The notes beneath the pieces were generated by a model. It did not search any database, was not told the origin of the DNA, and saw nothing but the letters and a program-made list of their open reading frames with translations. Of a stretch of DNA of 64,000 nt, positions 1-64,000 are shown piece after piece; the stretch's first letter is position 1; each line of letters begins with the position of its first letter. The DNA comes from Desulfovibrio gilichinskyi (lineage in GTDB: Bacteria; Desulfobacterota; Desulfovibrionia; Desulfovibrionales; Desulfovibrionaceae). Position numbers and translations under genes: made by a program. The stretch lies in assembly GCF_900177375.1 (NCBI RefSeq), contig NZ_FWZU01000002.1:558001-622000 (forward strand). Direction: 5' to 3'.

Positions 1-1
1 A

Positions 2-385
2 GGGCCCGGAAAACCTCAGGATTATCCCGGGTATGATTTTGTGATTGACTCTGGAAAGCCCATATTGGGCATATGTTTGGGGATGCAGATTATAAATGAA
101 CATTTCGGCGGTCAGACTTCCCGCCTGACTGGCTGTTTTCATGGCAGAGCTGAGGATATTGATTTTAACGGTTTAAACATAGCCGTAGCCAGATATCATT
201 CCCTATATTGTAATGTCGTCGGGCAAGGGGTGGAAGTGGTTGCCGCAAACAGTTGTGGAGTGCCTATGGCTATCATTCATAATAAGCGTCCATTGCTGGC
301 TTATCAATTTCATCCTGAATCATTTTTAACAAAGCAAGCTGGAGTTTTTATTGGCTACGCCCTCAATTTTTTCGGAATTAATTAA
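2..385 (+). CDS. pabA: Aminodeoxychorismate synthase glutamine amidotransferase subunit (PabA), 5' end outside window
   Basis: Class I glutamine amidotransferase that releases ammonia from glutamine for PabB. The frame is open from base 2, so the start and the oxyanion-loop region lie upstream of the window. Visible are the nucleophile elbow GICLGMQ with its catalytic Cys, and the C-terminal YQFHPES box with the catalytic His and Glu. The family also includes anthranilate synthase component II (TrpG). I prefer PabA because the next two genes are pabB- and pabC-like. It overlaps pabB by 35 bases, which suggests translational coupling. Confidence 0.85.
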   Translation, partial: GPGKPQDYPGYDFVIDSGKPILGICLGMQIINEHFGGQTSRLTGCFHGRAEDIDFNGLNIAVARYHSLYCNVVGQGVEVVAANSCGVPMAIIHNKRPLLAYQFHPESFLTKQAGVFIGYALNFFGIN

Positions 386-1655
386 CTTTGACAGGTTCCG
401 GGAAATAGCACTTCATTTTGTAAGAGAACAGAATGCAGATGTTCTTTTGACTTCTCCGGGATTTGGACATTGCGGGCGAAGTTTTATCGGGATTTTGCCT
501 GACGAAGAGTTTATTCTTACTGATGAATTAATAGTCGAAACTCTTGAGCATGAAGTTAAAGCTTTCGCTTTTTCAGATAGCAAACCCAGTATAGGGTATG
601 TCAGTTATGACTGCGGTCAGGTTTTGCGATCAGTTAAAACTATAAAACATACACAATATCCGTTTGTTCATCTTAAAAAGTACAAGGCTGTGCTTGTTCA
701 TGATGAAGTAGACGGAAGCGTTAAATGTTTGTGCGATGATAATTCCTTTATTGCTTTTATTACTGAGCAGGCACTGAGCGCAGGTCAGATTACTGATATT
801 GAATTGCCGGGTTTTTCTGATCACGCAGTAACCATGTCACTTGATAAAAAAGGGTATGAGGACGGAGTTCGCAAAACTCTTGAACACATCCGCGATGGTC
901 TTACATATCAGCTTAACTTGTCTACAATGTTCCGTATTAAGGATGTGGATATTGATCCTGTACTATGGTTCTTCACTCTTAATAAGAAATTTCCTGCCCC
1001 ATACTATGCTATGTTTAAAAGTAGTGAAGATTTGATAATTTCCACTTCACCGGAATTATTTTTACGTGTTGAAAATGGTCATGTGCTGTCTGAGCCTATT
1101 AAGGGAACTCTTCATTTTGAGGAATATTCAGCTGAGCTTGAAAAAGAGTTAACTTCGTCACCGAAGGAAGATGCTGAATTATCCATGATTGTCGATTTGG
1201 TCAGAAATGATATTTCTTCTGATTGTAAATATGGTTCAGTTAAAGTTGAAGATCACAAATCGGTGTTTGCGGTTGATAATCTGCTCCAGATGTTCAGCCG
1301 TGTTCGCGGAGAACTTGCCGAAGGACGTGATTGTCTGGATTTATTTTTTAATGCTTTTCCGGGCGGGTCTATCACTGGTTGCCCCAAGAAGAGTTCTATG
1401 GAGCTGATTGAAAAACTTGAGCCTCATAGCCGCGGTCCTTTTTGTGGAAGTATCGTTTTGATTGAAGGCTCGCAGAATATGATTTCATCAATTGCAATCA
1501 GAACTGCTGTTTACAATCTGAAAGATAAGAATCTCACCTATTGGGCAGGAAGTGGTATTGTAATAGATTCTGACCCTGAAGATGAATACTTAGAAACGCT
1601 TGCCAAAGCCGGAAAGATTTTACATCCACAAAAGCATATCTCGGAGGACTCGTGA
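351..1655 (+). CDS. pabB: Aminodeoxychorismate synthase component I (PabB)
   Basis: Chorismate-utilising enzyme that aminates chorismate to 4-amino-4-deoxychorismate using ammonia from the upstream amidotransferase, on the way to p-aminobenzoate and folate. The 434-residue protein has the chorismate-binding domain in its C-terminal two thirds. The PIKGT motif carries Lys251, the nucleophile position that distinguishes PabB from anthranilate synthase (PIAGT). The GGSITGCPK box and an IRTAVY strand follow. The start is TTG at 351, with GGAG 7 bases upstream and inside the end of pabA. It overlaps pabC by 4 bases (GTGA). Confidence 0.88.
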   Translation: MATPSIFSELINFDRFREIALHFVREQNADVLLTSPGFGHCGRSFIGILPDEEFILTDELIVETLEHEVKAFAFSDSKPSIGYVSYDCGQVLRSVKTIKHTQYPFVHLKKYKAVLVHDEVDGSVKCLCDDNSFIAFITEQALSAGQITDIELPGFSDHAVTMSLDKKGYEDGVRKTLEHIRDGLTYQLNLSTMFRIKDVDIDPVLWFFTLNKKFPAPYYAMFKSSEDLIISTSPELFLRVENGHVLSEPIKGTLHFEEYSAELEKELTSSPKEDAELSMIVDLVRNDISSDCKYGSVKVEDHKSVFAVDNLLQMFSRVRGELAEGRDCLDLFFNAFPGGSITGCPKKSSMELIEKLEPHSRGPFCGSIVLIEGSQNMISSIAIRTAVYNLKDKNLTYWAGSGIVIDSDPEDEYLETLAKAGKILHPQKHISEDS

Positions 1656-2419
1656 TTTATTATAGAAACGGGAAGTTTGTAGAAGATTTAGTAGATATGG
1701 ACCTGTCGCAACCTGCTTTTAGAACAGGATACGGTTTTTTTGAAACTATAGCTTGGAACGGGAGAAAAGCGTGTCATCTTGATCTACATCTTAAACGTGC
1801 ACGAGTAAGTCTAAAAGAATTCAGCGTCTTTGAAGAATCAATAGATTATGAGAAAATTATTTCAGAGGTCATTGAGGCTAATGCGCTTACAGGGCGTTTT
1901 GCACGAGTAAATATCTTTTTCCCTGTAGAGAAAAGTAAAACGTTTCCTATTATTACAGCCGTCTTATTTGAACATGATCCTGAGAGAATATGGTCGCTTA
2001 TGGTAGCAAAAGATATTTTTCTGACAGGACTTATGCGCCATAAAACAATGAACAGAATGGATTATCTGTATGCGTGGCAGACTGCTCATGAGTCAGGATT
2101 TGATGATGCGGTGTTGACTGATTTTGAAGGAAGGGTACTTGAATCATCAGTTGCTTCGCTTCTTTTTAAGAAGGGAGACATGTACATTGAACCGCAGACT
2201 TATTATAAGTTACCGGGAACTTCACAAGAGATAGCCGCTAAGCATTTAAAAATCGAATCTAAGCCGGTTTTGTTAGAATCGGTGCATGAATTTGATTATG
2301 TGTTTGCTCTAAACACACTTGGTGGAATGATTCCGGTTTCAGCTATCGGGGATGTTGTTTTTGATACTGAACATGAAACGTCCCGGAAAATTTCAGATAT
2401 AATTTTAGAACTGAATTAA
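1652..2419 (+). CDS. pabC: Aminodeoxychorismate lyase (PabC), class IV PLP enzyme
   Basis: Fold-type IV PLP protein of 255 residues that should split aminodeoxychorismate into p-aminobenzoate and pyruvate. The start is GTG, overlapping the pabB stop, with GGAGG 6 bases upstream. Seen in the sequence: TGYGFFETI near the N-terminus, a Lys in HKTMNRMDYL that fits the Schiff-base lysine, and VLESSVASLLF matching the family's E-S-x-x-x-N/S-L-F cofactor-phosphate region. Branched-chain and D-amino-acid aminotransferases share this fold, and operon context decides the call. It completes a pabABC set closed by the hairpin at 2462-2494. Confidence 0.85.
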   Translation: MIYYRNGKFVEDLVDMDLSQPAFRTGYGFFETIAWNGRKACHLDLHLKRARVSLKEFSVFEESIDYEKIISEVIEANALTGRFARVNIFFPVEKSKTFPIITAVLFEHDPERIWSLMVAKDIFLTGLMRHKTMNRMDYLYAWQTAHESGFDDAVLTDFEGRVLESSVASLLFKKGDMYIEPQTYYKLPGTSQEIAAKHLKIESKPVLLESVHEFDYVFALNTLGGMIPVSAIGDVVFDTEHETSRKISDIILELN

Positions 2420-2461
2420 AGCATTTCTTAAGAATTTTAATCTGAGCCTCGAGCTAATAAG

Positions 2462-2494
2462 AAAAGCCCTTTTACATTATGTAAAAGGGCTTTT
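2462..2494. terminator. Bidirectional rho-independent terminator between pabC and trpS
   Basis: A perfect 13-base inverted repeat (AAAAGCCCTTTTA and its complement, with a 7-base loop) sits between two convergent genes. The outer A and T bases give a T-rich tail on both strands. Confidence 0.85.
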
Positions 2495-2541
2495 AATTGT
2501 TCTGTATTAAAAGAATCTGATGGAAATAAAATCTTATTTAA

Positions 2542-3537
2542 TTAAAAATTAAACCCGACTTTTTCACGGATAATTTCCATGTTTTCTTGTGCTCTAGCAC
2601 GGGCTTTTGCAGTGCCTTCAGCGAGAATCTGCCAGACGATGTCGGGGTTCTCGTCGAGTTTAGCGCGTCTTTCATGCATAGGCTCAAGGAATTTAGCCAT
2701 GTTGTCAGCCAGAAGCTTTTTACAGTCAACGCAGCCCCAAGATGCATCCCGGCAGCCGGCTTCAATTTCTGCACACTTGTCTGCTCCGGTGAGCAGTTTG
2801 TGATAAGGGTACAGGTTGCAGATTTCAGGATCGCCAGGATCAGCCTTACGCAGTCTGTTGGAATCTGTGAGCATGGTCATAACTTTGGGGCGCATTTCGT
2901 CGGCTGATTCGCCGAGGAAAATTCCGTTGTTATAGCTTTTGCTCATCTTACGACCGTCAAGACCGGGGAGTTTTGCATCTGCTGTAAGCATTGCTTCAGG
3001 TTCCGGGAAAAATTCTCCGTTGAGATAGTTAAATCTACGGGCAATTTCTCTGGCCAGCTCAAGGTGCGGCAACTGGTCCTGTCCAACAGGTACAAGCGTC
3101 GACTTATACATGAGAATGTCGGCAGCCATGAGTACCGGGTAGCCAAGGAAACCGTAGGTAGCCAAGTCCTTCTGAGTGAGAGCTTGGCGCATTTCTTTGT
3201 AGGTCGGATTTCTTTCAAGCCAGCCGACCGGAGTCAGCATGGAAAGAATCAGATGCAGTTCCGCATGTTCTTTGACCTGAGACTGATGGAAAATTGTACA
3301 CTTTTCAGGATCAAGTCCTGCGGCAATCCAGTCTTTAACAAGGTCCGGAACAAATCCTTTGATTCTTCTGGGGTCAGAGTATTCACTGGTCATGGCATGC
3401 CAGTCGGCAACAAAGAAGAAACATTCGTTATCTTCCTGAATTTTAATCCAGTTTACTAGTACTCCGAAATAATGTCCTAAATGAAGACGGCCTGTAGGTC
3501 TCATTCCCGAAACGATGCGATTGTTTGTATTACTCAT
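2542..3537 (-). CDS. trpS: Tryptophanyl-tRNA synthetase
   Basis: Class I aminoacyl-tRNA synthetase that charges tRNA-Trp. At 331 residues it has the usual bacterial length. The N-terminal GMRPTGRLHLGHYFG contains the HIGH-type ATP signature (HLGH, residues 19-22), and KMSKS follows at about residue 200. MAADILMY and VGQDQLPHLELAREIA are typical of TrpS rather than TyrS. It lies 23 bases downstream of the M50 protease gene and shares its orientation. A tRNA-Trp gene is the first element of the same run, so the enzyme and its substrate tRNA may be co-transcribed. Confidence 0.95.
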   Translation of the reverse strand: MSNTNNRIVSGMRPTGRLHLGHYFGVLVNWIKIQEDNECFFFVADWHAMTSEYSDPRRIKGFVPDLVKDWIAAGLDPEKCTIFHQSQVKEHAELHLILSMLTPVGWLERNPTYKEMRQALTQKDLATYGFLGYPVLMAADILMYKSTLVPVGQDQLPHLELAREIARRFNYLNGEFFPEPEAMLTADAKLPGLDGRKMSKSYNNGIFLGESADEMRPKVMTMLTDSNRLRKADPGDPEICNLYPYHKLLTGADKCAEIEAGCRDASWGCVDCKKLLADNMAKFLEPMHERRAKLDENPDIVWQILAEGTAKARARAQENMEIIREKVGFNF

Positions 3538-3560
3538 GGTCCAATAGTGAGGTTAATGAT

Positions 3561-4199
3561 TTAACTGAGCAGCAGATTATAAAAAAAGATTATAACCGGG
3601 CTGATGAATTTGCTTAAGAGCCCTAAGACTGCCAGAAGGATAACGATAACAAATCCATATCTAAACGAAAGATATTTGTAAGCTGCTTGTCTCGGCAAAA
3701 AACCGGCAACAATTTTACTGCCGTCCAAAGGTGGTAGCGGAAGCAGATTAAAAAAGCAAAGAGCCAGATTGATGATAACACCTGTTTTTGCAATCAGTGC
3801 TGTCGGTTCAAGAACTTTAAGCATGATCGGAGAAAGGCTTCTCAGATCAATGGCGAAAATACCTTTCAGTATCATAGCAAATATAATTGCTAAGATCATG
3901 TTTGCGGCAGGTCCTGCCAGAGAGACAAGCATCATTCCGCGCTGAGGATTCTTAAAGTAGGATGGATTGACAGGAACAGGTTTAGCCCAGCCGATCATGC
4001 GGGTAAGAACCAGTGCCAATGTTCCGAGTGGGTCGAGATGACGCAAAGGATTAAGCGTAAGCCTTCCTGCATCTTTAGCCGTAGGATCACCGAGCAGCCA
4101 TGCCACGTATCCGTGGGCAGCCTCATGACATGTTATTGCTAGAAGAAAAGGTAGAGCCAGTATACTCAGCTCTTTGATTATGCTTGCGATGTCGAACAT
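3561..4199 (-). CDS. Site-2-protease-family (M50) membrane metallopeptidase
   Basis: Intramembrane zinc metalloprotease of 212 residues. The zinc-binding HEAAHGY motif (HExxH) is in the first predicted membrane segment. The partner N-L-L-P-L-P-P-L-D-G motif, which supplies the third zinc ligand, is in a later segment. At least four hydrophobic stretches are present and there is no PDZ domain, so this is the short RseP-independent subgroup. I start it at MFDIAS, with AGGA 6 bases upstream. A longer frame that reads into the tRNA is not credible. Its substrate is unknown, and the link to trpS is positional only. Confidence 0.85.
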   Translation of the reverse strand: MFDIASIIKELSILALPFLLAITCHEAAHGYVAWLLGDPTAKDAGRLTLNPLRHLDPLGTLALVLTRMIGWAKPVPVNPSYFKNPQRGMMLVSLAGPAANMILAIIFAMILKGIFAIDLRSLSPIMLKVLEPTALIAKTGVIINLALCFFNLLPLPPLDGSKIVAGFLPRQAAYKYLSFRYGFVIVILLAVLGLLSKFISPVIIFFYNLLLS

Positions 4200-4235
4200 T
4201 GGTGTCCTTTGTTCGCTATTTGAAGAAGGATAAAA

Positions 4236-4312
4236 TGGCAGGCCAGGAGGGATTCGAACCCCCAGCATCCGGTTTTGGAGACCGGCGTTCTAGCCGTTGG
4301 AACTACTGGCCT
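4236..4312 (-). tRNA. tRNA-Trp (anticodon CCA)
   Basis: Reading the minus strand from 4312, the gene opens with the acceptor strand AGGCCAG, which pairs with CTGGCCT near the 3' end. The anticodon loop CTCCAAA sits between GCCGGT and ACCGG. The T-arm GGGGGTTCGAATCCC is present, and discriminator G is followed by an encoded CCA. The anticodon is CCA, so it accepts tryptophan. A weak promoter-like pair (TTGCCC, 17 bases, TAGCAA) lies about 40-70 bases upstream at 4353-4381. The M50 protease and trpS follow on the same strand. Confidence 0.95.
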
Positions 4313-4387
4313 GCATTTTGTGAATTACTTCCCTGACGAAGAATTCATGTGGTTGCTATCATGAACTTTATGCATGGGCAAGAAAAA

Positions 4388-4414
4388 AAGGAGCCTGTTT
4401 TTAGCAGACTCCTT
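4388..4414 (-). terminator. Terminator of the response regulator at 4461-4823
   Basis: On the minus strand AAGGAG-T-CTG pairs with CAG-G-CTCCTT around a short A-rich loop and is followed by a T tract. It separates the response regulator from the tRNA-Trp transcription unit. Confidence 0.75.
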
Positions 4415-4460
4415 AAAAAGATTAGTAAAAATGTTTATTTTACTCTTGATCCAGAGCTTT

Positions 4461-4823
4461 TTAATGGCTGAGAGCTTGGACGACCTTCATCTTTAATTCA
4501 CTCAAATCGACAGATTTAACCACATAATGATCAGCAGCAATTGATTTTAAATCATGCTTAAAGCTGTCATATGCGGTGCTTAAAATTACAGGTAGTTTTT
4601 GGTCCTGCCTCCTGATTTCCTGAAGCAGATCCAGTCCTGACCGATTGATTCCTAATTTTATATCAAGAATCACCAAGTCGGGAGCCTCTCTGTTTATAAC
4701 TTCAAGAATATCTTCGGATCCGTCAGAGGTCGCAACCTGATATCCTTCGGCCACCAGTTCTTCCTTGTAAAGCATACGAATATGTTTTTCATCGTCAACG
4801 ACTAAAATAGTAGGTTGAGCCAT
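4461..4823 (-). CDS. Single-domain response regulator (CheY-like receiver)
   Basis: A 120-residue receiver domain with no output domain. The acidic pair is in ILVVDDEKHIR, the phospho-acceptor Asp is in VILDIKLG, the switch Thr is in ILSTAYD and the conserved Lys is in VVKSVD. I start it at MAQPTIL, where GGAG lies 7 bases upstream. A longer frame beginning MTLKEF has no comparable site. It stands alone, with no kinase next to it, so it must act by phosphorelay or by protein binding. A possible promoter (TTGACC, 18 bases, TAAAGT) lies at 4858-4887. Confidence 0.88.
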   Translation of the reverse strand: MAQPTILVVDDEKHIRMLYKEELVAEGYQVATSDGSEDILEVINREAPDLVILDIKLGINRSGLDLLQEIRRQDQKLPVILSTAYDSFKHDLKSIAADHYVVKSVDLSELKMKVVQALSH

Positions 4824-5277
4824 TTTGAACTCCTTCAAAGTCATGTTTCACTTTAATACTTTAGTTCAACATCCGAGTTCCGGTCAACATTAATAAATAT
4901 TTTTTCGAATGATTTGTTGTTAAAGTTGATAAAAAGATATGTGACCGCTACAAAATTTAATAAGGTGAAAATGTTAATTGTAAGCATGTTAATTGGTTCT
5001 CCTGCTTAAGGCAAACTGTGTAATTATTAATTAAATATATTGTACTTGCCCTTTTTTAGAAGCGACTATTTTTTCACTTCTTAGTTGCACCATAGCATAA
5101 AAGAAAAGTTTTGCCTGTTAAATTTTACGGTAAAGTCAATTTTTTAATTTATCGTTAAAAGAGTTAGCTGATTTTGAATTTAAATAGCGAAAAGCTTGAT
5201 GAAATCAGGGTTAAGAGATAACTCCTTTGGTCCTAGGTAATAATTAAATTTGAATGAATAAATCAAGGAGGCTGCTG
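4824..5277. other. AT-rich intergenic region between divergent genes
   Basis: About 450 bases with no supported coding frame. It should carry the promoters for the response regulator (minus; see that entry) and for the carrier/thiolase operon (plus). It ends in a strong ribosome binding site, AAGGAGG, 6 bases before the ATG at 5278. I see no convincing repeat or structured RNA. Confidence 0.5.
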
Positions 5278-5475
5278 ATGGTTAAGGTATTACTTCAGCC
5301 TGAAGATGAAATAGTCACTTTTACGAAGATCAATACGGCGATGCAATTGCTTAATAAGTATAATCTTCATTACACGGATGCGTTGGTGATAAGAGACGGC
5401 GAGCTCTTAACTCAGGATCGTAAAATCAATAAAGACGATGAAATTATTTTGAGAAAAGTTGTCTCAGTCGGGTAA
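5278..5475 (+). CDS. ThiS/MoaD-type ubiquitin-like sulfur carrier
   Basis: A 65-residue beta-grasp protein that probably carries sulfur as a C-terminal thiocarboxylate. The pattern of a short N-terminal strand, a helix of the NTAMQLLNKY type and a DALVIRDGELL/DDEIILRKVVSVG ending fits the ThiS/MoaD/TtuB family. It ends in Val-Gly, a single terminal Gly rather than the usual Gly-Gly. I start it at MVKVLL, with AAGGAGG 6 bases upstream; an ATG eight codons earlier lacks a site. Only 5 bases separate it from the TtuA-like thiolase, the natural partner. Confidence 0.8.
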   Translation: MVKVLLQPEDEIVTFTKINTAMQLLNKYNLHYTDALVIRDGELLTQDRKINKDDEIILRKVVSVG

Positions 5476-5480
5476 ATTAT

Positions 5481-6404
5481 ATGAAATGTAAAGTTTGCAA
5501 AGCAGAGGCAGTTGTAGCACTGCCCAGTCATAATACGGCTTTTTGTCCAGACTGCTATGATCGGTTTTTCATGAAGCAGGTTTCGGAAGGAATAAGAAAA
5601 CGCAAGCTGCTTGAAGCTGATGATAAAGTTCTGGTAGCTCTTTCGGGTGGTAAAGATTCCCTTGGTCTTATGTATGCCCTTGCCGAGCTGGGGTATAATG
5701 TCACAGGTCTTCATATTGATCTTGGTATTTTTGATTCCTCTAAAAAAGCCAGATCTGTTGTCGAAGATTTCTGCGCTGACAAGGGGTACCCGCTAAAGGT
5801 AGTGGAGCTTGAAAAAGAAGGAACTCCCATGCCTTTGATCAAAAAGCATATCAACCGTCCTATCTGCTCCGTGTGCGGAAAGTTTAAAAGGCACTATTTC
5901 AATAAAGTTGCACTTGAAGACGGGTATACCGCTTTGGCTACCGGGCATAATCTTGATGATGAAGTAGCAAGGCTTTTTGCCAATACATTACGCTGGGATC
6001 AAGCATATCTGTCTGATCAGGGTCCGCTTTTACCTGCCGAGAACGGGTTTGCTAAGAAGGTTAAGCCTCTTTACAGAGTTTCAGAATTCGAAACAGCCAA
6101 CTTTTCATTTCTTAAAGGGATTCCCTATCATCATCTGCCATGTCCTTACAGTTCCGGTGCAAGTTTTACCGGGCATAAGATGATCTGGCGAAATCAGGAA
6201 ATCCGCAGTCCCGGTTCTAAGCGAGCTTTTTACGGAGGCTTTCTTGAGCGCGGCCAGCCTGCGTTTGCTGCTATTCATCATAAAAAGAAAGAGTACGAAG
6301 TTGTGCCTTGTACTAAGTGCGGTTGTCCTACTTCGGTCGGAATATGCGGTGTATGCAGAATTCGCGAACAGCTTGATGAAGCTTTAGCTGCGGAAGCCAG
6401 ATGA
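5481..6404 (+). CDS. TtuA/TtcA-family tRNA thiolation enzyme
   Basis: PP-loop ATPase of 307 residues that activates a tRNA uridine or cytidine for sulfur insertion. Seen in order: a zinc knuckle (Cys3, Cys6, Cys22, Cys25); the PP-loop SGGKDS at 55-60; a CxxC at Cys129/Cys132 plus Cys221, the three-cysteine pattern that holds an Fe-S cluster in this family; and a C-terminal zinc finger (Cys277, Cys280, Cys289, Cys292). The two flanking zinc fingers and the adjacent carrier favour TtuA (2-thiouridine at position 54) over TtcA (2-thiocytidine at position 32). The exact target base is inferred. It overlaps the next gene by ATGA. Confidence 0.82.
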   Translation: MKCKVCKAEAVVALPSHNTAFCPDCYDRFFMKQVSEGIRKRKLLEADDKVLVALSGGKDSLGLMYALAELGYNVTGLHIDLGIFDSSKKARSVVEDFCADKGYPLKVVELEKEGTPMPLIKKHINRPICSVCGKFKRHYFNKVALEDGYTALATGHNLDDEVARLFANTLRWDQAYLSDQGPLLPAENGFAKKVKPLYRVSEFETANFSFLKGIPYHHLPCPYSSGASFTGHKMIWRNQEIRSPGSKRAFYGGFLERGQPAFAAIHHKKKEYEVVPCTKCGCPTSVGICGVCRIREQLDEALAAEAR

Positions 6405-7420
6405 TCGCTCCGAAAGTCTCAGTGACAATGCCCTGCTACAATTGCGAAGCAACCGTAGGGCTGGCCATTGAGAGTATTCTCGGTCAGACATTTAAAGATT
6501 TAGAATTAGTAGCGGTCGATGACGGTTCAAGTGATCAGACCGCTACAATTCTTAAAAAATATTCTGCTCTTGATTCTCGCGTTAAACCTCTCTTTTTAGA
6601 TCACCAAGGAGTTGTCGGGGCTGCAAATGCTGCGATTGACCTTTCACAGGGGGAATTCCTCGCCCGGATGGATGCGGATGATCTGGCAATGCCTTCGCGT
6701 ATTGAAAAGCAAGCGGATCTTTTAGCTCAGAATTCTCATGTTGGGCTTACAGGAAGCCTTGTCGTTTTCGGCGGAGACCGCGCTACATGCGGAGGATATG
6801 CTCATTATGTTGACTGGATTAATACTCTGGTTGAATCTTCCGAAATATCACTGAACCGTTTTGTTGAATTCCCTTTTGCTAATCCATCTATAATGATGCG
6901 CAGTGCGCTGGTTGACGTGCATGGCTCTTTTCGCGATGGAGATTTTCCTGAAGATTACGAATTGGTGCTTCGCTGGCTTGAGGCAGGAGTGCTGATGCAA
7001 AAGGTTGATGAAGAGCTTTTAATCTGGAATGATCCGCCAGATCGTATTTCCAGAAATCATCCCAAATATACTGTGGATGCTTTTTACCGCATTAAGAGCG
7101 AGTATCTTTATCGCTGGCTGAAAAAGAATAATCCTGATCATCCAAGGGTCGGGGTTATCGGTTCAACCAGAGTCTCCCGTAAACGTTATGGCATGCTTGA
7201 AAAATTCGGAGTTGAAACAGCTTTTTTTGTAGATGTCGACCCGCGCAAGGTTGGGCAGAATATTCATGGTATAGCGGTGATTCATCGTGATGATCTACCT
7301 GCTCCGGGTGAAGTCTTTCTGCTGTCATATGTGGCAAGTCACGGCGCAAAAAATGAGGTGACGCGGTTTCTCAACGCTCGCGGATACGTAATGGGTAAGG
7401 ATTATTTGCTGGTGGCCTGA
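6401..7420 (+). CDS. Family 2 glycosyltransferase with an extra C-terminal domain
   Basis: Inverting GT-A glycosyltransferase of 339 residues. VSVTMPCYNCEATV opens the nucleotide-sugar fold. VAVDDGSSD (residues 38-45) and the metal-binding DADD (91-94) follow, with a FPEDYELVLR acceptor-site segment further on. From about residue 245 a second, Rossmann-like unit begins (PRVGVIGSTRVSRKR, then FFVDVDPRKVGQ), which is not part of the catalytic domain. It overlaps the thiolase gene by four bases, but I see no metabolic link to it. The sugar and acceptor are unknown, and no surface-polysaccharide cluster is nearby. Confidence 0.82.
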   Translation: MIAPKVSVTMPCYNCEATVGLAIESILGQTFKDLELVAVDDGSSDQTATILKKYSALDSRVKPLFLDHQGVVGAANAAIDLSQGEFLARMDADDLAMPSRIEKQADLLAQNSHVGLTGSLVVFGGDRATCGGYAHYVDWINTLVESSEISLNRFVEFPFANPSIMMRSALVDVHGSFRDGDFPEDYELVLRWLEAGVLMQKVDEELLIWNDPPDRISRNHPKYTVDAFYRIKSEYLYRWLKKNNPDHPRVGVIGSTRVSRKRYGMLEKFGVETAFFVDVDPRKVGQNIHGIAVIHRDDLPAPGEVFLLSYVASHGAKNEVTRFLNARGYVMGKDYLLVA

Positions 7421-7439
7421 TTAGCTTTTTGAAGTAAGA

Positions 7440-7982
7440 TTAAAATTTGCTTCTGATAAAATCCGTGATTGTTTTGATTGCGGATTTTTTTTGCGGAATA
7501 TCGTTTTCATCCGATGCAGAATCCCACCATTCAAGATCACTGAATTCAACCGGCAACCGTAGTGTAAGGAAAGGAATAAAAAATTTCAGAACATTTTCTT
7601 TCGAAACAGCTTTTGCAGAATCGAAATGGAAAAAAACTTCTCCGATAAACCAAGCCTTGTCTTTTGGAGTAGTCGGCTCCGGCGGGCGGATATACATAAA
7701 ATGAGGGTCCATCTCAGAATTAACGCTATTATCCTGAAATGACGCAAATAGTTCGCTTACCTGCTTTCTAATTAATTTATCACCGTAAACATCCACAATA
7801 AATGTGAATTTAAGAAAGCCTGTTTCAGGCGTATGGTTATGGCGTGATATTTTAAGAACGCCGTCTTTTCTCCTGTTTTCATCATCATCAAGAAAAAGAT
7901 CAAAAGCACAGAATCCGATAAAATCTTCCGTGCCGCGGAGTTCATCTAACTGTTTTTCTATTGCAGCGGTACTGTCGTCCAT
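7440..7982 (-). CDS. Conserved-looking hypothetical protein, 180 aa
   Basis: I do not recognise a family. The protein is acidic and soluble, with no signal peptide or membrane segment. It alternates predicted strands and helices, with aromatic-rich stretches (DPHFMYIRPPEP, AWFIGEVFFHF, DLEWWDS). AGGA lies 6 bases before the ATG, and codon use matches the neighbours, so the gene is probably real. It is convergent with the glycosyltransferase and is the only gene of its transcription unit. Confidence 0.65.
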   Translation of the reverse strand: MDDSTAAIEKQLDELRGTEDFIGFCAFDLFLDDDENRRKDGVLKISRHNHTPETGFLKFTFIVDVYGDKLIRKQVSELFASFQDNSVNSEMDPHFMYIRPPEPTTPKDKAWFIGEVFFHFDSAKAVSKENVLKFFIPFLTLRLPVEFSDLEWWDSASDENDIPQKKSAIKTITDFIRSKF

Positions 7983-8083
7983 TAAGTGTCCTGAAAGTTG
8001 ATTTTTTTTAATTTTACCAGTGATAGCATTTTACTTAACCAGCAACAAGTGTGGATAATTGAAGCAGAGAGACATGTTTGAAA

Positions 8084-8114
8084 AAGCCCTCTTTATACAA
8101 TAACAAGAGGGCTT
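8084..8114 (-). terminator. Terminator of the metal-efflux operon
   Basis: AAGCCCTCTT and its perfect complement flank an 11-base loop, followed on the minus strand by a T run. It ends the arsR-permease-small membrane protein operon. Confidence 0.85.
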
Positions 8115-8139
8115 CATTTTTTGGTTTGTGCCGGAACTG

Positions 8140-8295
8140 TTATTCGCTATCTTTGCAATCCGCATTTTTGGCAGGTTCTTTTTGGTGTGAGGTTGTTTCC
8201 TCGAAAATATTCCGGGAACTTTTGCGGACCATATGAAATATCGCAAACACAATGACTAGCATTATAATGGCACCTTCAACGACTTCACCTGTCAT
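8140..8295 (-). CDS. Small single-pass membrane protein, 51 aa
   Basis: A short gene easily missed by length cut-offs. It begins MTGEVVEGAIIMLVIVFAIF, giving one hydrophobic helix (about residues 8-22), then a basic-hinged cytosolic or periplasmic tail ending KNADCKDSE with one Cys. AAAGGAG stands 6 bases before the ATG. It lies 48 bases downstream of the permease gene and 25 bases before the operon terminator. The position suggests an accessory subunit or small regulator of the permease. That role is inferred; the sequence has no recognisable family motif. Confidence 0.7.
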   Translation of the reverse strand: MTGEVVEGAIIMLVIVFAIFHMVRKSSRNIFEETTSHQKEPAKNADCKDSE

Positions 8296-8343
8296 GGCCT
8301 ACTCCTTTGTCCCGTTAAATTTTTGATCTTCTTATTAAGTCTT

Positions 8344-9504
8344 TCAGTGAGAATGAGCTGATCCTGAATTTCCGCTTATAATCGAGATTATGCGTGGAAC
8401 AGCAAGCAATACGATTAAAATAATCGCGCTGATTGTGTAGAATAATCCATGAACATCTTCAGCTCCGCTTTGGACCCAATCGGTTATGCTGAGTCCAAGT
8501 GAATAGTACATCCAGTTTGTCAGCATGCCAAGAGCAAGTGAACAAACAATTATTGTTCCAAGATAGATAAAAGCAGAACGTTTACCCAGAAGCTTGGCAA
8601 CAACCGTGAATGAAGCTGCGTTTGTGGCCGGTCCTGCAAGCAGAAATACCAAAGCTGCTCCCGGTGAAAGTCCTTTAAGAGCAAGTGCTGCCGCAATCGG
8701 AGTAGATGCTGTTGCGCAGACATAGAGAGGGACCGCCGCTGCAAGCATGATCAATAACGGCAGAAAGCCGTCTCCGAGATTTCTCTCGATAAACCCGTCA
8801 GGAATGAGCGCTCCGAATATTCCAGCCAGAATAACACCGAAAATAAACCATGCTCCTATGTCCTGCAGTAAGTTGCCGAATGAGTATTTCATTCCATTTG
8901 AGATCTTGCCCATAAACGTCACAGGGGTTTCGGTTTTTCCGCAGTTGCAGTTTGAGCAATTATCAGGTTCTGAACAGCTTTGTTCTTTATCGTAGGAGTG
9001 ATCATGGTTGTGATCGTGAGCGTGTCCGTGATTATGGTCATGTTGAAAAAGAACCGCATCAGGTATTATCGGAGAGGTGTGACCGTTCTTTTTTTCATCT
9101 CTATCAACCATTATTCCGGCAATTACGGCAGTAATAAAGGCTGCAATCGGCCTTAAAATTGTCATAATAGGATCGAGCAGGGCATATGTTACAGCTATTG
9201 AGTCAACTCCTGTTTCCGGGGTAGAAATCAGGAATGAGGTTGTGGCTCCTTTGCTTGCTCCCTGCTGCCTTAATTGCGCCGCCGCTGGGATTACACCACA
9301 ACTGCAAAGCGGAATGGGAACGCCTAGAAGCGATGCTTTGAAAATATCCGATGTTTTGCCGGAGCCTAAATTTTTAGAAATGAATTCAGGTCCGACAAAA
9401 GCTTTGAGAAGTCCTGCAACGAAAAAACCAAAAAGCATAAAAGGTGCTGATTGAAGCAGCACATTCCATGATTCAAATAAAATTTTAGTCAATATATCGA
9501 TCAT
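8344..9504 (-). CDS. SO_0444-type (DUF318) metal-efflux permease
   Basis: Polytopic membrane permease of 386 residues in two related halves. The first half has the GVPIPLCSCGVIPAA motif and the second CATASTPIAAALALKG and LLAGPATNAAS, typical of the permease family PF03773 linked to Cu/Zn or arsenic efflux. Between the halves (about residues 160-200) is a metal-binding loop with repeated His-Asp/His-Asn pairs, then a Cys-rich CSEPDNCSNCNC segment. The ATG overlaps the arsR stop (ATGA) and AGGAG lies 5 bases upstream. Substrate choice among Zn, Cu, Cd or As is inferred from the loop and the regulator, not shown. Confidence 0.85.
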   Translation of the reverse strand: MIDILTKILFESWNVLLQSAPFMLFGFFVAGLLKAFVGPEFISKNLGSGKTSDIFKASLLGVPIPLCSCGVIPAAAQLRQQGASKGATTSFLISTPETGVDSIAVTYALLDPIMTILRPIAAFITAVIAGIMVDRDEKKNGHTSPIIPDAVLFQHDHNHGHAHDHNHDHSYDKEQSCSEPDNCSNCNCGKTETPVTFMGKISNGMKYSFGNLLQDIGAWFIFGVILAGIFGALIPDGFIERNLGDGFLPLLIMLAAAVPLYVCATASTPIAAALALKGLSPGAALVFLLAGPATNAASFTVVAKLLGKRSAFIYLGTIIVCSLALGMLTNWMYYSLGLSITDWVQSGAEDVHGLFYTISAIILIVLLAVPRIISIISGNSGSAHSH

Positions 9505-9881
9505 TTTATCTCCTGTCCGCACCCTTCGTTAGTGAGATGCGCCAGCGCAGTTTGAATGATTGTTTCTACATGGCTGTCATCAAGCCTGTAGAGAGCCTTT
9601 CTTCCTTGTTTCTCAAAGCGAACCATTCGTGCAGCCCGAAGAATTCTGAGTTGGTGGGAAACCGCGGAATGGCTCATGTCCAAGATCTCTGCAAGGTCAC
9701 ATACGCATAGTTCTCGTATCGAGAGTGCGTGTAAAATTGTGATTCTTACAGGTTCACCGAGGATTTTAAAAGTTTCAGCAATTTCCTCCATCGTCCGTTT
9801 GGAGCACATTGTGCTTTTAACTGCAGCAATGTCTTCTGGATGCGGGGAATGTCCGGAACATGAGTCTGTGTCGTCAGTCAT
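9501..9881 (-). CDS. ArsR/SmtB-family metal-sensing repressor
   Basis: Winged-helix repressor of 126 residues. It carries the ELCVCDLAEIL metal box (Cys59, Cys61) of the CadC/ArsR alpha-3 site and an N-terminal Cys/His-rich arm (Cys8, His11, His14, Cys26). It also carries a C-terminal D-x-H ... H helix (Asp102, His104, His115) resembling the SmtB/CzrA zinc site. The recognition helix is HSAVSHQLRILR. Both a soft-metal and a zinc site may be present. I start it at MTDDTD with AAAGGG upstream. It is first in the operon, and an operator candidate lies 25 bases before its ATG. Confidence 0.88.
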   Translation of the reverse strand: MTDDTDSCSGHSPHPEDIAAVKSTMCSKRTMEEIAETFKILGEPVRITILHALSIRELCVCDLAEILDMSHSAVSHQLRILRAARMVRFEKQGRKALYRLDDSHVETIIQTALAHLTNEGCGQEIK

Positions 9882-9905
9882 ATTAATACCCTTTAAGTGT
9901 TTATG

Positions 9906-9950
9906 TATGATCATCTGTTCATATGTTAATATTTAAGGTAAAAAGGTCAA
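9906..9950 (-). promoter_or_regulatory. arsR promoter with overlapping palindromic operator
   Basis: On the minus strand, TTGACC (9945-9950) and TAACAT (9923-9928) are 16 bases apart. Immediately downstream, TATGA-N8-TCATA (9906-9923) is an inverted repeat of the kind bound by ArsR/SmtB repressors. It covers the expected transcription start, which fits autorepression relieved by metal. Confidence 0.5.
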
Positions 9951-10001
9951 GCTAAAAATAGTTAATAAATTTTTGAATCATGCACATAGTAATATAATGA
10001 T

Positions 10002-10028
10002 TTGCCGGATTGATTAAAATTATATAAT
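10002..10028 (+). promoter_or_regulatory. Probable sigma-70 promoter of the porin gene
   Basis: A perfect TATAAT at 10023-10028 is preceded by TTGCCG at 10002-10007 (15-base spacer, short). The predicted leader is about 55 bases. Confidence 0.4.
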
Positions 10029-10091
10029 CTCACAAGAAATTTTAAATATTGTGTCCAATATGATGACTTCCTAGCTTAATTGGAGATTATA

Positions 10092-11396
10092 ATGCCTCAA
10101 GCTAATGTGATGAATAAAAGTATTGTTTGTTTTCTGACTTTTTTGATGACTCTTTTGCTTGTCCCGGCTGTTTACGCAGCGCAGGCGGATGTTCAAGTAA
10201 AAAACAGTGATATTGCAGACGAAATTATAACGATGTCGTGGCTTGACCGTCTTAAATGGGAAAACGAAGATAAGACTGTTCAGGTTAAAATCGGCGGACT
10301 TTATGGTTTTGACTGGGCCCAGATAAGTAATGATAGCCGTGTTGGGTCTGTTTATGATCCAGTGCAGAATCATAAAGAAGAAGTCAGGTTGGCGGAACCT
10401 ATTATCGGTTTAAAACTTTATGATCGTTTTGAATTTCGCTTGCAGTATGAAATTGCCGGTAAGCGTGGACAGTTTCTTGATCTATGGGGACAAATAAAAG
10501 ATATTCCCTATCTCGGAAAAATTAAAGTCGGTAATTTTAAAGAACCTTTTTCCATGTCCGTTTTGGCTGGGCGTACAGGGTCCACTATGATGGAGTACTC
10601 TCCGTCTACGGTTTTTGCTCAGGCTCGTAATCTTGGTATCCAGTTTGAAAATACTTATCTGGATGACCGTATTAACGCTGCGGCAGGTATTTTTAATAAA
10701 AGTAATTATCTAGATAATTCCTTCACAGATAATAATTCCGGTATGGATCTGACAGGCCGTATCGGCTGGCGCCCTTATCTTGAAGACGATGGCAAAAAGC
10801 TGATTCATGTCGGTCTTGGATATTCACACCAGTTTCTTGATGCTGACGCGCAGAAGACAAGTTTTTCTCCTACTACAGGATCCAATCTCTCGCTGATAAA
10901 GCTTTCCGGTACAGGGTCGATAGCAGCGTACAGTCAGGATCTAGTAAACCTTGAGCTCGCAGGAGTCTGGGATCAATTCTGGCTCCAAAGTGAGTACACT
11001 TCCGCTTATCTTAACACAAAAGATCGCAACAATGCCTATTTTTCAGGTTATCACGTTGATGTAGGTTATATTCTCACCGGAGAGAGCAAGCCTTTTAAAT
11101 CTGCAAATGCCGTTTTCGGAGCGATTATCCCTAAAGAACCGTTCAATCCGTTGAATGGAACATGGGGTGCCTTAGAAGTTGCTGCGCAGTACTCGCATGA
11201 GGATATGAATGACTATCACGCGAATGTTCGCGGCGGAGTGCAGGATAACATCGGAGTCGCTCTTAATTGGTATCTGAATGCACACACCCGTGTTGCCGGT
11301 AACTATATTCATGCAGGAGTTGCAGGAAGAGAAAATTCAGCTCTCAGTAACGGGGAGATGGATATTTATCAGTGCAGGGTAATGTTTTATTTTTAA
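10092..11396 (+). CDS. OprP/OprO-like outer-membrane porin
   Basis: An outer-membrane beta-barrel of 434 residues. It opens with a signal peptide (hydrophobic core around residues 11-28, cleavage after VYA), followed by a short helical lead-in (EIITMSWLDRLKWENED). The body has many alternating aromatic strands, and it ends in the Phe-terminated MFYF required by the barrel-assembly machinery. KVGNFKEPFSMSVL is characteristic of the phosphate-selective porin family PF07396. Substrate specificity cannot be read. I start it at MPQANV (GGAG 6 bases upstream). It is probably unrelated in function to the divergent metal operon. Confidence 0.8.
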   Translation: MPQANVMNKSIVCFLTFLMTLLLVPAVYAAQADVQVKNSDIADEIITMSWLDRLKWENEDKTVQVKIGGLYGFDWAQISNDSRVGSVYDPVQNHKEEVRLAEPIIGLKLYDRFEFRLQYEIAGKRGQFLDLWGQIKDIPYLGKIKVGNFKEPFSMSVLAGRTGSTMMEYSPSTVFAQARNLGIQFENTYLDDRINAAAGIFNKSNYLDNSFTDNNSGMDLTGRIGWRPYLEDDGKKLIHVGLGYSHQFLDADAQKTSFSPTTGSNLSLIKLSGTGSIAAYSQDLVNLELAGVWDQFWLQSEYTSAYLNTKDRNNAYFSGYHVDVGYILTGESKPFKSANAVFGAIIPKEPFNPLNGTWGALEVAAQYSHEDMNDYHANVRGGVQDNIGVALNWYLNAHTRVAGNYIHAGVAGRENSALSNGEMDIYQCRVMFYF

Positions 11397-11429
11397 TGGT
11401 ATTAATTTGACTGAATAAGCGAGAGCTTT

Positions 11430-11753
11430 GTGAATAATTCTGAGGAAAATGATAATATTGTTTTTATTGAATCGGCATTAATAGATTTAGTGCCGATTTT
11501 ACTTGATACTCTTGCTAAAGAATTAGCGGAGATTGAAGAAACTTTTGGAGACGGTGATTTTGTAAAATTACAGGAACTGGCTCATTCTTCACGCGGAGCT
11601 GCTTTAACCTATGGATTTGAATCATATGCCGAGGTGTTGCTTGATCTGCAACATGCGGCCAAGAGTGAAACCGCAGAAATCACAAAATATCTTTTTTGTT
11701 TATTACATGATTTGCTTGAATCGGCGGAATTTAAAGTAATCTCTTCTACTTAA
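11430..11753 (+). CDS. Orphan histidine phosphotransfer (Hpt) protein
   Basis: A 107-residue helical protein whose LQELAHSSRGAALTYGF segment matches the Hpt signature H-S-x-K/R-G, with the phosphorylatable His in the first position. Acidic N-terminal helices (AKELAEIEETFGDGD) complete a four-helix bundle. The start is GTG at 11430, with only a weak purine-rich site. It has no neighbouring phosphorelay kinase on its strand. The nearest is the hybrid kinase at 12441-14939, whose terminal receiver would need exactly such a partner. Confidence 0.72.
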   Translation: MNNSEENDNIVFIESALIDLVPILLDTLAKELAEIEETFGDGDFVKLQELAHSSRGAALTYGFESYAEVLLDLQHAAKSETAEITKYLFCLLHDLLESAEFKVISST

Positions 11754-11776
11754 AGTTTGCTGGGAGAAGTTTTATT

Positions 11777-12427
11777 TCAAACGGCAGAGTTTAATGCGTT
11801 GATCAGAAAGTTTTTTGTAGCCGAACATATTCCGGGACTACCACTTTCCCTTGGCCCTGCAATATTAAGCACTTTTATTTTCATAGAACTTACCCATGCC
11901 CTGAAAGTTTCAAGAGCAAGTGGAGAGTCCAGCGGGATCACTGCGGTCGGCTTGCCGTATCGTTTTGCTAATTTTATAGTCAGAGATGTTCCTTTGGACT
12001 CACAATCCCCGGGAAAAATTAATGTCCCGTCTGAATCAGCAACGTTCTGTTCTGTCCTTTTCCAGTAAGAGCTGTCATCCATTTCTCTCAGATTATATTT
12101 ATCTGGGATTATGCCGTCTTCGGCTTTACGACCTTTCGGGCACCATCCCGTGTGCGGGATTCCGAGATGAATAGCTGCGTCCAGTGCTCCGCGGTCAACA
12201 CCTGTCTGCCCGCCTGAGACTATGCTGAATCCGGTTGGTAATTCAAAAGTATCAGTCTTAAATGTGTTGTTTTCTATATCAAGCAATGCACCGCAATTGG
12301 GGCATCGTACTTGATCAAGACTTTTTATCAGAGCCGGAATCATGTCAAAGGCTGCAATCGGTCCGGTCCATAAACAGGCTGTACATGATCTGTAGCCTTT
12401 ACTGCCGTATGGTGCTGGTCTTTCCAT
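11777..12427 (-). CDS. Zinc ribbon fused to a cpYpsA/molybdenum-carrier-like SLOG domain
   Basis: A 216-residue protein. Cys15/Cys18 and Cys42/Cys45 form a small zinc ribbon. From residue 68 follows a Rossmann-like domain opening with SGGQTGVDRGALDAA and continuing with GWCPKGRKAEDG, the signature of the cpYpsA family (PF12694). That family is annotated as putative molybdenum carrier and belongs to the SLOG nucleotide-binding superfamily. Ligand and role are not known for most members. It is convergent with the Hpt gene and follows the hybrid kinase operon by 13 bases, so it may be its last gene. Confidence 0.72.
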   Translation of the reverse strand: MERPAPYGSKGYRSCTACLWTGPIAAFDMIPALIKSLDQVRCPNCGALLDIENNTFKTDTFELPTGFSIVSGGQTGVDRGALDAAIHLGIPHTGWCPKGRKAEDGIIPDKYNLREMDDSSYWKRTEQNVADSDGTLIFPGDCESKGTSLTIKLAKRYGKPTAVIPLDSPLALETFRAWVSSMKIKVLNIAGPRESGSPGICSATKNFLINALNSAV

Positions 12428-12440
12428 AGATGAATCAATA

Positions 12441-14939
12441 TCAGTTATCAGGTATAATTACAAGCTGAACCCCCGGGGTACGTGAAATCTTGTCCAGATC
12501 AAGTGTTGTGCTGATTTCAGCCGGTACAAACAAGGTTCCTTTAAATCCTTGTTCTATTCTGATCCAAAGTTCTGAGGGTACGCAGTAGTTTATTTTACCG
12601 GGGCATATCACCAGCAGATTCGTAACAGGCGGAACTTCTGCTTTACCAAGGACCATGCAGGGATCGGTCATAATCAAATCTTCATGCAACATTCCGTGTA
12701 TGGTATCAATCAGTCGCTTGTCATCGATTGGTTTGATAAGGGCCGCATCACCCCCGGCCTTTTGTCCTTCCGCAAGAGCACTGATGACAATTACCGGAAT
12801 ATGGCGGGTTGCGGGGGTCATGCGTAATTGTCTGATTGCTTCAGCTCCGTCCATTCGCGGCATTTTAAGGTCCATGGTGATAAGCTGCGGCAACTGTTTC
12901 CGTGCCATTTCGACCGCTTCAATTCCATCTGCTGCCGATATTATTCTGTATCCTTCGTCTTCAAGAATCTGTGATAAAAATTCGTTAAGAGCCGGATCAT
13001 CGTCTGCTACGAGAATAAGGGGACTGCCTTTCATGTTAGAGCGTCTGCCGACAGTATTAATTTTGCTTAGTGTCGTGATCGGGGTCACATCTGCTTCAGG
13101 TGCTCCTATTGCCAGAGTGAAGTGAAAAGAGCTTCCTTCACCTAATTTACTGTCAACCCAGATGCGTCCGTTATGATGTTCAACGATTTGTTTACATATA
13201 GGAAGGCCGAGTCCTGTTCCTTTCGGTTTACCTGTCAAAGTGTCGCCGACCTGCTTAAAGCGTTCAAAAATTTTCTTTTGATCATTTTGGGAAATACCGC
13301 TTCCTGTATCACTCACACTGATCAATATTTCATCATCACGGCCATGGGCGGAACAGGTGATAGAACCGGAATTTGTAAATTTTACGGCATTGGAAATCAG
13401 GTTTACCATGACTTGCATAATTCTGTCGCGGTCACCGAATATAACGGGCAGGTTCTCGTCTACATCAATTTGCATGATAATGTTTTTATTATGCCAGAGC
13501 GGGTTAGTTGTCTGACTTGAAACATTGAGAACTTCCTTCATGTCTACAGGAGCATTTTTCCAGTCAACTTTACCGGATTCCATTTTAGCAATGTCCAGTA
13601 CATCGTTAATAAGCTCGGTTAAGCGTTCTCCTTCGGAAACGATAATACCGATGTTGTCCTGAATCTGGGTCATAGCTCTTTGAGCTTTTATCTCTGTTGT
13701 CTGGCAATGCGGAAAAACCGTTTTCTCGAGTTTCTTACTAATTATTTTAGCGAATCCTAAAATTGAAGTCATAGGGGTTCTCAGTTCATGTGAGACGGTG
13801 GAAATAAAGTCAGTTTTCAGATTATCAACTTCTTTTTCGTATGTGATGTCTCTGACCAGAATAACCGCGCCAAGACATAGTGTTGTATCGTCTTCACAGT
13901 CTATCTTATTAATCGGTGTGGCTACAGCTTTCGCAATCATGCGGTTAGGCAAAATGATTTCAGAACTGTACACTTCCTGTTTACACCCTTTTACTAAATC
14001 AAAGAGCTGTTTCATTTCATCCGTAAAAAAATATTTTACATCTTTGCCGATAACATCCTGTCCTTCAAGGCCGAACAGTTCTGCAAGAGCCGGATTTGTG
14101 AGAGATATTTTACCTGAGATATCAATAACCAGCAAACCGTCAGCAAGGTTGTCTATAATAACTTCCATATAGGTAAGAGTGTCTTGCAACTCACTCGTCG
14201 CATTCGTCACAGCCCGTTCAAGGCCGGAAATAAGTGTGGTTAGTTCGCTGGCCATGTTTTGCATTGTTCCTGCAAGAAGGCCTATTTCGTCTTTAGAAGT
14301 TATTTCAATTGAAGCAGAAAAATCATGATCTGATAGCTTACGTGCATACTCGGTCAATTTGTTCAGGGGTTCTGAGATACGGTTAACAATTATATACAGC
14401 AGGAAGACGCTGCCCCAAAAAATAAAAAACATTACACCTTGCAGTTTTGCAATTGCTATCCATACGTATTTGGTGATCAGCTCCTTATCCATTCCAACAT
14501 GTACATAGCCGGCCATGCCTGCAAGAATAGGCTTGGTAATATCAATCACTTCTCCAAATCCCGGAAGATCTATTTCTCTGATTGAAAATTCGTTGGGGTG
14601 TGAGTGGCTATGTTTTAGAATTTCCGGGACGCAGGGTACAAAGGTATGGGAAATGATATCGCCGTTTTCATCCTGCACGTACACATATGCAGCTCCGTCT
14701 ATGGCCTTGAATTGGTCTATCATTGACTGAATTGTCGAAGAATCACGGTTAAGCAGAATTTCTACACTTGAACTGGCAATGCTGCTGGCGATAGCCTTTC
14801 CTTTGCTTACGTATTCATCCGTCATATGGTTATACAGAGTAAGCGCGGAGACCAGTGACATTGATATTGATATTACTCCGAATAGAACAAAGTTGAGAAG
14901 GAGAGTCGTTTGAAAAATTTTAGACATTCTCATTTTCAT
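12441..14939 (-). CDS. Hybrid sensor histidine kinase (periplasmic sensor-HAMP-PAS-HisKA-HATPase-REC)
   Basis: A membrane kinase of about 832 residues. After one membrane helix comes a periplasmic sensor (AAYVYVQDENGDIISHTF ... GYVHVG), then a second helix and HAMP. A PAS domain (LADGLLVIDISGKI) follows, then HisKA with VSHELRTPM (phospho-His) and an ATPase domain with N, G1 (DTGSGI) and G2 (GTGLGL) boxes. A receiver (VADDDP, TMDLKMPRMDG) comes next. A C-terminal tail of about 80 residues is not recognised. The ATG at 14939 overlaps the binding-protein stop (ATGA). An in-frame ATG at 14933 has better spacing from GGAG and is an alternative. Confidence 0.88.
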   Translation of the reverse strand: MKMRMSKIFQTTLLLNFVLFGVISISMSLVSALTLYNHMTDEYVSKGKAIASSIASSSVEILLNRDSSTIQSMIDQFKAIDGAAYVYVQDENGDIISHTFVPCVPEILKHSHSHPNEFSIREIDLPGFGEVIDITKPILAGMAGYVHVGMDKELITKYVWIAIAKLQGVMFFIFWGSVFLLYIIVNRISEPLNKLTEYARKLSDHDFSASIEITSKDEIGLLAGTMQNMASELTTLISGLERAVTNATSELQDTLTYMEVIIDNLADGLLVIDISGKISLTNPALAELFGLEGQDVIGKDVKYFFTDEMKQLFDLVKGCKQEVYSSEIILPNRMIAKAVATPINKIDCEDDTTLCLGAVILVRDITYEKEVDNLKTDFISTVSHELRTPMTSILGFAKIISKKLEKTVFPHCQTTEIKAQRAMTQIQDNIGIIVSEGERLTELINDVLDIAKMESGKVDWKNAPVDMKEVLNVSSQTTNPLWHNKNIIMQIDVDENLPVIFGDRDRIMQVMVNLISNAVKFTNSGSITCSAHGRDDEILISVSDTGSGISQNDQKKIFERFKQVGDTLTGKPKGTGLGLPICKQIVEHHNGRIWVDSKLGEGSSFHFTLAIGAPEADVTPITTLSKINTVGRRSNMKGSPLILVADDDPALNEFLSQILEDEGYRIISAADGIEAVEMARKQLPQLITMDLKMPRMDGAEAIRQLRMTPATRHIPVIVISALAEGQKAGGDAALIKPIDDKRLIDTIHGMLHEDLIMTDPCMVLGKAEVPPVTNLLVICPGKINYCVPSELWIRIEQGFKGTLFVPAEISTTLDLDKISRTPGVQLVIIPDN

Positions 14940-16195
14940 TTGCTCCACCTGTTCCAATTTGTAAGAGGTATGAATTGCCCTCCTGAAACAGTTGTATAGT
15001 ATACTTCGTCAAGACCTTGATGTTTGCCCCGTCCGAAGCTGATTGGTTCATCGAGTCCAATATCAAGATCTCTTATGGATAACGTTGCAGAGTAAAGACT
15101 TTGGTTTTTCTGGCTTTCCATCATGCGCGTAAGGATTACCGACATCACTTTTGCATTGAGGTACCCCTCAAAGCTGATGAAGCTGAATTTCAACGGGTTA
15201 TAGTCTTTGCTGAACTCTTCAGGCGGAGCGGGAGGATTTTCAGACATTACTTTCCGGTAGTCGCGCACAGCTGCAAGGGAAGTGTCTTCATAGGTTGGAA
15301 CGGCTTGAGTATTTATAAGGTCTTCGGTGTAATTTTTACCGCTTGATCGCTCGAGGCTATTTAAAAGCTGCAACATGTTTTCGCTGCCGACAAAAGATAG
15401 ATTGCATATTGGAATATTCAGTCCGGCATCTCTGGCATCTCTGATAAAAGCAGCACATGCTTCATATGTTCCTATTGAAATGATTGCATCAGGCTGAGCT
15501 GCTGCGAGTATTTTTACCTGCTTTTCCATGGAACTTTTAAAGTCAATTCCTCTTCTATAGGTTGCTTCTGCAACAATACGCAGATCTTTCTCCGTAAGAG
15601 CTTTTCTGACTCCGTCCCATCCGCTTCTGCCATATGCGTCTGCCTGATATAGAACTGCGATTCTTCTGCGGCCTACCATAAATAGATTATGTACGAGTCC
15701 CCATGTTTCCTGTCTGTATGATGTTCTCAGGTTGAAAACATATTCTTCATAGGGAAATTCTCGTTGCGGCTGGGCGCCTGTGAAGGGGAAGAACATATAT
15801 AACGGCTTGTCTGTATTGAAGTGTTTAATAACAGGAAGAACTCGTGTCACAGTGGGAGTCCCGACATAGTTGAACAAACAGAGCACATTATCCTTTTCAA
15901 TCAGGTTGATGGTATTGCGGATAGCCGGGAGAGGATCGTATCCATCATCGTAATATTTAATAACAACTTTGCGGCCGTTAATTCCTCCGTTTGCATTTAC
16001 CTGATTGAAATAGGCTTGTGATCCGCGAAAAAGCTCAATCCCGAGTCCTCTGCTGTGTCCTGTAAAGGCGGCAGACATGCCAAGAAGTATAGGGTCTTTC
16101 GGTGGTGTGCTTTTTTTGGCATACGCTGTTGCAGCGAGGCAAAGAATAAAGAGCGTAGCGGAAAAGAATATATGTTTAATGTGAAGTTTGTTCAT
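14936..16195 (-). CDS. Periplasmic binding protein of the branched-chain amino acid (family 6) type, probable kinase partner
   Basis: Type I periplasmic binding protein of 419 residues. The signal peptide ends AYA-KK. The mature part opens ILLGMSAAFTGHSRGLGIEL and contains NANGGINGRKV, YDDGYDP and NYVGTPTVTRVLP, as in LivJ/UrtA-like receptors (PF13458). No ABC permease or ATPase is near. Its stop overlaps the start of the sensor kinase, so it most likely presents a ligand to that kinase. It is clearly paralogous to the lipoprotein at 19754-20956. I start it at MNKLHIK with AGGA 8 bases upstream. The ligand is unknown. Confidence 0.85.
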   Translation of the reverse strand: MNKLHIKHIFFSATLFILCLAATAYAKKSTPPKDPILLGMSAAFTGHSRGLGIELFRGSQAYFNQVNANGGINGRKVVIKYYDDGYDPLPAIRNTINLIEKDNVLCLFNYVGTPTVTRVLPVIKHFNTDKPLYMFFPFTGAQPQREFPYEEYVFNLRTSYRQETWGLVHNLFMVGRRRIAVLYQADAYGRSGWDGVRKALTEKDLRIVAEATYRRGIDFKSSMEKQVKILAAAQPDAIISIGTYEACAAFIRDARDAGLNIPICNLSFVGSENMLQLLNSLERSSGKNYTEDLINTQAVPTYEDTSLAAVRDYRKVMSENPPAPPEEFSKDYNPLKFSFISFEGYLNAKVMSVILTRMMESQKNQSLYSATLSIRDLDIGLDEPISFGRGKHQGLDEVYYTTVSGGQFIPLTNWNRWSK

Positions 16196-16289
16196 AACGG
16201 AAATCCTATAAGTTATAGTCGCTTTCTGACGAGGGTTACTGCCTTTTCGCGAACTGTTCTCTATAGATAGGCATTTCATTTCCGTCAGA

Positions 16290-18068
16290 TCAGTTTAAAT
16301 TATTTCTGGGAATTTTGCAGAATCTAGGGGAGACCGGACGGTCTAGATTGATCGAATCAGAGCCTTTTAAAATTTCTAGAATATTATCAATAAAAAATTT
16401 GACCAGATGCTTGTTCAGTTTCCCTTCTTCGGCTTCTTGCTCCAGTATCTTTAGTGCACGGGATTGCGGGGTTGCAGGTTTATAATGGCGTTCCTGAGTT
16501 ATCGCATCATAAATGTCTACTATTGCCAGCATTTGACTTTGAATGAGGATATCATCACCTTTGATTCCTGATGGATATCCGGAACCGTCAAGCCGTTCAT
16601 GATGTTGACAGATAATCGTCAGGAGTTGCGCCAGATCCTCGTGAAATGGAATATGTTCAAGAATTCTCTTGCTTTCAGCAGGGTGCCGTTCAATTTCACG
16701 TCTTTCTTCAGGGGTAAGGTTGCCTTTTTGAATAAGCAGACTTTTTTGTTCCTCAGGTTGGAGCAACTGAATATTTGCACCGTTGATGTTGAACTTAATT
16801 TCACTGATATTATGGATAAAATCCAGATCATCCTGCTGAGGAGAGAGGGAAATATTTATCTGCTTTACTCTGTCGTAGTCAGATTCCCACTCTTTGTGGT
16901 GGTATATGCCGAAGAGTTTCATTCGCATGCCGATTACATCAAGTATCGAACTTGGAAGGCGTGTTTTTTTAGTCAGCACATATTCTTTAATACCAATTTT
17001 CCCGATGTCATGAAGAATTCCGGAATAAAAAATTTCGCGCAGTTGTTCATCTGTGAATTTAGTTTCGGTAAAATGATTATCCTCCTGCGAAATAAGGCGC
17101 GCAAAAGAAACTGCGAGGTGGGCGACTCTGTCGGAATGACCGGCTGTGAACGGGTCTCGCGCGTCAATCGCTTCTGCCAGAGCTTTGAGGAGAGCGTCCA
17201 TAAGGACTCTGATAGATTCAAAGTTATATGCGTTGCTTATGGAAATTCCTGCTACAGATGCCAGCGTGTAAACATGCTTCAGGTGGGCCGCGTTGAAAGC
17301 ATTGGTATGTTTAGATGTCAGGACAAGCACACCTTCGCAAAGGTGTGGAGAAGGTATGGGCATAATAAGGATAGATCGTATTTTGCCGCAAAGTTTATTT
17401 TCACAGCGATGGTCCTGTTTGGCATCATTTAAAATTTCACCGTGCAGGCTTGTGATAATATCAGTAAAAAGCGAGCAGCCTATCAGTTCTTCAAAAGTTT
17501 CTGCACTGTCAGCACCGAAACTGTCAAAAACAGTGAAGCCATTTTCTTCCGGAAGATAAACTGCGCCCATTTCAGCAGGAATAGTGGAACTTCTGCATTC
17601 CTTAATCAGAGCTTTAATGACATCTTTAAGTTTTAGTGAGTTGTTAAGCTCGACTATGGATCGGTGTAATATCGAAAGCTCCCTATACTTAGAGAGGGTT
17701 TCCTCTCCAAGAAGGCGTCTCGCTTTTTCCGATTCAATGTGAGTTGATATGGAATATGAAGTAAATTCAAGAACGGCTTTGATCTGATTAATTTCTTTTT
17801 CAGATAAGGCATGAAAATTTTGAAGTGAAACCCCTATGAATAAATTTTCATCAGCGTCGTTAACTACAGGGGTAAATATTGTTTTCTCAAAAGGGTAAAG
17901 CGAAGGGTCCGCGCAAAAAACAGGAGAGTTGTCAATGTAAGCACATAAAAGTGAATTTTCAGGGAGCAGAGCTGTAGCCTTTTTAAAAAAAACTTTCAGC
18001 TTTTGCGGTCTGATAAATCTCTTTAACCGTATTTCTGGTTTGATGCGGGTATTCATTGAGTTGATCAT
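16290..18068 (-). CDS. GAF and HD-GYP domain protein (c-di-GMP phosphodiesterase)
   Basis: A 592-residue soluble protein. The N-terminal 110 residues are unassigned, followed by a GAF-like domain (about 130-285). The HD-GYP hydrolase has HSDRVAHLA (311-319), HDIGKIG (353-359) and HHERLDGSGYP (489-499). All canonical catalytic residues are present, so hydrolysis of cyclic di-GMP is expected. Between the HD and HHE motifs lie about 130 residues, roughly twice the usual spacing; the excess is a charged insert around 370-450. It overlaps the upstream response regulator by ATGA. The diverging operon starts with a PilZ-like gene. Confidence 0.87.
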   Translation of the reverse strand: MINSMNTRIKPEIRLKRFIRPQKLKVFFKKATALLPENSLLCAYIDNSPVFCADPSLYPFEKTIFTPVVNDADENLFIGVSLQNFHALSEKEINQIKAVLEFTSYSISTHIESEKARRLLGEETLSKYRELSILHRSIVELNNSLKLKDVIKALIKECRSSTIPAEMGAVYLPEENGFTVFDSFGADSAETFEELIGCSLFTDIITSLHGEILNDAKQDHRCENKLCGKIRSILIMPIPSPHLCEGVLVLTSKHTNAFNAAHLKHVYTLASVAGISISNAYNFESIRVLMDALLKALAEAIDARDPFTAGHSDRVAHLAVSFARLISQEDNHFTETKFTDEQLREIFYSGILHDIGKIGIKEYVLTKKTRLPSSILDVIGMRMKLFGIYHHKEWESDYDRVKQINISLSPQQDDLDFIHNISEIKFNINGANIQLLQPEEQKSLLIQKGNLTPEERREIERHPAESKRILEHIPFHEDLAQLLTIICQHHERLDGSGYPSGIKGDDILIQSQMLAIVDIYDAITQERHYKPATPQSRALKILEQEAEEGKLNKHLVKFFIDNILEILKGSDSINLDRPVSPRFCKIPRNNLN

Positions 18069-18451
18069 TGATCAAGCTTTAGTATTTCTTTTGCAACGGC
18101 TAGAATTTCATCGGGATCGAACGGTTTGGTCATGTATCTTTCTGCGCCGATATTCAATCCGTGCTTCCTGTCGACTTCTTGCCCTTTTGCCGTTAAAAGT
18201 ATTACCTTAACAGAGGATAACTCAGGATCTTCGCGAACTTCCTGACATACTTCGTAACCGTTCATGTATGGCATCATTATGTCCAGAAAAACCAAGTCTG
18301 GACGCTCGGAGCGGATTAGATCGAGTCCTTCTTCACCGTTTTCAGCGGTTAGAAGCTCAACATCATAATCATCTTCCAGTTCTTCCAGAGTTTGCTCTAA
18401 AAGCATTCTGATGTGGACTTCATCGTCCACAACTAGAATTTTTCCAGTCAT
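18065..18451 (-). CDS. Single-domain response regulator
   Basis: A 128-residue receiver with ILVVDDEVHIR, phospho-Asp in LVFLDIMMPYMNG, Thr in ILLTAKG and Lys in YMTKPFDPDE. It has no output domain. It is the first gene of the minus-strand operon and overlaps the HD-GYP gene by four bases, so it could pass a signal to that phosphodiesterase as a separate receiver subunit. Many HD-GYP proteins carry a fused REC domain, and here it is split off. AAGGAG lies 7 bases before the ATG. Confidence 0.9.
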   Translation of the reverse strand: MTGKILVVDDEVHIRMLLEQTLEELEDDYDVELLTAENGEEGLDLIRSERPDLVFLDIMMPYMNGYEVCQEVREDPELSSVKVILLTAKGQEVDRKHGLNIGAERYMTKPFDPDEILAVAKEILKLDQ

Positions 18452-18680
18452 GAGTTCTCCTTTTTGTTGTCATACAAGGCTTATGTTTACATATTGTAAT
18501 CCTCATCTGCAAGAGGTAGTTCTGCTAAAGATTGAATTATTGTTTTTTGTGATGCAATATAAGCAATTACACGGAATTAGTACAAAAATGGAACTGGTTG
18601 TAACTAGAGTATCTGCATTTTTTTATATATTGAACACATAATAACGCTTTTAATAATAATTATTAAGTTGAGAATGTATT

Positions 18681-19754
18681 ATGATGCAAAGTAAAGTTGA
18701 TTCCAGATTCCTTGAGTCTGTTAAAACATCCTTTTTTATTTTTCCTGATATTCCTGAGCCTGTGAAAATATTTTTGTGGCTTGTAGCTTTGGGGTCTTCA
18801 ATTGCTATATTTGTTGTGCTCTGGAAAAAATATAAGCCGCACACCTTTCTTAAGGAGTATCTTGAATCTTTTCCTCCGCTCGACATAAAGTCGTTCAAAT
18901 TACCGAAAGTTGGAAAAGCTGTCAGTGCTGAAAGCAAAGTCCCCCGTGTCAAAGTGGCTGGGAAAATTTCTACTGATAAAAATATTTTGGACTGGCTTGT
19001 AAAAACAAAGCAGGCGCTTGATGTTTCGGTCGATAGATCTAGTCAGAGAACACTTGCAGCCGTTGTAAATGTTGTGGATATTCAAGGCCTGGATATTACT
19101 GTAAAAAATAAAGATATTGTAACTGAGTCTCTGTTGTCTCCCGGAGTCACTGTGAAGTGTATTTTTGCGGAGTTGCAAAAGGATACTAAGAAAATCAATG
19201 CCTTTGTCGGCAAGGTTAAGAATATTTCAGCTACGGGCGAAACGGTTATTACCCGTACTTCTGCATTCGGTTTTATACGGCGCAGGGCTTTTTCCAGAAG
19301 AAAAGTTGCAGACCAGCGTTATATAAAAATTAAAATATGGCGCCTTGAGGATGATAATTTTGACGCAGAGTTTCTTCTGGATCATATTGAACCGGAAATA
19401 ATTATTGATAACAGGATGAATGTTGAGGTCTCAGTAAAGGTTCCGCAGGTTTTAGATATCTCAAAAGGCGGGATTGCCATTTTAGGTGCAGTTCGGGATG
19501 GCGGGGATATGTTGTCCCGCAATAACAAGGTGTTATTATGTATGCTCATTTATCAGCCTCTTCGAAAGACTTTTGATCCTCATCTTATCTATTGTGAAGT
19601 TCGCGCGGCAAAAGCAGCCGGGCAGGGAATGCTGCGTCTCAGTTTTCAATTTCTGCGCAGTGTTAAGATCCCTCCACGTAAACGCAGTACCATGTTTAAA
19701 GGGCAAGCTGTTATGGCTATGAATCTCGCTCAAACAAAAAAAGGGCAGCAGTAA
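18681..19754 (+). CDS. Membrane-anchored PilZ-like protein
   Basis: A 357-residue protein with one membrane helix (about 28-48, IFLWLVALGSSIAIFVVLW) and a large cytosolic part. The second half resembles a YcgR-N/PilZ arrangement. A beta-rich unit is followed by an Arg-rich stretch (RRRAFSRRKV, about 204-213) and VLDISKGGIAI, matching the PilZ motifs RxxxR and D/NxSxxGx that bind cyclic di-GMP. The match is partial, so c-di-GMP binding is inferred, helped by the divergent HD-GYP gene. It shares an A/ATG overlap with the next gene (TAATG). The ribosome binding site is weak. Confidence 0.62.
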   Translation: MMQSKVDSRFLESVKTSFFIFPDIPEPVKIFLWLVALGSSIAIFVVLWKKYKPHTFLKEYLESFPPLDIKSFKLPKVGKAVSAESKVPRVKVAGKISTDKNILDWLVKTKQALDVSVDRSSQRTLAAVVNVVDIQGLDITVKNKDIVTESLLSPGVTVKCIFAELQKDTKKINAFVGKVKNISATGETVITRTSAFGFIRRRAFSRRKVADQRYIKIKIWRLEDDNFDAEFLLDHIEPEIIIDNRMNVEVSVKVPQVLDISKGGIAILGAVRDGGDMLSRNNKVLLCMLIYQPLRKTFDPHLIYCEVRAAKAAGQGMLRLSFQFLRSVKIPPRKRSTMFKGQAVMAMNLAQTKKGQQ

Positions 19755-20956
19755 TGAAACGTATTGTAGTATTGTTTCTTTTACTGCTTCTTGCATGTGA
19801 CAGAAGTGTTTATGTGAAGGTGCATGAAGACAAGAATCCGGGAGTTTTTCCTGATAAAGTGGTTTTAGGATCATCGCTCGCGCTTGAAGGGCATGCCAGC
19901 TATCTCGGCACACAAACTCTGCATGGAGCTCTCGCCTATATAAATGACGTTAATTCAGAAGGCGGAGTTCATGGCAGGAAGCTTCAGCTTATTTCATATG
20001 ATGATTCGTATGATCCGCCTAAGTGTCTCATAAATACTCAGCAGTTAATTATTAAGGATAAGGTTTTTGCTTTGTTCGGTTATGTCGGGACACCTACAAC
20101 CGTTAAAGTTCTGCCGTTGATAGCCAGTGCTCATATTCCCTTACTTGGGATGTTTACCGGAGCAAATGCTCTGAGAAAACCGTTTAACCGCTACGTCATT
20201 AATGTCCGTCCTTCATATTATCAGGAAACAAAAGAAGCTGTAAGCCATATGGTGCGTGATCTTGGGCTTAATAAAATAGCTGTTTTTTATCAGTATGATG
20301 AATTCGGTTTTGACGGCCTTACAGGGACAGAGCTTGCATTGAAAGATTGGAATCTTGAACCGGTCGCACGCGGGTCGTACACTCGAGGTTCACTTGATGT
20401 AGCGGAAGGCGTAGCCCGCATTAAGGATTCAGGCGCAGAGGTCGTTTTTCTTATCGGAACCACTGATCCATGTATAAAATTTATTAATGAACTGGGAAAA
20501 AGCGGTCTTCACCCAGTATATTATACCGTTTCTTTTATGGGAGCTAGGGAGTTTGCACGCAATCTTGGGAATAATCATAAAGACACCCTTCTCATGTCAC
20601 AGGTTGTTCCTCCGTTTACATCTGTAGCTGACCTTACACATTCTGATGCAGCTGACTATGTTGCGGCATTGAGACATTCGTATCCGCATGATACCCCGAA
20701 TTTGGTCGGACTTGAGGGTTTTTTTAATGCAAGAGTTCTCGTTGAAGGTTTGCGGCGCGCCGGACCTGATCTGACAAGGGATAAATTTATTAATGCCATT
20801 GAATCAATGAATAAATTTGAGATTGATCCAGGGGTTACAATTTCATTCGGCAGTAGTGATCATCAGGGAATGGACAAAATTTATTTCACCCGCTTCCATA
20901 ACGGGCAATTTGAAGTCATGGATAATTGGGCTGAGCTTCGCCGGAGTCTTAACTGA
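19754..20956 (+). CDS. Lipoprotein periplasmic binding protein (family 6), probable kinase partner
   Basis: A 400-residue receptor with a lipoprotein signal peptide: hydrophobic stretch then LLAC with Cys15 as the lipidation site. The mature part has VVLGSSLALEGHASYLG, NSEGGVHGRKL, YDDSYDP and GYVGTPTTVKVLP. These parallel the receptor at 14936-16195 almost motif for motif, including FGSSDHQGMDKIY near the end. It overlaps the kinase gene (TGATG). Tethering to a membrane and the absence of transporter genes fit a sensory role. The ligand is unknown. Amino acids, amides or urea-like compounds are the usual ones in this family. Confidence 0.85.
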   Translation: MKRIVVLFLLLLLACDRSVYVKVHEDKNPGVFPDKVVLGSSLALEGHASYLGTQTLHGALAYINDVNSEGGVHGRKLQLISYDDSYDPPKCLINTQQLIIKDKVFALFGYVGTPTTVKVLPLIASAHIPLLGMFTGANALRKPFNRYVINVRPSYYQETKEAVSHMVRDLGLNKIAVFYQYDEFGFDGLTGTELALKDWNLEPVARGSYTRGSLDVAEGVARIKDSGAEVVFLIGTTDPCIKFINELGKSGLHPVYYTVSFMGAREFARNLGNNHKDTLLMSQVVPPFTSVADLTHSDAADYVAALRHSYPHDTPNLVGLEGFFNARVLVEGLRRAGPDLTRDKFINAIESMNKFEIDPGVTISFGSSDHQGMDKIYFTRFHNGQFEVMDNWAELRRSLN

Positions 20957-22959
20957 TGGAAAGATTTTCTAATTTGAGTCTGAAGAATAAAATTTTCTTT
21001 TCCACTCTGGGCGTAATTTTAATGCTAAGCGCGGTTATTGCTCTTTTGGCAAGGGGTATTCTTGTGTCTTCACTGACTACCGAACTTGAAATGCGCGGCG
21101 TTGCCATTGCCCACTCAATCGCTGAACGTGGAGCAGGATTTATTCTTGATAAAAAATATCCGCAGTTGCTTAGTTTAGTATTTGACGAAGCGACTCTCGG
21201 GGAACGTCAAGACCTGATAACTTATATTTTTGTGCTCGGTAAAGATGGAAACGTCCTGTGCCATACCTTTACAAATCCTTTTCCTGAAAAATTGGCCGTG
21301 GCGAACATTGTCGCGGAGAATGAATCAAAATCCGTCCGCTTAATAGATTTCGGTAAAAGCTCGGCTCATGATATTGCTGTTCCGATCAAGGAAGGTTTGT
21401 ATCGTATAGGAACTGTGCATGTCGGGCTTAGTAAAGTTCATATTGATGAGCTCGTTTCGACTTTGCGTATAACTTTCTTAGGTTTTATTTCCGGCGTTGT
21501 TATCATCATATTTATAATCAGCCATAGGCTTGCCAGATACATTACCAGCCCTGTTGCCAAGCTTACACGTGTTTCAGATGAGCTTTCACGCGGAAATTTT
21601 GATACAGGTCTTGATATGCTGTCAAGCGGTAGCGGCTGGGATGCTTCGCAGTGTCCAGTGTACCAGAATACTGATTTTCCCTGCTGGCATTTTGACCAGA
21701 CTTTATCTGTAAACTCTAAAGATGCCGATAATAAACATAATTTACAACACTGCAAAAATTGTCATTTTTACATAAAGCGTCAGGGCGATGAAGTTGTTCA
21801 GCTTGCTGACAGTTTTAAGAATATGGTCTGGTCTATTAAGCTGTACCGGCGCCGTTTGCGGGAGTCGGAAGAGAAATATAAATCCATGTTTGACAGCGGA
21901 CCCGACCCGATCCTTGTTGTTTCCTGCTCTGATTTTAGGATTCTGGATGCTAATCCAAGAGTCAGTGAGCTGTATGGTTATTCGAAAGAAGAGCTTATCG
22001 GCGAAGAATTTTTACGTCTCGGTCCTGAATCAAATCTTGAGTGCATTAAAGCTTTTGAAGAGTATGGCGGACCTGCCGGATGTATTTATTATCCAAAAAT
22101 ACTTCATCTTAAAAAGAACGGGAATCCTGTTTATGTGAATATGCATGCCTGTCCTATTTCGTACAAGAGCAGTCCATCCATGATTGTGGCAATTACGGAT
22201 ATCACCGAAATTATTGAAAAGGATGCACAGCTGGTGCAGGCTGCGAAAATGAAATCTTTAGGTGAAATGTCCGCCGGGGTGGCTCATGAAGTCAATCAGC
22301 CGCTTAACGCCATAAAAATGGGCAGTGAATTTCTGGCACTTATGGCTGAACAGGGGCGCGATGTTCCTGCTGTTCAGCTTAGTGAGGTTGCAAGAGAAGT
22401 AAGTGCACAGGTTGATAGAGCTGCGGAAATTATAAATGCGCTTAGAGCATTCGGCCGCAAGGCTGATTTTAAGACGGATAAAATAGACATAAATGATCCT
22501 TTGCGTAGTGTACTTACGTTGGTTACCCGCCAGTTTGAGTTGCAAAATATTGTATTTAAAATAGATTTAGCAAATAACTTATCCCCGATTATTGCACAGG
22601 ATAATAGATTGCAGCAGGTTTTCTTTAACCTTATTAATAATGGACGTGATGCTATTTCTGAGAAGAAAGACAACCTCAAAGCAGACAGTGAAGAATATAT
22701 AACTATTAGAACTTACGAAAAAGACTCAGCAGTTTGCCTCAGTGTTTCCGATACAGGTGTAGGAGTACCCGAAGATGTCAGGGATAAAATTTTTGAACCG
22801 TTTTTTAGTACCAAAGAAGTAGGATATGGAATGGGGTTGGGGCTTGCCATTACATATGGCATAGTCCGAGATTACAAGGGCAGGGTCGATATAGAAAGTG
22901 AGGCTGGTAAGGGGGCAACTTTTATAATTTCTTTTCCGGTTCTAAGTGACGAAACTTAA
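20956..22959 (+). CDS. Sensor histidine kinase with Cys-rich module after HAMP
   Basis: A 667-residue membrane kinase. TM1 is about 13-33. The periplasmic sensor has YIFVLGKDGNVLCHTF and GTVHVG, homologous to the kinase at 12441-14939. TM2 is about 172-190, followed by HAMP. At 231-271 comes a metal-type cluster: Cys233, Cys243 followed by Trp, Cys266 and Cys269. A PAS domain (about 305-420) and HisKA with GVAHEVNQPLN (His444) follow. The HATPase has N, G1 (DTGVGV) and G2 (GMGLGL) boxes. There is no receiver of its own, and the REC-STAS protein 33 bases downstream is the likely target. Confidence 0.9.
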   Translation: MERFSNLSLKNKIFFSTLGVILMLSAVIALLARGILVSSLTTELEMRGVAIAHSIAERGAGFILDKKYPQLLSLVFDEATLGERQDLITYIFVLGKDGNVLCHTFTNPFPEKLAVANIVAENESKSVRLIDFGKSSAHDIAVPIKEGLYRIGTVHVGLSKVHIDELVSTLRITFLGFISGVVIIIFIISHRLARYITSPVAKLTRVSDELSRGNFDTGLDMLSSGSGWDASQCPVYQNTDFPCWHFDQTLSVNSKDADNKHNLQHCKNCHFYIKRQGDEVVQLADSFKNMVWSIKLYRRRLRESEEKYKSMFDSGPDPILVVSCSDFRILDANPRVSELYGYSKEELIGEEFLRLGPESNLECIKAFEEYGGPAGCIYYPKILHLKKNGNPVYVNMHACPISYKSSPSMIVAITDITEIIEKDAQLVQAAKMKSLGEMSAGVAHEVNQPLNAIKMGSEFLALMAEQGRDVPAVQLSEVAREVSAQVDRAAEIINALRAFGRKADFKTDKIDINDPLRSVLTLVTRQFELQNIVFKIDLANNLSPIIAQDNRLQQVFFNLINNGRDAISEKKDNLKADSEEYITIRTYEKDSAVCLSVSDTGVGVPEDVRDKIFEPFFSTKEVGYGMGLGLAITYGIVRDYKGRVDIESEAGKGATFIISFPVLSDET

Positions 22960-22992
22960 GGCATTGTTACACTGTTTTCAGCAGGAGGAAGC

Positions 22993-23706
22993 GTGAGTAA
23001 AATTTTGGTGATTGATGACGAGAAAGCAACTTTAAGCATGTTTAAGATGTTGCTTTCAGTCTATGGTCATGAGGTTTTGACCGCTGAAAACGGCGAAGCC
23101 GGGATAGAACTGTTTATTGCGGAAAAGCCGGATTTAGTAATGACTGACATCAAAATGCCCGGAATGGACGGTTTGCAGGTTCTGGGTAAAATTAAAGTTG
23201 TGTCACCTGAAGCTGAGGTTATTGTTATAACAGGTCACGGAGATATGGAGCTTGCTATTAAGGCGCTTAATCTTGATGCAACTGATTTTTTAAACAAGCC
23301 TGTAAAACGTGAAGATCTTGAAAAAGCACTGAAACTTTCGGATGAAAGACGGGCTTTTGTTCTTAGCAAAAGGGATGAAGTTAAGCTCACCTTCGAAGGC
23401 GATGTCGCTGTTATAAGTGTAATGGGCAGCCTTACTTCAAAGTCAGACGGATTCATAAGCGGTATTTTTGCTGAGGCCATAAATAGCGACTGTAAAGAGA
23501 TTTTAATGATTTTTCAGGAAAAGTCTTCGATTAACGGAGGCGGTATGGATTCCTTGCTTAAAGGAATTGAAAAAGCTTACTCCCATAATTGCAAACTTTA
23601 CATTGCCGGACTGTCGGTCAATTTTCAATCTGTCTTTCATTCAATGGGCATAAGCTCCATGGCCTCTATGTATGAGACAGAGGCAGATGCCCGGGCTGAT
23701 TTTTGA
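22993..23706 (+). CDS. Response regulator with STAS-like output domain (REC-STAS)
   Basis: A 237-residue protein. The receiver (1-120) has ILVIDDEK, phospho-Asp52 in VMTDIKMPGMDG, Thr in VITGHGD and Lys in FLNKPVK. From about residue 130 the fold of a STAS/anti-sigma-factor antagonist follows (VAVISVMGSLTS, KEILMIF, a GGGMDSLLKG helix start, KLYIAGLS). This points to control by partner switching rather than DNA binding. The start is GTG, with AGGAGG 4 bases upstream. It closes the operon with the binding protein and kinase, before a strong terminator. Confidence 0.78.
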   Translation: MSKILVIDDEKATLSMFKMLLSVYGHEVLTAENGEAGIELFIAEKPDLVMTDIKMPGMDGLQVLGKIKVVSPEAEVIVITGHGDMELAIKALNLDATDFLNKPVKREDLEKALKLSDERRAFVLSKRDEVKLTFEGDVAVISVMGSLTSKSDGFISGIFAEAINSDCKEILMIFQEKSSINGGGMDSLLKGIEKAYSHNCKLYIAGLSVNFQSVFHSMGISSMASMYETEADARADF

Positions 23707-23726
23707 GATACAAGTGCACATGATAC

Positions 23727-23764
23727 AAAAAATCCCGCTCCGGTTTAACCGTGCGGGATTTTTT
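23727..23764. terminator. Bidirectional terminator between the REC-STAS gene and mltG
   Basis: AAAAAATCCCGC and its complement enclose a 14-base loop between convergent genes, giving T runs on both strands. Confidence 0.88.
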
Positions 23765-23779
23765 ATGCGATCAGTTTAT

Positions 23780-24907
23780 TTATTCAGTATTATACGATCG
23801 GTAAGTATCTCTGTTCCGATGAATCTGAAATTTTCTGACAGCCTTGTTGTGCTCATCTAAACTTTTACTGAAATAGTGAGAACCGTCCCCTTTCGCTACA
23901 AAATAGAGATAATCATTTTTCTCAGGATCTATCGCTGCTTTCAGTGATTCCAGCCCCGGTGAGCATATAGGACCCGGTGGAAGCCCGCGGTGCTGATATG
24001 TGTTGTAAGGGTTGTTTTTGTCGTTAATATGTTTTTTCCTGATATCCCCGTCAAATGTTTCGCCGAGTCCGTAGATGATGGTAGGATCAGTTTGCAGTAG
24101 ATAACCTCGTCTCAGTCTATTGGCAAAGACTCCAGCAATCCTTCTGCGTTCAGAGGCAACGCCGGTTTCTTTTTCTACCAGTGAGGCCAATATCACCGTT
24201 CTATGAATCTGTTCAGGTGATGGGAGTGTGCCGTTCCACGCTTCTTTTGCCGCAGCACGAAACTCTTTAAGCATAGTTTCGACAAGCGTTATGCCTGAGT
24301 TTTCTTTCGGGTTGGTCAACAGGTACGTTTCAGGGAACAGATATCCTTCGGCATTATCAGCCGGAATAGAATATTTAGCTAATAGTTCATGATTGAAAAC
24401 TGCGTTTTTGAACTCCGCATATGTGCTCAGCTTGGATTTTTCTGCTGAATCGGCAGTATTCCACCATGAAAGCCCTTCAGGGACTGAAAATCTATGTAAA
24501 ATACCGGAAGTTGTCGTCAGGGTTTTTAGAACCTGCGGCGCGGTCATGTTGGTCCAGAGATTAAATTCTCCGGCTCTGACTTTGTTTTCCTGTCCCTCCG
24601 CCTGCGCTAGTTTACGAAATCTTTTGGAGTCTAAAACAAGTCCATTTTCAGCAAGATTTGCAGAAACTGTCCAGAGGGTTTGGCCGGGGGATACTGTGAA
24701 CAGAATTTCTCTTCCTTCACTTTCAGGAGGTATATTGAGAAATTCCCATGAGCTGTAGATGAACCATGAACCTGCGACCATCATGACCATGCAGGCAATA
24801 GCCAACGAAGGAAGTATAAAGCGCAGGACTATGCCCTTGCCCGCCACGTTTCCAGAATTATTTTTGCGGCCTGGCTGTCCAGATTCTTCTTTCCTTTTCT
24901 GTTCCAA
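23780..24907 (-). CDS. mltG: Endolytic murein transglycosylase MltG
   Basis: Inner-membrane lytic transglycosylase of 375 residues that cuts nascent glycan strands and thereby sets their length. One membrane helix (about 26-50) follows a charged cytosolic N-terminus. A LysM-like unit (ILFTVSPGQTLWTVSANL) precedes the YceG catalytic domain with ILASLVEKETG, where Glu is catalytic, and DPTIIYGLG and NTYQHRGLPPGPI. The start is TTG at 24907 with AAGGAGG 7 bases upstream. This overlaps ruvX by 79 bases, and an internal GTG near 24847 would shorten the overlap. Confidence 0.9.
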   Translation of the reverse strand: MEQKRKEESGQPGRKNNSGNVAGKGIVLRFILPSLAIACMVMMVAGSWFIYSSWEFLNIPPESEGREILFTVSPGQTLWTVSANLAENGLVLDSKRFRKLAQAEGQENKVRAGEFNLWTNMTAPQVLKTLTTTSGILHRFSVPEGLSWWNTADSAEKSKLSTYAEFKNAVFNHELLAKYSIPADNAEGYLFPETYLLTNPKENSGITLVETMLKEFRAAAKEAWNGTLPSPEQIHRTVILASLVEKETGVASERRRIAGVFANRLRRGYLLQTDPTIIYGLGETFDGDIRKKHINDKNNPYNTYQHRGLPPGPICSPGLESLKAAIDPEKNDYLYFVAKGDGSHYFSKSLDEHNKAVRKFQIHRNRDTYRSYNTE

Positions 24908-25236
24908 AGTCCTGCCTCCTTGAGTTCATCTTCAGCAGCTATAGAGCTTAATCTTTCATCGACGAGATGTATGGGTAGAGTTGTGCGCCTTTCCAGCGAG
25001 GCCGCAAAGTTGCGGACCTGACGTGTTGTTAAGGTGTCTTCTCCTTCAAGTGAAAGAGGAAGGCCGATGACAATCTCATCGACCTTTTCCGTTTCAAATA
25101 TTTCAAGAAGTTCGGAAAACATTGCGTCACGGGTAGTTTTGGCAATTACTTTGAACGGGTAAGCCAGAATACCTTCAGCGTCAGTCAGAGCAAGCCCTAT
25201 CCGTTTGGTTCCGAAATCTATGCCTATAGTTTTCAT
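24829..25236 (-). CDS. ruvX: Putative pre-16S rRNA nuclease / Holliday junction resolvase-like YqgF (RuvX)
   Basis: An RNase H-fold protein of 135 residues. IGIDFGTKRIGLAL carries the first acidic residue, EIVIGLPLSLEGE the second and LVDERLSS the third, with DSQAAKIILE at the end, all family hallmarks. Known members process the 5' end of 16S rRNA. Its ATG overlaps the stop of the oxidoreductase gene (ATGA), and its 3' end runs far into mltG, a ruvX-mltG order found in many proteobacteria. Confidence 0.92.
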   Translation of the reverse strand: MKTIGIDFGTKRIGLALTDAEGILAYPFKVIAKTTRDAMFSELLEIFETEKVDEIVIGLPLSLEGEDTLTTRQVRNFAASLERRTTLPIHLVDERLSSIAAEDELKEAGLWNRKGKKNLDSQAAKIILETWRARA

Positions 25237-28200
25237 GGTTTCAAATAGACGATTCCGTCTGATCTCTGGGCTTTTTCAAGCATCTTTTTAAAATCCTTGC
25301 GCCATTTAGGTCCACCGATGAGTTCTGCAATGTATTCAACAGTATGCAGGACTCTATTATGCTTTTTAAGTGTCGCAATGTTCCGCTTGATTCCGACTTT
25401 ACAAGAAGGACAGCCCACAAGAACCGGAGTCTTTTTATTCTGACCATGAAGATCGTGTTCGAGCTGGCCTTTTTTACGGTCGCGCAGTTTGTTGTATATT
25501 GCAGGGCTGGATATTGCGCCAAGACCTGATTCACCGCAGCAGCCCGGTGAGAGAATAATCTTGCTGCCGAGAACTGTTTCAAGTGCCTGTTTGTAAATAG
25601 CAGGGGCTTTTGATTTAGGTGTGTCTGTCCATTCAGTGTGACATGACGCATGGTAAACAACTTCTTCATTGGCCGGTAAACTGTGAAAATCAAGGTTGCC
25701 GGGATTAGTCAGCAGATATTGCACTGCGTCATAGCGTTTTAACTTTTTGTTCATCCCTTGAGCAAAGTCATAGGATTCGATGGATTCACGGCAGGTTCCA
25801 CATGCTGTGATGATAGTGGAAATGTCCATTCCTGCAATGTGAGCTTTAGCTATTTTGTACTGAATATCACTTATGTTGCGATGGCGGTTTGTGTTGTAAG
25901 CTTCTACACATCCGCTGGAGAGCAAAGGATACCCGCAGCACAGATGCTTAGAGGGCATAACAACGTTGACGCCAGATTTAAGCAGTAAGTAAAGTGTCGC
26001 CATTCCGATATTTCTGGAGAACAGACTGGCTCCGCATCCGGGGAAGTAGAAAACACTGTCCGGGGCGGAAGAACTGTTCATGAACATTGACGCAACATCA
26101 AGTGCTAAGTCTTCGCTGAGGTTTTTGAAGTCCATCGCCGGTGTTTTGCTGTGCAGCATGGGCGATTCCATACGTCTGCGCCAGTGCCCGGGGACAAGCC
26201 CCACAGCTTTACTTTGCAGAGAAGCTGAAAGTGATAAAAACTTAGCAACTTTCGGAAGTCGGCTGTGCGGATCTTTAGAAACAAAACCAAGTGCTAAGTT
26301 CTTTATCGGATGACCGCCTGTTCCTTTATATTCGAGGAAACTTCTGATTTGAAGTGCTGCTCCGGCAGAATCAATTTTAACAGGGCATACTGAAGTACAC
26401 TTACCGCAGGCTGTGCAGTGTTCCATAATTTTTCTGAGTCTTGTCATAAGCTCAGGGGCCGGTTCACCGCGTTGAACCTGAGAATAGTAAATTGCTTCGA
26501 TCAGCGCGCCGAGAGCAATGTTTTTATTTCTCGGGTGATACATGAGGCCCTGTTCAGGGTAGTACATCGGACAGACCTGTTTACATTTTCCGCAACGGGT
26601 GCATGTCTGAATATTACGCAGAAGTTCAATCAGGTGTTCTTTATCTTTGATCGCTGTTTTATCCAGATCGTTGATAAGCCTGTTGAAAGAGAAGGTATAT
26701 GATTCAGAAGGAAGCTCTCTGCGGGTAAGCTTTCCGGGATTAAGAATGTTAAGCGGATCCACTATCTCTTTGTATTTTCTGATAGCTGATATTTTTTCGT
26801 CAGTTAAGTATCCGATTTTAGTGATACCGATTCCGTGTTCACCGGAAACCTCACCTTTCAGTTCAAGAACTTTCTTAAAAACATCGTCTACTGCTTCGTG
26901 AGCACTGTGCAGCATTTCCGGATCATTTGAGTTTACCGGAATATTTACATGGCAGTTTCCGTCTCCGGCATGCATGTGGTTTGCAATGATGATGCGCTGG
27001 TCTTTAAGTTTTTGGAAAATCTTGCTGATTTTTGCATCCAGTTTAGGGAATTCTTCACGAAGTTCCTGAAAAAGATAGTGTACCTGACTTTCAAGTTCCT
27101 GATCGCCAAGTTCTGCACCGGTTATTTTCCCTTTGAGAATGTGAGTAGTTCTTTCCAGAGCTATTTCAATTTTCGGTTCTTCAAAAGGAAAGCCTTGAAG
27201 TTCTTTTACCGCCAGCAGGGAGCGGCGGTAAATCTTGGCCAGATAAATTAAGTTTAGATTTTCCAGAAAGTCCGAAAAATCAGGAATAACTTCAAGGGGG
27301 ATAACAATATCTTCATTGACTTTGAATCCTGATGTCCGTTTTGCAATCGCGGATAATTTATGCCTGTCTTCCCAGAAGAGCTCAGCTTCCTTGTCGTCTC
27401 TGGCTGCAAAAATATCTACGGAGTCGTATGGTTGCGCGATGGCAAGAATGTTGTCCACTGCCGTTTGCAAAGCATCCGCATCATCAGAGTCGAGCTGAAG
27501 CAGGAGGACTGAAATAGGATCGCCCTCATATTTTTCAGATTTCTTTATGTATTTGATAGCTTGAACATATTTAGGGCCGAATTCTTCAAGGGCGGAAATC
27601 TTTACGAGATCTCCTTCCTCACGAATTGTGTCACGCAGTGCTACAACGTCTTTAATGACCATCATTGCATTACGCATAGATTGCCCGAAAAATTCAAGGC
27701 AAAGTGTGCGGGAACTTTTAGGCCGTGGATAAAGGGTAAAACATGCTTCAGTTATGATACCGTCCACGCCTTCTTTCTGCACGCCGGGCAAGCCGCCGAG
27801 GAACTTGTTGGAAACATCTTTTCCAAGTCCCGGGCTGCGGATTTCATCAGCGGAAAGAACCAGTGTCTCGAGAAGATTTCCTTTTCCATCAAAGACTTCA
27901 AAGGTAGCTGACTCATTGACGAAAATTTTATGACGTGGGTGATCCTTACGGCGGACTTCAATCAGATTACCTTTGGGCATAACCATTTTGTAGCTTTGAA
28001 TATTATCAATTGTACAACCGTATTCAAAGGCGAAAGGACCGCCTGAGTTTTCTGAAATATTACCACCGATCGAGGAAGCTGATTTGGAAGCAGGATCAAC
28101 TGTGAAGAGAGTGTTTTTTTCTGCGGCCGCATTGATAGCGTCGAGGGTTATTACGCCGGACTGGGCGCAGAGTGTAAGTGCTTCTGTATCGACACTCAAA

Positions 28201-28784
28201 ATCTTTTTGAATTTTGAAAGCGAGAGGATAACTATGCGTTCCATTGCCGGAATTGCGCCGCCTGTCAGTCCGGTTCCGCCGCCGCGGGGAATAATGCCGA
28301 ACTGCATATGATTTGCCAGACGGACAATTGCGCGAACCTGCTGAGTGTCTTCCGGGAAAAGTACTGCGATTGGAAGTTCTATTCTTAAGTCTGTTGCATC
28401 GGTTGCGGATTGTACCAGTTTATCCGGTTCAATGCTGATGCCTTCGTCGGGTAGAATTTCTTTGAGCTTTTCAATAAGCCGCTGTCTGAATTCAATGTCC
28501 GCATCATGCTTAAGCCAGAAATTTTCGACCGCATGGGTTAATCTTTGCGGATATTCCCCTGACAGTGTCGGGCGGGCAAGAGTCAGATTTCTTGAAACAC
28601 TTTTGCGAACCAGTTCCGGGTCTATGAACGGGTTGTATCGCACTAGAAAAAGTTCCGCAGCAATGCTTTCAGCAAGTGTGCGGACATTTTCAGGCCAGCC
28701 GTTAAAATCGAAAGGATTTAAGCCGAGGACTCGCGAAAGCAGAGCTTCGGATGCAATAGAAATATGTGGACCTAATTGAGGCAT
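25233..28784 (-). CDS. Giant FAD/Fe-S oxidoreductase (glycolate/D-lactate dehydrogenase type fused to GlpC-like module)
   Basis: A 1183-residue fusion. A 135-residue N-terminal extension precedes the FAD_binding_4 domain (PRGGGTGLTGGAIPA, about 167-181) and the FAD-oxidase C domain (MHAGDGNCHVNIP, GEVSGEHGIG). Two 4Fe-4S motifs, CTRCGKCKQVCP (about 725) and CTACGKCTSVCP (about 786), follow. Two CCG cysteine modules (CCGYPLLSSG, about 946; GCCGESGLG, about 1081) close the protein. This equals GlcD plus GlpC/LldE in one chain. It probably oxidises a 2-hydroxyacid and passes electrons to quinone or another carrier. Substrate is not decided: lactate is likely for a sulfate reducer, glycolate is possible. 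Confidence 0.87.
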   Translation of the reverse strand: MPQLGPHISIASEALLSRVLGLNPFDFNGWPENVRTLAESIAAELFLVRYNPFIDPELVRKSVSRNLTLARPTLSGEYPQRLTHAVENFWLKHDADIEFRQRLIEKLKEILPDEGISIEPDKLVQSATDATDLRIELPIAVLFPEDTQQVRAIVRLANHMQFGIIPRGGGTGLTGGAIPAMERIVILSLSKFKKILSVDTEALTLCAQSGVITLDAINAAAEKNTLFTVDPASKSASSIGGNISENSGGPFAFEYGCTIDNIQSYKMVMPKGNLIEVRRKDHPRHKIFVNESATFEVFDGKGNLLETLVLSADEIRSPGLGKDVSNKFLGGLPGVQKEGVDGIITEACFTLYPRPKSSRTLCLEFFGQSMRNAMMVIKDVVALRDTIREEGDLVKISALEEFGPKYVQAIKYIKKSEKYEGDPISVLLLQLDSDDADALQTAVDNILAIAQPYDSVDIFAARDDKEAELFWEDRHKLSAIAKRTSGFKVNEDIVIPLEVIPDFSDFLENLNLIYLAKIYRRSLLAVKELQGFPFEEPKIEIALERTTHILKGKITGAELGDQELESQVHYLFQELREEFPKLDAKISKIFQKLKDQRIIIANHMHAGDGNCHVNIPVNSNDPEMLHSAHEAVDDVFKKVLELKGEVSGEHGIGITKIGYLTDEKISAIRKYKEIVDPLNILNPGKLTRRELPSESYTFSFNRLINDLDKTAIKDKEHLIELLRNIQTCTRCGKCKQVCPMYYPEQGLMYHPRNKNIALGALIEAIYYSQVQRGEPAPELMTRLRKIMEHCTACGKCTSVCPVKIDSAGAALQIRSFLEYKGTGGHPIKNLALGFVSKDPHSRLPKVAKFLSLSASLQSKAVGLVPGHWRRRMESPMLHSKTPAMDFKNLSEDLALDVASMFMNSSSAPDSVFYFPGCGASLFSRNIGMATLYLLLKSGVNVVMPSKHLCCGYPLLSSGCVEAYNTNRHRNISDIQYKIAKAHIAGMDISTIITACGTCRESIESYDFAQGMNKKLKRYDAVQYLLTNPGNLDFHSLPANEEVVYHASCHTEWTDTPKSKAPAIYKQALETVLGSKIILSPGCCGESGLGAISSPAIYNKLRDRKKGQLEHDLHGQNKKTPVLVGCPSCKVGIKRNIATLKKHNRVLHTVEYIAELIGGPKWRKDFKKMLEKAQRSDGIVYLKP

Positions 28785-28972
28785 AATATCTTACCGTGAA
28801 GTTTTTGTAGTCTAAGGCAGAACTGCCGTGGTGAAGAAAAAAAAGGAAATATAGGGTCCGCCTTGATGAAATGCAAGTCTCTATTGAGAGTCTACGTTAT
28901 TTTTTTAAACTTTCCCTTCATATATTGATAGGTACTCTTTGAGTTGTTGTAAAGATGAAGGTATGTAAAAGC

Positions 28973-29002
28973 TTGACATGCAGGGGCAAACTAAAAGATT
29001 AT
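28973..29002 (+). promoter_or_regulatory. Probable promoter of the class V aminotransferase
   Basis: A perfect TTGACA (28973-28978) and GATTAT (28997-29002) are 18 bases apart, about 70 bases before the ATG. The region 28785-29073 separates divergent genes and should also hold the promoter of the oxidoreductase operon, which I cannot place. Confidence 0.45.
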
Positions 29003-29073
29003 TCCGCTTCTTTAAATTGTTTTTACAGTGCTGATGTATCATTTAAATATATAGCTGAAATGAGGATGCAGAT

Positions 29074-30213
29074 ATGATTGGAGATGATTTCGCTGAACTG
29101 AAACTGTTCATTACCGGACCTATTATGCTGCGCGACGAAGTTCGCAAAGCTGCTTTATTGCCTGAATTCGGTCATCGCGACTCTGAAAACATCAAGCGTT
29201 TCGGCTCCATCATGAGCAATCTCATGACGATTGCCGGAAACCCTGAAGGATATACTCCTATCATATTTAATGGGTCTGGAACGAATGTGCTTGAAGCTTC
29301 AGTCCGTTCACTTGTTTCGGATACCGATAAAGTCCTCAATGTCTCGGTTGGAGCATTCGGTGATCTTTACGGTAATCTGTCTGCTGCTAACGGTAAGAAT
29401 CTTGTTTCGCTAAAATTTCCATACGGCAAAGCCATTGATCTCAAAGTTCTTGAAGAATATTTGATTAAGCATAAACCGCAGGTGGTAACTTTCACTCATA
29501 ATGAAACATCAACAGGTGTTATTAATGATGTTGTTGCTGTTTGTAAAATTATCAAAGCTCACGGAGCTTATGCACTTGTAGACGGTGTAAGCATCTTCGG
29601 CGGAACTGATTCGACTATCGGTGAAGCCCGTCCTTTAATGTACTGTACCTCCACTCAGAAATCACTTGGGCTTCCGGCAGGATTCGGTATCGGCTATGTT
29701 AATGACGAAACACTCGAAAAGGCTGCCGGAGTTCAAAACAGAGGATACACAACCGATATTCTGGCTCAAATTGAAAAAGCAAGGTTGTGTCAGACTTTAA
29801 CAACTCCTAATGGAACTCTCAGCAATCAGATGTGTGTACAGCTGGATTACATTGTTAATACAGAAACAGTTCCAGTAAGGTTCAAACGGCACGAGGAAAT
29901 GCGCAAAATTGCGCACGACTGGGTTGATGGGATGAATGGCTATGAGCTGTTTGCACAGGAAGGATACCGTTCGCCAAGCGTGACAGCTGTTAAGACAGCA
30001 GCTTACATGACAATTGACCGCTTAAAAGAAGTGAAAGAGCTTATGCGCGGGCATGGTTATTTATTTGATCCAGGTTACGGTAAAATTAATAAAGAACTAC
30101 AGGATCAGGGCGAATCTCCCATATTCAGGATAGGGCACATGGGAGATATTATGCCGGATATGCTTAAAGATTATCTGAAAATTCTTGGAGAAGTCCTCAG
30201 TACTTTTGAATAA
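29074..30213 (+). CDS. Class V aminotransferase (alanine-glyoxylate / serine type)
   Basis: A PLP enzyme of 379 residues. The Schiff-base Lys is in CTSTQKSLGLPAGFG, the cofactor ring contact is Asp in AYALVDGVSIFGG, and FNGSGTNVLEASVRSL forms the phosphate-binding loop. The family includes alanine-glyoxylate, serine-glyoxylate and serine-pyruvate aminotransferases and phosphonate enzymes. Specificity cannot be read. It diverges from the 2-hydroxyacid dehydrogenase; if that enzyme makes glyoxylate, this one could turn it into glycine. That link is inference. GAGG lies 8 bases before the ATG, and a terminator follows. Confidence 0.83.
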   Translation: MIGDDFAELKLFITGPIMLRDEVRKAALLPEFGHRDSENIKRFGSIMSNLMTIAGNPEGYTPIIFNGSGTNVLEASVRSLVSDTDKVLNVSVGAFGDLYGNLSAANGKNLVSLKFPYGKAIDLKVLEEYLIKHKPQVVTFTHNETSTGVINDVVAVCKIIKAHGAYALVDGVSIFGGTDSTIGEARPLMYCTSTQKSLGLPAGFGIGYVNDETLEKAAGVQNRGYTTDILAQIEKARLCQTLTTPNGTLSNQMCVQLDYIVNTETVPVRFKRHEEMRKIAHDWVDGMNGYELFAQEGYRSPSVTAVKTAAYMTIDRLKEVKELMRGHGYLFDPGYGKINKELQDQGESPIFRIGHMGDIMPDMLKDYLKILGEVLSTFE

Positions 30214-30239
30214 TTAGTATTCAGTCTTTAATGATAAGG

Positions 30240-30276
30240 CCCTGAATTCGTTTTTTGCGAGTTCAGGGTTTTTTTT
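30240..30276 (+). terminator. Terminator of the aminotransferase gene
   Basis: CCCTGAA-T-TCG pairs with CGA-G-TTCAGGG around a T-rich loop, followed by eight T residues. Confidence 0.88.
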
Positions 30277-30509
30277 GTTCCGTGGTAAATGAACCGTAAA
30301 TTGTTCATAATGGAACGAAACATCATAAAAAGTTCATTGATGCACTTATTATTACGATGATAAATGACTTCTGATTAGTGACTTAGGTGAAAAAAAGCAT
30401 ATTATGTGAAAAAAATATCATAGCGCATTAGATGCTGAAATATTTATAAAAGCCTTTGTTTAAGTCTGTTTAAATAGATTGAGTAGCAAGAAAATATGCT
30501 GCTGACATA

Positions 30510-30563
30510 TTGACACAGGATTTGATGAAGAATAATGTCTATTTTCCGACTGAGTGCTCAGTC
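30510..30563 (+). promoter_or_regulatory. Promoter and TetR-type operator of the SulP/signalling operon
   Basis: TTGACA (30510-30515) and TAATGT (30533-30538) are 17 bases apart. Ten bases further, GACTGAG-TG-CTCAGTC (30548-30563) is a perfect 7-base inverted repeat placed at the expected transcription start and 22 bases before the regulator's ATG. This is the classical place for a TetR-family autorepressor to bind. Confidence 0.65.
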
Positions 30564-30585
30564 AGTTTTTCTATATGGAGGAATG

Positions 30586-31179
30586 ATGACTAAAATGTCC
30601 AAAAAAAAGGCTGCTATTTTGGAAGCGGCAACCGTGCTTTTCGCGAACAAAGGGTTTGCTGATACTTCAATGAGTGAACTTGCGAGCATGACCGGAGCAG
30701 CTGAAGGGACAATCTTTTATCATTTTAAAAATAAGGAGCAGCTGCTCCTTACTATTTTGTCTGCGACAAGGGACAGCATTCTGGAAGAATTCAATGCGCA
30801 TATGGAAGAGCGCGAATTCAAAACCGGAATGGAAATGATGGAAGAGGTCGTTGTTTTTTACCTTCTCCTCGCCGGACGAATGGAACATCAATTCCTTCTT
30901 CTGCATCGGCTTTTTATATATCAGCTGGCAGAAAGCAGGACGGAATTCAGAGAAAATCTGGAGGATATTTATAATTGTCTGGTGACTCTTTTTGAGCAGG
31001 CAATTGTACGAGGACAGGAAGATGGTTCCATCGGTGATGTGAAGCCTAGAAAAAGTGCACTCATTGTTTTCACGATGGTCGATGGCTTGGTGAGATTCAA
31101 AAATTTTAACCTCTATGATGCGGGGGCTCTGTTCAATGAACTTATTGAGTCCGTTCGTAGAATGTTGAAATCAAACTAG
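30586..31179 (+). CDS. TetR/AcrR-family transcriptional regulator
   Basis: A 197-residue regulator. The N-terminal helix-turn-helix has AAILEAATVLFANKGF and GAAEGTIFYHFKNKEQLL, the TetR signature. The C-terminal two thirds are a helical ligand domain with no obvious family match. Several ATGs are possible. I take 30586, with GGAGG 4 bases upstream, while 30583 and 30595 are alternatives. It is the first of seven genes on one strand, and the palindrome overlapping its promoter suggests it represses the operon. Its inducer may be the substrate of the SulP permease next to it. Confidence 0.87.
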   Translation: MTKMSKKKAAILEAATVLFANKGFADTSMSELASMTGAAEGTIFYHFKNKEQLLLTILSATRDSILEEFNAHMEEREFKTGMEMMEEVVVFYLLLAGRMEHQFLLLHRLFIYQLAESRTEFRENLEDIYNCLVTLFEQAIVRGQEDGSIGDVKPRKSALIVFTMVDGLVRFKNFNLYDAGALFNELIESVRRMLKSN

Positions 31180-31192
31180 AGGTGTTTATCTG

Positions 31193-33328
31193 ATGCTTAC
31201 ACGAATTTTTCCTTTTTTAGGCTGGTTTGATAAATACAGCAATACAGCATTAAGGGCCGATATTATCTCCGGCCTGACGGTTGCGCTTGTACTTATTCCC
31301 CAGTCGATGGCATATGCCCAGCTTGCCGGGATGCCTGCATATTACGGTTTGTATGCTTCGTTGCTGCCGCCTCTGGTCGCAGCTCTATTCGGCTCAAGTC
31401 GTCAGTTGGCAACCGGTCCTGTTGCCGTTGTTTCGCTTATGACTGCCGCTTCTCTTGAACCTTTAGCTACAGCCGGCAGTCCAGGATTTATCGCTTATGC
31501 ACTGCTGCTGGCTCTGCTCGTAGGGGCTTTCCAGTTCCTTTTAGGCGTGCTTCGTCTCGGGCTTGTTGTTAACTTCCTGTCTCATCCGGTCGTTAACGGT
31601 TTTACTAATGCTGCTGCGATTATTATTGCGTCTTCACAGCTTTCAAAAATGTTCGGTGTTTACGTAGATAAAGCATCGTTGCAGTATGAAACCATCATGC
31701 GCGTTGTCAGCAGTGCAATGCATTACAGCCATTTGCCGACACTCGGTATGGGGGTATTGGCATTTGCCATTATGATGGGACTCAAAAGATTTAATCCTAA
31801 AATACCTAATGTCCTTTGCGCGGTTGTCATCACAACGGTACTTTCGTGGGCAACAGGTTTTAATCATGATGCAAAAATCAATATCTCTGCGATTCAGGAT
31901 ACAAAAGCACAGACTTTGATTACTGAATTTAATGAGACAGTAAGAGGCATTGAGCAGCTTGCCAAAAAGCGCACGGATATTTCCGTAGCTGAAGACTCTG
32001 CGAAAAGCTCAAAAAATGTTATCGGGTATTACGACGCTGAGCATGACCTTAACGTTGTTGCCTATGAATCAAAGCTTCTTAATCATAAATCACATTTATA
32101 CCGTGAAGAACTTAGAAATATGCTTTTCAGCGGTGTGGCACAGGCTGACGGTACTATTAATTATTACCTGCGCGGTGCTGTTCCTGCCGGTATGACCAGT
32201 GACGGGCGTACTTGGCGTATCAAGGTCGGAAATAAAATTCTAAATCCGGAATCACTTACAATGATGGGTGGAGGTGCTGTTGTCGGCAATGTTCCTTCAG
32301 GATTCCCGCCTATCGTCATTCCGAATCTTGATATCAAAGTAATTCTTAAGCTTCTTCCTTTCGCGATTATCATTTCTTTGCTCGGTTTTATGGAAGCTAT
32401 CTCCATTGCTAAAGCAATGGCAGCTAAAACTGGACAGCGTCTTGATCCTAATCAGGAACTTATCGGTCAGGGGCTTGCTAATATGCTCGGTGCCTGTACC
32501 AGCAGTTATCCCGCATCAGGCTCTTTCTCGCGTTCTGCAGTTAACCTGCAATCCGGCGCGGTGACAGGACTTTCAAGCGTTTTCACTTCGCTTGTAGTTG
32601 CCGTTACGTTGCTGTTTTTCACCCCGTTGTTGTATCATCTCCCTCAGGCTGTACTTGCTGCGGTTATTATGATGGCCGTTATCGGTCTTATCAATGCATC
32701 AGGTTTCCTGCATGCATGGAAAGCGCAGAAGTTTGACGGTGCTATCTCAGTAATATCATTTCTCGCAACTCTTGCATTTGCTCCTCATCTGGACAAGGGT
32801 ATTATTATAGGAGTAACTCTGTCACTGGCAGTGTTTCTGTATAAGAGCATGCGTCCCCGTGTTGTCGCCCTTGCCAACAGTGATGATTATGTTTTGCGTG
32901 ATGCCAGTTTGCATGGACTCAGGGAATGCGCGCATATGGCAGTTGTCCGTTTTGACGGTCCTCTGTTTTTTGCCAACGCAAGTTTTCTTGAAGAGCAGAT
33001 TGCGAGACGGCTTAGAGAAAAGAAAGATCTCAATCATCTTATCTTGGTCTGCAACGGAATAAACGATATTGATGCATCAGGGGAAGAAGCTCTTTCTCTT
33101 GTTGTGGAAACTGTTCGCAGTGCCGGTGTGGATATCTCGCTTTCCGGAATCAATGAAGCGGTGCTGGCAGTCTTGAAACGCACGCATCTTTATGAAAAAA
33201 TCGGAAAAGAAAATATTTATTCAAATACTGAAAAGGCACTTTGTCAGACTCATGAGAAAGCTCATCGTGACGGTACTGAACCTAATTGCCCTCTTTCAGA
33301 TTATTGTAGCATACACAGCAACTCCTAA
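31193..33328 (+). CDS. SulP-family anion permease with STAS domain and a large loop insertion
   Basis: A 711-residue secondary transporter. Core SulP motifs are VALVLIPQSMAYAQLAG, QLATGPVAVVSLM and FPASG-like SYPASGSFSRSA. The C-terminal STAS domain (about 550-680) has the IDASGEEAL loop. Between two core helices, residues 224-368 hold about 130 extra residues, polar and charged and probably extracytoplasmic, where SulP proteins normally have a short loop. The last 30 residues contain two Cys in PNCPLSDYCS. Substrate may be sulfate, bicarbonate or another anion. It sits 13 bases after the tetR stop. Confidence 0.87.
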   Translation: MLTRIFPFLGWFDKYSNTALRADIISGLTVALVLIPQSMAYAQLAGMPAYYGLYASLLPPLVAALFGSSRQLATGPVAVVSLMTAASLEPLATAGSPGFIAYALLLALLVGAFQFLLGVLRLGLVVNFLSHPVVNGFTNAAAIIIASSQLSKMFGVYVDKASLQYETIMRVVSSAMHYSHLPTLGMGVLAFAIMMGLKRFNPKIPNVLCAVVITTVLSWATGFNHDAKINISAIQDTKAQTLITEFNETVRGIEQLAKKRTDISVAEDSAKSSKNVIGYYDAEHDLNVVAYESKLLNHKSHLYREELRNMLFSGVAQADGTINYYLRGAVPAGMTSDGRTWRIKVGNKILNPESLTMMGGGAVVGNVPSGFPPIVIPNLDIKVILKLLPFAIIISLLGFMEAISIAKAMAAKTGQRLDPNQELIGQGLANMLGACTSSYPASGSFSRSAVNLQSGAVTGLSSVFTSLVVAVTLLFFTPLLYHLPQAVLAAVIMMAVIGLINASGFLHAWKAQKFDGAISVISFLATLAFAPHLDKGIIIGVTLSLAVFLYKSMRPRVVALANSDDYVLRDASLHGLRECAHMAVVRFDGPLFFANASFLEEQIARRLREKKDLNHLILVCNGINDIDASGEEALSLVVETVRSAGVDISLSGINEAVLAVLKRTHLYEKIGKENIYSNTEKALCQTHEKAHRDGTEPNCPLSDYCSIHSNS

Positions 33329-33340
33329 TGGAGGTTGAAG

Positions 33341-34555
33341 ATGTCTGATATACTTTTATTCAGCGGCCTGTTTTGTCAGGCTGAGTCTGTTGTCAAACGG
33401 TTGCTTGATGATACCCGTTGCAGTCTGATTACTGATTCGGATATTGTTGCAGAAGCTGCAAAGCTTAGCGGAATGTCTGAAAAAGCAATTGCGAAAGCTT
33501 TCGTATCAAAAGGTTCTATTTTCAATAAATTCAATCATGAAAAAGAAAGATCAGTAGCATGGCTCAGGCTTGCCTTGGCTGAAAAATTGGTCAAGGGTGA
33601 AGCTCTGCTTGTGTCGGGATTTTCAGCACAGCTGCTTTCTCAGTCTATTTCGCACGTTCTTAAAGTCTGCATTATTGATGATGTGCATAAGAGAATTGAA
33701 GTTGCACGAAATGAAGAAGGGTTTTCCGAAAAAGAAGCTATCAAGGCAATGCAGCGTAGTGATGAAGAGAGAAGTGTATGGGTAAAAGAACTCACAGGTG
33801 AAAAAGATCCCTGGACAAGTTCTCTGTACGATATGGTTGTTCCTGTCGATAAAATAGGTGTTGATGAGTCTGTTGCTCTCATTAAAGAACAGCTTGGAAA
33901 TGCGGCTGTTCAGATTACTGATAATTCCAGACAGGAAGCTCTTGATTTTCTTCTTGCTGCCAAGGTTGAAACAGCACTTGTCACCAAGGGGCACAACGTT
34001 GAAGTTTCGGCTAAAGCCGGAAATGTTGTGTTGACCATTAATAAAAAGGTGTTGCTGGTTGATCGTCTTGAAAAAGAATTGGTAGAACTAACGCAGCCGC
34101 TTGACGGTGTTGAAAGCGTTGAAGTCACTTTCGGGAAAGATTTTTATTCCCCCGATATTTACCGTCGTATGGATTTTGAATTGCCGTCAAGAGTTCTGCT
34201 TGTTGATGACGAACGTGAGTTTGTTCAGACTCTTTCTGAAAGATTATTAATGCGCGATCTCGGTTCGCACGTTGTTTATGATGGTGAATCCGCGCTTGAT
34301 ATAGTGAAAGACGACGAGCCTGAAGTAATGATTCTTGACCTGAAAATGCCCGGAATTGACGGCATTGAAGTGCTGCGCAGGGTTAAAGCCAGCAGACCTA
34401 ATATTGAGGTTGTTATCCTTACGGGGCATGGATCTGACCAAGATAAGAAAGTGTGTATGGAACTCGGAGCGTTTGCCTATTTGCATAAACCTGTAGATAT
34501 AGAAGTTCTCAGTTTAACACTTAAAGAAGCTTACGCAAAAATTCGCAAAGCTTAA
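33341..34555 (+). CDS. Cytidylate-kinase-like / BON-like / receiver fusion protein
   Basis: A 404-residue protein with a rare architecture. Residues 1-190 resemble the cytidylate-kinase-like family (PF13189): an LLFSGLF strand in the P-loop place, the AFVSKGSIF and ARNEEGFSEKEAIKAMQRSD lid region and a terminal WTSSLYDMVVPVDKIGVDE. The glycine-lysine P-loop is missing, so kinase activity is doubtful. Residues 195-265 form a small alpha-beta unit of BON/HMA appearance. Residues 284-404 are a receiver (VLLVDDERE, Asp333 in ILDLKMPGIDG, Thr in LTGHGSD, HKPVD). The ATG at 33341 has GGAGG 6 bases upstream. Confidence 0.75.
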   Translation: MSDILLFSGLFCQAESVVKRLLDDTRCSLITDSDIVAEAAKLSGMSEKAIAKAFVSKGSIFNKFNHEKERSVAWLRLALAEKLVKGEALLVSGFSAQLLSQSISHVLKVCIIDDVHKRIEVARNEEGFSEKEAIKAMQRSDEERSVWVKELTGEKDPWTSSLYDMVVPVDKIGVDESVALIKEQLGNAAVQITDNSRQEALDFLLAAKVETALVTKGHNVEVSAKAGNVVLTINKKVLLVDRLEKELVELTQPLDGVESVEVTFGKDFYSPDIYRRMDFELPSRVLLVDDEREFVQTLSERLLMRDLGSHVVYDGESALDIVKDDEPEVMILDLKMPGIDGIEVLRRVKASRPNIEVVILTGHGSDQDKKVCMELGAFAYLHKPVDIEVLSLTLKEAYAKIRKA

Positions 34556-34577
34556 CTTAATCTATCCGGGGTAGGCC

Positions 34578-36317
34578 ATGTCACTTAAAGGACTTCTTCG
34601 ACCGGAATTCTGGAACGCGGATAAAAAAACTGCGGGACCGTATAAGAGTTTATTTGATTACAAGCGCATCTGGCAGCTGTGCTTTGCAATTCTTGTTGTG
34701 GTTTCGCTGGTTCCGTTGTTCATCTTGGCCTTTATAGATTTTAATGTCACCCGGGTAGCTATTAAGTCTGAAAATATGCTCCGAGGGGCGAGGACGACCT
34801 CAAATACCCGAAGATCAGTCGCTTACTTTCTTGAGGAGCGGAAATCAGCTTTGCAGTTAATTGTAAAGCTTGATGATTTCCGCTCCCTGCCGCGAAAAGA
34901 ACGGCTTGGAGAGATGCTGAGCGCACTTAAAAACAGTTTCGGCGGTTTTGTTGATCTGGGTATTATCGATGAAAACGGTAAGCAGCTTGCCTACGTCGGC
35001 CCCTATAATCTGGAAGGAAAAGATTATAAGGGGCAGGCGTGGTTTAAGCAGGCCTCGGATCAGGGAACATACATCAGTGATGTTTTTCTGGGATTTCGCG
35101 ACAGCCCCCATCTTGTTATTGCCGTAAAGCATTTTATTGATGACGTTCACTACAAAATTTTCCGTGCAACTCTTGATACAACAGAGTTCAACGGGATTCT
35201 TTCGTCGCTTGATCTGTCCGCCGGGGCGGATGCTTTTCTTGTGAATTCTTCCGGTATTATTCAGACTCCTTCCAAATGGAATGGAAAAGTTTTTTCAAAA
35301 ATGTCTTTTCCGCTGCCGGAAAAATCATTCAGGACCAAGGTGAAAGAACTTACGCTTGAAAAAGATTTGCGGGCGATTGTAGGCTATGCGTATATTGAAG
35401 GAACTCCTTTCATTATTATGGTAGTTAAGCCGGAAGCTGAACTTATGGAAGCATGGCGGGAGTCCAGGGACACACTTACATGGATATCGACAATCAGTGT
35501 GGCTGTGATTCTTTTGGTTATGTGGGGAGTTGCTTCTTATATGGTTGAACGGATCTACATGGCAGACATGACCAGATCAAAATTATTGCAGAAAATGGAG
35601 CACCACAACCGTATGGCTTCAATTGGAAGGCTGGCGGCAGGAGTTGCTCATGAGATTAATAATCCTCTGGCGATAATTAATGAAAAGGCCGGTCTTTTAA
35701 AAGATTTGTTTACATTTAATAAAGCATATGAAGCAGATGCCAGAGTTCTAGGAATTGTAGATTCCGTTATAAATTCTGTTGAAAGATGCGGCAGAATTAC
35801 TAAACGACTCCTCGGATTTTCACGGCAGGACGATGTTGAACTTAGACCGGTTCTTCCACAAAAAGTAGTTGAGACAGTGCTCAGTTTTCTTAATAAGGAA
35901 GCGGAATATCGCAGTATCAATGTTACGGTTGATGTGGAAAATGGCATTTATGAGATTGTAACTGATCGGGGCAAGCTCGAGCAAGTTCTGCTTAACCTCA
36001 TAAGTAATGCTTTTCAGGCTATGAAAGACGGTGGATCTTTACTGATAAAGGTCGGACGCGGTGAAGAAAATCGAATAGATTTTTCAGTTAAAGATGACGG
36101 ATGCGGTATACCTGCCACAGATCTTAAACGTATCTTTGAACCTTTTTATTCTACTAAAAAGCAGACAGGCGGGACAGGACTTGGTCTTTCTATCACGTAT
36201 GGACTGGTTCAAGACCTCGGTGGACAAATGACTGTTAAAAGTGAACTAGGCGTAGGGACTGAATTTTGCTTTTCAATTCCTGTGAATCCTATAGCTAAGG
36301 AGGAAAGCCGGAAATGA
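34578..36317 (+). CDS. Cache-domain sensor histidine kinase
   Basis: A 579-residue membrane kinase. TM1 is about 34-54. The extracytoplasmic double-Cache-like sensor (about 60-295) has VDLGIIDENGKQLAYVGPY and YISDVFLGFRDSPHLVIAV. TM2 is about 302-322. HisKA with GVAHEINNPLAIINEKAG (His358) follows directly without HAMP or PAS. The HATPase has an N box (NLISNAFQAM), G1 (DDGCGI) and G2 (GGTGLGLSIT). It overlaps the next receiver gene by ATGA. Cognate receivers are probably the three encoded in the same operon. Confidence 0.9.
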   Translation: MSLKGLLRPEFWNADKKTAGPYKSLFDYKRIWQLCFAILVVVSLVPLFILAFIDFNVTRVAIKSENMLRGARTTSNTRRSVAYFLEERKSALQLIVKLDDFRSLPRKERLGEMLSALKNSFGGFVDLGIIDENGKQLAYVGPYNLEGKDYKGQAWFKQASDQGTYISDVFLGFRDSPHLVIAVKHFIDDVHYKIFRATLDTTEFNGILSSLDLSAGADAFLVNSSGIIQTPSKWNGKVFSKMSFPLPEKSFRTKVKELTLEKDLRAIVGYAYIEGTPFIIMVVKPEAELMEAWRESRDTLTWISTISVAVILLVMWGVASYMVERIYMADMTRSKLLQKMEHHNRMASIGRLAAGVAHEINNPLAIINEKAGLLKDLFTFNKAYEADARVLGIVDSVINSVERCGRITKRLLGFSRQDDVELRPVLPQKVVETVLSFLNKEAEYRSINVTVDVENGIYEIVTDRGKLEQVLLNLISNAFQAMKDGGSLLIKVGRGEENRIDFSVKDDGCGIPATDLKRIFEPFYSTKKQTGGTGLGLSITYGLVQDLGGQMTVKSELGVGTEFCFSIPVNPIAKEESRK

Positions 36318-36667
36318 AAATTCTACTTGTTGATGATGAGCTTGAGCTTGTTTCCGCTCTATCGGAACGACTTTCGTTTAGAGGTTTTGACGCAGAATGG
36401 GTCACAAGCGGTGAAGAAGCTATAGCAAAAGTAAATACTTCGAAATATGATCTGGCGATACTTGATGTGAAAATGCCGCGAATCAGCGGTCTTGAACTTC
36501 GTAAGGAACTCGAAAAAATATGTCCGTCCCTTAAGTTTATATTCCTTTCCGGTCATGGCTCGGAGGATGATTACTACGAAGGATCTTCCGGCGCAGATTG
36601 TTATTTGATCAAGCCTGTTAAAATTGAAAACCTTGTTGAAAGAATTAATATTGCTTTAGGTCTTTAA
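36314..36667 (+). CDS. Single-domain response regulator
   Basis: A 117-residue receiver: ILLVDDELELV, phospho-Asp in LAILDVKMPRISG, Ser in IFLSGHGSED and Lys in YLIKPVKI. It starts within the stop of the Cache kinase gene, so the two are translated together and are the most probable cognate pair. It is close in sequence to the receiver of the kinase-like fusion and to the one at 37367-37795 (all share the ERLxxR segment near the start), which suggests local duplication. Confidence 0.9.
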   Translation: MKILLVDDELELVSALSERLSFRGFDAEWVTSGEEAIAKVNTSKYDLAILDVKMPRISGLELRKELEKICPSLKFIFLSGHGSEDDYYEGSSGADCYLIKPVKIENLVERINIALGL

Positions 36668-36688
36668 TAATTTCAGTAGGAGAGTATC

Positions 36689-37321
36689 ATGGGGTCAACT
36701 GAGAATGTTCCTTGTCGGGAAGGGCTTTGTTTTTTCGGTAGGGTGAGTGCCATAATTTCTCATGATGTTAAAAATGTTCTGGCAATTATCAACGAGGAAG
36801 CCGGACTCCTGCAGGATTTATCGCTCATGGCCGCGCAGGGGATGGAACTTGCCCCTGAAAGGCTTGTCAAACTTGCTGAAAAGATACAGAAACAGATTAA
36901 GCGTGGCGACTTGATAATCAAGAATATGAACAGGTTCGCGCATAGCGTTGACGTTTCGGAATGTGAAGTTGATTTAAATGAAACTCTTGCGCTGATAATT
37001 GCTCTTTTTACAAGAGTATCCGCCTCAAAATGTGTTACTGTTCTTCTTAAGGAAGGCGAAAAGGTAACAGTAAAATGTGATCCTTTTTCAGTTGAAATGC
37101 TTATTGCCGGATGTTTGGAAATATGCATGGACAGTGCCGGAAAAAACAGTGAAATAACAGTTGAAGTTTTACAGAAAAATAGCGAAAAGGTAATCGCTGT
37201 CAGCGGCCTTGAGCATGATGTTGCAGAAGAAAAATTTCAGGCAATAGAATCGATGGCAACAGGCATTAATGTATCTGTTAAGATAAAGCCTCAGGATAAA
37301 GTCTTAGAAATTATCTTTTAA
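36689..37321 (+). CDS. Degenerate histidine-kinase-like protein (H-box, no intact ATP site)
   Basis: A 210-residue soluble protein. RVSAIISHDVKNVLAIINEEAG (first 20 of it are residues 18-37) resembles the H-box of the kinase just upstream, with His25 in the phospho-site. The second half has the length and strand pattern of an HATPase domain, but the N box reads LEICMDSAGK without the Asn, and no G1 or G2 glycine boxes are present. It probably cannot bind ATP and may act as a dimerising phosphotransfer or scaffold protein, like Spo0B. GGAG lies a few bases before the ATG. Confidence 0.6.
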   Translation: MGSTENVPCREGLCFFGRVSAIISHDVKNVLAIINEEAGLLQDLSLMAAQGMELAPERLVKLAEKIQKQIKRGDLIIKNMNRFAHSVDVSECEVDLNETLALIIALFTRVSASKCVTVLLKEGEKVTVKCDPFSVEMLIAGCLEICMDSAGKNSEITVEVLQKNSEKVIAVSGLEHDVAEEKFQAIESMATGINVSVKIKPQDKVLEIIF

Positions 37322-37366
37322 GTGTTGAAAGTTTATACTTAACTCTTAATTCAGTTGGAGAAAGCC

Positions 37367-37795
37367 ATGGCGGAAAAAGTACTATTAGTCGACGATGAAA
37401 AAGAATTTGTGGAAGGCCTTGCTGAACGCATGGAACTTCGTGGAATGAATGTAAATACATGCACAAATCCCCAAGACGCTCTCGAAATGGTAAATAGTGA
37501 TTCATACGATGCTATTATTTTAGACTTACAAATGCCCGGTATTGACGGGATTGAAGTTCTTAAACATATCAAAGAAAGTAAACCTGAAATGCAGGTGATT
37601 CTTTTAAGCGGACATGCCACAGTTGAAAAAGGCATTGAAGCTATGAAGCTCGGTGCGATGGACTTTGTCGAAAAACCGGCAGATATTAATGTTCTTATTG
37701 ATAAAATTAAAAAAGCTCAGGCTCGGAAAATGATTCTGGTTGAAAAAAAGACCGAAGAAAAAGTGAAGGATATTCTGGAGCATCAGGGCTGGTAG
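37367..37795 (+). CDS. Response regulator, receiver with C-terminal helical extension
   Basis: A 142-residue protein. The receiver has VLLVDDEKEF, phospho-Asp in IILDLQMPGIDG, Ser in LLSGHAT and Lys in FVEKPAD. The last 25 residues are a charged helix (RKMILVEKKTEEKVKDIL). I start it at MAEKVL, with GGAG 6 bases upstream. It is the last gene of the TetR-SulP operon, 45 bases after the degenerate kinase and before a strong terminator. Confidence 0.9.
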   Translation: MAEKVLLVDDEKEFVEGLAERMELRGMNVNTCTNPQDALEMVNSDSYDAIILDLQMPGIDGIEVLKHIKESKPEMQVILLSGHATVEKGIEAMKLGAMDFVEKPADINVLIDKIKKAQARKMILVEKKTEEKVKDILEHQGW

Positions 37796-37817
37796 TAAAT
37801 ATTTTTGCTGTTCTATA

Positions 37818-37863
37818 AAAATGCGGTGAAAACTTTATATAAAAGTTTTCACCGCATTTTTTT
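37818..37863. terminator. Bidirectional terminator between the signalling operon and hypF
   Basis: AAAATGCGGTGAAAACTT and its complement flank a short loop, giving a long stem with A/T flanks on both sides. It ends two convergent operons. Confidence 0.9.
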
Positions 37864-37940
37864 GAGCGAAAAAATTATTCGTGAAATATTATTTAAAGTT
37901 AATATTAAACATAAGTCTTAAACGTAAGTGTCCGGGGATA

Positions 37941-40343
37941 TTAATCAGTGCTTTCAATGTTAAGCATTTGCTGACCGTATACCGCCTGTCCTAAAGATAT
38001 GCATGCATCACTTGGCGGTAGAACTCTGTGAACCAGCGGAGTTAAACCCCTTTTGCAAAGCTCTGAGGGAAGTTCAACTGCAAGTGTTAAATTCTGCATT
38101 ACTCCGCCGCTTAGTCCGACGGTTTTAATACCCGTCTGCTTTGATATTATTTCAGCGCAATCAGCCAGCCCTGAAATTAAACCTTTGTGAAATTTACGGC
38201 TGATTATTCCGGACGAAACTCCTGCTACATAATCGCTGTATGCCTGTTTGAAAAGCTCACCAGTGCAAATTTCTATCAGGTCGTTTGTATCATCATTTAA
38301 AGAATTCCCTGATATTTTTTTGACAGGGCATATATATTGTCCGCGTTCACCTAGATCCTGAATTTTTTCCAGAATTATAGCGGCTTGACCTTCATAGGTA
38401 ATTGTACTGCAAAGCCCGAGCATTGCAGAGATTGCATCGAAAAGCCTGCCGCAGCTGCTTGTTGAAGGGCAGTTAATATCCTTATCCAGCATTTGATCCA
38501 GCATCTTTGCACCCGCACTGAATTTTTCAGGAAGCGGCAGTCGCTCTGCATCGATCCCCAGGTCGCGTGCGGCTCCTCTTGCTATTCTCCACGGTTCACG
38601 CACGGCAGCCTCGCCGCCGGGCAGTCTGAGATGAGTAAATCTGGCCAGCCGTTTATTTTTAAGTTTTTCATTATCAATAAATAAACACTCTCCGCCCCAG
38701 ATGGTGCGATCCTCACCGAGTCCTGTGCCGTCCAGAGCAAGTCCTATAGCCGGACCGGAATGCTTATTTTCAGCTAAAACTGAATAAATATGGGCATAAT
38801 GATGTTGCAGCGAGGTGGTTGGAATTTCTTCTATTTTTCCTATCTCAGAGGCCAGTTCCGTGGTCATGTAATCAGGGTGAAGATCATGCACAATAAGCTT
38901 TGGTTTAACCTGTAATATATTTTGCAGATGCAAACGTATTTCTTTCCAGAATTGCAAGGTTTCGAGGTTTTGCATGTCTCCGATATGCTGACTTGAAAAT
39001 GCCTGATCACCTTTTGTTATACATAATGTATTTTTAAGTTCAGGGCCTGTCCCAAGTACGCATGGTCCGCTCTTTGCGAGAAATACAGGGGACGGCGTGT
39101 AGCCTCGGGCTCTGCGCATAAAGACTGTTCTGAAATCAGTTCCGGCAGATTGAGCTTCAACTTTTTCGGCCTGTTCGCTGTTGAATTCAGGTACTGAGCG
39201 GGCTACAGAATCATCCACACGGATAAGGATATCCCGATTGTGGAATAGAAAAATATCGGCAATATCCGGCAGTCTTGTTAATGCTTCGCGATTACCTATG
39301 CAGATAGGTGCGGAGCTCATGTTGCCGGAAGTCATGACCAAAGCCGCCGGAGACGGTTTCAGCTTGGAAAAATGTTTAATCAGAACATGGTGCAGCGGAG
39401 TGTATGGAACCATCAGGCCGATAAAGTCTGTGTCCGGAGCAATCTCTGAAGCAAGCGGATAATTTGAACTTTTAGGAGCAAGAACTATGGGGCGTTGTAT
39501 ACCTTCTAAAAGTTCATGATCATTTTCTGAAAGATCAGCAATTTTATCAGCTTCAGCCATGTCTTTTACCATCACCGCCAGCGGTTTGTCCGGACGGTTT
39601 TTCCGCTCTCTAAGAGTCTGTACTGCAGTAGAATTTGACGCGTCACATACAAGGTGAAAGCCGCCGAGTCCTTTAACCGCGGCAATTTTACCTTCGGCTA
39701 AAAATTCTGCCAGTTTTACAATACCATTATCTATTCCTTCGAACTCATGGCCTTTATTATCTGTCAGCCATACTTTCGGACCGCAATCTTTACAGGCATT
39801 TGGCTGGGCATGAAATCTGCGATCAAGTGGATTTGTATATTCTTCGCTGCATTTTTCGCAAAGCGGAAAACAAGACATTGATGTTACAGGGCGGTCATAA
39901 GGAATTGATCGCGTTATTGTGTAACGCGGTCCGCAGTTTGTACAGTTGGTGAACGGATATTCATACCTGCGGTTATCTGGATCGTTCATATCATTAAAAC
40001 AATCAGGACATGTTGCCACATCAGGGCTGATCAGAACGCAATGTCCTTCCCCTGCAGTACTGGAGAGAATGCAGAATTCTGTCTCATCGTTTATCAGTTC
40101 AATTTTTTTTTCTTGCAGAGATACAATTCGGGCCAGTCGCGGAAGATCTTCTTTTAACGCTTTGTCAAAATTTTCATGATTACAACAGTCACCTTGAATC
40201 TCGATCAGCACTCCTTCGGGGCTGTTACGCACAGTGCCGGACAGTTTACACTTAAGCGCGGTTTTGTAAATAAAAGGTCTGAACCCTACGCCTTGAACTT
40301 GTCCTGTGATGGTGAGTATTCTACGTGAAAGACAGTAGGTCAT
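37941..40343 (-). CDS. hypF: Carbamoyltransferase HypF ([NiFe] hydrogenase maturation)
   Basis: An 800-residue enzyme that turns carbamoyl phosphate into the thiocarbamate precursor of the cyanide ligands of [NiFe] hydrogenase. Domains in order: acylphosphatase (GQVQGVGFRPFIY, residues 14-26), two zinc fingers (CPDCFNDM...CTNCGPRYT and CEKCSEEY...CKDCGPK), a YrdC-like domain (AAVKGLGGFHLVCDA), and a Kae1-like domain with QHHYAHIYSVLAEN and GLALDGTGLGEDRTIWGGE. It is full length. It is last in the run TauE-membrane protein-DUF362-hypF, 52 bases after DUF362. The other hyp genes seen are 22 kb away. Confidence 0.95.
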   Translation of the reverse strand: MTYCLSRRILTITGQVQGVGFRPFIYKTALKCKLSGTVRNSPEGVLIEIQGDCCNHENFDKALKEDLPRLARIVSLQEKKIELINDETEFCILSSTAGEGHCVLISPDVATCPDCFNDMNDPDNRRYEYPFTNCTNCGPRYTITRSIPYDRPVTSMSCFPLCEKCSEEYTNPLDRRFHAQPNACKDCGPKVWLTDNKGHEFEGIDNGIVKLAEFLAEGKIAAVKGLGGFHLVCDASNSTAVQTLRERKNRPDKPLAVMVKDMAEADKIADLSENDHELLEGIQRPIVLAPKSSNYPLASEIAPDTDFIGLMVPYTPLHHVLIKHFSKLKPSPAALVMTSGNMSSAPICIGNREALTRLPDIADIFLFHNRDILIRVDDSVARSVPEFNSEQAEKVEAQSAGTDFRTVFMRRARGYTPSPVFLAKSGPCVLGTGPELKNTLCITKGDQAFSSQHIGDMQNLETLQFWKEIRLHLQNILQVKPKLIVHDLHPDYMTTELASEIGKIEEIPTTSLQHHYAHIYSVLAENKHSGPAIGLALDGTGLGEDRTIWGGECLFIDNEKLKNKRLARFTHLRLPGGEAAVREPWRIARGAARDLGIDAERLPLPEKFSAGAKMLDQMLDKDINCPSTSSCGRLFDAISAMLGLCSTITYEGQAAIILEKIQDLGERGQYICPVKKISGNSLNDDTNDLIEICTGELFKQAYSDYVAGVSSGIISRKFHKGLISGLADCAEIISKQTGIKTVGLSGGVMQNLTLAVELPSELCKRGLTPLVHRVLPPSDACISLGQAVYGQQMLNIESTD

Positions 40344-40394
40344 ATTTGAAATTCTCTTTGAATATTGTGTGTTCGATGCTGAAGATTCATAGTG

Positions 40395-41321
40395 CTAGCG
40401 CACCCGGCTGATAAGACTTTTTAATCTGCCTTTAATAAGGCGGACAACTTCAAATTCCATAGGACTTAAAACTTCGGGGAGTATAAAGTCTGTCGTATCA
40501 AAGTCGTCAGGAGGTTCAACTACATATTTAATTTGATCAGGATCATAGCCGCGAATTTTTTGATTTGTTATTTCTTTCCAGAGCTGCACCCGTTTAGGGC
40601 TTAACCCTAGTAACATGTAAATTGCGGTATCAAGTGCATATGGATTCGGAGAGCCTGCAAGCAAACTCATGGCAAACGGTTTTCCGGATATGGGGCCGGT
40701 TACGTGCATGGGATAAATTGCATCCATAAGGTTAAATGCAACAGGCATAGCTGCGCAAACTTCAAGGACCATTTTCTCCATGAGTCCTTTGGTTTCACCG
40801 AATCTGGTGTGAGCAAAAGCTTTTCGGAATCCAACAACTGTACCGAAAAGATTTTTGACCGCTCCGGTAACTAAAAACTGGCTATGGGCTTTTAGTTTTG
40901 GGACATTGACTATCATATCTGTTTCAAGTGCATCCCTTGAAATTCCTATTGAGGTTCCAAAGGATAATTCCAGCGGAACAGGGCGGCCGAGTGTAATGGG
41001 CTTAATTCCGAGCGCGGCAAGACCTGATGTCATACCTATAGCTTTGGAAACTTGCGCGGCAGTTCCGTAGCCTGGGGAGTCGCCTACTGTAACAACGGCT
41101 CCGCAATCAAGCAGATAGCGGCATAATGAAATTGTTACATTGGGATGAGTGCAGGCTAGAGCATTTTTGGGCGAAACTAAATTGGGTTTAACCAGAACTT
41201 TGGTTCCGGGAGCTACTTTGAATCCTGTTTCTTCAATAATCAAACCTATTGCCGCATCCATAAAGGTAGATTCGTATTCAAGTAAGCGAAAGTATGCGAC
41301 TGGTTCTTTGTTCTGATTCAT
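40395..41321 (-). CDS. DUF362 domain protein
   Basis: A 308-residue protein with the DUF362 hallmarks: VLVKPNLVSP near residue 45, VGDSPGYG, DMIVNVPKLKAHSQFLVTGAVKNLFG and a final ALDTAIYMLLG segment. Some family members carry a ferredoxin domain; this one does not. The biochemical role of the family is unsettled. I start it at MNQNKEP; neither this ATG nor a TTG four codons earlier has a good ribosome binding site, so coupling to the upstream gene is possible. It lies between the Lys/Ala-rich membrane protein and hypF. Confidence 0.75.
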   Translation of the reverse strand: MNQNKEPVAYFRLLEYESTFMDAAIGLIIEETGFKVAPGTKVLVKPNLVSPKNALACTHPNVTISLCRYLLDCGAVVTVGDSPGYGTAAQVSKAIGMTSGLAALGIKPITLGRPVPLELSFGTSIGISRDALETDMIVNVPKLKAHSQFLVTGAVKNLFGTVVGFRKAFAHTRFGETKGLMEKMVLEVCAAMPVAFNLMDAIYPMHVTGPISGKPFAMSLLAGSPNPYALDTAIYMLLGLSPKRVQLWKEITNQKIRGYDPDQIKYVVEPPDDFDTTDFILPEVLSPMEFEVVRLIKGRLKSLISRVR

Positions 41322-41350
41322 TATTTGTATCAATAAAATTTGTGAAATAC

Positions 41351-42607
41351 CTACTCTTTGATCTTGGCCGTTTTAGGCGCAGGAGCTTTTGCGGGTGCTT
41401 CCGGTTTTGTTTTAGGTTTTGCGACTGCTACTTTGACATTCTCTTTTTTGTTTTCTGGTTGAGCAGTTACTTTTTTGTTCAGGTTTTGTGAAGTAGCTGT
41501 GGAAGAATTTTTTTGCGTAACAGCTGAACTTTCAGGTTTTTTTGTCGGTCTGCTATTTGCTGCCGGTGCCGTTTTAGGGGAGATTGCTGCGGCTGCTTTC
41601 CCTGCTGTTTCAGGTTTTGACGCAGGTACAATTCTTTTCTTTGCTTTAACCTGCGTATCGGTTGGTTGGCTGGATTTTTTTATAGCATCTTTTGAAATAG
41701 CGGTCTTGACCGCAGGTTTTGTTGATGTCGTTTTTTGTTTCGCTTGAGTCGGTATGTCAGTTGTTTGAGGTTTCATTTTTTTCTGAGGGGAAGCCGTTTT
41801 TGTTGGCACTTTAGTTTTTTTATCAGCTGGAGCCCCTGAGGTTTTAGCGGCTTTTTTCTTTAATTCAGCTAGTTTTTTTGCTGCTGCAAGTTTCTCTTTT
41901 TTTTCCCGTCCACTGATTCTAATTAAGAATGCAGAGTCAGTTATTGTTCTGAAAAATAGAAGATTAGCAAGATCCCAGAGCGTGGCAATAAGCAAAAGGG
42001 TTAATGTGCCAAGCGCAAGGTATGTGATTCCTGAAGTTTCATTTATAGGGGGAGCTTTTCTCAGGTTATACGCAGGAACAAGCACTTCTGACCGAATTGC
42101 TTTTGTAAGATTTTCCTGATCGGTCATTTTCTGAGATGCCAGAGAAAATGCTAAATGTTTCAAAATACGGTCAACTACAAACATGGATTGGGTTGCAGAC
42201 ATGGAATATTTTTTTTCAAGCGCATCGTTTCTGTTGAAGTAAAGCATCCATATATCGCGAAGAAAATATTGTAAGGTGTATCCAAGATCGCCCTGAATTC
42301 GAAGTGTTCGTCCGCTTGGTGTAACCATCATCTTATTACGAAGGAGTATACGTGTTGCAACCTCGGTTATTTCATTAGTGCTGAAGGTTAGATCTGCGGT
42401 AATGCTTTTTCCAAGGTTACCTTTATTTTGCTGTGTGAGTTTGTCAAAAGGTGGGCTTATACCTTTTCGCAGTGAATTGAATGTGCTCTCCATCGCATCA
42501 AAACCATTATGCCCGCCAAATAAAGGAATATACATTGAACCAAGGGTAAGCATGCTTAACAGGAATAATAGTGCGGATAAAATAAGAGTTTTTCCGGAGT
42601 ATATCAT
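41351..42607 (-). CDS. Two-helix membrane protein with a long Lys/Ala-rich cytosolic tail
   Basis: A 418-residue protein. TM1 (about 7-27) is followed by a periplasmic helical domain of about 165 residues (FLRDIWMLYFNRND, RILKHLAFSLASQ) and TM2 (about 193-218). The last 180 residues are low-complexity Lys, Ala, Pro and Thr, very basic and probably disordered, like histone H1 or TolA-type tails. I recognise no family for the folded part. It overlaps the TauE/SafE gene by four bases, so the two products are probably made together and may form one complex. Confidence 0.72.
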   Translation of the reverse strand: MIYSGKTLILSALLFLLSMLTLGSMYIPLFGGHNGFDAMESTFNSLRKGISPPFDKLTQQNKGNLGKSITADLTFSTNEITEVATRILLRNKMMVTPSGRTLRIQGDLGYTLQYFLRDIWMLYFNRNDALEKKYSMSATQSMFVVDRILKHLAFSLASQKMTDQENLTKAIRSEVLVPAYNLRKAPPINETSGITYLALGTLTLLLIATLWDLANLLFFRTITDSAFLIRISGREKKEKLAAAKKLAELKKKAAKTSGAPADKKTKVPTKTASPQKKMKPQTTDIPTQAKQKTTSTKPAVKTAISKDAIKKSSQPTDTQVKAKKRIVPASKPETAGKAAAAISPKTAPAANSRPTKKPESSAVTQKNSSTATSQNLNKKVTAQPENKKENVKVAVAKPKTKPEAPAKAPAPKTAKIKE

Positions 42608-44055
42608 TTGGCTGCTCCTTCTTTTTTAGCGGGTCGTATGATTTTGAAAATGTCCGCCAGAAGTGAGTAAAAGAGCCAGCTGCAAAAAATACTCATACCT
42701 ATGATCATTATATATAGACCGCTTTGGTCGAGTGCTGCGGTTATATTAACGGGAATATCCGCGCCGGCTTTTCTGAGTTCTTCAGGTAGAGAAAGAACCC
42801 TGTTGAGAATTACAGAAATTACTAAGAGGGAAATTAGTCCTTTTATACGGTAAGGTTCAATAAATCTGATAGCTTTGCCGCCAAAATGAATTCCGGTCAT
42901 TGTACCGAGAACAAGTCCTATCATACAGTATATATTTACAAATCCTTTGAGTCCGAAAGCACCGATTGTAAGAATCCCGGATGATGCAGCCAAACGTACA
43001 AGGTCTGTACCTGCCACCATTGCCGCCACGCATCCGAATCCTCTGGTCAGAATTGTAAAACTTAAAATTATTCCGCCTGAGCCTGTCAGAGCCATAAAAA
43101 AGCCTCCGACTATAGCAATAAGAAGTGCCGGAATTACAGGTATTTTAGAATAAGGCTTTTCGTCAGCAAGGTCTGTAATTTCTTTTGCAGCTTCTTTTGG
43201 ATCAGTATCTGTTGATGCAAGGTTCAGTTCATCTGTTTCATCTTTTACTGTTCCCGGGAATTTAAGATACGGGGGAAATTTCATGGTCCTGATTGTTCGT
43301 GCTATTTCCCAAGGTTCCTCATCAGGAAATGAAATCAGTACAGATTTGTCTTTATTTTTGTCTGTTGCTTCATCTTTATTTGTTGCAGGGTTTGCAGCAA
43401 ATACTCCTTCTTCTGTTGCGACCTGTTTGCTTTCTCCTTTTGCAGGGTTCATTTGCACGCCGCCGCTTTTCTCCTTATCCGCATTTTGTTTGCGCAGCAT
43501 CGCAAGTGCATATTTACGTGCAGCATCACGAAAGTCAGGAACAATGATAAATGTGTATATTATAAGCCAAATGATGATCATGGAAGAAATAAAAACGTCA
43601 TTACCTGCCGGATCAGCAAGGAATACACTTGTAGAGAGTTTGAAGCCGGCAATTCCTCCAAGTGTTGTTCCAACTGCTGAAATTGCGGCAAAAGGATAAT
43701 TTATCCGCTTGTTGAATCCCATTCGAACAGCTTCAATTGTGCTGAAAAGGAAAAGTCTGAACATTTCCGAACCCACCGCATATATACCGGATATTCCTGC
43801 GCTCATAAGGGCCGGAACGACGATTAATCCTCCCCCGGCTCCGATTGATGAACTCAGCATTCCTGCAACGAGGCCGATTGCTGCGGATATCAAAAATCCC
43901 GGGCCTTCTCCGTCCGGAAGAATGTAAGGATTATTTGTGTTGCCGATGATGGCAGGAACTTTAAGAATGTCTTCGCAATTCCCTATAATCGGGATCAGCA
44001 AAGTCAGAAGAGTAAAGCTTAATATAAATAGATGTTTATCGGAAATGTATTTCAT
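42604..44055 (-). CDS. TauE/SafE-family exporter with signal peptide and long central loop
   Basis: A 483-residue permease. A cleavable-looking N-terminal segment (IPIIGNC) precedes the first half with GMLSSSIGAGGGLIVVPALMS, and the second half has GGFFMALTGSGGIILSF, the repeated TauE/SafE signatures. Between them about 115 charged residues (about 180-300) form a cytosolic loop absent from typical 250-residue members. The family exports sulfite, sulfoacetate or related organosulfur anions, which is plausible in a sulfur-metabolising organism; substrate is inferred only. It diverges from the ABC ATPase gene. Confidence 0.85.
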   Translation of the reverse strand: MKYISDKHLFILSFTLLTLLIPIIGNCEDILKVPAIIGNTNNPYILPDGEGPGFLISAAIGLVAGMLSSSIGAGGGLIVVPALMSAGISGIYAVGSEMFRLFLFSTIEAVRMGFNKRINYPFAAISAVGTTLGGIAGFKLSTSVFLADPAGNDVFISSMIIIWLIIYTFIIVPDFRDAARKYALAMLRKQNADKEKSGGVQMNPAKGESKQVATEEGVFAANPATNKDEATDKNKDKSVLISFPDEEPWEIARTIRTMKFPPYLKFPGTVKDETDELNLASTDTDPKEAAKEITDLADEKPYSKIPVIPALLIAIVGGFFMALTGSGGIILSFTILTRGFGCVAAMVAGTDLVRLAASSGILTIGAFGLKGFVNIYCMIGLVLGTMTGIHFGGKAIRFIEPYRIKGLISLLVISVILNRVLSLPEELRKAGADIPVNITAALDQSGLYIMIIGMSIFCSWLFYSLLADIFKIIRPAKKEGAAK

Positions 44056-44241
44056 AGGAGTCCTGTCTGATCTATTGAATAATTTTGATAACTATAGGAA
44101 TAAAATAACTTTTTATCAACTGAATATAAAATTTGATTTGTATATAGCTTAAAACTTGCACCGCCTGTTCTTAAATAGTAGTTGAATTGGTCCGAATTAT
44201 TATAAAAAAGTGATTTTTGTATTTTATAAAATGGGGTTCTC

Positions 44242-45732
44242 ATGACTAGTAAGATTGTTTCCATGCATAATGTTTCTCTTAACCTTGAGCAGGGACCCAT
44301 CCTTCAATCAATAGATTGGGATATTAAAAAAGGAGAGCATTGGGCTGTGCTCGGTCCTAACGGAGCAGGAAAAACAACTTTATTCAGGGTTCTTGCCGGG
44401 GCGGTCTGGCCTGATGACGATACAACCCGTGAATATTATTTTGACGGCAAAAAAACGAATAGTCCGATTGATGCGCAAGAGCGGATATACATTGTTTCGC
44501 CGGAACAGCAGGACGTTTTTCTCCAAATGGGCTGGGACGTCAGCGGAGAAGAAGCGGTTCTTGCCGGAAAAGATAATACCCATTTTCTTTATAGACTTGC
44601 AGACGAGTGGGAATATGATGAAGCGAGAGCTTTGATGAAAACTCTCGGCATGGAAGATCTTGCTAAAAGAAGCATTGTTGCAATGTCCCGTGGTGAGGGA
44701 AGAAAAATTCTTATTGCCCGTGCGCTTATTGCCCGAGCTGACGTAATTATTCTTGATGAGTTTTTAGAAGGAATAGATCAGAAGTCTCGTGCTCAGCTTG
44801 TCGAGGCGATTGATGCTGCCGCCGCTGCCGGAGTTACAATTGTTTGCTCAGCCCACAGAAGCGAAGAACTACCTACATGTATAAATAAAACTCTTTATAT
44901 CGCAGGCGGTAAAATTGATCACTGCGAAGACGGGAAGGGAAACGGGGGTTCCTGTATTATTGAAGCTGCTGCGGAACGTATTCCTCCGGCTGTAAATACG
45001 ATTGAACCTGGCAAAACTCTTTTCAGGTTATGTGATGCAAGCGTTGTTTTTCTCGGTAAAACAGTTTTACATAATGTTGACTGGGAAATGAGCGGCGGGC
45101 AGAACTGGGCTGTTCTCGGAAATAACGGAGCTGGGAAGTCCACTCTTATACGACTTCTTTACGGTGACGCAGCGGCTTATGCGGCCGAGGAGCAGATGCA
45201 GCGACTGCCTGAAAAAGGTGATAATTTAAGCTCTGTCCGTGGTCGTATGGGGATGGTTTCCGCCTCGCTTCAAGCCACTTTCGGTGAAGCTGTCGGACGG
45301 CCTATCCGTATTTTGGATCTGGTTATTTCAGGTTTTTATTCTTCTGCAGGAGTTTATGATGAAATAACAGATGAATTACGCGCAAAGGCTTATGATTGGC
45401 TGAAATTTTTCGGTATTGAAAAACTGGCTGAGCGATCTACATTGCAGCTTTCATACGGACAATTACGAAAGGCTTTTATCGCGCGAGCTCTTATGTCAGA
45501 GCCGGATGTCTTGCTGCTTGATGAACCTTTAGCCGGAGTTGATGCCGGTTCGCGTAAAGAAATATCTGATTTGCTGGAATTGTTAGCTGCGGCGGGAGTC
45601 GCGATGGTTTATGTTACACATCATAAAGAAGAGCTGATCCCTTCTATTTCACATGTTCTGGAAATTACTGACGGGCGGGTTTCGTTCAGCGGTGAAAAAG
45701 ACAAGTATTTTGCAAGGCAGAATGTATTGTAA
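44242..45732 (+). CDS. ModF-like tandem ABC ATPase
   Basis: A 496-residue protein with two ABC modules and no membrane part. Module 1 has Walker A GPNGAGKTT (38-46), a degenerate signature MSRGEGRK and Walker B VIILDEF. Module 2 has Walker A GNNGAGKST (about 291-299), signature LSYGQLRK and Walker B VLLLDEP. The linker and order fit ModF/PhrA-type proteins linked to molybdate metabolism, although the true role of ModF is unclear. No modABC genes are near. Module 1 lacks the canonical LSGGQ and ends Glu-Phe, so the sites are unequal. Confidence 0.8.
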   Translation: MTSKIVSMHNVSLNLEQGPILQSIDWDIKKGEHWAVLGPNGAGKTTLFRVLAGAVWPDDDTTREYYFDGKKTNSPIDAQERIYIVSPEQQDVFLQMGWDVSGEEAVLAGKDNTHFLYRLADEWEYDEARALMKTLGMEDLAKRSIVAMSRGEGRKILIARALIARADVIILDEFLEGIDQKSRAQLVEAIDAAAAAGVTIVCSAHRSEELPTCINKTLYIAGGKIDHCEDGKGNGGSCIIEAAAERIPPAVNTIEPGKTLFRLCDASVVFLGKTVLHNVDWEMSGGQNWAVLGNNGAGKSTLIRLLYGDAAAYAAEEQMQRLPEKGDNLSSVRGRMGMVSASLQATFGEAVGRPIRILDLVISGFYSSAGVYDEITDELRAKAYDWLKFFGIEKLAERSTLQLSYGQLRKAFIARALMSEPDVLLLDEPLAGVDAGSRKEISDLLELLAAAGVAMVYVTHHKEELIPSISHVLEITDGRVSFSGEKDKYFARQNVL

Positions 45733-45772
45733 AACTGGTATTACAGTTAATCAGCTAAAAATTTAATATAAT

Positions 45773-45814
45773 AAAAAACGGGAGGATTTCTTAAAAGAAA
45801 TCCTCCCGTTTTTT
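45773..45814. terminator. Bidirectional terminator after the ABC ATPase and the lipoprotein gene
   Basis: AAAAAACGGGAGGATTTCTT and its complement form a nearly perfect long stem with a tiny loop between convergent genes. Confidence 0.92.
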
Positions 45815-45837
45815 ATTTGAAATGTTGGTAGCCGATT

Positions 45838-46104
45838 TTATTTCTTGACCCATCCGCGTGATGCCATACAATTTTCGTATGCTCTGTTTTCCAGCATGTA
45901 TTCTTTCTGTTCCTGTTCATATGTTTTAAGAAATCTTAGATCATTTCCTGGAGCTGAACCGGTCACCTTTTTCGCTCTGGATGTACATTCTGTACGGTCT
46001 TTTACATATTGATCCCCCTGATTAATTGAGGGGTCTAAGCTGGGATTTTGATATGTAGTACACCCTGTAAAAAGAAGGAGCAGTACCAATATAAATGCGC
46101 GCAT
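45838..46104 (-). CDS. Small lipoprotein, 88 aa
   Basis: The first 15 residues are a lipoprotein signal with lipobox LFTGC (Cys15). The mature 73-residue part is polar, with two further Cys (RTECTSRA and ENCMASRGW) that could form a disulfide. The C-terminal YENCMASRGW resembles the ending of small glycine-zipper-type or DUF-annotated envelope lipoproteins with a CMxxRGY/W motif. It follows cysQ by 12 bases on the same strand. No functional link is evident. Confidence 0.75.
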   Translation of the reverse strand: MRAFILVLLLLFTGCTTYQNPSLDPSINQGDQYVKDRTECTSRAKKVTGSAPGNDLRFLKTYEQEQKEYMLENRAYENCMASRGWVKK

Positions 46105-46116
46105 AAGTTTTCCTTA

Positions 46117-46872
46117 TCAGGCTGTTACAAAAAAGCCTTTGTTTCGTAGATTCTCTTTATTGTAGGGAAAAAGTTCGCCGTCGAGCCCGATCATTGATCC
46201 TCCGGCAGCTTCAACAATAGCTTGTCCCGCGGCAGTGTCCCATTCCATAGTTGGGTTGAATCTGGGGTACAGATGGGCTTTTCCTTCAGCAACAAGGCAG
46301 AATTTTATAGCACTTCCGGCCGGAGTAAGTTTTGCAACATTTTTTGTGCTGAGATATTCTTCCAGCTCCGGCGAAGGGTGCGACCTGCTGCCGACGACTA
46401 CAAGCCCTTCATCATTATCCGCAGGTTTGGTATGTATCTGCTCAGGAACTTTACCGTTTCTACTTACAAACGCTCCGGTTTCAATGCTTCCGGTATACAA
46501 AGTGTCACTGGTCGGCGCGTAAACAACTCCAAGTACAGGACGGTTATTGCGCATTAACGCGATGCAGACGCAGAATTCTCCGTTGTCTTTGATAAATTCT
46601 TTTGTCCCGTCCAGAGGATCAACCAGAAAGAATTCTTTCCATGCCTGCCGCTGCGAAAAAGGAATATCCGCTCCTTCTTCCGATAAAACAGGGATATCTG
46701 GATAAAGGATCGTAAGTTCCTCCATAATAACCCTGTTGGAGGCCAGGTCTGCTTCAGTCACGGGGGAGTTATCTTTTTTACTGCTGACTTTAAACCCGGT
46801 GCTGCGTACTTTCATTATAGCTTTCCCAGCTTCACGGGAAATTTTAGAGAGATTAATTATCATGTTTTTCAT
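46117..46872 (-). CDS. cysQ: 3'(2'),5'-bisphosphate nucleotidase CysQ
   Basis: An inositol-monophosphatase-fold enzyme of 251 residues that would convert 3'-phosphoadenosine 5'-phosphate to AMP. Metal ligands are visible in VLSEEG, FLVDPLDGTKEF and EWDTAAGQAIVEAAGG. The Lys-Glu-Phe after DPLDGT favours CysQ over SuhB-type inositol phosphatases. AGGA precedes the ATG. In an organism that reduces sulfate through APS, its role would be removal of pAp formed by other reactions. Confidence 0.88.
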   Translation of the reverse strand: MKNMIINLSKISREAGKAIMKVRSTGFKVSSKKDNSPVTEADLASNRVIMEELTILYPDIPVLSEEGADIPFSQRQAWKEFFLVDPLDGTKEFIKDNGEFCVCIALMRNNRPVLGVVYAPTSDTLYTGSIETGAFVSRNGKVPEQIHTKPADNDEGLVVVGSRSHPSPELEEYLSTKNVAKLTPAGSAIKFCLVAEGKAHLYPRFNPTMEWDTAAGQAIVEAAGGSMIGLDGELFPYNKENLRNKGFFVTA

Positions 46873-46938
46873 ATGTTGATCCTTTATCAGCCTTTTTTAT
46901 CGGTGTCATCAGCTCTTGCAGTAAGATTGCAGTAAGTT

Positions 46939-46967
46939 TTGACATATTTTGCATAGCTGATTAATTA
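46939..46967 (+). promoter_or_regulatory. Promoter placing the MoaD-like start codon at +1
   Basis: TTGACA (46939-46944) and TAATTA (46962-46967) are 17 bases apart. The ATG at 46974 begins 7 bases after the -10 element, where transcription should start, and no Shine-Dalgarno sequence is present. Confidence 0.45.
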
Positions 46968-46973
46968 TGAACT

Positions 46974-47198
46974 ATGAAAATTAAAGTAACTTGTTTTGGT
47001 CATCTTGCAACATTTCATGCAAGTCGTGACTATGTGGAAGTGGACAAAGGCATTGTTGCCGAAGATTTACCACGTATTTTAGGTTTTTCGGCAAAAGACG
47101 CTGCCATGTATTTTGTCGGTGAAAAACGGGTTGATCCCGAATATGAAATTTCCAGTGAAGATGTTATTAAAATATTTCCTCCAATAACCGGCGGGTGA
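46974..47198 (+). CDS. MoaD/ThiS-like sulfur carrier
   Basis: A 74-residue beta-grasp protein: a first strand KIKVTCFGHLA, a VEVDKG turn, a helix and DVIKIFPPITGG at the end. The terminal Gly-Gly is the canonical site for adenylation and thiocarboxylation. It is followed 4 bases later by its presumed E1 enzyme. The family spans molybdopterin, thiamine and tungsten-cofactor carriers, and the pathway cannot be read here because no moa, thi or oxidoreductase gene is adjacent. Confidence 0.82.
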   Translation: MKIKVTCFGHLATFHASRDYVEVDKGIVAEDLPRILGFSAKDAAMYFVGEKRVDPEYEISSEDVIKIFPPITGG

Positions 47199-47202
47199 AA
47201 AA

Positions 47203-48048
47203 GTGAGCATTGAAAAAGAAATTTCAGATAGATTGCAGGGGAGGGGGATTGAAAAAGAATTTTCACCTGACCTGAAAGTAAAAATTATTCCTTTAGCTGT
47301 TTCGCGATCTACTTCGGCTGAGCTTGGATTAGATCAGAATTTCGTTGAGCGTGTAGTCTTTAAACAGGGAGCCATGCCAGAGAGATATTCTCGAAACATG
47401 ACAACATTCAGTCAGAGTGATCAGGAACATTTTTTCGAATCAAAGGTTGCAGTGGTTGGTCTTGGCGGCCTTGGCGGTCATTTATTGGAAGCTTTAGCCA
47501 GAGCCGGAGTCGGACATATAGTCGCGTGTGACGGAGATGTTTTCGAGCCATCTAATTTGAATAGACAGCTTCTAGCCACTGAAAGCTCGCTTGGACAGTC
47601 TAAAGCCGATGCTGCTTATGAGCTGATTAGAATTGTTAATCCTGCTGTTTTTTTAGATGTAAGGTCTGACTTTCTTGAAGGTGATCAGTTTGAAAATTTC
47701 ATCAAAGGATGTGATGTTGTTGTGGATTGTTTAGGCGGCTTAGAACATCGAGTTCCGCTTAAAGATAGTGCCGCTAAACTTGGAATTCCTCTTGTTACCG
47801 CAAGTGTTGCCGGGTGGGCTGGAATTGTTTCAACTGTTTATCCCGGTGATCACTCTCCGGCAGATTTTTTTGGTGATAATAACGGTCTTGAAGAAACACT
47901 CGGAACGCCTATACCTGCAATTTTAACTGCTGTAGGTGTTCAAAGTGCTGAAGTTTTAAAAATCTTGAGCGGTAAAGGCGCTGGGTTGGCAGGTAAGGCT
48001 TTTATGTTTGATTTGTCAGGGCTTTATTTTGATGTTGTGACACTTTGA
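47203..48048 (+). CDS. ThiF/MoeB/HesA-family adenylyltransferase
   Basis: An E1-like enzyme of 281 residues expected to adenylate the C-terminus of the carrier just upstream. After an 85-residue N-terminal extension come the nucleotide-binding VAVVGLGGLGGHLLEALARAG and CDGDVFEPSNLNRQLL, with the catalytic Arg in NRQ and the metal-binding Asp in DCLGG. The CxxC...CxxC zinc site of MoeB is absent, as in some HesA/ThiF-like subgroups. The start is GTG at 47203, with a purine-rich site inside the end of the carrier gene. Confidence 0.85.
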   Translation: MSIEKEISDRLQGRGIEKEFSPDLKVKIIPLAVSRSTSAELGLDQNFVERVVFKQGAMPERYSRNMTTFSQSDQEHFFESKVAVVGLGGLGGHLLEALARAGVGHIVACDGDVFEPSNLNRQLLATESSLGQSKADAAYELIRIVNPAVFLDVRSDFLEGDQFENFIKGCDVVVDCLGGLEHRVPLKDSAAKLGIPLVTASVAGWAGIVSTVYPGDHSPADFFGDNNGLEETLGTPIPAILTAVGVQSAEVLKILSGKGAGLAGKAFMFDLSGLYFDVVTL

Positions 48049-48580
48049 TTCCGCGAAATATTATTTTACCATTTAGCTAACGTCTTAAAAGTTTGCTTTC
48101 TTCATTTCTTCAATTTTCAGCCCATATTCATATTTTAAGTGTTTATGCTAAATCATGTCTTGGGTAATCCGCTTCTTATTTAAACACAAAATCAATTTTA
48201 AGACTGCTCTTTTAGATAGATAATTATCTAAATTGAGTATTTTTTTCTGCAAAACATCAATTAATGTGATTTCACATATTATTAAATGTGTTTTTTGCAT
48301 GCAATCATGATTTTATATTGTATATTTTTATTCAATCAATTTTATCAGAAAATAAGTTGTATTAATTTTTAGTGTAACTATACGTAAAATTAGAGTTTTA
48401 TATTCAACTATCTAAGCAAATCTATTTAGAAAAATTTTTAATAATATAAAAATGGTTTATGGTCCGCAAATAGCTGAATCTATTAGAAAATATGCAAAAA
48501 ATAGTAGACATAATAGCGTGTCAAATATAGATCAGTCTCCACATTAAACATAATGTTTCATAAAAATACATGGAGGCCAT
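48049..48580. other. Very AT-rich intergenic tract with three palindromes
   Basis: About 530 bases without a supported gene, clearly richer in A+T than the surroundings. It contains the perfect palindromes TAGATAATTATCTA (48217-48230), ATGTGA-TT-TCACAT (48264-48277) and AAACAT-A-ATGTTT (48546-48558). They look like protein-binding sites or DNA bends and precede the small gene at 48581. I see no terminator or structured RNA. Confidence 0.5.
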
Positions 48581-48814
48581 ATGGACAATAAACTTGAAGA
48601 AGTTGTTACTGAGTTAAATTATATATCAGCAGCACTGGAATTTCTTGGAGAGGTTATGGAATGTTCTGAATCAGAAGGGATAAGAATTAATAAAGGCGGT
48701 GTTTCTTATATAGTTAAGATTCTCAGCCAACGTTCGTCCAAAGTTTCTGATCTATGTTGGAACATTCAGTCAGGGTGTGAAACTGTCTTTGCAGCGGATA
48801 ACATTGAATCATGA
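48581..48814 (+). CDS. Small hypothetical protein, 77 aa
   Basis: I do not recognise it. It is an acidic, mostly helical soluble protein (EEVVTELNYISAALEFLGEV) with three Cys (MECSE, DLCW, SGCE) and no signal peptide. GGAGG is 4 bases before the ATG, and the frame is preserved through a region of normal codon use inside an AT-rich setting, so it is probably expressed. It is isolated, with its own upstream palindromes and 170 bases before the next gene. Confidence 0.62.
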   Translation: MDNKLEEVVTELNYISAALEFLGEVMECSESEGIRINKGGVSYIVKILSQRSSKVSDLCWNIQSGCETVFAADNIES

Positions 48815-48987
48815 CGTTGCTGTTGATTATACTGTAGAATTATAAAGTACTATGATACAAGGTTCGGTAGTTGCAATGTTTTACTTAGCATGCGCGAAAG
48901 TTTAGCAGGTTCTTCTGATTATATCGCTTTTTTATGATTAATTATTAGATAATTTGTCTGAGTCGTAATTGTTTCGGAGGTAAACGG

Positions 48988-50175
48988 GTGAGCATTAAAG
49001 CACAAAATAGTTTGTCAGATGAAAAATCTCCTCTAATATTGGTTGTGGATGATTCCATAACCATGAGAAATTTTCTCACGAGAGTTCTTGAAGATGATTA
49101 CCAAGTGGTGACTGCTTCTGACGGCCATGAATGTATCGATAAATATAAAGAAATCAGTCCAAGTGTTATTTTGCTTGATTTGCTTATGCCTGTAATGGAC
49201 GGGTTTGATGTAATTGATAAAATTCGTAATGAACTTGGCGATCCGGAAGTAATTATCATTGTTCTCACAGGGCAGGATGAGCAGGAAATTAAAGCAAAAG
49301 CTCTTAATGCCGGTGCTAATGATTATTTAACCAAACCTTTTCACGTGGTTGAGCTTAAAGCACGTGTCGGCGTTGCAATCCGGCAGGTTATGCTTACACG
49401 TCAATTGCAGTCAGCAAATTCCAAGTTGCAAAAAGCATATGATATCATCGATGATGAAGTACGTTTGGTCGCAAGACTTCAGGATAAACTTTTGCCGACA
49501 AAAGTTCCGGTTATTGATGGATTAGAGATTAAAAGTTTATATAGACCGTCCGGACGGGCCAGCGGGGATTACTTTGACGTGTTTGATCTTGAAGACGGGG
49601 TAATCCGTGTTGTCATGGCCGATGTTTCAGGACACGGACCTCAGGCTGCCTTTATTATGGCGATTGTCAGAACTTTGTTTAAAGCCGACGGCTCTGAAGC
49701 ACACGATCTTTCGCACAGCTTGTTTCAGATTAATACTCATTTGGTGGATCTGATCGGTGAGGACAGTTATTTTGTTACGCTTTTCGCCGCAGATATAGAT
49801 TTTAATACTGGGGTTATGAAATATTTAAGTGCCGGCCATTGCCCCGCACTCATTATGCAGGACGGAGTTATGGGAGAACCTCTAAGGGCTCATGTGCCGC
49901 CTTTAGGTTTTTTCCCCGTAGACAGCACCCTCGATGAACGACATTTCAATACTTCATTAGAGTTATTTCTTTTCACGGACGGGTGTTATGAATGGCGGAT
50001 GGGGGATGATTTTTTCACCCTCGAAGCCTTTATGGATATAGCAGGTAAACTGATGCGTAATGAGAGTTTAAAACTTGATGCTATTGAAGATATGCTGGAA
50101 AAAGAAACCGGAGTTCGTCCTGTTTTTGATGATGATGTTACCGCTCTTTCAATCAGCTGGAAAAAGGATGTGTGA
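48988..50175 (+). CDS. Response regulator with PP2C/SpoIIE phosphatase output (RsbU-like)
   Basis: A 395-residue protein. The receiver (17-130) has LVVDDSIT, phospho-Asp64 in VILLDLLMPVMDG, LTGQDEQ and YLTKPF. A coiled-coil linker (QLQSANSKLQKAYDIIDDEV) leads to a PP2C-type phosphatase (about 175-395) with SGDYFDVF, VMADVSGHGPQAA, FTDGCYE and DDDVTAL metal-site motifs. Such proteins dephosphorylate STAS anti-sigma antagonists. The start is GTG with GGAGG upstream. No STAS or anti-sigma gene is adjacent; the REC-STAS protein at 22993-23706 is a possible but distant partner. Confidence 0.88.
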   Translation: MSIKAQNSLSDEKSPLILVVDDSITMRNFLTRVLEDDYQVVTASDGHECIDKYKEISPSVILLDLLMPVMDGFDVIDKIRNELGDPEVIIIVLTGQDEQEIKAKALNAGANDYLTKPFHVVELKARVGVAIRQVMLTRQLQSANSKLQKAYDIIDDEVRLVARLQDKLLPTKVPVIDGLEIKSLYRPSGRASGDYFDVFDLEDGVIRVVMADVSGHGPQAAFIMAIVRTLFKADGSEAHDLSHSLFQINTHLVDLIGEDSYFVTLFAADIDFNTGVMKYLSAGHCPALIMQDGVMGEPLRAHVPPLGFFPVDSTLDERHFNTSLELFLFTDGCYEWRMGDDFFTLEAFMDIAGKLMRNESLKLDAIEDMLEKETGVRPVFDDDVTALSISWKKDV

Positions 50176-50183
50176 AATTAAGC

Positions 50184-50203
50184 TTTCTAATCCTTTTTAG
50201 AAA
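50184..50203. terminator. Weak hairpin between convergent genes
   Basis: TTTCTAA and TTAGAAA flank a 6-base loop, with T-rich sequence beyond, between the phosphatase gene and fliI. The stem is short and AT-rich, so termination is uncertain. Confidence 0.3.
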
Positions 50204-50211
50204 CATAAAAT

Positions 50212-51540
50212 TTATTTTTTACTCTGGCTTGCAGCATTCAAGCGTATAAGAGCATCGAAACTTTCTTGAAGTGTTTGCTTTTCAGTGACCAACTGCTGCA
50301 AAAATACGTTAATAGCCGGAACCATTTTAATAGCGGTATCAATTTCAGGATTTGCGCCTGATTGGTAGGCTCCTATATTTACCATGTCTTCAACTTTTTT
50401 GAAGGTTGCAAGCTGTCTGAGAACCTGTCTGCCTGCAGTAATTACACTCTGCTCAGTGATATCACCTCTTACTCGACTGACACTCTTTAATACATCGATG
50501 CATGGATAGTGTCCCTGATCGGCTAGCTCGCGAGTGAGCACGATGTGCCCGTCAAGGATTGAGCGTGTTGCATCAGCTATAGGTTCAGTAAAATCATCGC
50601 CATCAACAAGAACAGTGTAAATGCCCGTTATTGATCCAAGCTGACTTTTTCCGGCTCTTTCCAGTAATTTGGGAAGCTGTGCAAAAACTGACGGAGTATA
50701 GCCGCCTCTGGTTGGCGGTTCGCCTGCGGCAAGTCCAACTTCACGTCCGGCCATTGCAAAACGCGTAACTGAATCCATCATCAAGATGACATCATTTTGT
50801 TTGTCGCGAAAATATTCGGCGATTGCCGTTGCGGTGTAAGCAGCTCTCATACGTAGCAGCGGGCTTTTGTCGGATGTGGCAACGACCAGAACTGAACGCG
50901 CCATGCCTTCAGGCCCTAAATCACGTTCCATAAATTCGACAACTTCTCGACCGCGTTCGCCTACAAGAGCAATAACGTTGATGTCCGCCACCGTGTAGCG
51001 GGCAATCATGCCGAGCAGTGTCGATTTTCCGACGCCTGATCCTGCCATGATACCGACACGCTGACCTTTCCCCAATGTGAGAAGGCTGTTTATAGCTTTT
51101 ACGCCGACATCAAGTGGTTCATTGATGCGCGGTCTTTCAAGAGGGTTTGGCGGATCACGGTGAAGAGGGTTGAAACTTTCCGGGATAATCGGCCCCTTAC
51201 CGTCAATCGGTTGCCCGAATGCGTCTACAGCTCTTCCGAGAAGGTTCATTCCAACGGGAATATGAGGCGGAGCACTGGCATTTTTGATCAGACATCCAGG
51301 CCCGATACCGTGAAGTTCTCCGTAAGGCATGAATAGACATGCACCGTCACGGAATCCGACAACTTCCGCGGGGATAGGTTCAACGGAATCTTCTCCCGGC
51401 ATGAGGTGGCATACAGAACCAAGGGGAGCCTTGATTCCTTTACCTTCTGCAATCAGACCGACAACTTTTGTTATTTTGCCGTAAGAGCGGCAGGGATCAA
51501 TGGTCGAGAGCAGCTCGGTGCACCCTTTCATGTCAGCCAT
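50212..51540 (-). CDS. fliI: Flagellar type III export ATPase FliI
   Basis: A 442-residue F1-beta-like ATPase that energises export of flagellar axial proteins. Walker A is AGSGVGKS (166-173), Walker B is DVILMMDSVTRFA, and GGYTPSVFAQLPKLLERAG is the family signature. It overlaps fliH by 8 bases with GGAG upstream. It is the last gene of the operon. No fliJ follows, as the next gene is convergent. Confidence 0.95.
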   Translation of the reverse strand: MADMKGCTELLSTIDPCRSYGKITKVVGLIAEGKGIKAPLGSVCHLMPGEDSVEPIPAEVVGFRDGACLFMPYGELHGIGPGCLIKNASAPPHIPVGMNLLGRAVDAFGQPIDGKGPIIPESFNPLHRDPPNPLERPRINEPLDVGVKAINSLLTLGKGQRVGIMAGSGVGKSTLLGMIARYTVADINVIALVGERGREVVEFMERDLGPEGMARSVLVVATSDKSPLLRMRAAYTATAIAEYFRDKQNDVILMMDSVTRFAMAGREVGLAAGEPPTRGGYTPSVFAQLPKLLERAGKSQLGSITGIYTVLVDGDDFTEPIADATRSILDGHIVLTRELADQGHYPCIDVLKSVSRVRGDITEQSVITAGRQVLRQLATFKKVEDMVNIGAYQSGANPEIDTAIKMVPAINVFLQQLVTEKQTLQESFDALIRLNAASQSKK

Positions 51541-52282
51541 TTACTTCTCCGGCTGTCGTTGCAAGCTGTTCAAGTATTTCCTGAACACCTTCCCAGCGGG
51601 AAGTGATAGTGTTATCGATCATAGCGTCTTCGGCTTCGAGTATAATTCCGCCATTATCAATGGCGGGGTCAGCTTTGATACGCCACTTAGAAAGGCCCGG
51701 ATGGTTAGTCTGAGCCTGCTCTAGAAGTTCAGCGATAAGCTGCTGATCTACAGGGGAGACTTTTACCGTAAGCATAGTCTGAGAATCAATGCGTGACAGA
51801 GCTTCATCAAGAAGTGCTGCAAGGATTTCCTGCCTGCGTTCTTCCATTTCCACTCCCAATGCTTTTTCAATGACCATAAAAGCCAAAGAGATTACATCAG
51901 TGGATTGAGCCGCCATTACAGATTTCGATTGTTCTTGAATACCGGCTAAAGTCTGTCCGAGTTGCTGACTGAACCCGATCATATGCTGTTCGCCTTCAGC
52001 AGCAGCCTGAGTCTTCCCTTCGGCATATCCTTCAGTTTTTGCGTCAGCTTTTAGTTGTTCAGCTTCAGCCATGGCCTTAGCAATAATGTTTTTAGCCATA
52101 TTTTGAGCTTTTACTTTAACTCTCTCAAAATATTCCTGATCAGTGTCTTTGTCCCACGTAGGCTTTTTTTTCCCTTCCATCTCCTGAATAGTCATTTCCT
52201 GGGCATTGTTATTTGAATCAAGCCCCATGATGACTCTACCGGTGTAGAATTTATTTTCAGCTTCTGTGCTAGACAAAGACAT
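51533..52282 (-). CDS. fliH: Flagellar export regulator FliH
   Basis: A 249-residue stator-like protein that binds FliI. The middle has the helical Ala/Glu-rich segment (AKAMAEAEQLKADAKTEGYA) typical of FliH/YscL. The C-terminal part holds VISLAFMVIEKALGVEM and KWRIKADPAIDNGGIILE, the family's conserved end. It overlaps fliG by 14 bases. The ATG at 52282 directly abuts GGAG, so a purine run 8 bases further upstream or the TTG two codons downstream may matter for initiation. Confidence 0.88.
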   Translation of the reverse strand: MSLSSTEAENKFYTGRVIMGLDSNNNAQEMTIQEMEGKKKPTWDKDTDQEYFERVKVKAQNMAKNIIAKAMAEAEQLKADAKTEGYAEGKTQAAAEGEQHMIGFSQQLGQTLAGIQEQSKSVMAAQSTDVISLAFMVIEKALGVEMEERRQEILAALLDEALSRIDSQTMLTVKVSPVDQQLIAELLEQAQTNHPGLSKWRIKADPAIDNGGIILEAEDAMIDNTITSRWEGVQEILEQLATTAGEVNG

Positions 52283-53270
52283 CTCCGGATCCTCTGCTTA
52301 TCATTATACGTCCTTCGTCTTCTAGACGACGGATGCTTTTAACTATGTTTTGTTGCGCTGACTCTACATCTGAAAGTTTTACAGGTCCCATTATTTCGAG
52401 ATCTTCACGAATCATGTTGGAAGCACGTTCAGACATATTCTTGAAGATAAGTTCCTGAAGATCATCAGATGCTCCTTTGAGAGCCGTGGTGAGTTCTTCG
52501 TTGGAAACTTCTTTCAGAAGTTCGCGTATTCCTCTGTCGTCGAGTCCTTTGATATCCTCGAACACGAACATGAGGTTTCGGATTTCTTCTGCCATCTGTG
52601 TGGACTCTTCTTCGATTTCCGAAAGAACTTCTTCTTCTGTTGCTCTGTCCACGGCATTGAGAATTTCTGCTACTGCAGGAACTCCGCCAACCTTCTTACC
52701 TTCCTTGCCGCCCATGGCGATAAGCTGACTCTGGAGCACTCTGTCAACTTCCATAAGCATTTCTTCTGCCACGGCTTCCAGTTTGGCAAGTCTCATAAGG
52801 ACTTCGGCTCTGACTCCGCCCGGCAGACTGGAAACGAGATCCGCTGCTTTTTCGGGGTGCAGATGTCCGATAATCAGGGCCAGTGTCTGAGGATGTTCGT
52901 TCCTGAGAATCTGGGCAAGAATTTTCGGACTGACATTTTGCAATTCCTGGAATGGAGCAGGGCCGCTTTCGAGGTCGAGCTTATCCAGAATGTATTTCGC
53001 TGTTTCTTCGTCAAGGGATTTGCTGAGAAGTCTTCTGACCTGATCAGCTCCGCCCATAAGAAGTTCTGCGCCGTATGCCAGAGTTTCATTGAACTCTTTG
53101 AGTACTTCAAGGACTTGTTCCTTGGGGACTGAATCCATTTCAAGCATAGCTCTTGAAACATCAGCTATTTCCGGACGACTCATGCGCTTGAATGATTCCG
53201 CCGTAAACTTATCCCCGAGGGCAAGAAGTACTATGGCTGTTTTTTGATGCCCAGTGAATGGGGTTGACAA
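52269..53270 (-). CDS. fliG: Flagellar motor switch protein FliG
   Basis: A 333-residue rotor protein. The N-terminal part binds FliF, the middle has the EHPQTLALIIGHL motif (EHPQ) that contacts FliM, and the C-terminal domain has charged helices (FEDIKGLDDRGIRELLKEV) that meet the stator. TTG start with GGAGG 9 bases upstream, only 1 base after the fliF stop. Full length. Confidence 0.95.
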   Translation of the reverse strand: MSTPFTGHQKTAIVLLALGDKFTAESFKRMSRPEIADVSRAMLEMDSVPKEQVLEVLKEFNETLAYGAELLMGGADQVRRLLSKSLDEETAKYILDKLDLESGPAPFQELQNVSPKILAQILRNEHPQTLALIIGHLHPEKAADLVSSLPGGVRAEVLMRLAKLEAVAEEMLMEVDRVLQSQLIAMGGKEGKKVGGVPAVAEILNAVDRATEEEVLSEIEEESTQMAEEIRNLMFVFEDIKGLDDRGIRELLKEVSNEELTTALKGASDDLQELIFKNMSERASNMIREDLEIMGPVKLSDVESAQQNIVKSIRRLEDEGRIMISRGSGDVFV

Positions 53271-53271
53271 T

Positions 53272-54876
53272 TTATGCTGCCTCCTGCTTCAACCATGACT
53301 TCAGAACCTGCACTGCCTGGTCCATATTCTTTTCTGAAAGCTGCAGAGCCTGAGCCTTGGCGTTCTCTAGCTTACGTGCCGTATCTAGAGCCTCTTCGTC
53401 AAGGTCGCTTTCATCAAGAGACAGTCTTTCAACTCCTTCAGGAAGTCCAGCCATTTCATCAAGATCCTCTTCTGCGATGCGAGGTTTGATGAGTGCCATC
53501 ACAACCGGGCGTACTACAAGGATCAGGAAGAGGAAGATGAGAAGCCCGTTAAGGAAAGGCTTTCCAAGTCTTTGAGCGTATTCAAGCATGGTGCGCATGA
53601 GACCTTCGTCACCGAATTCGCCCTGAGTACCGAAGGTAATATTGGATACTTCCAGAGCATCACCGCGGGTGGAATCGTAACCGACCGCTGAGCGAACTAA
53701 ATCTTTGATGCGCTGCATTTCTTCTGCAGAACGCGGAATGTAAGTTACTTTTCCAGTATCAGGATCTTTTTCGTATGTGCCGTCAACTACAACTGCTACA
53801 CTTAAGCGTTTGAGCTCGCCGACCGGGACGATTATCTGCTGTTCTTCTTTATTAATTTCATAGTTGGTTGTTTTAGTTTCACGGTTGGATTCCTGTGTTG
53901 TGGCTGTTCCTGTGAAACCGTCACCTCTGAAATTCGCTTCAGGAACTCCGCCGTCTACGTTGGCAGTACCTTTAGTCTGTTCACCGCTGGACTGTTCACT
54001 GCGTGCAACCTGGCTGTCAGGGTCGAATGATTCAGTTTTGATTGTGCGCTGTCTGAAATCGAGATCTGCATTAACTTTGGCAATAACTTTTTCAGAACCG
54101 ACTATCGGCATAAGCAGACGCTGAATGCGCTGTTCAATTTTGTTTTCCATTTCAGCTTTATACTGAAGCTGGCTGGAGCTGATGTTTAAACCAAGTCCGC
54201 CATCCTCTTCCGGCTGATACAAAACCTGACCGCGCATATCTGTAATAGTAACATGCTCTTCTTTTAACCCTTCAACAGACATAATTACCAGATTCAGGAC
54301 ACCCTTAATCTGCTTGTCAGAAAGTTTTTCGCCGTCTTTGAGTTTTAAAACAACGGATGCTGAAGGAGCTGATTGTTCTTCAATGAATAAAGATTTAGCA
54401 GGAATTACCAGATGTACTCTGGCTCTTTCTACCTGAGGAAATTCGCTGATTGTTCTTGCAAGTTCACCTTGGAGAGCGCGCTGATAATTGATGCGCTGAA
54501 TGAAGTCAGTCTGTCCGATTTGAACTTTGTCGAAAATTTCGTAACCGATTCCCTGACCGTGCATTGCCCCTTCACCTGCAATTTTAAGGCGCAGGTCATA
54601 CACTCTGTCCGCAGGAACCATGATTGTGGCCCCGTTGTCCGTAATTTTATAAGGTTCTTTTGTTGATTGCAGAATGTCTACAACGCGGGAAGCATCTTCA
54701 GGATAAAGTTTAGTGTAAAGAACTTTATAGTCAGTCTGGTTGAGCCAGAAGACCATAAGAAGGAATGCGATTACAACAGAGGCTGCAAGACCTCCGATGA
54801 GAATCCGTTGGGAGACTGTGCGGTCGGACCAGAAACCTGTAAATTTAGCTAAGTATTCATTGATGAAGTTGGGCAT
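53272..54876 (-). CDS. fliF: Flagellar MS-ring protein FliF
   Basis: A 534-residue inner-membrane ring protein. Two membrane helices lie at about 28-46 and 440-462. RBM domains lie between them, with YKVLYTKLYPEDASRVVDIL and ERARVHLVIPAKSLF. The C-terminal cytosolic FliG-binding tail ends VQVLKSWLKQE. I start it at the ATG at 54876, with AGGAG 7 bases upstream, rather than a TTG two codons earlier. About 125 bases separate it from fliE. Confidence 0.95.
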   Translation of the reverse strand: MPNFINEYLAKFTGFWSDRTVSQRILIGGLAASVVIAFLLMVFWLNQTDYKVLYTKLYPEDASRVVDILQSTKEPYKITDNGATIMVPADRVYDLRLKIAGEGAMHGQGIGYEIFDKVQIGQTDFIQRINYQRALQGELARTISEFPQVERARVHLVIPAKSLFIEEQSAPSASVVLKLKDGEKLSDKQIKGVLNLVIMSVEGLKEEHVTITDMRGQVLYQPEEDGGLGLNISSSQLQYKAEMENKIEQRIQRLLMPIVGSEKVIAKVNADLDFRQRTIKTESFDPDSQVARSEQSSGEQTKGTANVDGGVPEANFRGDGFTGTATTQESNRETKTTNYEINKEEQQIIVPVGELKRLSVAVVVDGTYEKDPDTGKVTYIPRSAEEMQRIKDLVRSAVGYDSTRGDALEVSNITFGTQGEFGDEGLMRTMLEYAQRLGKPFLNGLLIFLFLILVVRPVVMALIKPRIAEEDLDEMAGLPEGVERLSLDESDLDEEALDTARKLENAKAQALQLSEKNMDQAVQVLKSWLKQEAA

Positions 54877-55000
54877 AATCAAACTCCTAACGATTTTTCA
54901 AAAGGCAAGCAATAAGTGGTCCGACTTTATAAAAATTAATTATTATATATAGTTAAATGTTAAAATTTGGGTTGTGAAAACTGTTGTGACAAAAAAGTGT

Positions 55001-55327
55001 CTAGAAAGGCATTTTAAGAACTTCCTGATATGCGGTCATTATTTTGTTACGGACGGTGCTGGTCATGCTCATTGCCAATCCTGCTTTTTGTAGTGATATC
55101 ATCAGTTCGTGGACATTTTGATTTTTGCCGGAAGCAAAATCTTCAATCATGGAATTTTTTTGAGTCTGCAGGTCGTTAACAGCACCCAAAGAAGACTTGA
55201 GTGTCGTTGAAAATGAATTTTCCTCAGGCTTTCCAGTCTTCATGACCGAGTCAAATTTCTTTTCAAATTTATTTTGGGTCTGAAGTGCGTTAGTGTAAGC
55301 TTGCATAGCTATGTTTTTGATGGCCAT
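55001..55327 (-). CDS. fliE: Flagellar hook-basal body protein FliE
   Basis: A 108-residue export-gate/rod junction protein. The body has FSTTLKSSLGAVNDLQ, and the end has NVHELMISLQKAGLAMSMTS and VRNKIMTAYQEVLKMPF, strongly characteristic of FliE. It lies in the conserved order flgB-flgC-fliE-fliF. Confidence 0.93.
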   Translation of the reverse strand: MAIKNIAMQAYTNALQTQNKFEKKFDSVMKTGKPEENSFSTTLKSSLGAVNDLQTQKNSMIEDFASGKNQNVHELMISLQKAGLAMSMTSTVRNKIMTAYQEVLKMPF

Positions 55328-55402
55328 TTTCTCATTCTCCGTAATTTCTGAAATTAAATCTGTCGACTATCGTTGATATAAATTTGTGCTCAGTAAGAAT
55401 TA

Positions 55403-55843
55403 TCAGCCTTGACCGATTTTAAGAGCTTGATTGAACATTTTTTTTGCTGAATCAACTGACTGTGCATTCGCTTCGTAAGATCTGCTGATTGTGATCATGT
55501 TAACCATTTCTTCAATCACGTTGATGTCAGGGTATCTGACCATTCCTTTGTCATCGGCGTCAGGGTGGTTCGGTTCATATACTTTTTTAAACGGGCGTGT
55601 GTCGGCGACTATGCCTCTGATTGTTACACCGCGCAGTTGTTGATTCATTTCGCTGTTCATTGCTGTGTCAAACGGGGAGAGTAGAGGGGTAGACTCCATT
55701 GCAACACTTTTGCGACGGTAAGGTCCGCCTTCTGCGGTGCGCGTAGTTCTGGAGTTCGCCATATTCATGGATACGACGTTAAGGTACTCTCTTTGCGCCT
55801 TGAGCCCTGAAGCTCCCAGTTCAAGTGCTGTCATGAAGTTCAT
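55403..55843 (-). CDS. flgC: Flagellar basal-body rod protein FlgC
   Basis: A 146-residue proximal rod subunit. The N-terminal rod motif (ASGLKAQREYLNVVSMNMAN) is followed by YRRKSV, and the C-terminal helix has EEMVNMITISRSYEANAQSV. Its start overlaps the flgB stop by one base (TAATG) with GGAG upstream. Confidence 0.95.
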   Translation of the reverse strand: MNFMTALELGASGLKAQREYLNVVSMNMANSRTTRTAEGGPYRRKSVAMESTPLLSPFDTAMNSEMNQQLRGVTIRGIVADTRPFKKVYEPNHPDADDKGMVRYPDINVIEEMVNMITISRSYEANAQSVDSAKKMFNQALKIGQG

Positions 55844-56253
55844 TATCTAGCTCCATCCTGAATAACTTTCTGCATTCCCTGGAAATTCTTGCTGATTATC
55901 TGGGTCAATGCATTGTAAGCCAAAGTATTTTTGGTCATTGTGACCATTTCTTTATCAATATCTACTGCGTTTTCACCGTGAACGACTCTCGGCTCAAAAT
56001 TCGAAAGAGTCCTGCCGCTGAATTTGTTCGCTTCAAAATTAGCAGGAACATGCATTTTACTGGTTTTAGTCATTTTGCCTCTGGCATCTTTATTGAGAGC
56101 CTTTTGAAGGCTGTCTTCAAATTCCAGAGTCTTTTCCTTGTAGCCGGGGGTGTTAACGTTTGCCAAATTAGATGCGACAAGATTTTGACGCTGTAGTCGC
56201 AGATCCATAACCTTACCTGTTAACGCTATTTGGTCTTCAAAGAATCCTTTCAT
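55843..56253 (-). CDS. flgB: Flagellar basal-body rod protein FlgB
   Basis: A 136-residue proximal rod subunit and first gene of the operon. LRLQRQNLVASNLANVNTPG is the rod-protein signature. The C-terminal part has VDIDKEMVTMTKNTLAYNAL. I start it at MKGFF, 9 bases after AGGAG. A frame six codons longer begins at a TTG inside that site and is unlikely. A sigma-54-like promoter lies about 80 bases upstream. Confidence 0.93.
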   Translation of the reverse strand: MKGFFEDQIALTGKVMDLRLQRQNLVASNLANVNTPGYKEKTLEFEDSLQKALNKDARGKMTKTSKMHVPANFEANKFSGRTLSNFEPRVVHGENAVDIDKEMVTMTKNTLAYNALTQIISKNFQGMQKVIQDGAR

Positions 56254-56330
56254 CTCTAGGTACTCCTGCAAAAAATTCCTGGTTCTTCCAAAGTGCGGAA
56301 GCCGATTACGGTATTAATTGTCTTGTGATA

Positions 56331-56347
56331 AGCAAAAGCCGTTCCAA
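56331..56347 (-). promoter_or_regulatory. Sigma-54-type promoter of the flgB-fliI operon
   Basis: On the minus strand TTGGAAC, 5 bases, TTGCT. GG (56345-56344) and GC (56333-56332) are separated by exactly 10 bases, as RpoN requires. Transcription would start near 56320, about 65 bases before flgB. Confidence 0.68.
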
Positions 56348-56470
56348 ATGCATAAAGTGTTTATATAGTTGCTTATTTTTAACTATATAAAGTTTTATAC
56401 TTGCAAGAGCGTCGTAAAGCGGGCGGCTTTAAAACTTATATATATATTGATGCAGGTGGCATTTTTTGTC

Positions 56471-56487
56471 TTGGCACACCAGTTGCA
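56471..56487 (+). promoter_or_regulatory. Sigma-54-type promoter of the TPR gene
   Basis: TTGGCAC, 5 bases, TTGCA is a near-consensus -24/-12 element, with GG (56473-56474) and GC (56485-56486) separated by 10 bases. Transcription would start near 56498, about 70 bases before the ATG at 56567. It faces away from the flgB promoter. Confidence 0.8.
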
Positions 56488-56566
56488 TAGTTTGTGGCAG
56501 GCCAATAATGGTCGAAAAAAAATGCCGTCACTCCAATAAAGGCGGTAAATATTTTCGGAGGGGATT

Positions 56567-57121
56567 ATGAGTCATTTAGATTATGAAATTAACAAGGAAC
56601 TCGGTGAGTGTTATCTGTTCATGGGCGAACTGGATAAAGCGGAAGATTACTACAAAAAAGCTGCCGGATCTAACGGTGTACATCCTGATCCTTATATCGG
56701 GCTTGCTACTATCGCGATTCAGCGTGGTGAGTATGATTCTGCCATGACGCTTTATAAAAAGGCGCATTCTGTTGAAGTTACCGATAAGAGTTTTGCCGGT
56801 ATGGGACTCATTATGATGGAAACTGACAGAAAACTTGAAGCCTTTGCAAGTTTTTCTGAAGCCTTGATGATTAATCCGAGCAATATGGTTGCACTTTTCG
56901 GCATAATCAGAATTGGACACGAAGCTGAAATAGTTGACCAGGCAGTTCCATTTTTGGAAAACTATCTGGCAATTGATCCTAAAAAGCACGAAGTCCGCTA
57001 CTCTCTTGCCGGTTGTTTCATTTGTATGGACAAGAAAGCAGAAGCTATTGAACAGCTCGAAATGATTCTTGAAATGGATCCTGCAAATGTTGAAGCAAAG
57101 GAACTGCTGGAGCAGATTTAA
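56567..57121 (+). CDS. Tetratricopeptide-repeat protein
   Basis: A 184-residue soluble protein made almost wholly of about five TPR units, for example LGECYLFMGELDKAEDYYKK, PYIGLATIAIQRGEYDSAMT and YSLAGCFICMDKKAEAIEQL. It has no signal peptide or enzyme domain, so it is a protein-protein adaptor. Its near-consensus sigma-54 promoter back to back with that of the flagellar operon suggests a flagellar chaperone or assembly helper, which is inference. The ribosome binding site is GGAGGGG just before the ATG. Confidence 0.85.
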   Translation: MSHLDYEINKELGECYLFMGELDKAEDYYKKAAGSNGVHPDPYIGLATIAIQRGEYDSAMTLYKKAHSVEVTDKSFAGMGLIMMETDRKLEAFASFSEALMINPSNMVALFGIIRIGHEAEIVDQAVPFLENYLAIDPKKHEVRYSLAGCFICMDKKAEAIEQLEMILEMDPANVEAKELLEQI

Positions 57122-57165
57122 GCTCTGCGGCACCTTTCCATAAAGATGACTCCCCTCCAGGTTGG

Positions 57166-57201
57166 TCCCGTTCTTAAGTTAATGATAATTTAAGAACGGG
57201 A
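57166..57201. repeat. Perfect 12-base inverted repeat between the TPR gene and the IMP cyclohydrolase gene
   Basis: TCCCGTTCTTAA and its exact complement flank a 12-base loop. No T run follows on the plus strand, so it may be a weak terminator, an RNA element in the leader of the downstream gene, or an operator. Confidence 0.6.
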
Positions 57202-57290
57202 GCCGATACTGATAAAATGTAGAAGCGGGAGCTTGCCTTTGGATGATAAATCCGGCACAACTCCACAAAAACAATAGCGGGAGAAGTGTT

Positions 57291-57890
57291 ATGGATATGT
57301 TGCCTATAAAGCGCGGAATACTCAGTGTTACTGATAAATCCGGACTTGCAGAATTTGCGTCTGAACTGGCTGGTTTCGGTGTAGAACTTATAAGCACCGG
57401 TGGAACCAGAAAAGCTCTTCAGAGTGCTGGACTTACTGTTAAATCCGTAAGTGAAGTTACCGGTTTTCCTGAAATAATGGGCGGACGCGTCAAAACTTTG
57501 CATCCTAATGTGCATGGTGGAGTGCTTGCGGATAAGGATAATCCTGAACACATGTCTACTCTTGATGAACATGGAATCAAGACGATTGATATGGTTTGTG
57601 TAAACTTATATAATTTTGCCAAGGCTGTCAGCGAAGGACAGAATCTGAGGGACGCTGTTGAGCAGATCGACATCGGCGGACCTACTATGCTTCGTGCTGC
57701 CGCAAAGAATTTTCATTCCGTTCTGGTTGTCCCAAGCCCCGTGCATTACCCCCGAATTTTAGATGAAATGAAGCAGAATGGCGGAAAGATATCTTTGACA
57801 CTTAGAAAAGAGCTTGCTGCTGAAACTTTCGCGCTTGTTTCACAATATGATTCTATGATAGCCAAATATCTGGCAGACCACGACGCGTAA
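57291..57890 (+). CDS. purH: Stand-alone IMP cyclohydrolase (PurH N-terminal domain only)
   Basis: A 199-residue protein matching only the MGS-like cyclohydrolase half of bifunctional PurH: RGILSVTDKSGLAEFA, ISTGGTRKALQ, EIMGGRVKTLHPNVHGG and IDIGGPTMLRAAAKN. It catalyses closure of FAICAR to IMP. The usual C-terminal AICAR transformylase domain (about 320 residues) is absent, and the frame ends cleanly before a stem-loop, so this is not a frameshift. GGGAG lies 7 bases before the ATG. Confidence 0.88.
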   Translation: MDMLPIKRGILSVTDKSGLAEFASELAGFGVELISTGGTRKALQSAGLTVKSVSEVTGFPEIMGGRVKTLHPNVHGGVLADKDNPEHMSTLDEHGIKTIDMVCVNLYNFAKAVSEGQNLRDAVEQIDIGGPTMLRAAAKNFHSVLVVPSPVHYPRILDEMKQNGGKISLTLRKELAAETFALVSQYDSMIAKYLADHDA

Positions 57891-57896
57891 ATATTT

Positions 57897-57928
57897 AAGC
57901 GGAACGGCAGAATTCTGACGTTCCGCTT
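57897..57928 (+). terminator. Stem-loop after the IMP cyclohydrolase gene
   Basis: AAGCGGAACG and its perfect complement flank a 12-base loop and are followed by only a few pyrimidines. It is a probable, modest terminator before hflX. Confidence 0.55.
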
Positions 57929-57969
57929 TCACTGTTCAAATATCCTGCGGGATAAAGGAAGATGCTGTC

Positions 57970-59616
57970 ATAGCTCTTAAAGTAAAAGGAAATACGCAGG
58001 GTTTAAAACCCAGCGAAGTCAAACGGATCAATCGTCTTGCGGAACGCAGTTATAGTGATCCGTGCGGATACTCCAATGAACAGGCCCGTGAACTTTCGAT
58101 TCTCAGTAACGAGATAGGAAGACAGCTCGGTTTGCTTGTGAACCGGCAAGGCCGTCCTGAGATGATTCTTGTCGGCGATCCTGCCTCGATTTATATTCCT
58201 GAATTGCCTAGGGCCAGACAATCCGAAGGACGATTGCGCGGACTCAGGCTGCTTCATACTCATATATCCGGGGAAAATCTTTCCGAAGAAGATCTCATGG
58301 ATATGGTCTTTCTGCGTCTGGACAGCGTCACGGTAATTGTTTCAGATTCGCATGGCGATCCTGATTTTGTTCAATACGGCTACCTGCTTCCACCCGGATC
58401 AGGTGAGAAGGCATATGAACAATTACCTCCTGTTCGCTGGGATACAGCGGATATGGATCTTCCGGCGCAGGTAAAAGCCCTTGAAGATGAGTTCAGCCGC
58501 GCTGATAAAACCCGCGATACTGCTGACAAGCGTGAACGGGCAATTGTTGTCAGCGTTTCACAGGATTCTAAGACTGTACAGGATCGTTCTCTTGATGAAC
58601 TGGTGGATCTTGCTGATACAGCAGGTCTTAAAGTCGAAGGAAGAATGATTCAGCGTATTCGTCAGATTAATCCCAAATTTATTATGGGTAAGGGAAAGCT
58701 TGCAGAACTTGAAATTCTGGCCCTGCAGGCTGACGCAGAAGTTATTTTGTTTGATCAGGAACTTTCTGCCGCGCAAATGCGTAACCTTGCCACTATCACT
58801 GAGCGAAAAGTCTTGGATCGCACACAATTGATTCTTGATATTTTTGCTCAGCACGCCACGACAAAAGCCGGCAGGTTGCAGGTCGAAATGGCGCAGCTTA
58901 AATATTTGATGCCGCGCCTTGTCGGAAAAAATAATGCCATGTCACGTTTGATGGGTGGTATCGGTGGACGAGGCCCCGGTGAAACAAAGCTTGAAATTGA
59001 CCGTCGCCGAGTTAAAGATAAGCTTACAAAACTCGGGGATGAACTGAAAAAAGTCAGCAAGCAGAGAGGGTTCACCCGCGACCGCCGCGCCAGAGCAGGT
59101 GTTCCGGTTGTTTCTCTTGTGGGTTATACCAATGCAGGAAAATCCACGTTGCTTAATACTTTGACAAACAGTGTGGTGCTTGCGGAAGATAAACTTTTTG
59201 CAACTCTTGACCCCACAAGTCGGCGTATCCGTTTTCCTAATGATCAGGAGCTTATTCTTACTGACACCGTCGGTTTTATTCGTGAGCTGCCTAAAGAGCT
59301 GAAAGAAGCTTTCAGGGCTACTTTGGAAGAGCTTGAAGCCGCAGATGTTCTGATACACGTTGCGGATGTGTCCCATCCTGAAGTGGAAGAGCAGATTGAA
59401 GCGGTTGAAAAGATTATTGCAGATATGGAGATGAATGAAATCCCCATAATCCTGGTTTTGAACAAATGGGACAGAATAAGTGAAGAACAGCGTGAAATTG
59501 TGCAGAATTCTTTCCCTCAGGGAATCCCTGCCAGCGCACTGGACCGTCAGTCTCTGCGTCCTCTGGTCGAACTTGTTCTTGATAATTTAGAAAAACTGTC
59601 AAAAAAAGTCAGATAA
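57970..59616 (+). CDS. hflX: GTPase HflX, with apparent ATA start codon
   Basis: A ribosome-associated GTPase (50S splitting) of about 548 residues. The G domain has P-loop GYTNAGKST, the DTVGFI switch II motif and NKWD. The HflX domain has IMGKGKLAE, RTQLILDIFAQHA and GGIGGRGPGETKLE. Coding sequence extends upstream of the first standard in-frame start (TTG at 58132): the 54 codons from 57970 read ALKVKGNTQGLKPSEVKRIN and onward with good codon use. They contain no ATG, GTG or TTG. ATA at 57970, 8 bases after AAGGAAG, is the best start. Confidence 0.85.
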   Translation: MALKVKGNTQGLKPSEVKRINRLAERSYSDPCGYSNEQARELSILSNEIGRQLGLLVNRQGRPEMILVGDPASIYIPELPRARQSEGRLRGLRLLHTHISGENLSEEDLMDMVFLRLDSVTVIVSDSHGDPDFVQYGYLLPPGSGEKAYEQLPPVRWDTADMDLPAQVKALEDEFSRADKTRDTADKRERAIVVSVSQDSKTVQDRSLDELVDLADTAGLKVEGRMIQRIRQINPKFIMGKGKLAELEILALQADAEVILFDQELSAAQMRNLATITERKVLDRTQLILDIFAQHATTKAGRLQVEMAQLKYLMPRLVGKNNAMSRLMGGIGGRGPGETKLEIDRRRVKDKLTKLGDELKKVSKQRGFTRDRRARAGVPVVSLVGYTNAGKSTLLNTLTNSVVLAEDKLFATLDPTSRRIRFPNDQELILTDTVGFIRELPKELKEAFRATLEELEAADVLIHVADVSHPEVEEQIEAVEKIIADMEMNEIPIILVLNKWDRISEEQREIVQNSFPQGIPASALDRQSLRPLVELVLDNLEKLSKKVR

Positions 59617-59664
59617 ATCGGCATCATTTTTTTGCTGATATATTAACATCTTATTGTTGATAAC

Positions 59665-59702
59665 GGCCCTCCTCTATATTCTGAGGTGGGCCTTTCGTGT
59701 TT
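59665..59702 (+). terminator. Terminator of hflX
   Basis: GGCCC-T-CCTC pairs with GAGG-T-GGGCC around an 8-base AT-rich loop, followed by a T-rich stretch. Confidence 0.75.
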
Positions 59703-59898
59703 TATGTGGTATAGTTATACAATAGTTGAGTTGTTTTTTATTAACGAAATGACTTTTGGATAATTATTTTTTTGTTATTCCTTGTGCATTAGTGTGAAAA
59801 ACTCTGTTGCAAGTCATATATGAATTTTGCTAAGGCTATCTGGTCCCGAAGGGATAGAAAAAATATCACTGGCTATGTGCTGTGTGATGGAGGAAGCT

Positions 59899-60117
59899 GT
59901 GGCTAAAGAAGAAGCCATTGAAGTTGAAGGTGTAGTGCAGGAAGCTCTGCCTAATGCCATGTTCCGTGTTGAACTTGAGAATGGACATATTATTCTTGGG
60001 CATATATCCGGTAAATTGCGTAAGTTTTATATTCGCATTTTACCTGGAGATAAGGTTAAAGTAGAACTTTCCCCTTATGATTTAACACGTGGGCGTATAA
60101 CTTTCAGGATGCGCTAA
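59899..60117 (+). CDS. infA: Translation initiation factor IF-1
   Basis: A 72-residue OB-fold protein of standard length: [40 protein letters not shown] and [20 protein letters not shown]. The start is GTG, 5 bases after GGAGG. Upstream in-frame codons lack a site and would exceed the family length. It stands alone, not in a ribosomal protein operon, and is followed by a cold-shock protein gene. Confidence 0.95.
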
Positions 60118-60168
60118 ATTTTGTTTTAGTTTTGATCCCTGTTCTAAATCCTGAGTACATGGAGTGAT

Positions 60169-60378
60169 ATGAGCTCGAAAGGCATTGTAAGCTGGTTCAA
60201 CGAGCAAAAAGGGTTCGGTTTTATCATAGATGAAGCCGGGCGGGATGTGTACGTCCATTACTCCGAAGTAATTCGTGACGGGTTCAAAACTCTTAATGTC
60301 GGTGAAAAAGTTGTTTTTGAGCTTATTGATGATAGTCTTGCTCCGAAGGCTGCTTCTGTACGGATTTTGAATTATTAG
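60169..60378 (+). CDS. Cold-shock-domain RNA-binding protein
   Basis: A 69-residue single cold-shock domain. GIVSWFNEQKGFGFI contains RNP1 (KGFGFI), and DVYVHYSEV is the RNP2 region with His-Tyr in place of the usual His-Phe. GGAG lies 4 bases before the ATG. Such proteins are RNA chaperones. Pairing with infA is a plausible cold-translation unit, but each could have its own promoter. Confidence 0.9.
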   Translation: MSSKGIVSWFNEQKGFGFIIDEAGRDVYVHYSEVIRDGFKTLNVGEKVVFELIDDSLAPKAASVRILNY

Positions 60379-60390
60379 ATTGGAATATGA

Positions 60391-60423
60391 AAGGCCCGCT
60401 TGCTGTGATAACAGACGGGCCTT
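60391..60423 (+). terminator. Terminator of the cold-shock gene
   Basis: AAGGCCCG and CGGGCCTT flank an inner CTGT/ACAG pair, forming a near-continuous stem. The T tail is weak. Confidence 0.6.
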
Positions 60424-60466
60424 ACTAATATTATTTCAAGTTTGCGACAAGTTCTCTTTGACCTGC

Positions 60467-60778
60467 CTAGTTTTTTGTCGGTTCTAAAACCGCATCGATA
60501 TTTATTTTGCGGGAAGTTAGTTTCCCGTCAATTATCTCATGTCTTGTCATCTGCCAGTCCAAATGATCTATAAAATCGACCTTAGCCCATGCTGTTTTGG
60601 GAAGTCTTTTGACCAGTTCTTCTAAAAAATCATCTATATCTATATAATGACCTTCATAATCGACATTAAGTAAATCGTTTTTATAAACAATTTTATTAAA
60701 TGGGATTTCATCTTTAATCTCATCAAAATCTTTTTGCGAAAGTCCCTGTACATCTCCGTAAACTCTGACAGCTTCCAT
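60467..60778 (-). CDS. Hypothetical protein, 103 aa
   Basis: I do not recognise a family. It is a small acidic soluble protein with alternating strands and helices (AVRVYGDVQGLS, HYIDIDDFLEELVKRL, WAKVDFIDHLDWQMTRHE). GGAG stands 8 bases before the ATG and codon use is normal. It sits alone between terminators. Confidence 0.65.
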   Translation of the reverse strand: MEAVRVYGDVQGLSQKDFDEIKDEIPFNKIVYKNDLLNVDYEGHYIDIDDFLEELVKRLPKTAWAKVDFIDHLDWQMTRHEIIDGKLTSRKINIDAVLEPTKN

Positions 60779-60919
60779 TATATAAACTCCGTTATCTTGG
60801 TATAAATTGGGATCGCGTCCAGAAAAGATAAAATGATCAATTTATCATCTTATTATATCTGATTATTAGGTAATCTTTAATTAAGCATTATTTTTTGTAA
60901 GAAAAGTGCCGGTGTATAA

Positions 60920-60950
60920 AAAAAGATTCACTCCAAGAGTGAATCTTTTT
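60920..60950 (-). terminator. Terminator of cheV
   Basis: A perfect 14-base stem (AAAAAGATTCACTC and complement) has a 3-base loop, giving a T run on the minus strand. Confidence 0.9.
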
Positions 60951-60984
60951 AATAAAAATGGAAAAAATAGAAAATCCGAAATGG

Positions 60985-61932
60985 TTATGGTCTGACAGCC
61001 TCAATTAGTTTAATCGCTTTTTCAGGCAGTAAATGAAGGTCCGGTTTTGACACTTGCTCATTAGCTCCTACCGAGTCTCCCTTATGTCTTAGCTCCTTGG
61101 TAATGATTGAGGAATATAATATAACAGGCGTTTCTTTAAAGTCCGCGTCCTCTCTGATCCATTTAGTAAGACTGAATCCGTCCATAAGGGGCATTTCAAT
61201 ATCTGAGATTATGATTTCCAGGTAATCTTTTATGGGGCGTTTTTCCTTGTGAGCGATATCTTTAATTTTTTTCAGAGTATTTAGAGCTTCTTCGCCATTG
61301 TGGACGATAGTATGCCTGAAATTGGCGGAAGTAAGAATTTTGTCCAGCATAGCACGGATAGTCGGGGAATCATCACAAACCAGAGCTGTATATGCCTCTG
61401 AAGCCACCGCTGACGGTTTCGAAAGATTCCCGCCCAGAGTCGGGTCAAGATCTGCCAAAATACTTTCAAGATCCAATAGCTGAATAAATCTGTCTTCACG
61501 CTCAACTATACCTATGATACAACTCTCATTAAAGCTGCTCATAAATTTATCAGGCGAAAGAACCTGCTGCCAGCCGACTCTATGAATTTCAGTTACACCG
61601 CTTACTTGAAAACCCGAAACCGTCTGGCTGAATTCAGTTACAATGACGATGTCGTATTTCTGGTTGTCTTTTTTAAGTCCAAGCCATACGGCAAGATCAA
61701 GGACGGGCAAGATATGATTCCGCAGAGGGATTGTTCCCATAAAGCAGGGATGCTCCGCGGATTCAGGGTGCTCAAGGTTCGGACTTTCAATCACTTGCAT
61801 AACCTTGGCTACGTTGACTCCAAAGTGACATCTTTCTGCAGGGCCTGAATCAGATGCGGGTATATCTATATAAAATTCAAGGATCTCAAGTTCGTTGGTC
61901 CCTGTTTCAAGTAGAATTTCGTTTTTTGCCAT
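60985..61932 (-). CDS. cheV: Chemotaxis coupling protein CheV (CheW-REC)
   Basis: A 315-residue cytosolic adaptor. The CheW domain (about 15-165) has CHFGVNVAKVMQVIE, IPLRNHILPVLDLAVWLG and a TEIHRVGW segment. The receiver (about 185-315) has LVCDDSPTIRAML, phospho-Asp in IIISDIEMPLMDG and VSKPDLH. It links receptors to CheA and adapts them by phosphorylation. No other che gene is in the window. GGAG lies 8 bases before the ATG. Confidence 0.93.
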   Translation of the reverse strand: MAKNEILLETGTNELEILEFYIDIPASDSGPAERCHFGVNVAKVMQVIESPNLEHPESAEHPCFMGTIPLRNHILPVLDLAVWLGLKKDNQKYDIVIVTEFSQTVSGFQVSGVTEIHRVGWQQVLSPDKFMSSFNESCIIGIVEREDRFIQLLDLESILADLDPTLGGNLSKPSAVASEAYTALVCDDSPTIRAMLDKILTSANFRHTIVHNGEEALNTLKKIKDIAHKEKRPIKDYLEIIISDIEMPLMDGFSLTKWIREDADFKETPVILYSSIITKELRHKGDSVGANEQVSKPDLHLLPEKAIKLIEAVRP

Positions 61933-62022
61933 TTCAAAGGCTCCAGCTTTTAAAGTATGAGCAATAGATGCTCAAGTAATACGTGACAGTCATCCGATTT
62001 CAATAAATTACATCAATAGAGT

Positions 62023-62051
62023 TTGAAGGTCTATATTTTTTGAGATATAAA
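62023..62051 (+). promoter_or_regulatory. Probable promoter of the response regulator at 62134
   Basis: TTGAAG (62023-62028) and TATAAA (62046-62051) are 17 bases apart, with a predicted leader of about 75 bases. Confidence 0.5.
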
Positions 62052-62133
62052 GATATAGTGAGTTAAACAATAAAATCTTTACAAATTTTTATTATCGGGT
62101 TTAATTCAAAGTATAGCAAAAAAGGTGGACATT

Positions 62134-62499
62134 ATGTATAAAATACTGATTGCTGAAGATGATAGGATTTCTCAGAAACTGGCAGCACGATTTGTAGAAG
62201 GAATGGGACATATTCCGTTTATCAGTCCGCATGGTAAGCACGCGTACGAAGCATTAAAGGCTGAGAATGAATTTGATGTGCTGATTACAGATTATATGAT
62301 GCCGGAGATGGACGGAAGGCAGCTTATTCAAACGCTCCGCGGTGATTCTAAGTTTATGAAGTTACCGATAATTTTGATGTCGGCGGTAGTAGGTGTTTCA
62401 GATATTTCTAGTCTGCTTGAACTTGGAGCTACGTATTTTTTGACAAAGCCGATTGATAAAAATGAATTTGAAGAAGTTGTTAAGCGTTGCCTGAAGTAG
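62134..62499 (+). CDS. Single-domain response regulator
   Basis: A 121-residue receiver: ILIAEDDRISQKL, phospho-Asp in VLITDYMMPEMDG, Ser in ILMSAVVG and Lys in FLTKPID. AAGGTGG lies 5 bases before the ATG. It diverges from cheV, which suggests but does not prove a chemotaxis role. It has its own promoter and terminator. Confidence 0.9.
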   Translation: MYKILIAEDDRISQKLAARFVEGMGHIPFISPHGKHAYEALKAENEFDVLITDYMMPEMDGRQLIQTLRGDSKFMKLPIILMSAVVGVSDISSLLELGATYFLTKPIDKNEFEEVVKRCLK

Positions 62500-62552
62500 C
62501 TGTTAACTATTAAATATTATAGTGCCTTATAGCGTAATGAAGTTTTATTTAG

Positions 62553-62586
62553 CGGATTCCGAGATTTAATCGGGGTCCGTTTTTTT
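62553..62586 (+). terminator. Terminator of the response regulator
   Basis: CGGATTCCGA pairs with TCGGGGTCCG (two G-T pairs) around a 7-base loop and is followed by seven T residues. Confidence 0.82.
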
Positions 62587-62615
62587 GTTTGTAAAATTAA
62601 GAGGTCACTACGGGG

Positions 62616-62642
62616 TTGTTACGAATCCAGATTGGGTATAAT
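62616..62642 (+). promoter_or_regulatory. Possible promoter of the hypDE operon
   Basis: A perfect TATAAT (62637-62642) has TTGTTA 15 bases upstream. Between it and hypD, TAAGGT (62666-62671) and ACCTTA (62696-62701) form a spaced inverted repeat that could be an operator. Confidence 0.4.
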
Positions 62643-62725
62643 GAACTCCTAAGATTTTTTAAAAGTAAGGTTATATTTTAATTGTATTTAATATTACCTT
62701 AAAACGTTAATATGGGGGGTGCGCC

Positions 62726-63820
62726 TTGTCCCTGAAAGTTTTAGAGCAATTTAAAAATCCAGAACTTTGTAAAGAAATTCTTGATTGCCTGAATAAAGAA
62801 ATTGAGAAAGAAATACGGTTCATGGAAGTCTGCGGAACTCACACTGTAGCAATTTTCAGGAGCGGGCTTCATTCTGTTTTACCTGAAAAGGTTATTCATT
62901 TGAGCGGTCCGGGGTGCCCGGTATGCGTTACTCATGAATCAGAAGTTAACGCTTTTTTGGATCTTGCAGGTAAAGACAGGGTTATCATCGCCACTTTCGG
63001 AGATCTGATAAAGGTTCCGGGGAAGAACGGGCATTGTCTTAAAAATGCTCAGGCAGACGGTGCAAGGGTGGAAATTATTTATTCACCTTTTGATGCGCTT
63101 GAAATAGCCCGCGAAAATCCGAATGATACGGTTGTTTTTCTTGGGGTAGGGTTTGAAACCACCGCTCCGGCCATAGCCGCAACGGTTTTAATGGCAGCAG
63201 AGCAGAAGCTTGATAATTTTAAGGTTCTGTCTTTTCATAAACTTGTTCCTCCAGCTCTTGATGTCCTGATATCCGATCCTGAAACAAAAATTGACGGCTT
63301 TCTGCTGCCCGGTCATGTTTCAACAGTTATCGGTATTCATCCTTATGATTTTATCGGTGCTAAGTATGGCAAACCTGCTGTTGTTGCAGGGTTTGAACCT
63401 GTAGATATCCTTTTAGCCTTACTTCAGATGGTTCGATCCAGAAAAGAGGCGCATCCAAAGGTCGTCAATCAGTACCAGCGCGGTGTTTCTGAAAACGGCA
63501 ACCCAAAAGCTGTTGAAGTTATGTATCAGGTTTTTAAACCGGCTGATGCATTATGGCGCGGCATCGGGATGATTAAAGGCAGCGGTCTTGAGTTTGCAGA
63601 TAGATATGAAAGCTTCGATGCTAAAAAAGTTTTTGATCTTAAAATCGGAGAATGTCCGGCTTTACCCGGTTGTAAGTGCGGAGAAGTATTGAAAGGGAAA
63701 ATGACTCCAGATCAATGCCCTCTGTTCGGGAAAGCCTGTAATCCCTCTTCACCGGTAGGTCCTTGCATGGTTTCAACCGAAGGCAGTTGCGCCGCATACT
63801 TCAAATACAAAGTAGATTAA
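62726..63820 (+). CDS. hypD: Hydrogenase maturation Fe-S protein HypD
   Basis: A 364-residue scaffold on which HypC/HypE assemble the Fe(CN)2CO group. Conserved cysteines are Cys36 in FMEVCGTHT and Cys64/Cys67 in GPGCPVCV, with the C-terminal Cys-rich Fe-S region CPALPGCKCGEVL ... CPLFGKACNP ... GPCMVSTEGSCAAY. FLGVGFETTAP is the central family motif. The start is TTG with a G-rich site 6 bases upstream. It is followed 2 bases later by hypE. Confidence 0.95.
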   Translation: MSLKVLEQFKNPELCKEILDCLNKEIEKEIRFMEVCGTHTVAIFRSGLHSVLPEKVIHLSGPGCPVCVTHESEVNAFLDLAGKDRVIIATFGDLIKVPGKNGHCLKNAQADGARVEIIYSPFDALEIARENPNDTVVFLGVGFETTAPAIAATVLMAAEQKLDNFKVLSFHKLVPPALDVLISDPETKIDGFLLPGHVSTVIGIHPYDFIGAKYGKPAVVAGFEPVDILLALLQMVRSRKEAHPKVVNQYQRGVSENGNPKAVEVMYQVFKPADALWRGIGMIKGSGLEFADRYESFDAKKVFDLKIGECPALPGCKCGEVLKGKMTPDQCPLFGKACNPSSPVGPCMVSTEGSCAAYFKYKVD

Positions 63821-63821
63821 T

Positions 63822-64000
63822 ATGTCCTCAGATAAAGTTTTACTTGATTACGGTTCTGGCGGAAGAGCTTCCCAGAGACTTATTTCAGAGCTCTTCATTA
63901 AACATTTTGCTAATCCTGAACTTGAACGGCTTAATGATGCTGCCGCATTTAAAATTGACGGCAAAATTTCCATGAGTACTGACAGCTTCACGGTTGATCC
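63822..64000 (+). CDS. hypE: Carbamoyl dehydratase HypE, 5' part only
   Basis: The first 59 codons of an AIR-synthase-fold protein: DYGSGGRASQRLISELF, then DAAAFKIDG and STDSFTV, as in the HypE N-terminus. HypE makes the thiocyanate ligand donor from HypF's thiocarbamate. It is cut by the window end. Confidence 0.9.
   Translation, partial: MSSDKVLLDYGSGGRASQRLISELFIKHFANPELERLNDAAAFKIDGKISMSTDSFTVD

Follow-up and report, generated by a model that had tools for sequence, protein, structure and literature searches.

A conserved SulP permease operon of sulfate-reducing bacteria with a predicted TetR operator and a proposed phosphorelay

What connects an anion permease with a sensor kinase, three receivers and a kinase-like protein devoid of an ATP site, and how could such a set act on transport when its receivers carry no DNA-binding domain? 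Both questions are raised by a locus of Desulfovibrio gilichinskyi that lies within a stretch of 64,000 nucleotides (contig NZ_FWZU01000002.1, positions 558,001 to 622,000; hereafter the window, to which unprefixed coordinates refer). The host genome measures 3.96 Mb and carries aprA. Seven open reading frames, all on the forward strand, span positions 30586–37795 and show the expected Pfam families. They encode, from A to G, a TetR protein, a SulP permease, a pseudokinase-REC fusion, a Cache histidine kinase, a REC protein, an ATP-dead kinase and a second REC protein. With corrected starts, the successive gaps between them are 13, 12, 22, −4, 21 and 45 nt. The operon is set apart from the upstream gene by that gene's terminator-like site (30236–30272, forward strand; 16-pair stem and T run), and a terminator hairpin ends the unit (37817–37861, forward strand; stem of 20 bp with a T run, z −9.1). 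The candidate promoter, TTGACA-N15-AATAAT at 30510–30536 of the forward strand, was spotted by eye; it is absent from the promoter-scan list, the scan permitting spacings of 16–18 nt only. Judged from spacing and conservation, the prediction that genes A to G form one transcription unit is supported. The preliminary description had placed seven same-strand genes behind one promoter/operator, and the reading frames, the Pfam families and the terminator-like sites at both ends agree with it. The borders of the operon are marked by two genes that we take, from their sequence, to be an aminotransferase-like gene (29074–30213) and HypF (37941–40343). The first is present in 15/15 same-genus loci and the second in 11/15, and each is found in 0/39 of the other family loci.

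Gene A (30586–31179, forward strand) encodes a TetR-family repressor (TetR_N, PF00440, E = 3.7e-15). Its start is more likely to be 30586, where GGAGG immediately precedes it, and this places a palindrome between promoter and start. This putative TetR operator, ACTGAGTGCTCAGT (30549–30562, forward strand), lies just 3′ of the candidate promoter and is the sole exact site in the genome. Its inner part, CTGAGTGCTCAG (30550–30561), is the only perfect match to its pattern within the window; when one mismatch is allowed, the window holds 2 matches against ~1.5 expected by chance. The 14-bp site ACTGAGNNCTCAGT has one exact copy in the genome plus 3 sites at one mismatch (control pattern, 1). A palindrome of the form CYGAG-N2-8-CTCRG occurs within 130 nt 5′ of tetR in 48/49 loci, window included, and in 91/4709 control tiles, which include real sites; it begins 16–45 nt before the tetR start in 45 of the 48 loci that have one. 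The single exact palindrome in the genome and its conserved position 5′ of tetR therefore suggest that TetR is probably a dedicated autoregulator of its own operon, acting through the predicted operator, and the operator anticipated in the preliminary description is supported by these 48 loci. At least two operator-like matches, overlapping and distinct ones counted together, were seen within 250 nt 5′ of tetR in 29/49 loci.

The arrangement is not confined to this genome. Of 199 family genomes, 58 carry the N-terminal part of gene C, and they represent 14/44 genera. We examined 55 family loci, one per genome and with the window included; three of the 58 genomes, which have only a distant stand-alone homologue, were excluded. 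The order A-B-C-D-E-F is held in 48/55 family loci, and G adjoins F in 41 of these 48. In six of the 48 operons gene G was not found at the locus, and the seventh (L057) has only a distant, non-adjacent G-like reading frame. The six operons without receiver G at the locus (L043–L048) belong to one genus (g25). The other seven family loci comprise five with a C homologue and no SulP, and two that are cut by contig ends. These five C homologues (L054, L055, L056, L058 and L059; 42–47% identity) lie away from SulP, some of them near other kinase genes. Outside the family, the order recurs in NaphS2 (L098; the contig starts after A) and in a MAG (L099), and the gene-neighbourhood search thus finds it both in the family and beyond. 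Among 20 loci picked around C from elsewhere in the phylum, which NaphS2 indicates to be Desulfobacterota, SulP adjoins C in 15, and one of the other five is cut by a contig end; one phylum locus (L112) has no D gene in the run. Motif counts given below as fractions of 50 refer to the window, 47 family loci, L098 and L099.

Gene D (34578–36317, forward strand) encodes a membrane Cache sensor histidine kinase with an intact ATP site (dCache_1, HisKA, HATPase_c); the H-, G1- and G2-boxes are kept in 50/50 orthologues and the N-box in 49/50. Genes E (36314–36667, forward strand; PF00072, E = 7e-23) and G (37367–37795, forward strand, start corrected to ATG 37367; PF00072, E = 5.5e-32) encode single-domain receivers, in which the acidic pair, the phosphoacceptor Asp and the Lys are kept in 49/49 and 43/43 sequences, respectively. 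Left out of these alignment counts were the E of L052, which forms the end of an over-extended reading frame of 550 aa, and the distant G-like reading frame of L057. No DNA-binding domain was detected by Pfam on the three window receivers (C, E and G). Aligned to the window starts, the orthologues measure 116–126 aa for E and 141–144 aa for G, and at these lengths they are too short for a DNA-binding domain. As described earlier, the operon thus has three receivers with intact sites, a single ATP-competent kinase (D), and no DNA-binding output besides TetR. The pattern of the receiver α1 helix was considered as a marker of partnership and rejected as undiscriminating: it is common to 49/50 C, 45/49 E and 42/43 G sequences, and is also carried by 89/135 other receivers from the loci retrieved, a control set in which sister clusters and operons beyond the 50 are represented as well.

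The third receiver forms the C-terminal part of gene C (33341–34555, forward strand, start corrected to ATG 33341), which combines a PF13189-like pseudokinase, a BON-like region and a REC domain (PF13189, Cytidylate_kin2, E = 3.4e-17; PF00072, E = 2.3e-25). All 19 of the gene C homologues searched match the PF13189 profile, and none of three P-loop patterns was found in the first 60 residues of any of 50 orthologues, while the catalytic residues of REC (acidic pair, phosphoacceptor Asp, Lys) are kept in 50/50. The label "BON-like" has weak support. In the structure model (pLDDT 86.8) the region has the order helix-strand-strand-helix-strand, which is compatible with BON, but the BON profile (PF04972) gives weak matches in only 3/19 homologues, the best at E = 0.016. 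The 50 matches listed in a fold search were all receiver-bearing, which makes the search uninformative on the N-terminal half. Stand-alone PF13189-type proteins of ~275–300 aa, homologous to the N-terminus of C, were seen in many phylum genomes, for example at C5:275106-275879 (within L066), and in some genomes as tandem pairs.

We propose that gene F (36689–37321, forward strand) encodes a dimeric histidine phosphotransferase made of a DHp and a CA-like domain. In the window protein only HisKA is matched (E = 5e-5, below the Pfam cut-off), and HisKA is the sole signalling family found in F members (42/45). The H-box, H-[DE]-x-x-N, is kept in 50/50 orthologues with an invariant phosphoacceptor His. 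The ATP motifs are lost: N-box and G2-box are each present in 0/50, a G1 pattern in 2/50 and an F-box pattern in 3/50. The structure model (pLDDT 93.2) shows a DHp hairpin and a CA-like domain in a kinase fold and matches histidine kinases, and an alignment of F with kinase D shows the lid region to be missing from F. No Pfam match was found to ChpT, to Spo0B (families that are presumably HPTransfase and SPOB_a) or to other phosphotransferase families, and neither protein is among the best 50 of 919 structural matches. Along the helix following the His, D and F of the same operon are identical at H+7, H+11, H+14, H+15 and H+18 in 47–50 of 50 pairs, and alike at H+8 in 19/50 and at H+12 in 3/50. 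Agreement at the other five of these positions is shared with kinases of the sister clusters described below. The control kinases were four, one of them the D of a truncated operon, and then 16 and 30, many of them D orthologues and from other families; because these controls are few or D-like, the match between D and F is only suggestive.

An H-box kept in all 50 orthologues together with the loss of the N- and G2-boxes points to a phosphotransferase, or to a phosphatase. The E/DxxN that follows the His is a phosphatase motif of HisKA kinases, and because H-[DE]-x-x-N is kept throughout F, a phosphatase role retains a share of the probability. The strongest alternative to a relay is that F serves as a phosphatase or phosphoryl sink and that the three receivers buffer or branch the signal of a single kinase, and the ratio of three intact receivers to one ATP-competent kinase agrees with it. 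We consider this alternative unlikely, though serious. The phosphoacceptor His of F is invariant; moreover, Spo0B passes phosphoryl groups between receivers, as we propose for F, and the series E-F-G resembles Spo0F-Spo0B-output, which counts against a mere sink. The PhyT/SdrG relay of Sphingomonas bears on both sides of the matter: PhyT, formerly PhyP, was initially taken for a phosphatase and turned out to be a phosphotransferase with no phosphatase activity in vitro (PMC5898713). A lost ATP site combined with a kept His is a trait of both ChpT and PhyT, and we therefore read F as a phosphotransferase. Like ChpT (PMC3433190), F has a DHp hairpin with the phosphoacceptor His and a CA-like domain from which the usual ATP lid is missing; unlike F, ChpT is a cell-cycle protein of Caulobacter, and the two share no family-level sequence match. 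The PhyT/SdrG relay runs from a kinase through a single-domain receiver and a degenerate-kinase phosphotransferase to a regulator acting by protein contact, as proposed here, although PhyT itself differs from F in being membrane-bound with a putative sensor domain, and the output of its relay is a sigma-factor mimic (PMC5898713). As far as its sequence and model indicate, F is probably a ChpT/PhyT-like phosphotransferase rather than merely a decayed kinase, and by analogy it may work like ChpT even though it is not classed as a member of the ChpT Pfam family. The term "degenerate kinase" used for F in the preliminary description is thus apt for the lost ATP motifs and falls short with respect to the conserved H-box. 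Likewise, the branching or buffering suggested there is matched by the count of three receivers and one kinase, but buffering by itself fits less well than a phosphorelay, since F keeps the H-box and loses the N- and G2-boxes.

Gene B (31193–33328, forward strand) encodes a SulP/SLC26 permease of 711 aa with a STAS domain (PF00916, E = 8e-103; PF01740). Hydropathy and alignment place a hydrophilic insertion of ~130 residues near 226–358, which separates the family match into two halves; no hydrophobic segment was seen in the insertion of the window protein by hydropathy. Among proteins of solved structure, AtSULTR4;1 is the nearest relative. Residues Q37, Y41, A78, E401, S444, F445, S446 and R447 of gene B are invariant in 13/13 aligned SulP sequences and match Q112, Y116, A153, E347, S390, F391, S392 and R393 of AtSULTR4;1, respectively, which are tied to sulfate and proton in the structure paper of that protein. 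The PXYGLY motif is incomplete, reading AYYGLY in the window; at the proline position the orthologues, window included, have Ala in 39/50 and Pro in 11/50. This replacement of the proline has been discussed as lowering trafficking and raising affinity (PMC5840216). The length of ~710 aa, the insertion and a PXYGLY proline replaced mostly by Ala or Ser are features of SulP group Ci of Marietou et al. 2018 (PMC5840216), which differs in having an extra helix counted in the insertion, where the window protein has no visible one. A term search of the text of that paper, as far as available, returned none of histidine kinase, response regulator, two-component or TetR. A CPL-x3-C tail following STAS (33278–33307 in the window) aligns in 50/50 SulP sequences, with the exact spacing E-x2-CPL-x3-C in 43/50, and could serve in metal binding or a redox response.

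Given the incomplete PXYGLY motif, gene B is a probable rather than an established sulfate:proton symporter, or importer of a close oxyanion. The permease might instead carry another anion, such as bicarbonate, dicarboxylate, thiosulfate or oxalate, which the signalling proteins would then serve. The substrates of SulP proteins are hard to deduce from sequence, oxalate is a competitor in AtSULTR4;1, the BicA and DauA models also match gene B, albeit below their own cut-offs, and the PXYGLY Pro is replaced by Ala. We nevertheless judge this improbable, as the best solved relative transports sulfate, the site residues are invariant, and the operon is associated with aprA-bearing genomes and has sister clusters built around a DASS permease. 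REC-fused C occurs in 50/395 phylum genomes (best E < 1e-60), and aprA is over its cut-off in 45 of these 50 as against 114/345 other phylum genomes (Fisher P = 7e-15, a value that ignores kinship); a few of the aprA states were inferred from E-values. The C-bearing genomes without aprA over the cut-off are G240, G285 (a partial match), G336 (not among the matches listed), G388 and G542.

The sister clusters hold a related kinase/REC/F set together with a PF00939 (DASS, sodium:sulfate-type) permease at L113, L126, L134, L135 and L146; at L113 and L146 the same run also includes SulP and C. Where tested by Pfam, a sigma-54 activator is present in five sister loci (L113, L126, L129, L134 and L135) and a CBS protein in three (L113, L134 and L146). 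A PF02579 NifX-like protein is found in four, namely in L113 and L146 and, below the cut-off, in L126 and L134. It is by these proteins and by the DASS permease that the sister loci differ from the SulP operon, and no TetR-model match is listed in them. A published cluster (PMC11887813) joins a DASS permease to two-component genes and CBS proteins, and the five loci resemble it in their Cache-type kinase, receivers, F-like protein and PF00939 permease; from this composition we infer that they correspond to the published DASS cluster. In D. autotrophicum, HRM2_40360 (SulP) and HRM2_40290 (DASS) are both reported to be highly expressed at high sulfate. If its locus tags step by ten, the two genes are seven tags apart, which equals the SulP-DASS spacing in L113 and L146, and we regard the likeness of this pair to L113 and L146 as a lead. 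Elsewhere in the D. gilichinskyi genome, histidine kinases and receivers occupy a stretch of 30 kb (C1:83569-114301; L148, L149), together with two TauE/SafE-family permeases, a DASS permease, a SulP of 543 aa and two PPDK_N/PEP-utilizer proteins.

The claim that no system of this composition had been described is wrong. A sulP cluster with two-component genes, a Cache kinase, TetR and a 16-bp palindromic operator was reported in 2025 in Science Advances for Desulfobacteraceae and Dv. salexigens, along with a DASS type, the Cache kinase being common to both (PMC11887813). The window operon fits it, having SulP, TetR, Cache kinase and receivers in one run and a palindrome 5′ of tetR. Because both cluster types, the Cache kinase, TetR and the operator are reported there, the operon is one of an already described kind. 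In the accessible parts of the main text, the lack of an ATP site in F, the C fusion and the receivers free of DNA-binding domains are not discussed, and a term search of that text returned none of phosphorelay, receiver, pseudokinase or cytidylate; nor does it set out a step-by-step phosphate relay for this cluster. Across the open-licence literature and this main text (its supplement aside), as far as available, we found no account of F as an ATP-dead phosphotransferase, of the pseudokinase-REC fusion or of the DNA-binding-free receivers. The available parts of a fitness paper on D. vulgaris (PMC10102598) hold nothing on SulP, and those of PMC2702500 nothing on the operon.

The model of PMC11887813 is one of sulfate sensing, in which regulators called WalR-type bind the promoter. 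According to its text and a figure legend, the set would thus be an ordinary two-component system in which a response regulator, once activated, binds to the promoter of sulP in a PhoRB-like manner. We hold this to be very unlikely for the window operon, where the three receivers lack a DNA-binding domain and the E and G orthologues are too short for one, although a promoter-binding regulator could still come from outside the operon. That the permease and the signalling genes are chance neighbours forming separate units is scarcely credible: certain loci do hold C or relay genes without SulP, yet gaps of −4 to 45 nt, a single operator, terminator-like sites flanking the unit, and an order kept in 48/55 family loci and in other families all argue against it.

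With moderate confidence, we therefore read the locus as an uptake operon of sulfate reducers for sulfate or a close oxyanion, with TetR autorepression, Cache kinase D, a phosphorelay via F and a protein-contact output on transport. We infer that there is a relay and that it acts on the permease, and the proposed steps are as follows. TetR would repress its own operon through the palindrome and so set the level of expression. Kinase D would sense an extracytoplasmic small molecule, for which sulfate is suggested in PMC11887813, and phosphorylate a receiver, either E or the REC domain of C. F, as an ATP-dead DHp protein, would then hand the phosphoryl group to another receiver, which would be G or C. 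Since DNA-binding domains are missing from the operon's receivers, protein contact is the most likely form of output; it might be made on the STAS domain of SulP or via the pseudokinase-BON-REC fusion C, and it would tune transport activity after TetR has fixed expression.

The operon is conserved and functionally coherent, and it is the phosphorelay interpretation that deserves a test. Dissimilatory sulfate reduction begins with the uptake of sulfate, and a 2018 paper states that the uptake proteins of these organisms had not been identified in any study (PMC5840216). A wider proposal is tentative, and we give it limited credence: a dedicated phosphorelay without a DNA-binding receiver would lead from the Cache kinase through a receiver and the ATP-dead phosphotransferase to output receivers acting directly on the permease (on the SulP STAS, via C), and a related relay, shared with the unrelated DASS permease and its CBS protein, would mean that the entry step of sulfate respiration is controlled post-translationally across the phylum. 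Should the relay hold true, the promoter-binding picture of PMC11887813 would be in question, the operon's own receivers having no DNA-binding domains, and the tuning of uptake would acquire named parts that can be tested, namely an intermediate receiver, an output receiver and a contact between output and permease.
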